From Pseudomonadota bacterium (GTDB lineage Bacteria; Pseudomonadota; Gammaproteobacteria; Burkholderiales; Thiobacillaceae): a stretch of 5,754 nt of DNA. Shown here one piece after another: positions 1 to 5,754 of the stretch; position 1 is the first letter of the stretch, and each line of letters begins with the position of its first letter. The stretch covers positions 1,549-7,302 of the forward strand of contig JAJZRT010000182.1 of NCBI GenBank assembly GCA_021802595.1, in the 5' to 3' direction. The notes under the pieces are model-generated. The model was given only the letters and a program-made list of their open reading frames with translations, had not been told where the DNA came from and did not search any database. Position numbers and translations under genes: made by a program.

Positions 1-2
1 CG

Positions 3-569
3 CGGGCGGATGCCCCGACCGCGCTCGCCGCCCTGCAGGCGCAGGGGCTGCGACTGCACCTGCTGTCCGGCGATGCCGAGGCGGCGGTGCGGACCACCGC
101 GCAGCAGCTCGGCATCGCCGACTGGCACGCCGGCGCGCTGCCGGAGGACAAGCTCGCCTACGTCAAGGCGCTGCAGAACGAAGGCCGCATCGTCGCCATG
201 GTGGGCGACGGCATCAACGACGCGCCGGTGCTGGCCGGTGCCCAGGTATCGATCGCCATGGGCGAAGGCGCCGACGTCGCGCAGGCCGCCGCCGACATGG
301 TGATGCTCGGCAGCCGGCTCGGCACACTGGCTGATGGCGTCATGCTCGCCCGCAAGACGCAGCGCATCATCCGCGAGAACCTGGGCTGGGCGCTCGCCTA
401 CAACCTCGTCGCCATCCCGGCCGCCGCCCTCGGCCACGTCACGCCGTGGATCGCCGGCATCGGCATGTCGGCCAGTTCGCTGCTGGTGGTGCTGAATGCA
501 CTGCGGCTCGCGGATTTCAAACAGACTGGCCAGACGGCCGGCCCCAGGACACGGGAGGCACACGCCTGA
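3..569 (+). CDS. ccoI: CcoI/FixI-type copper P-type ATPase, C-terminal part (5' end outside window)
   Basis: This is the last 188 codons of a P1B-type heavy-metal ATPase, open to the left edge in the frame beginning at base 3. Visible residues are LLSGD (about 20-24) of the P domain, the hinge motif MVGDGINDAP (66-75) that binds Mg and phosphate, and a conserved AMGEGADVAQAAADMVML stretch. Two C-terminal membrane helices follow (about 123-165), including the family-typical NLGWALAYNLVAIP. The protein pumps Cu(+) across the inner membrane using ATP. The next gene, one base downstream, is ccoS, and ccoI-ccoS adjacency is a hallmark of cbb3 oxidase maturation clusters, so I call it CcoI rather than a detoxifying CopA. 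The metal-binding domain, the CPC helix and the DKTG phosphorylation site lie outside the window, so the subtype rests on context. The tail after LRLADF is short and polar. Confidence 0.88.
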   Translation, partial: RADAPTALAALQAQGLRLHLLSGDAEAAVRTTAQQLGIADWHAGALPEDKLAYVKALQNEGRIVAMVGDGINDAPVLAGAQVSIAMGEGADVAQAAADMVMLGSRLGTLADGVMLARKTQRIIRENLGWALAYNLVAIPAAALGHVTPWIAGIGMSASSLLVVLNALRLADFKQTGQTAGPRTREAHA

Positions 570-570
570 G

Positions 571-744
571 ATGGACGTCATCATTCTGCTTATCCCATTG
601 AGTCTTGTCCTGGTCGGCCTCATCGCCTGGTTCCTGCTGTGGGCAGCCAAGAGCGGCCAGTTCGACGACCTCGAAGGCCCTGCACACAACGTGCTCATGG
701 ACGACGACACCCCGCCCAAGCCGGATGACGCGCCGAAGCCCTGA
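571..744 (+). CDS. ccoS: CcoS, cbb3-type cytochrome oxidase assembly protein
   Basis: This is a 57-residue protein starting MDVIILLIPLSL. It has one N-terminal membrane helix (about 3-28), then the diagnostic CcoS stretch AAKSGQFDDLEGPAHNVLMD, and a proline/aspartate-rich cytoplasmic tail. Its length fits the family (about 45-70 residues). CcoS is a small inner-membrane factor needed for inserting cofactors, including copper, into CcoN of cbb3 oxidase. The ATG at 571 is chosen over the in-frame upstream TTG-type start because it begins exactly at the family N-terminus, and GGGAGG at 553-558 is a good ribosome site 12 bases upstream. It lies one base after the ccoI stop, so the two are surely co-transcribed and probably translationally coupled. 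No ccoNOP genes follow within the window. Confidence 0.93.
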   Translation: MDVIILLIPLSLVLVGLIAWFLLWAAKSGQFDDLEGPAHNVLMDDDTPPKPDDAPKP

Positions 745-795
745 CGCATTGATCGCCTATGCTGTGAGCTGTCCTTCCGCGGCAGGCACTGCGAC

Positions 796-1419
796 ATGAA
801 TTCCCCCATCCTCTGGTATTTCGCCGATCCGATGTGTTCGTGGTGCTGGGGCTTTTCCCAGGTGATCGAAACCCTGCGCGACGACTATCGCGCGCGCATG
901 AAAATCGCGCTGGTACTGGGTGGCCTGCGGCACGAGACCACCCCGATGACCGCCGCGCAGCGCGAGGACATCCTGCATCACTGGCGCGCGGTGCAGGCCC
1001 GCACCGGCCGGCCCTTCCGCTTCGACGGCGCGCTGCCCGAAGGCTTCGTGTACGACACCGAACCGGCCTGCCGCGCGGTGGTGACGGTCGGCGGAATCGA
1101 TCCCTCCCGGATATTCCCCCTGTTCAAGGCCATCCAGACCGCGTTTTATGCCGGCGGACGCGACGTGACGCAGACTGGCGTGCTGGCCGATCTGGCGGCG
1201 GAACTCGGCGTGGATGGCGAGACTTTTGTACGCGATTTCGACAGCGACGCCGCGCGCGTCCGGACCCAGGCGCATTTCAGGCAGGCACGGCAGGCCGGCG
1301 TACGCGGCTTTCCCACCCTGATCGTGCAGCAGGACGCGCAACTGCAAGGGGTCTGCAACGGCTGCCAGCCGCTCGATACCGTGCGTGCGACGATCGAGCG
1401 CTGCCTGCAGCCTGAATGA
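796..1419 (+). CDS. DsbA-family (FrnE-like) thioredoxin-fold protein
   Basis: This 207-residue protein has a DsbA/FrnE-like thioredoxin fold. The first strand ILWYFADPMCSWCWGF places the redox pair at C14 and C17 (CSWC, followed by W18). The middle is helical (about 60-150). The cis-proline loop GVRGFPTLIV (P173) is near the C-terminus, as expected for the fold. No signal peptide is present, so it should act in the cytoplasm, unlike DsbA itself. It resembles the group annotated as predicted protein-disulfide isomerase or DsbA family protein, whose substrates are mostly unknown. A second cysteine pair, CNGC (187-190), lies after the cis-proline and is not part of the canonical active site. A weak AGG at 784-786 precedes the ATG. 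The gene sits 51 bp after ccoS and may be read from the same transcript. A role in oxidase copper or thiol handling is only inference from position. Confidence 0.85.
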   Translation: MNSPILWYFADPMCSWCWGFSQVIETLRDDYRARMKIALVLGGLRHETTPMTAAQREDILHHWRAVQARTGRPFRFDGALPEGFVYDTEPACRAVVTVGGIDPSRIFPLFKAIQTAFYAGGRDVTQTGVLADLAAELGVDGETFVRDFDSDAARVRTQAHFRQARQAGVRGFPTLIVQQDAQLQGVCNGCQPLDTVRATIERCLQPE

Positions 1420-1427
1420 CCACAGAC

Positions 1428-1465
1428 CGTTCGCGCTGAGTCGTGAGCCTGTCGAACGATCGAAG
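1428..1465 (+). repeat. Degenerate copy of the dispersed TGAGC-TGTCGAA repeat
   Basis: It begins CCGTTCGCGCTGAG and contains TGAGCCTGTCGAA, the recognisable core of the repeat family seen five more times in the window. It has extra bases relative to the clean copies. It starts 9 bp after the stop of the DsbA-like gene and opens a 308-bp gene-free stretch (1420-1727) that consists of repeats up to about 1649, followed by the cyclophilin promoter. Confidence 0.6.
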
Positions 1466-1468
1466 CCT

Positions 1469-1588
1469 CTTAGGGATGCGCTGAACAAGTTGATTCCGCT
1501 CATGGTTCGACAAGCTCACCACGAACGGAATCAACAACTTGCCGTTCGTCCTGAGCTTGTCGAAGGACTTGTTCAGCGCTTCCTTAGC
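1469..1588. repeat. Composite palindromic repeat, two core copies in opposite orientation
   Basis: The outer arms 1469-1490 and 1567-1588 are inverted copies of each other, 22 nt with four mismatches; the 12-nt part CGCTGAACAAGT at 1479-1490 pairs exactly with 1567-1578. An inner pair, GTTGATTCCG at 1489-1498 and its complement at 1526-1535, forms a second hairpin around an inverted core copy (1504-1528). A direct core copy fills 1542-1568. That 27-nt core is identical, on the opposite strand, to 5510-5536. The structure could fold as a large branched hairpin in RNA. It lies between two + strand genes and could act as a transcription-attenuating or mRNA-protecting element, but there is no T-run typical of an intrinsic terminator. 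The family resembles REP-like or MITE-like short repeats. No transposase is present here. Confidence 0.8.
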
Positions 1589-1601
1589 GATCCACACAGC
1601 G

Positions 1602-1649
1602 CTTCGACAAGCCTGTCCTGAGCTGCGTCGAAGGGCTCAGCCCGAACGG
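1602..1649 (-). repeat. 48-bp long-form repeat, copy 1
   Basis: Its reverse complement aligns with 2368-2415 over 48 bases with five mismatches. It includes a core palindrome (CTTCGACAAGCCTGTCC and CTGAGC with GTCGAAGGGCTCAG), so it can form a hairpin. It is a longer relative of the 27-nt core found at 1542-1568, 3384-3410 and 5510-5536. It lies just upstream of the cyclophilin promoter. Confidence 0.75.
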
Positions 1650-1669
1650 TCTTGTAAAAAACAGTTGTG

Positions 1670-1698
1670 TTGGGCCACCCGGTTCCCGCCGGTAAAAT
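1670..1698 (+). promoter_or_regulatory. Probable sigma70-type promoter for the cyclophilin gene
   Basis: TTGGGC (1670-1675) and TAAAAT (1693-1698) are separated by 17 bases. The -10 box matches the consensus at five of six positions and the -35 at three. Transcription would start near 1705, about 23 bases before the ATG at 1728, leaving room for the GGAG ribosome site at 1717-1720. This is sequence inspection only. Confidence 0.5.
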
Positions 1699-1727
1699 GC
1701 CCTCCACCCTTTGTCCGGAGCGTATCG

Positions 1728-2429
1728 ATGACCCGCCCTTCCCTGTTTTCCGCCGCGCTGTTTCTCGGCGCGGTCCTGCTCGGCATGTCCGGTTGCGGCG
1801 CCAGCGAGCCCGGCAGGCAGACCGTCTCCACCGCCCCGGCGGCCGGCCAGCCCGCCAATCCTCGCGTGCTGATCGAAACCAGCAAGGGCAACATCACGGT
1901 CGAGCTGTTTCCCGGAAACGCGCCCAGGTCGGTGGCGAACTTCCTCGGCTACGTGAAGAGCGGTTACTACGACGGCACCGTGTTTCACCGCGTGATCCCC
2001 GGCTTCATGATCCAGGGCGGCGGCATGACGCCGGACATGGCCGACAAACCCAAGGGCGCGCCGATCCCCAACGAGGCGGACAACGGCCTGAAGAACCTGC
2101 GCGGCACGCTGGCGATGGCACGCATGGACGCGCCCGATTCGGCCACTTCGCAGTTCTTCATCAACGTCGCGGACAACGCCTTTCTCGACCATCGGGGCAA
2201 GAGCTACGACACCTGGGGCTACGCCGTGTTCGGCCAGGTGGTCGGCGGCATGGACGTGGCCGACGCCATCGTCGCGGTGCCGCGCGGCAGCCGCGGGCCC
2301 TACGACGATGTCCCCCTCGATCCGGTGGTGATGAAGCGCGTCACCGTGCTGCCGGAAGCTGCCACCACCGTTCGGCCTGAGCCCTTCGGCGCCGCTCAGG
2401 ACAGGCCCGTCGAAGGCCAAAACAAATAA
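1728..2429 (+). CDS. Cyclophilin-type peptidyl-prolyl isomerase, predicted lipoprotein
   Basis: This 233-residue protein isomerises X-Pro peptide bonds. Residues 1-22 form a signal peptide ending GMSGC, with C23 as the likely lipidated cysteine (M at -3 is an imperfect lipobox). A Pro/Ala linker follows, then the cyclophilin domain from about 46 to 212. [13 protein letters not shown] (86-98) supplies R88, F93 and Q96, and [14 protein letters not shown] (141-154) supplies F144. F152 stands where eukaryotic cyclophilin A has the cyclosporin-contact tryptophan, as usual in bacteria. It should act in the periplasm, anchored to a membrane. I chose the ATG at 1728 because of the signal peptide and GGAG seven bases upstream; the open frame extends further up only through repeat DNA. 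Residues 214-233 are encoded by a dispersed repeat rather than by cyclophilin sequence. The permease gene follows after 8 bp. Confidence 0.9.
2368..2415 (+). repeat. 48-bp long-form repeat, copy 2, inside the cyclophilin 3' end
   Basis: It aligns with the reverse complement of 1602-1649 at 43 of 48 bases. It is read in frame as the cyclophilin tail [16 protein letters not shown], then QNK and the stop follow. It contains inverted GAGCCCTTCG and CGAAG/CTCAGG-type segments capable of pairing. It ends only 22 bases before the likely permease start, so it occupies the gene junction. Confidence 0.75.
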
Positions 2430-2431
2430 GG
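2428..2431 (+). promoter_or_regulatory. Candidate ribosome-binding site overlapping the cyclophilin stop
   Basis: AAGG overlaps the cyclophilin TAA (2427-2429) and lies six bases before a CTG at 2438 in the permease frame. It is the only Shine-Dalgarno-like site positioned to start the permease with its first membrane helix intact, and it would couple the two genes translationally. Confidence 0.4.
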
Positions 2432-2437
2432 CCCGCC

Positions 2438-3364
2438 CTGTCTGCCGCCACCAAACTGCTGCTGCTCGGGCTCACCGCGCTGCTGGCTCTGGCGCTGGGC
2501 CTGGCGGCCGGCGCATTGCCGGACGACCATGCGCTGGCGCTGCAGATCCTCACCGAACTGCGCGGCCCCCGCGTGGCGGCGGCGTTCGCCTGCGGCGGCC
2601 TGCTGGCGCTGGCCGGTGCGCTGATGCAGACGCTGTTCCGCAACCCGTTGGCCGAACCCTATCTGCTCGGCATCTCCGGCGGCGCCGGTCTGCTGGCGCT
2701 GCTGGGCATGGCCGCCGGGCTGGCGTGGCCATGGGTGTCGGCGCTGGCATTCGCCGGCAGCCTGCTGGCGCTGGGTCTCGCCGCCGCGCTCGGCGGCCGC
2801 CTGTTGGCGCGCGACCACACACCGCTGCTGCTCGCCGGGGTGATGCTGGCGGCGGGCTTCGGCGCCCTGATCGCCCTGGTGCTGAGCGTGGCGCCGGCCG
2901 AGCGCCTGCCTGGCATGCTGTTCTTCCTGATGGGCGACCTGGCGTGGACCGACCAGCCGGCATTGTTGTGGGCCGCACTGCTGCTGGCTGTCGCCGTCGC
3001 GCTGGGGCTCTCGCGGCGGCTCGACGTGTTGCAGCTGTCGTCACTGAAAGCCGCGTCGCTCGGCGTCGCGGTCGCGCCCACGCGCTGGATGCTGTTCGGG
3101 CTGGCCGGCGCCTGCACCGCGCTGGTCGTCGCGCAGGCCGGCAGCATCGGCTTCGTCGGCCTGATGGTGCCGCACGCGCTGCGCAAGCTCGGCTTCGCCG
3201 GCCACCGCACCCTGCTGCCCGCCGCCGCACTGGCCGGCGGCAGCCTGCTGGTGCTCGCCGACGCGCTGGCGCGCACCGTGATCGAACCGCGCGAACTGCC
3301 GGTGGGCGTGCTGACCGCGCTGCTCGGCGTGCCGATGATGCTGTGGCTGCTGCGCAGGCCGTGA
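2438..3364 (+). CDS. FecCD/BtuC-family ABC transporter permease (cobalamin, haem or siderophore uptake)
   Basis: This is an inner-membrane permease of a type II (BtuC/FecCD) metallophore importer, 308 residues if started at 2438 (family about 320-350). The signature G60-x3-Q-x3-RNPLAEPYLLGISGGAG (60-84) is the BtuC/FecD motif. GFVGLMVPHALRKL (238-251) is the cytoplasmic coupling region that contacts the ATPase. ELPVGVLTALLGVPMMLWLL ends the last helix. About eight to ten hydrophobic helices can be seen. The frame is open from 2381 but has no ATG or GTG and only one TTG (2516), which would delete helix 1 (about 7-26). I therefore prefer CTG 2438, supported by AAGG at 2428-2431, with low certainty on the start itself. 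The matching ATPase gene begins at 5181, separated by the interpolated segment. The substrate cannot be decided from this window; cobalamin is one good candidate. Confidence 0.85.
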   Translation: MSAATKLLLLGLTALLALALGLAAGALPDDHALALQILTELRGPRVAAAFACGGLLALAGALMQTLFRNPLAEPYLLGISGGAGLLALLGMAAGLAWPWVSALAFAGSLLALGLAAALGGRLLARDHTPLLLAGVMLAAGFGALIALVLSVAPAERLPGMLFFLMGDLAWTDQPALLWAALLLAVAVALGLSRRLDVLQLSSLKAASLGVAVAPTRWMLFGLAGACTALVVAQAGSIGFVGLMVPHALRKLGFAGHRTLLPAAALAGGSLLVLADALARTVIEPRELPVGVLTALLGVPMMLWLLRRP

Positions 3365-3380
3365 GAGAACACTGAACAAG

Positions 3381-3425
3381 TTGCCGTTCGTCCTGAGCCT
3401 GTCGAAGGACCTGTTCGGCGTTTCC
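3381..3425 (+). repeat. 45-bp copy of the short-form repeat after the permease gene
   Basis: It matches 1539-1583 at 41 of 45 positions; within the 27-nt core (3384-3410) only one base differs. The flanks CTGAACAAG and CTGTTCGGCG can pair around it, and GTCCT/AGGAC inside the core can form a smaller hairpin. It lies 16 bp after the permease stop and marks the left end of the interpolated segment. Confidence 0.8.
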
Positions 3426-3456
3426 CGAAGTCAGGCTTGCAGGGCCGCAGGCACAT

Positions 3457-3505
3457 TGTTGGAGTATTTGACAACACGCCCGGCATGTTGTTATCGTCTC
3501 CAACA
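3457..3505 (+). promoter_or_regulatory. Promoter inside a 49-bp dyad, probable autoregulatory operator of the toxin-antitoxin pair
   Basis: A perfect -35 TTGACA (3468-3473) and a -10-like TATCGT (3492-3497, 4/6) are 18 bases apart. Both lie inside one long inverted repeat centred on base 3481. The outer arms TGTTGGAG (3457-3464) and CTCCAACA (3498-3505) pair exactly, and the inner arms ACAACA (3471-3476) and TGTTGT (3486-3491) pair exactly. In all, 18 of 24 position pairs are complementary. The right arm ends on the A of the toxin ATG. Transcription starting six or seven bases after the -10 would begin at or next to the ATG. The arrangement fits repression by the antitoxin, whose winged-helix domain is the obvious ligand; binding itself is inference. 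Confidence 0.75.
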
Positions 3506-3801
3506 TGAAGGCTGTCCAGCTCGTCTCCACGCGCATCGCATACTCCGAGTCGGCTTTCGCGGAACTCGTATTGTGGCGGCTTCCCAAACCCATCGAAGGA
3601 TCGGTCCATGGCTTCAAGTATCGGCTTGCTTACGTCGTCCATGGCGTATGTGTTCTCCGTTACGACAACGAAGCGGGGAAAGGCGATCACAGACATGTTG
3701 ACGGAGCCGAGCGCGCCTACGCCTTCACAACGCCCGAGCAACTGATTGCCGACTTCCAACATGACATTGAGAGGTGGAACGATGAAAACCGTGACGCTTG
3801 A
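3505..3801 (+). CDS. tumE: TumE-family toxin (DUF6516-like) of a type II toxin-antitoxin pair
   Basis: This 98-residue protein has the layout I recognise as the TumE/DUF6516 toxin family. An N-terminal strand pair (about 3-25, ending LVLWRLPKP) is followed by HGFKYRLAYVVHG (35-47), then the family hallmark YDNEAGKGDHRH (53-64) and a C-terminal helix TTPEQLIADFQHDIERW (75-91). The polar GKGDHRH cluster (K59, D61, H62, R63, H64) is the likely active site. TumE proteins are described as growth-inhibiting toxins, reported as ribonucleases as far as I recall. The toxin gene precedes the antitoxin gene, the less common order. There is no Shine-Dalgarno sequence before the ATG, and the start lies at the edge of the operator, so the mRNA may be leaderless. 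The stop overlaps the antitoxin start by 20 bases. All hallmark residues are present, so it appears intact. Confidence 0.85.
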   Translation: MKAVQLVSTRIAYSESAFAELVLWRLPKPIEGSVHGFKYRLAYVVHGVCVLRYDNEAGKGDHRHVDGAERAYAFTTPEQLIADFQHDIERWNDENRDA

Positions 3802-4129
3802 CGTCCGCTCGCCTTCAGACGCGATGACGGACTTCGTGCAGGCCTGGAAGACGGGCAAACCCCAGCGATCCGCCCGCATCAGCTTCGCCACGCCCGAGCT
3901 GCTCTGGCGAGTACTTACCGCCAAGCGCTGGGAGCTGCTCAAGGCCCTGTGCGGCGCGGGCCCCGTCTCCATCCGCGAAGCCGCCCGGCGCGCCGGGCGC
4001 GACGTCAAGGCCGTGCACGGCGACGTCACCGCCCTGCTGGAGGCCGGCATCCTCAACCGCACGCCGGAGGGCAAGATCGAGTTCCCTTTCGATGCGATCA
4101 AGGTCGAGTTCATGTTGAAGGCTGCGTAG
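3782..4129 (+). CDS. tumA: TumA-family antitoxin, winged-helix DNA-binding protein
   Basis: This 115-residue protein matches the family annotated as HVO_A0114-type DNA-binding protein or TumA antitoxin. The N-terminal part (1-40) contains the characteristic RISFATPELLWRVLTAKRWELL (32-53). Residues about 49-100 form a MarR-like winged helix: GPVSIREAARRAGRDVKAVHGDVTALLEAGIL as helix-turn-helix, then the wing RTPEGKIEFPF. I chose the ATG at 3782 because GAGG at 3771-3774 is seven bases upstream and the family starts with MKT-V; the longer open frame from 3746 is less likely. It overlaps the toxin gene by 20 bp, so translation is coupled. It should neutralise TumE by binding and repress the dyad promoter at 3457-3505. 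It is visibly more GC-rich than the toxin gene. Confidence 0.87.
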   Translation: MKTVTLDVRSPSDAMTDFVQAWKTGKPQRSARISFATPELLWRVLTAKRWELLKALCGAGPVSIREAARRAGRDVKAVHGDVTALLEAGILNRTPEGKIEFPFDAIKVEFMLKAA

Positions 4130-4141
4130 GTTGCCCCGGAT

Positions 4142-4564
4142 GTGATCTGGAGCTTGTTAAACAAGGATCGCCTTAAGCATGCCCAAGCTGGCAAGTGGGG
4201 GCTATACAGAAACGATACGCTGGACATGGCGGATGCCATCCTCCGGACACACCGCGATGCACGAGGCTTACCGTTTTATCTTGAGGTTTGCTACTTGGAT
4301 CTGAACAATCCGAGCAATAGTGGCTTGATTGATGATCCGAAACTTTTAGAAGAATTTCCGCCATTTTCCATTGACCCAAACGGCATGGCACCCATGGTGT
4401 TGGCTTTGGCCGCAAAGTCGATAAAGTTGAGCGGCCAGTCGCCTCAGCAAGTACAGACCGATTTCTTGGCACGTTCCGCCAAGCTCCATGAGTCGCTGCG
4501 CCTACCATTGTCCCCTGAGAAGGCATGGACAATGATTAGTGACGCGCTTGCAGAGGTCTCATAG
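4142..4564 (+). CDS. Hypothetical protein, possibly 5'-truncated
   Basis: I do not recognise this 140-residue protein. It begins at GTG 4142 (VIWSLLNKDRLKHAQAGKWGLYRN) and has no membrane helix or signal peptide. The central part FYLEVCYLDLNNPSNSGLID looks like a strand followed by a loop, and the C-terminal half (about 85-140) is predicted helical. The frame directly continues that of the antitoxin after its TAG, 12 bp upstream, and there is no convincing ribosome site before the GTG. It may be translated by coupling, start later at ATG 4226, or be the 3' remnant of a longer gene whose front was lost when it was joined to the toxin-antitoxin pair. Base composition is clearly lower in GC than the importer genes, which suggests foreign origin. 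Function unknown. Confidence 0.5.
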   Translation: MIWSLLNKDRLKHAQAGKWGLYRNDTLDMADAILRTHRDARGLPFYLEVCYLDLNNPSNSGLIDDPKLLEEFPPFSIDPNGMAPMVLALAAKSIKLSGQSPQQVQTDFLARSAKLHESLRLPLSPEKAWTMISDALAEVS

Positions 4565-4623
4565 GCTGGCACCTAAGATTCAGCCGCCTCATTTCCTCCA
4601 AAGTTAAGGCACAGGAGGCATAA

Positions 4624-5091
4624 ATGAACTGGTCGCAGGTGGTTGCCGGGCTTGCATCTGCCATTTTCGTGTCAGTGGTTACGGCAGTGCTTACGGTCCG
4701 ACTGGCGCTTCGCCGTTTCTACTCTGAGAAATGGTGGGAACGTCGGAGCGACGCGTACTCGGAAATCATCAGGGCGTTACATCATGTGAGAGAACATGCC
4801 GATACCAACTTACAGTTCGCTCTCAGAGACAAAGACCTGCCTGAAGAAGGTGATGCGCGCCTCACAAAGGAGATGCAGGAAGCCATCGGCCAACTTCGAT
4901 TGCACAGGGATCTCGGAGTTTTCGTGATCTGCGATGAAGCAGTAGATTTGCTAAATGTCTTATTCAAAGAACTGGACGATTCGACTAAGACCCAATGGTG
5001 GCAAGAGCATTTGGAATTGAAAATTATGGCGGTCGACAAATGCTTGAAGGAAATGCGGCGGGTTGCCCGCAAGGAGTTGAAAGTTGACTAG
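4624..5091 (+). CDS. Hypothetical single-pass membrane protein with helical cytoplasmic domain
   Basis: This 155-residue protein starts MNWSQVVAGLASAIFVSVVTAVLTVRLALRR in outline. One N-terminal membrane helix (about 5-25) is followed by a basic stretch and the motif RFYSEKWWERRSDAYSEII (31-49). The rest is charged and strongly helical (about 45-150), with coiled-coil-like spacing in the parts around LTKEMQEAIGQLRLHRD and LELKIMAVDKCLKEMRR. Positive residues after the helix place the domain in the cytoplasm. AGGAGG at 4613-4618, five bases before the ATG, is the strongest ribosome site in the window, so the gene is probably real and expressed. I have an impression of similar small hypothetical proteins with KWWE-x-[KR]-x-[DE]AY elsewhere but can name no function. 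GC is low for this genome (near 38% in parts), consistent with horizontal gain. Confidence 0.75.
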   Translation: MNWSQVVAGLASAIFVSVVTAVLTVRLALRRFYSEKWWERRSDAYSEIIRALHHVREHADTNLQFALRDKDLPEEGDARLTKEMQEAIGQLRLHRDLGVFVICDEAVDLLNVLFKELDDSTKTQWWQEHLELKIMAVDKCLKEMRRVARKELKVD

Positions 5092-5180
5092 ATGTGACCT
5101 ATCCGCCGCCCCAGTGGGACGCCGGCAAGCCGGCTTCGCGCTCCTGAGCTAACACGTTGTCTCTCACTAGCAACCTGTCC

Positions 5181-5754
5181 ATGAGCCTGACCACCCAGCA
5201 ACTCTCCCTCCACGCCGGCACCCGCACGCTGGTCGATGCGCTCGACCTCGCGCTCGAACCCGGCGAAGTGCTCGGCATCCTCGGCGCCAACGGCGCCGGC
5301 AAGTCGACGCTGCTGGCGGTGCTGGCCGGGCTTACCCTTCCCGCGTCGGGGCAGGTCATGCTCGACGGTCAGCCGGTGGCCGGCCTGCCGCCGCTCACCC
5401 GCGCGCAGCACATCGGCCTCTTGCCGCAGGGCGACGAAGGCGAGTTCTTCGGCTGCGTGGCCGACTTTGTAGCGCTTGGGCGCTACCCGTTCAGGGAAAC
5501 ATTGAACCCGTCCTTCGACAAGCTCAGGACGAACGGCATGGCAGACCTTGCCCACTGTCTCGCCGCCTGGGAACTCACCGACCTCGCCCACCGCCCGCTC
5601 GGCACCCTCTCCGGCGGCGAGCGCCAGCGCGCGCGGCTGGCGCAGCTCGCGGTGCAGGCGCCGCGCATCGCGCTGCTCGACGAGCCGCTGACCCATCTCG
5701 ACCCGGCGCACCAGGCCCGGCTGCTGGCGTGGGCACGCAGCGAGGCCGACGCCG
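5181..5754 (+). CDS. FecE/BtuD-type ABC transporter ATPase (3' end outside window)
   Basis: The first 191 codons of an ABC ATPase run open to the right edge. Walker A is GANGAGKST (35-43), the Q-loop is LLPQ (Q83), the signature is LSGGERQ (143-149), Walker B is IALLDEP (163-169) and the D-loop is THLD (171-174). FVALGRYP (96-103) is typical of FecE/FhuC/BtuD ATPases that power BtuC/FecCD permeases, so its partner is the permease at 2438-3364. All catalytic residues seen are intact; the H-loop lies beyond the window. The ATG at 5181 is chosen because MSLTTQQLSLHAGTR gives a normal family N-terminus. No good ribosome site or promoter is visible in the 89 bp before it. Residues about 106-119 come from a dispersed repeat inserted in frame between GRYP and the signature, in a region that varies in the family. 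Confidence 0.92.
   Translation, partial: MSLTTQQLSLHAGTRTLVDALDLALEPGEVLGILGANGAGKSTLLAVLAGLTLPASGQVMLDGQPVAGLPPLTRAQHIGLLPQGDEGEFFGCVADFVALGRYPFRETLNPSFDKLRTNGMADLAHCLAAWELTDLAHRPLGTLSGGERQRARLAQLAVQAPRIALLDEPLTHLDPAHQARLLAWARSEADA
5495..5538 (-). repeat. Short-form repeat copy embedded in frame in the ABC ATPase gene
   Basis: Its reverse complement matches 1540-1583 at 39 of 44 positions, and the 27-nt core (5510-5536) is identical to 1542-1568. Read in the gene's frame it encodes [14 protein letters not shown], at residues about 106-119. The frame is open on both sides and the signature and Walker B motifs follow normally. Confidence 0.85.

Follow-up and report, generated by a model that had tools for sequence, protein, structure and literature searches.

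Palindromic repeats that are translated in frame in unrelated genes have been described in Rickettsia, where, according to PMC10969869, the elements measure about 150 bp. In addition, overlap or fusion with ORFs is documented among MITEs for QMITE1 and QMITE2 of Coxiella and for ERIC, and the truncated copies of these elements are presented as REP-like (PMC5896051, PMC10969869). Intragenic REPs have also been described; for instance, the REPs in the recB genes of X. campestris and X. oryzae differ from each other and occupy approximately one site, as reported in PMC3733652, an article in whose main text the word Thiobacillus does not appear. Regarding insertion sequences of the IS5 type, YTAR is given as the typical target duplication (PMC10359306).

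In this work we analyzed a stretch of DNA of 5,754 nucleotides (hereafter, the window), in which a repeat copy lies inside the coding frame of an ABC ATPase gene. We consider, with a probability of roughly 0.8, that positions 5495-5538 are what remains of a 110-bp IS5-type MITE that inserted into the gene and later lost part of its length in frame, in a loop that has been used repeatedly in this way. This reading draws on the sequence match, the ends and duplications of the element, its reading frame, the low confidence of the insert in a modelled structure and the scattered distribution of the inserts among relatives.

Results

According to ORF and Pfam analyses, the window includes a dehalogenase-type gene (PF00702), represented by its end and probably coding for a P-type ATPase, together with FixS-like, DsbA-like, cyclophilin and FecCD permease genes. 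It also contains a TumE/HVO_A0114-like pair, two ORFs that match no Pfam family and an ABC ATPase gene, of which the start is present. The latter (5181..5754, + strand; PF00005, E 2.3e-27) begins with the ATG at 5181, in an ORF free of stops between 5157 and the window end, and runs past that end, so that its far end cannot be judged from the window. The motifs GANGAGKST, LLPQG, LSGGE and LLDEP are present, and the Walker A, Q-loop, signature and Walker B elements, as well as the type II importer fold, identify the product as the ATPase of a heme/B12/siderophore-type ABC importer. Ten homologues carried an organism name among the matches listed, nine of them from Thiobacillus or Hydrogenophilales and one from an unclassified gammaproteobacterium. 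The homologue P0001, with 271 aa, has the same insert and is complete. The FecCD permease (2441..3364, + strand; PF01032, E 1.9e-70) is presumably part of the same transporter, and in many relatives its gene adjoins that of the ATPase directly. In the window, about 1.8 kb (3365-5180) lie between both genes, with the TumE/HVO_A0114-like pair and the two ORFs without a Pfam match. This gap ranges from 0 to 3281 bp in relatives, where the pair was found again, whole or in part, in loci L095 and L096; it is a second hotspot in the operon.

A 30-base core pattern of the repeat matched the window at 1540-1569 (- strand), 3382-3411 (- strand) and 5509-5538 (+ strand), with no match in any of 200 dinucleotide shuffles and none expected by chance. 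The copy at 5495-5538 is complementary to 1540-1583 at 89% and to 3382-3426 at 87% (over 45 bp). A first-pass annotation, made from the sequence alone, had proposed that a dispersed palindromic element entered the ATPase gene at 5495-5538 and remains there in frame; the core match, the shuffles, the open ORF and the PF00005 match bear this out, and the coordinates were well chosen, since the inverted end of the element begins with the base at 5495. The intergenic copy at 1474..1583 (no strand assigned) is an intact MITE of 110 bp with inverted ends, for which the comparison of flanks revealed a target duplication TTAG on the left (1470..1473, + strand) and on the right (1584..1587, + strand), and it folds into a single long hairpin (z -9.8 versus shuffles). 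Immediately 3' of the permease stop codon there is a 61-bp deletion derivative (3365..3425, no strand assigned), whose flanks, GTGA and CGAA, differ and whose fold was no better than those of its shuffles.

The copy in the ATPase gene (5495..5538, + strand) begins exactly at the left terminal inverted repeat (5495..5511, + strand), which reads GGAAACATTGAACCCGT where the family has GGAARCGCTGAACAAGT, spans the REP-like palindromic core (5514..5536, + strand; TTCGACAAGCTCAGGACGAACGG) and ends at 5538. Thus, 44 bp are kept and the right 66 bp are lost, and the remnant is translated as (R)-14 residues-(M). At the left junction the inverted end is preceded by TCAG (5491..5494, + strand), a degenerate copy of the target site; in the DNA of L095 and L098, TTAA stands at the same place and the inverted end follows. 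The cyclophilin ORF contains a related REP-type repeat (2367..2415, + strand), 90% complementary to another in an intergenic position (1602..1650, + strand). The C-terminal tail of the cyclophilin (2367-2429) is mostly coded by this repeat, making it a second protein of the window with repeat-coded residues.

An alignment-based genome scan gave 80 loci, nearly all from distant relatives, of which L001 provided the lead to the right family. Matches to the 110-bp element were present in 21 of 117 genomes of the family (E up to 1e-12), some of them 95% identical over the full length. In genome G465, with 108 core matches, 12 pairs of inverted ends of about 17 bp were found around core copies (the window has two such pairs), and many further core copies have one end or none. 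Six G465 loci (L141, L147, L148, L195, L210 and L217) harbor longer forms of the MITE, with 184-222 bp between the ends and extra internal palindromic or 24-nt modules. The full-length set of 110-bp elements comprised 39 distinct copies, taken from loci within L139-L292 and from the window. The 4-bp flanks were identical in 22 of them, and both identical and of the form YTAR in 19, a perfect YTAR duplication being missing in the other 20; as a background, YTAR occurs at a fraction of 0.0015 (0.15%) of the start positions in the G465 loci. An earlier and cruder pass over 30 end pairs, some of them mispaired, had given 4 identical flanks and 15 agreeing at no fewer than three bases. The inverted ends and the YTAR duplications indicate a MITE with an IS5-type duplication; judging from its sequence, the element is best read as a short multicopy MITE without a transposase gene, of the kind that IS5-type transposition leaves.

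One alternative to be considered is a REP or REPIN moved by a RAYT tyrosine transposase, with inverted ends that would be incidental. The core is indeed REP-like and palindromic, REPs inside genes have been described for several bacteria (PMC3733652), and genes with PF01797 are present in 7 of 16 repeat-carrying genomes. However, no PF01797 match was found in the other 9, among them G465 with its 108 core copies, and a core copy was near only 1 of 20 PF01797 loci (within the fetched stretch). Furthermore, inverted ends and a larger target duplication, absent from IS200/IS605-type elements as described in PMC2817692, are both present here, and GTAG is missing from the consensus, although it occurs somewhere inside 12 of the 39 single copies. 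We consider this alternative unlikely and retain the IS5-type MITE, for which the transposase would have been provided in trans. In the search for it, 3 of 15 genomes showed PF05598 matches and 2 of 12 showed PF01609 matches, and none of 6 loci had a pair of MITE ends (L294 showed one single end match). Scanning with the end pattern gave no pair at insertion-sequence distance among the matches listed, in genomes made up of many contigs. Plasmid searches yielded one partial match and none, respectively.

The element plus one copy of the target measures 114 bp, that is, 38 codons. In the frame that begins two bases within the copy of the target, 38 of the 39 full-length copies are open in the forward direction, 23 in the reverse one and 23 in both; for the remaining four frames the open copies number 1, 0, 0 and 4. 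A consensus of 19 copies gives a 38-residue peptide in the forward orientation and another 38-residue peptide in the reverse one. As 114 bp is a multiple of three and a stop-free frame is available, the gene that received the element would have stayed open. The forward form is found nearly complete in P0014 and P0121, at the same loop of the ATPase, and the reverse form in P0006, in others and in the window copy; the target duplications of P0014 and P0121 are putative, as deduced from the protein sequence.

The peptide of the element was detected in 14 proteins, including P0014, and 12 of them were inspected. The left end is intact in 10 of the 12, and all ten have F, T, L, V, P or A immediately before K/R-E; these residues are NYT-encodable, as would be needed for a YTAR target in this phase. 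Internal insertions were observed in the predicted proteins P0014, P0121, P0125 (HepT-like, with its domain in two stretches), P0129 (GpsA, the glycerol-3-phosphate dehydrogenase of Nitrosomonas sp. Is79A3) and P0124 (RseA-type, with the element directly past the N-domain). In the last three, the peptide is almost complete and is situated within or next to a domain of the protein. Seven of the 12 have the element at the predicted N-terminus, where the true start may lie further in, so that these cases are weak evidence for translation. Most copies look intergenic, since among 18 full-length copies taken from other loci 13 had no ORF reaching 30 codons on both sides; of the 138 core hits in the G465 loci, 12 qualified as weak candidates for a location within a long ORF.

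We also considered whether the open forward frame is itself selected. Under a uniform null there was one new-stop site versus 7.1 expected, with none of 400 draws as low, and an earlier version with 19 copies agreed. When the variable sites were fixed, P was 0.028 (for one of six frames), and the 38 of 39 open copies compared with 30.7 (P 0.022). Neither synonymous counts nor codon positions gave a coding signal in the element. The effect being strong only under the less careful null and weak with the variable sites fixed, this claim was dropped.

Concerning the size of the loop, 49 residues separate GRYP from LSGGE in the window. Among 38 genes compared, the window included, this segment has 36-37 residues in 30, and the other eight, the window among them, have 44, 45, 45, 45, 49, 49, 53 and 92. 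The real gain is therefore of 12-13 residues, with an added peptide of 15. The first-pass annotation had estimated a gain of about four residues, which holds in comparison with FhuC but not with the insert-free orthologues; its suggestion that the repeat mainly replaced loop residues is not supported, given the net addition of 12 to 13 codons relative to the latter. The segment of 92 residues belongs to L137, whose loop contains seven tandem copies of a 24-nt unit (PFATAQDK and close variants). As regards shorter inserts of the FDAAQGRPF type, the possibility that they derive from the same repeat module was supported by the DNA for L097 and L137 (19/24) and not supported for L107 and L112; that of L122 is borderline (16/24), with the insert-free L128 scoring 17.

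The AlphaFold model of P0001 has a mean pLDDT of 89.4, and its insert (residues 120-134) is located after the first helix past the Q-loop and before the signature, with residues 126-134 below 50. The five best solved-structure matches of this model include HmuV, BhuV and BtuD. An earlier run, based on an alignment of close relatives, gave a pLDDT of 41.6 and was discarded. A low-confidence insert in an otherwise intact modelled ATPase supports tolerance by an exposed flexible loop, in agreement with the tolerant loop proposed from the sequence at first. Selection on the inserted peptide for tuning the transporter might be invoked, given that inserts recur in one loop and that the tandem units of L137 are found in it; however, neither the length nor the frame nor the sequence is constant among the inserts, the model assigns low confidence to most of the insert, and 112 of 165 rows compared have no insert. 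We judge such a role improbable, and the inserted peptide is probably tolerated rather than useful.

It should be noted that the window gene is truncated at the window end, which could be taken as a sign of an assembly or annotation artefact, or of a dying gene; an expressed pseudogene had in fact been named as one alternative when the insert was first noted. Outside the loop, the 9 pairs that include a MITE-bearing gene had dN/dS values of 0.16-0.24 and the 2 insert-free pairs values of 0.16 and 0.20, the value being 0.25 in the pair L137-L120, which includes the tandem insert. By this measure the insert-bearing genes are under purifying selection and are not pseudogenes. Such inserts are furthermore found in several separate records, besides the complete P0001, and an artefact or a decaying gene is extremely improbable.

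To follow the inserts among relatives, 165 rows were compiled from 120 listed proteins (of 7807) and 45 genes of the loci and the window, 155 of them being distinct. They comprise 16 rows with a MITE-type insert, 36 with a second type assigned by a length rule (which also placed there P0054, whose insert is not repeat-like), 1 with another insert and 112 without any. A more careful tree was built, with the loop removed, from 64 rows that were chosen by us, the test group having been named after the first tree. On this tree, 13 changes were needed for 15 MITE rows, with 8 imposed by branches of good support, and shuffled labels gave as low a number in 193 of 500 cases. A single clade was rejected for the 15 rows (p-AU 9e-44), for the 13 rows without P0014 and P0121 (1e-8) and for P0014 plus P0121 (0.027). 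In several lineages this loop contains the element, which is found there in either orientation, and one origin by descent is rejected.

A single ancestral insertion, inherited and then eroded, lost or spread by gene conversion, without recurrent insertion, deserves attention in this context. The left junction and several quirks are common to inserts across clades: SKLIPPM and ERNQL are shared by P0014 and P0121, and NPSFDK by the window, P0001 and P0005; besides, the tree of 165 rows is poorly resolved. Against it, opposite orientations at one site require two insertions or an inversion, and the changes counted on the careful tree are no more clustered than shuffled labels. We regard a single insertion as possible, but less probable than recurrence. 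That P0014 and P0121 share their quirks and yet sit in different clades points to recombination, and we conclude that there were at least two insertions, or one and an inversion, with exchange between lineages. The recB genes of the two Xanthomonas species, with their distinct REPs at nearly one site, are a precedent (PMC3733652). A native YTAR site was evaluated as the cause of the hotspot and found no support: the 45 genes contain 25 YTAR sites, and only 3 have one in the loop, namely L095 and L098 (in both, their own left duplication) and L111 (at another position of the loop), so that the insert-free alleles examined do not show the target site.

Discussion

The course of events that we propose would have begun with an intact element with GGAARCGCTGAACAAGT ends entering a YTAR site within the codons that follow 'GRYPF', with duplication of 4 bp. 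The gene would have stayed open, gaining a cassette of 38 residues in the flexible loop between the Q-loop and the signature. In the lineage of the window, the right side of the element (about 60%) may have been lost later, in frame, leaving the 44 bp observed today, while in relatives full-length, shortened and lengthened versions would have arisen in the same loop through repeated insertion and recombination between alleles. A more speculative extension, which we hold as rather doubtful, is that the element could be shaped for life inside genes, as a two-way, frame-neutral 38-residue cassette that keeps the same codon phase in both orientations, restores the downstream frame and maintains its forward frame stop-free even outside genes. 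One loop of an ABC ATPase would then be a testing ground where such cassettes are taken up, shortened, lengthened in steps of 24 nt and exchanged among species.

The intact intergenic element, the near-full in-frame insertions and the worn remnant form a series centred on a single defined loop of an enzyme that is well understood. Thus, small mobile DNA can alter the length of a protein with the gene unbroken, and whether selfish DNA contributes protein sequence that can be used, a long-standing question, becomes directly testable. MITEs in frame with genes are known; the present MITE family and the repeated use of one loop look new, and no description of the family appeared among the literature matches listed for the peptide, the core and MITE subjects, a scope outside which most subscription journals lie.

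In comparison with the known systems, the analogy with the palindromic elements of Rickettsia, drawn in the first-pass annotation, is appropriate for the behavior, that is, in-frame translation of a palindromic repeat, read here from predicted ORFs. It need not extend to identity: by their description, those elements belong to another lineage and are longer, whereas the present one is a MITE with YTAR duplications, for which no more than 12 of the 138 core hits in G465 qualify even as weak candidates inside ORFs. With GTAG/CGTC REPs the element shares the intragenic location, as in the recB site of Xanthomonas; it differs from them in a consensus without GTAG and in the presence of inverted ends and target duplications. 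The QMITEs and ERIC resemble it in their fusions with ORFs and in the REP-like aspect of truncated copies, although QMITE2 is described with duplications of 7-9 bp and with insertions at 3' ends in genes of known function. Finally, compared with IS5-type MITEs, the present element has a REP-like palindromic core, one frame that is open, often in both orientations, and a partner transposase that was not found in the genomes searched; it has in common with them the short length, the absence of a transposase gene, the terminal inverted repeats and the 4-bp YTAR duplication, a motif documented in PMC10359306.
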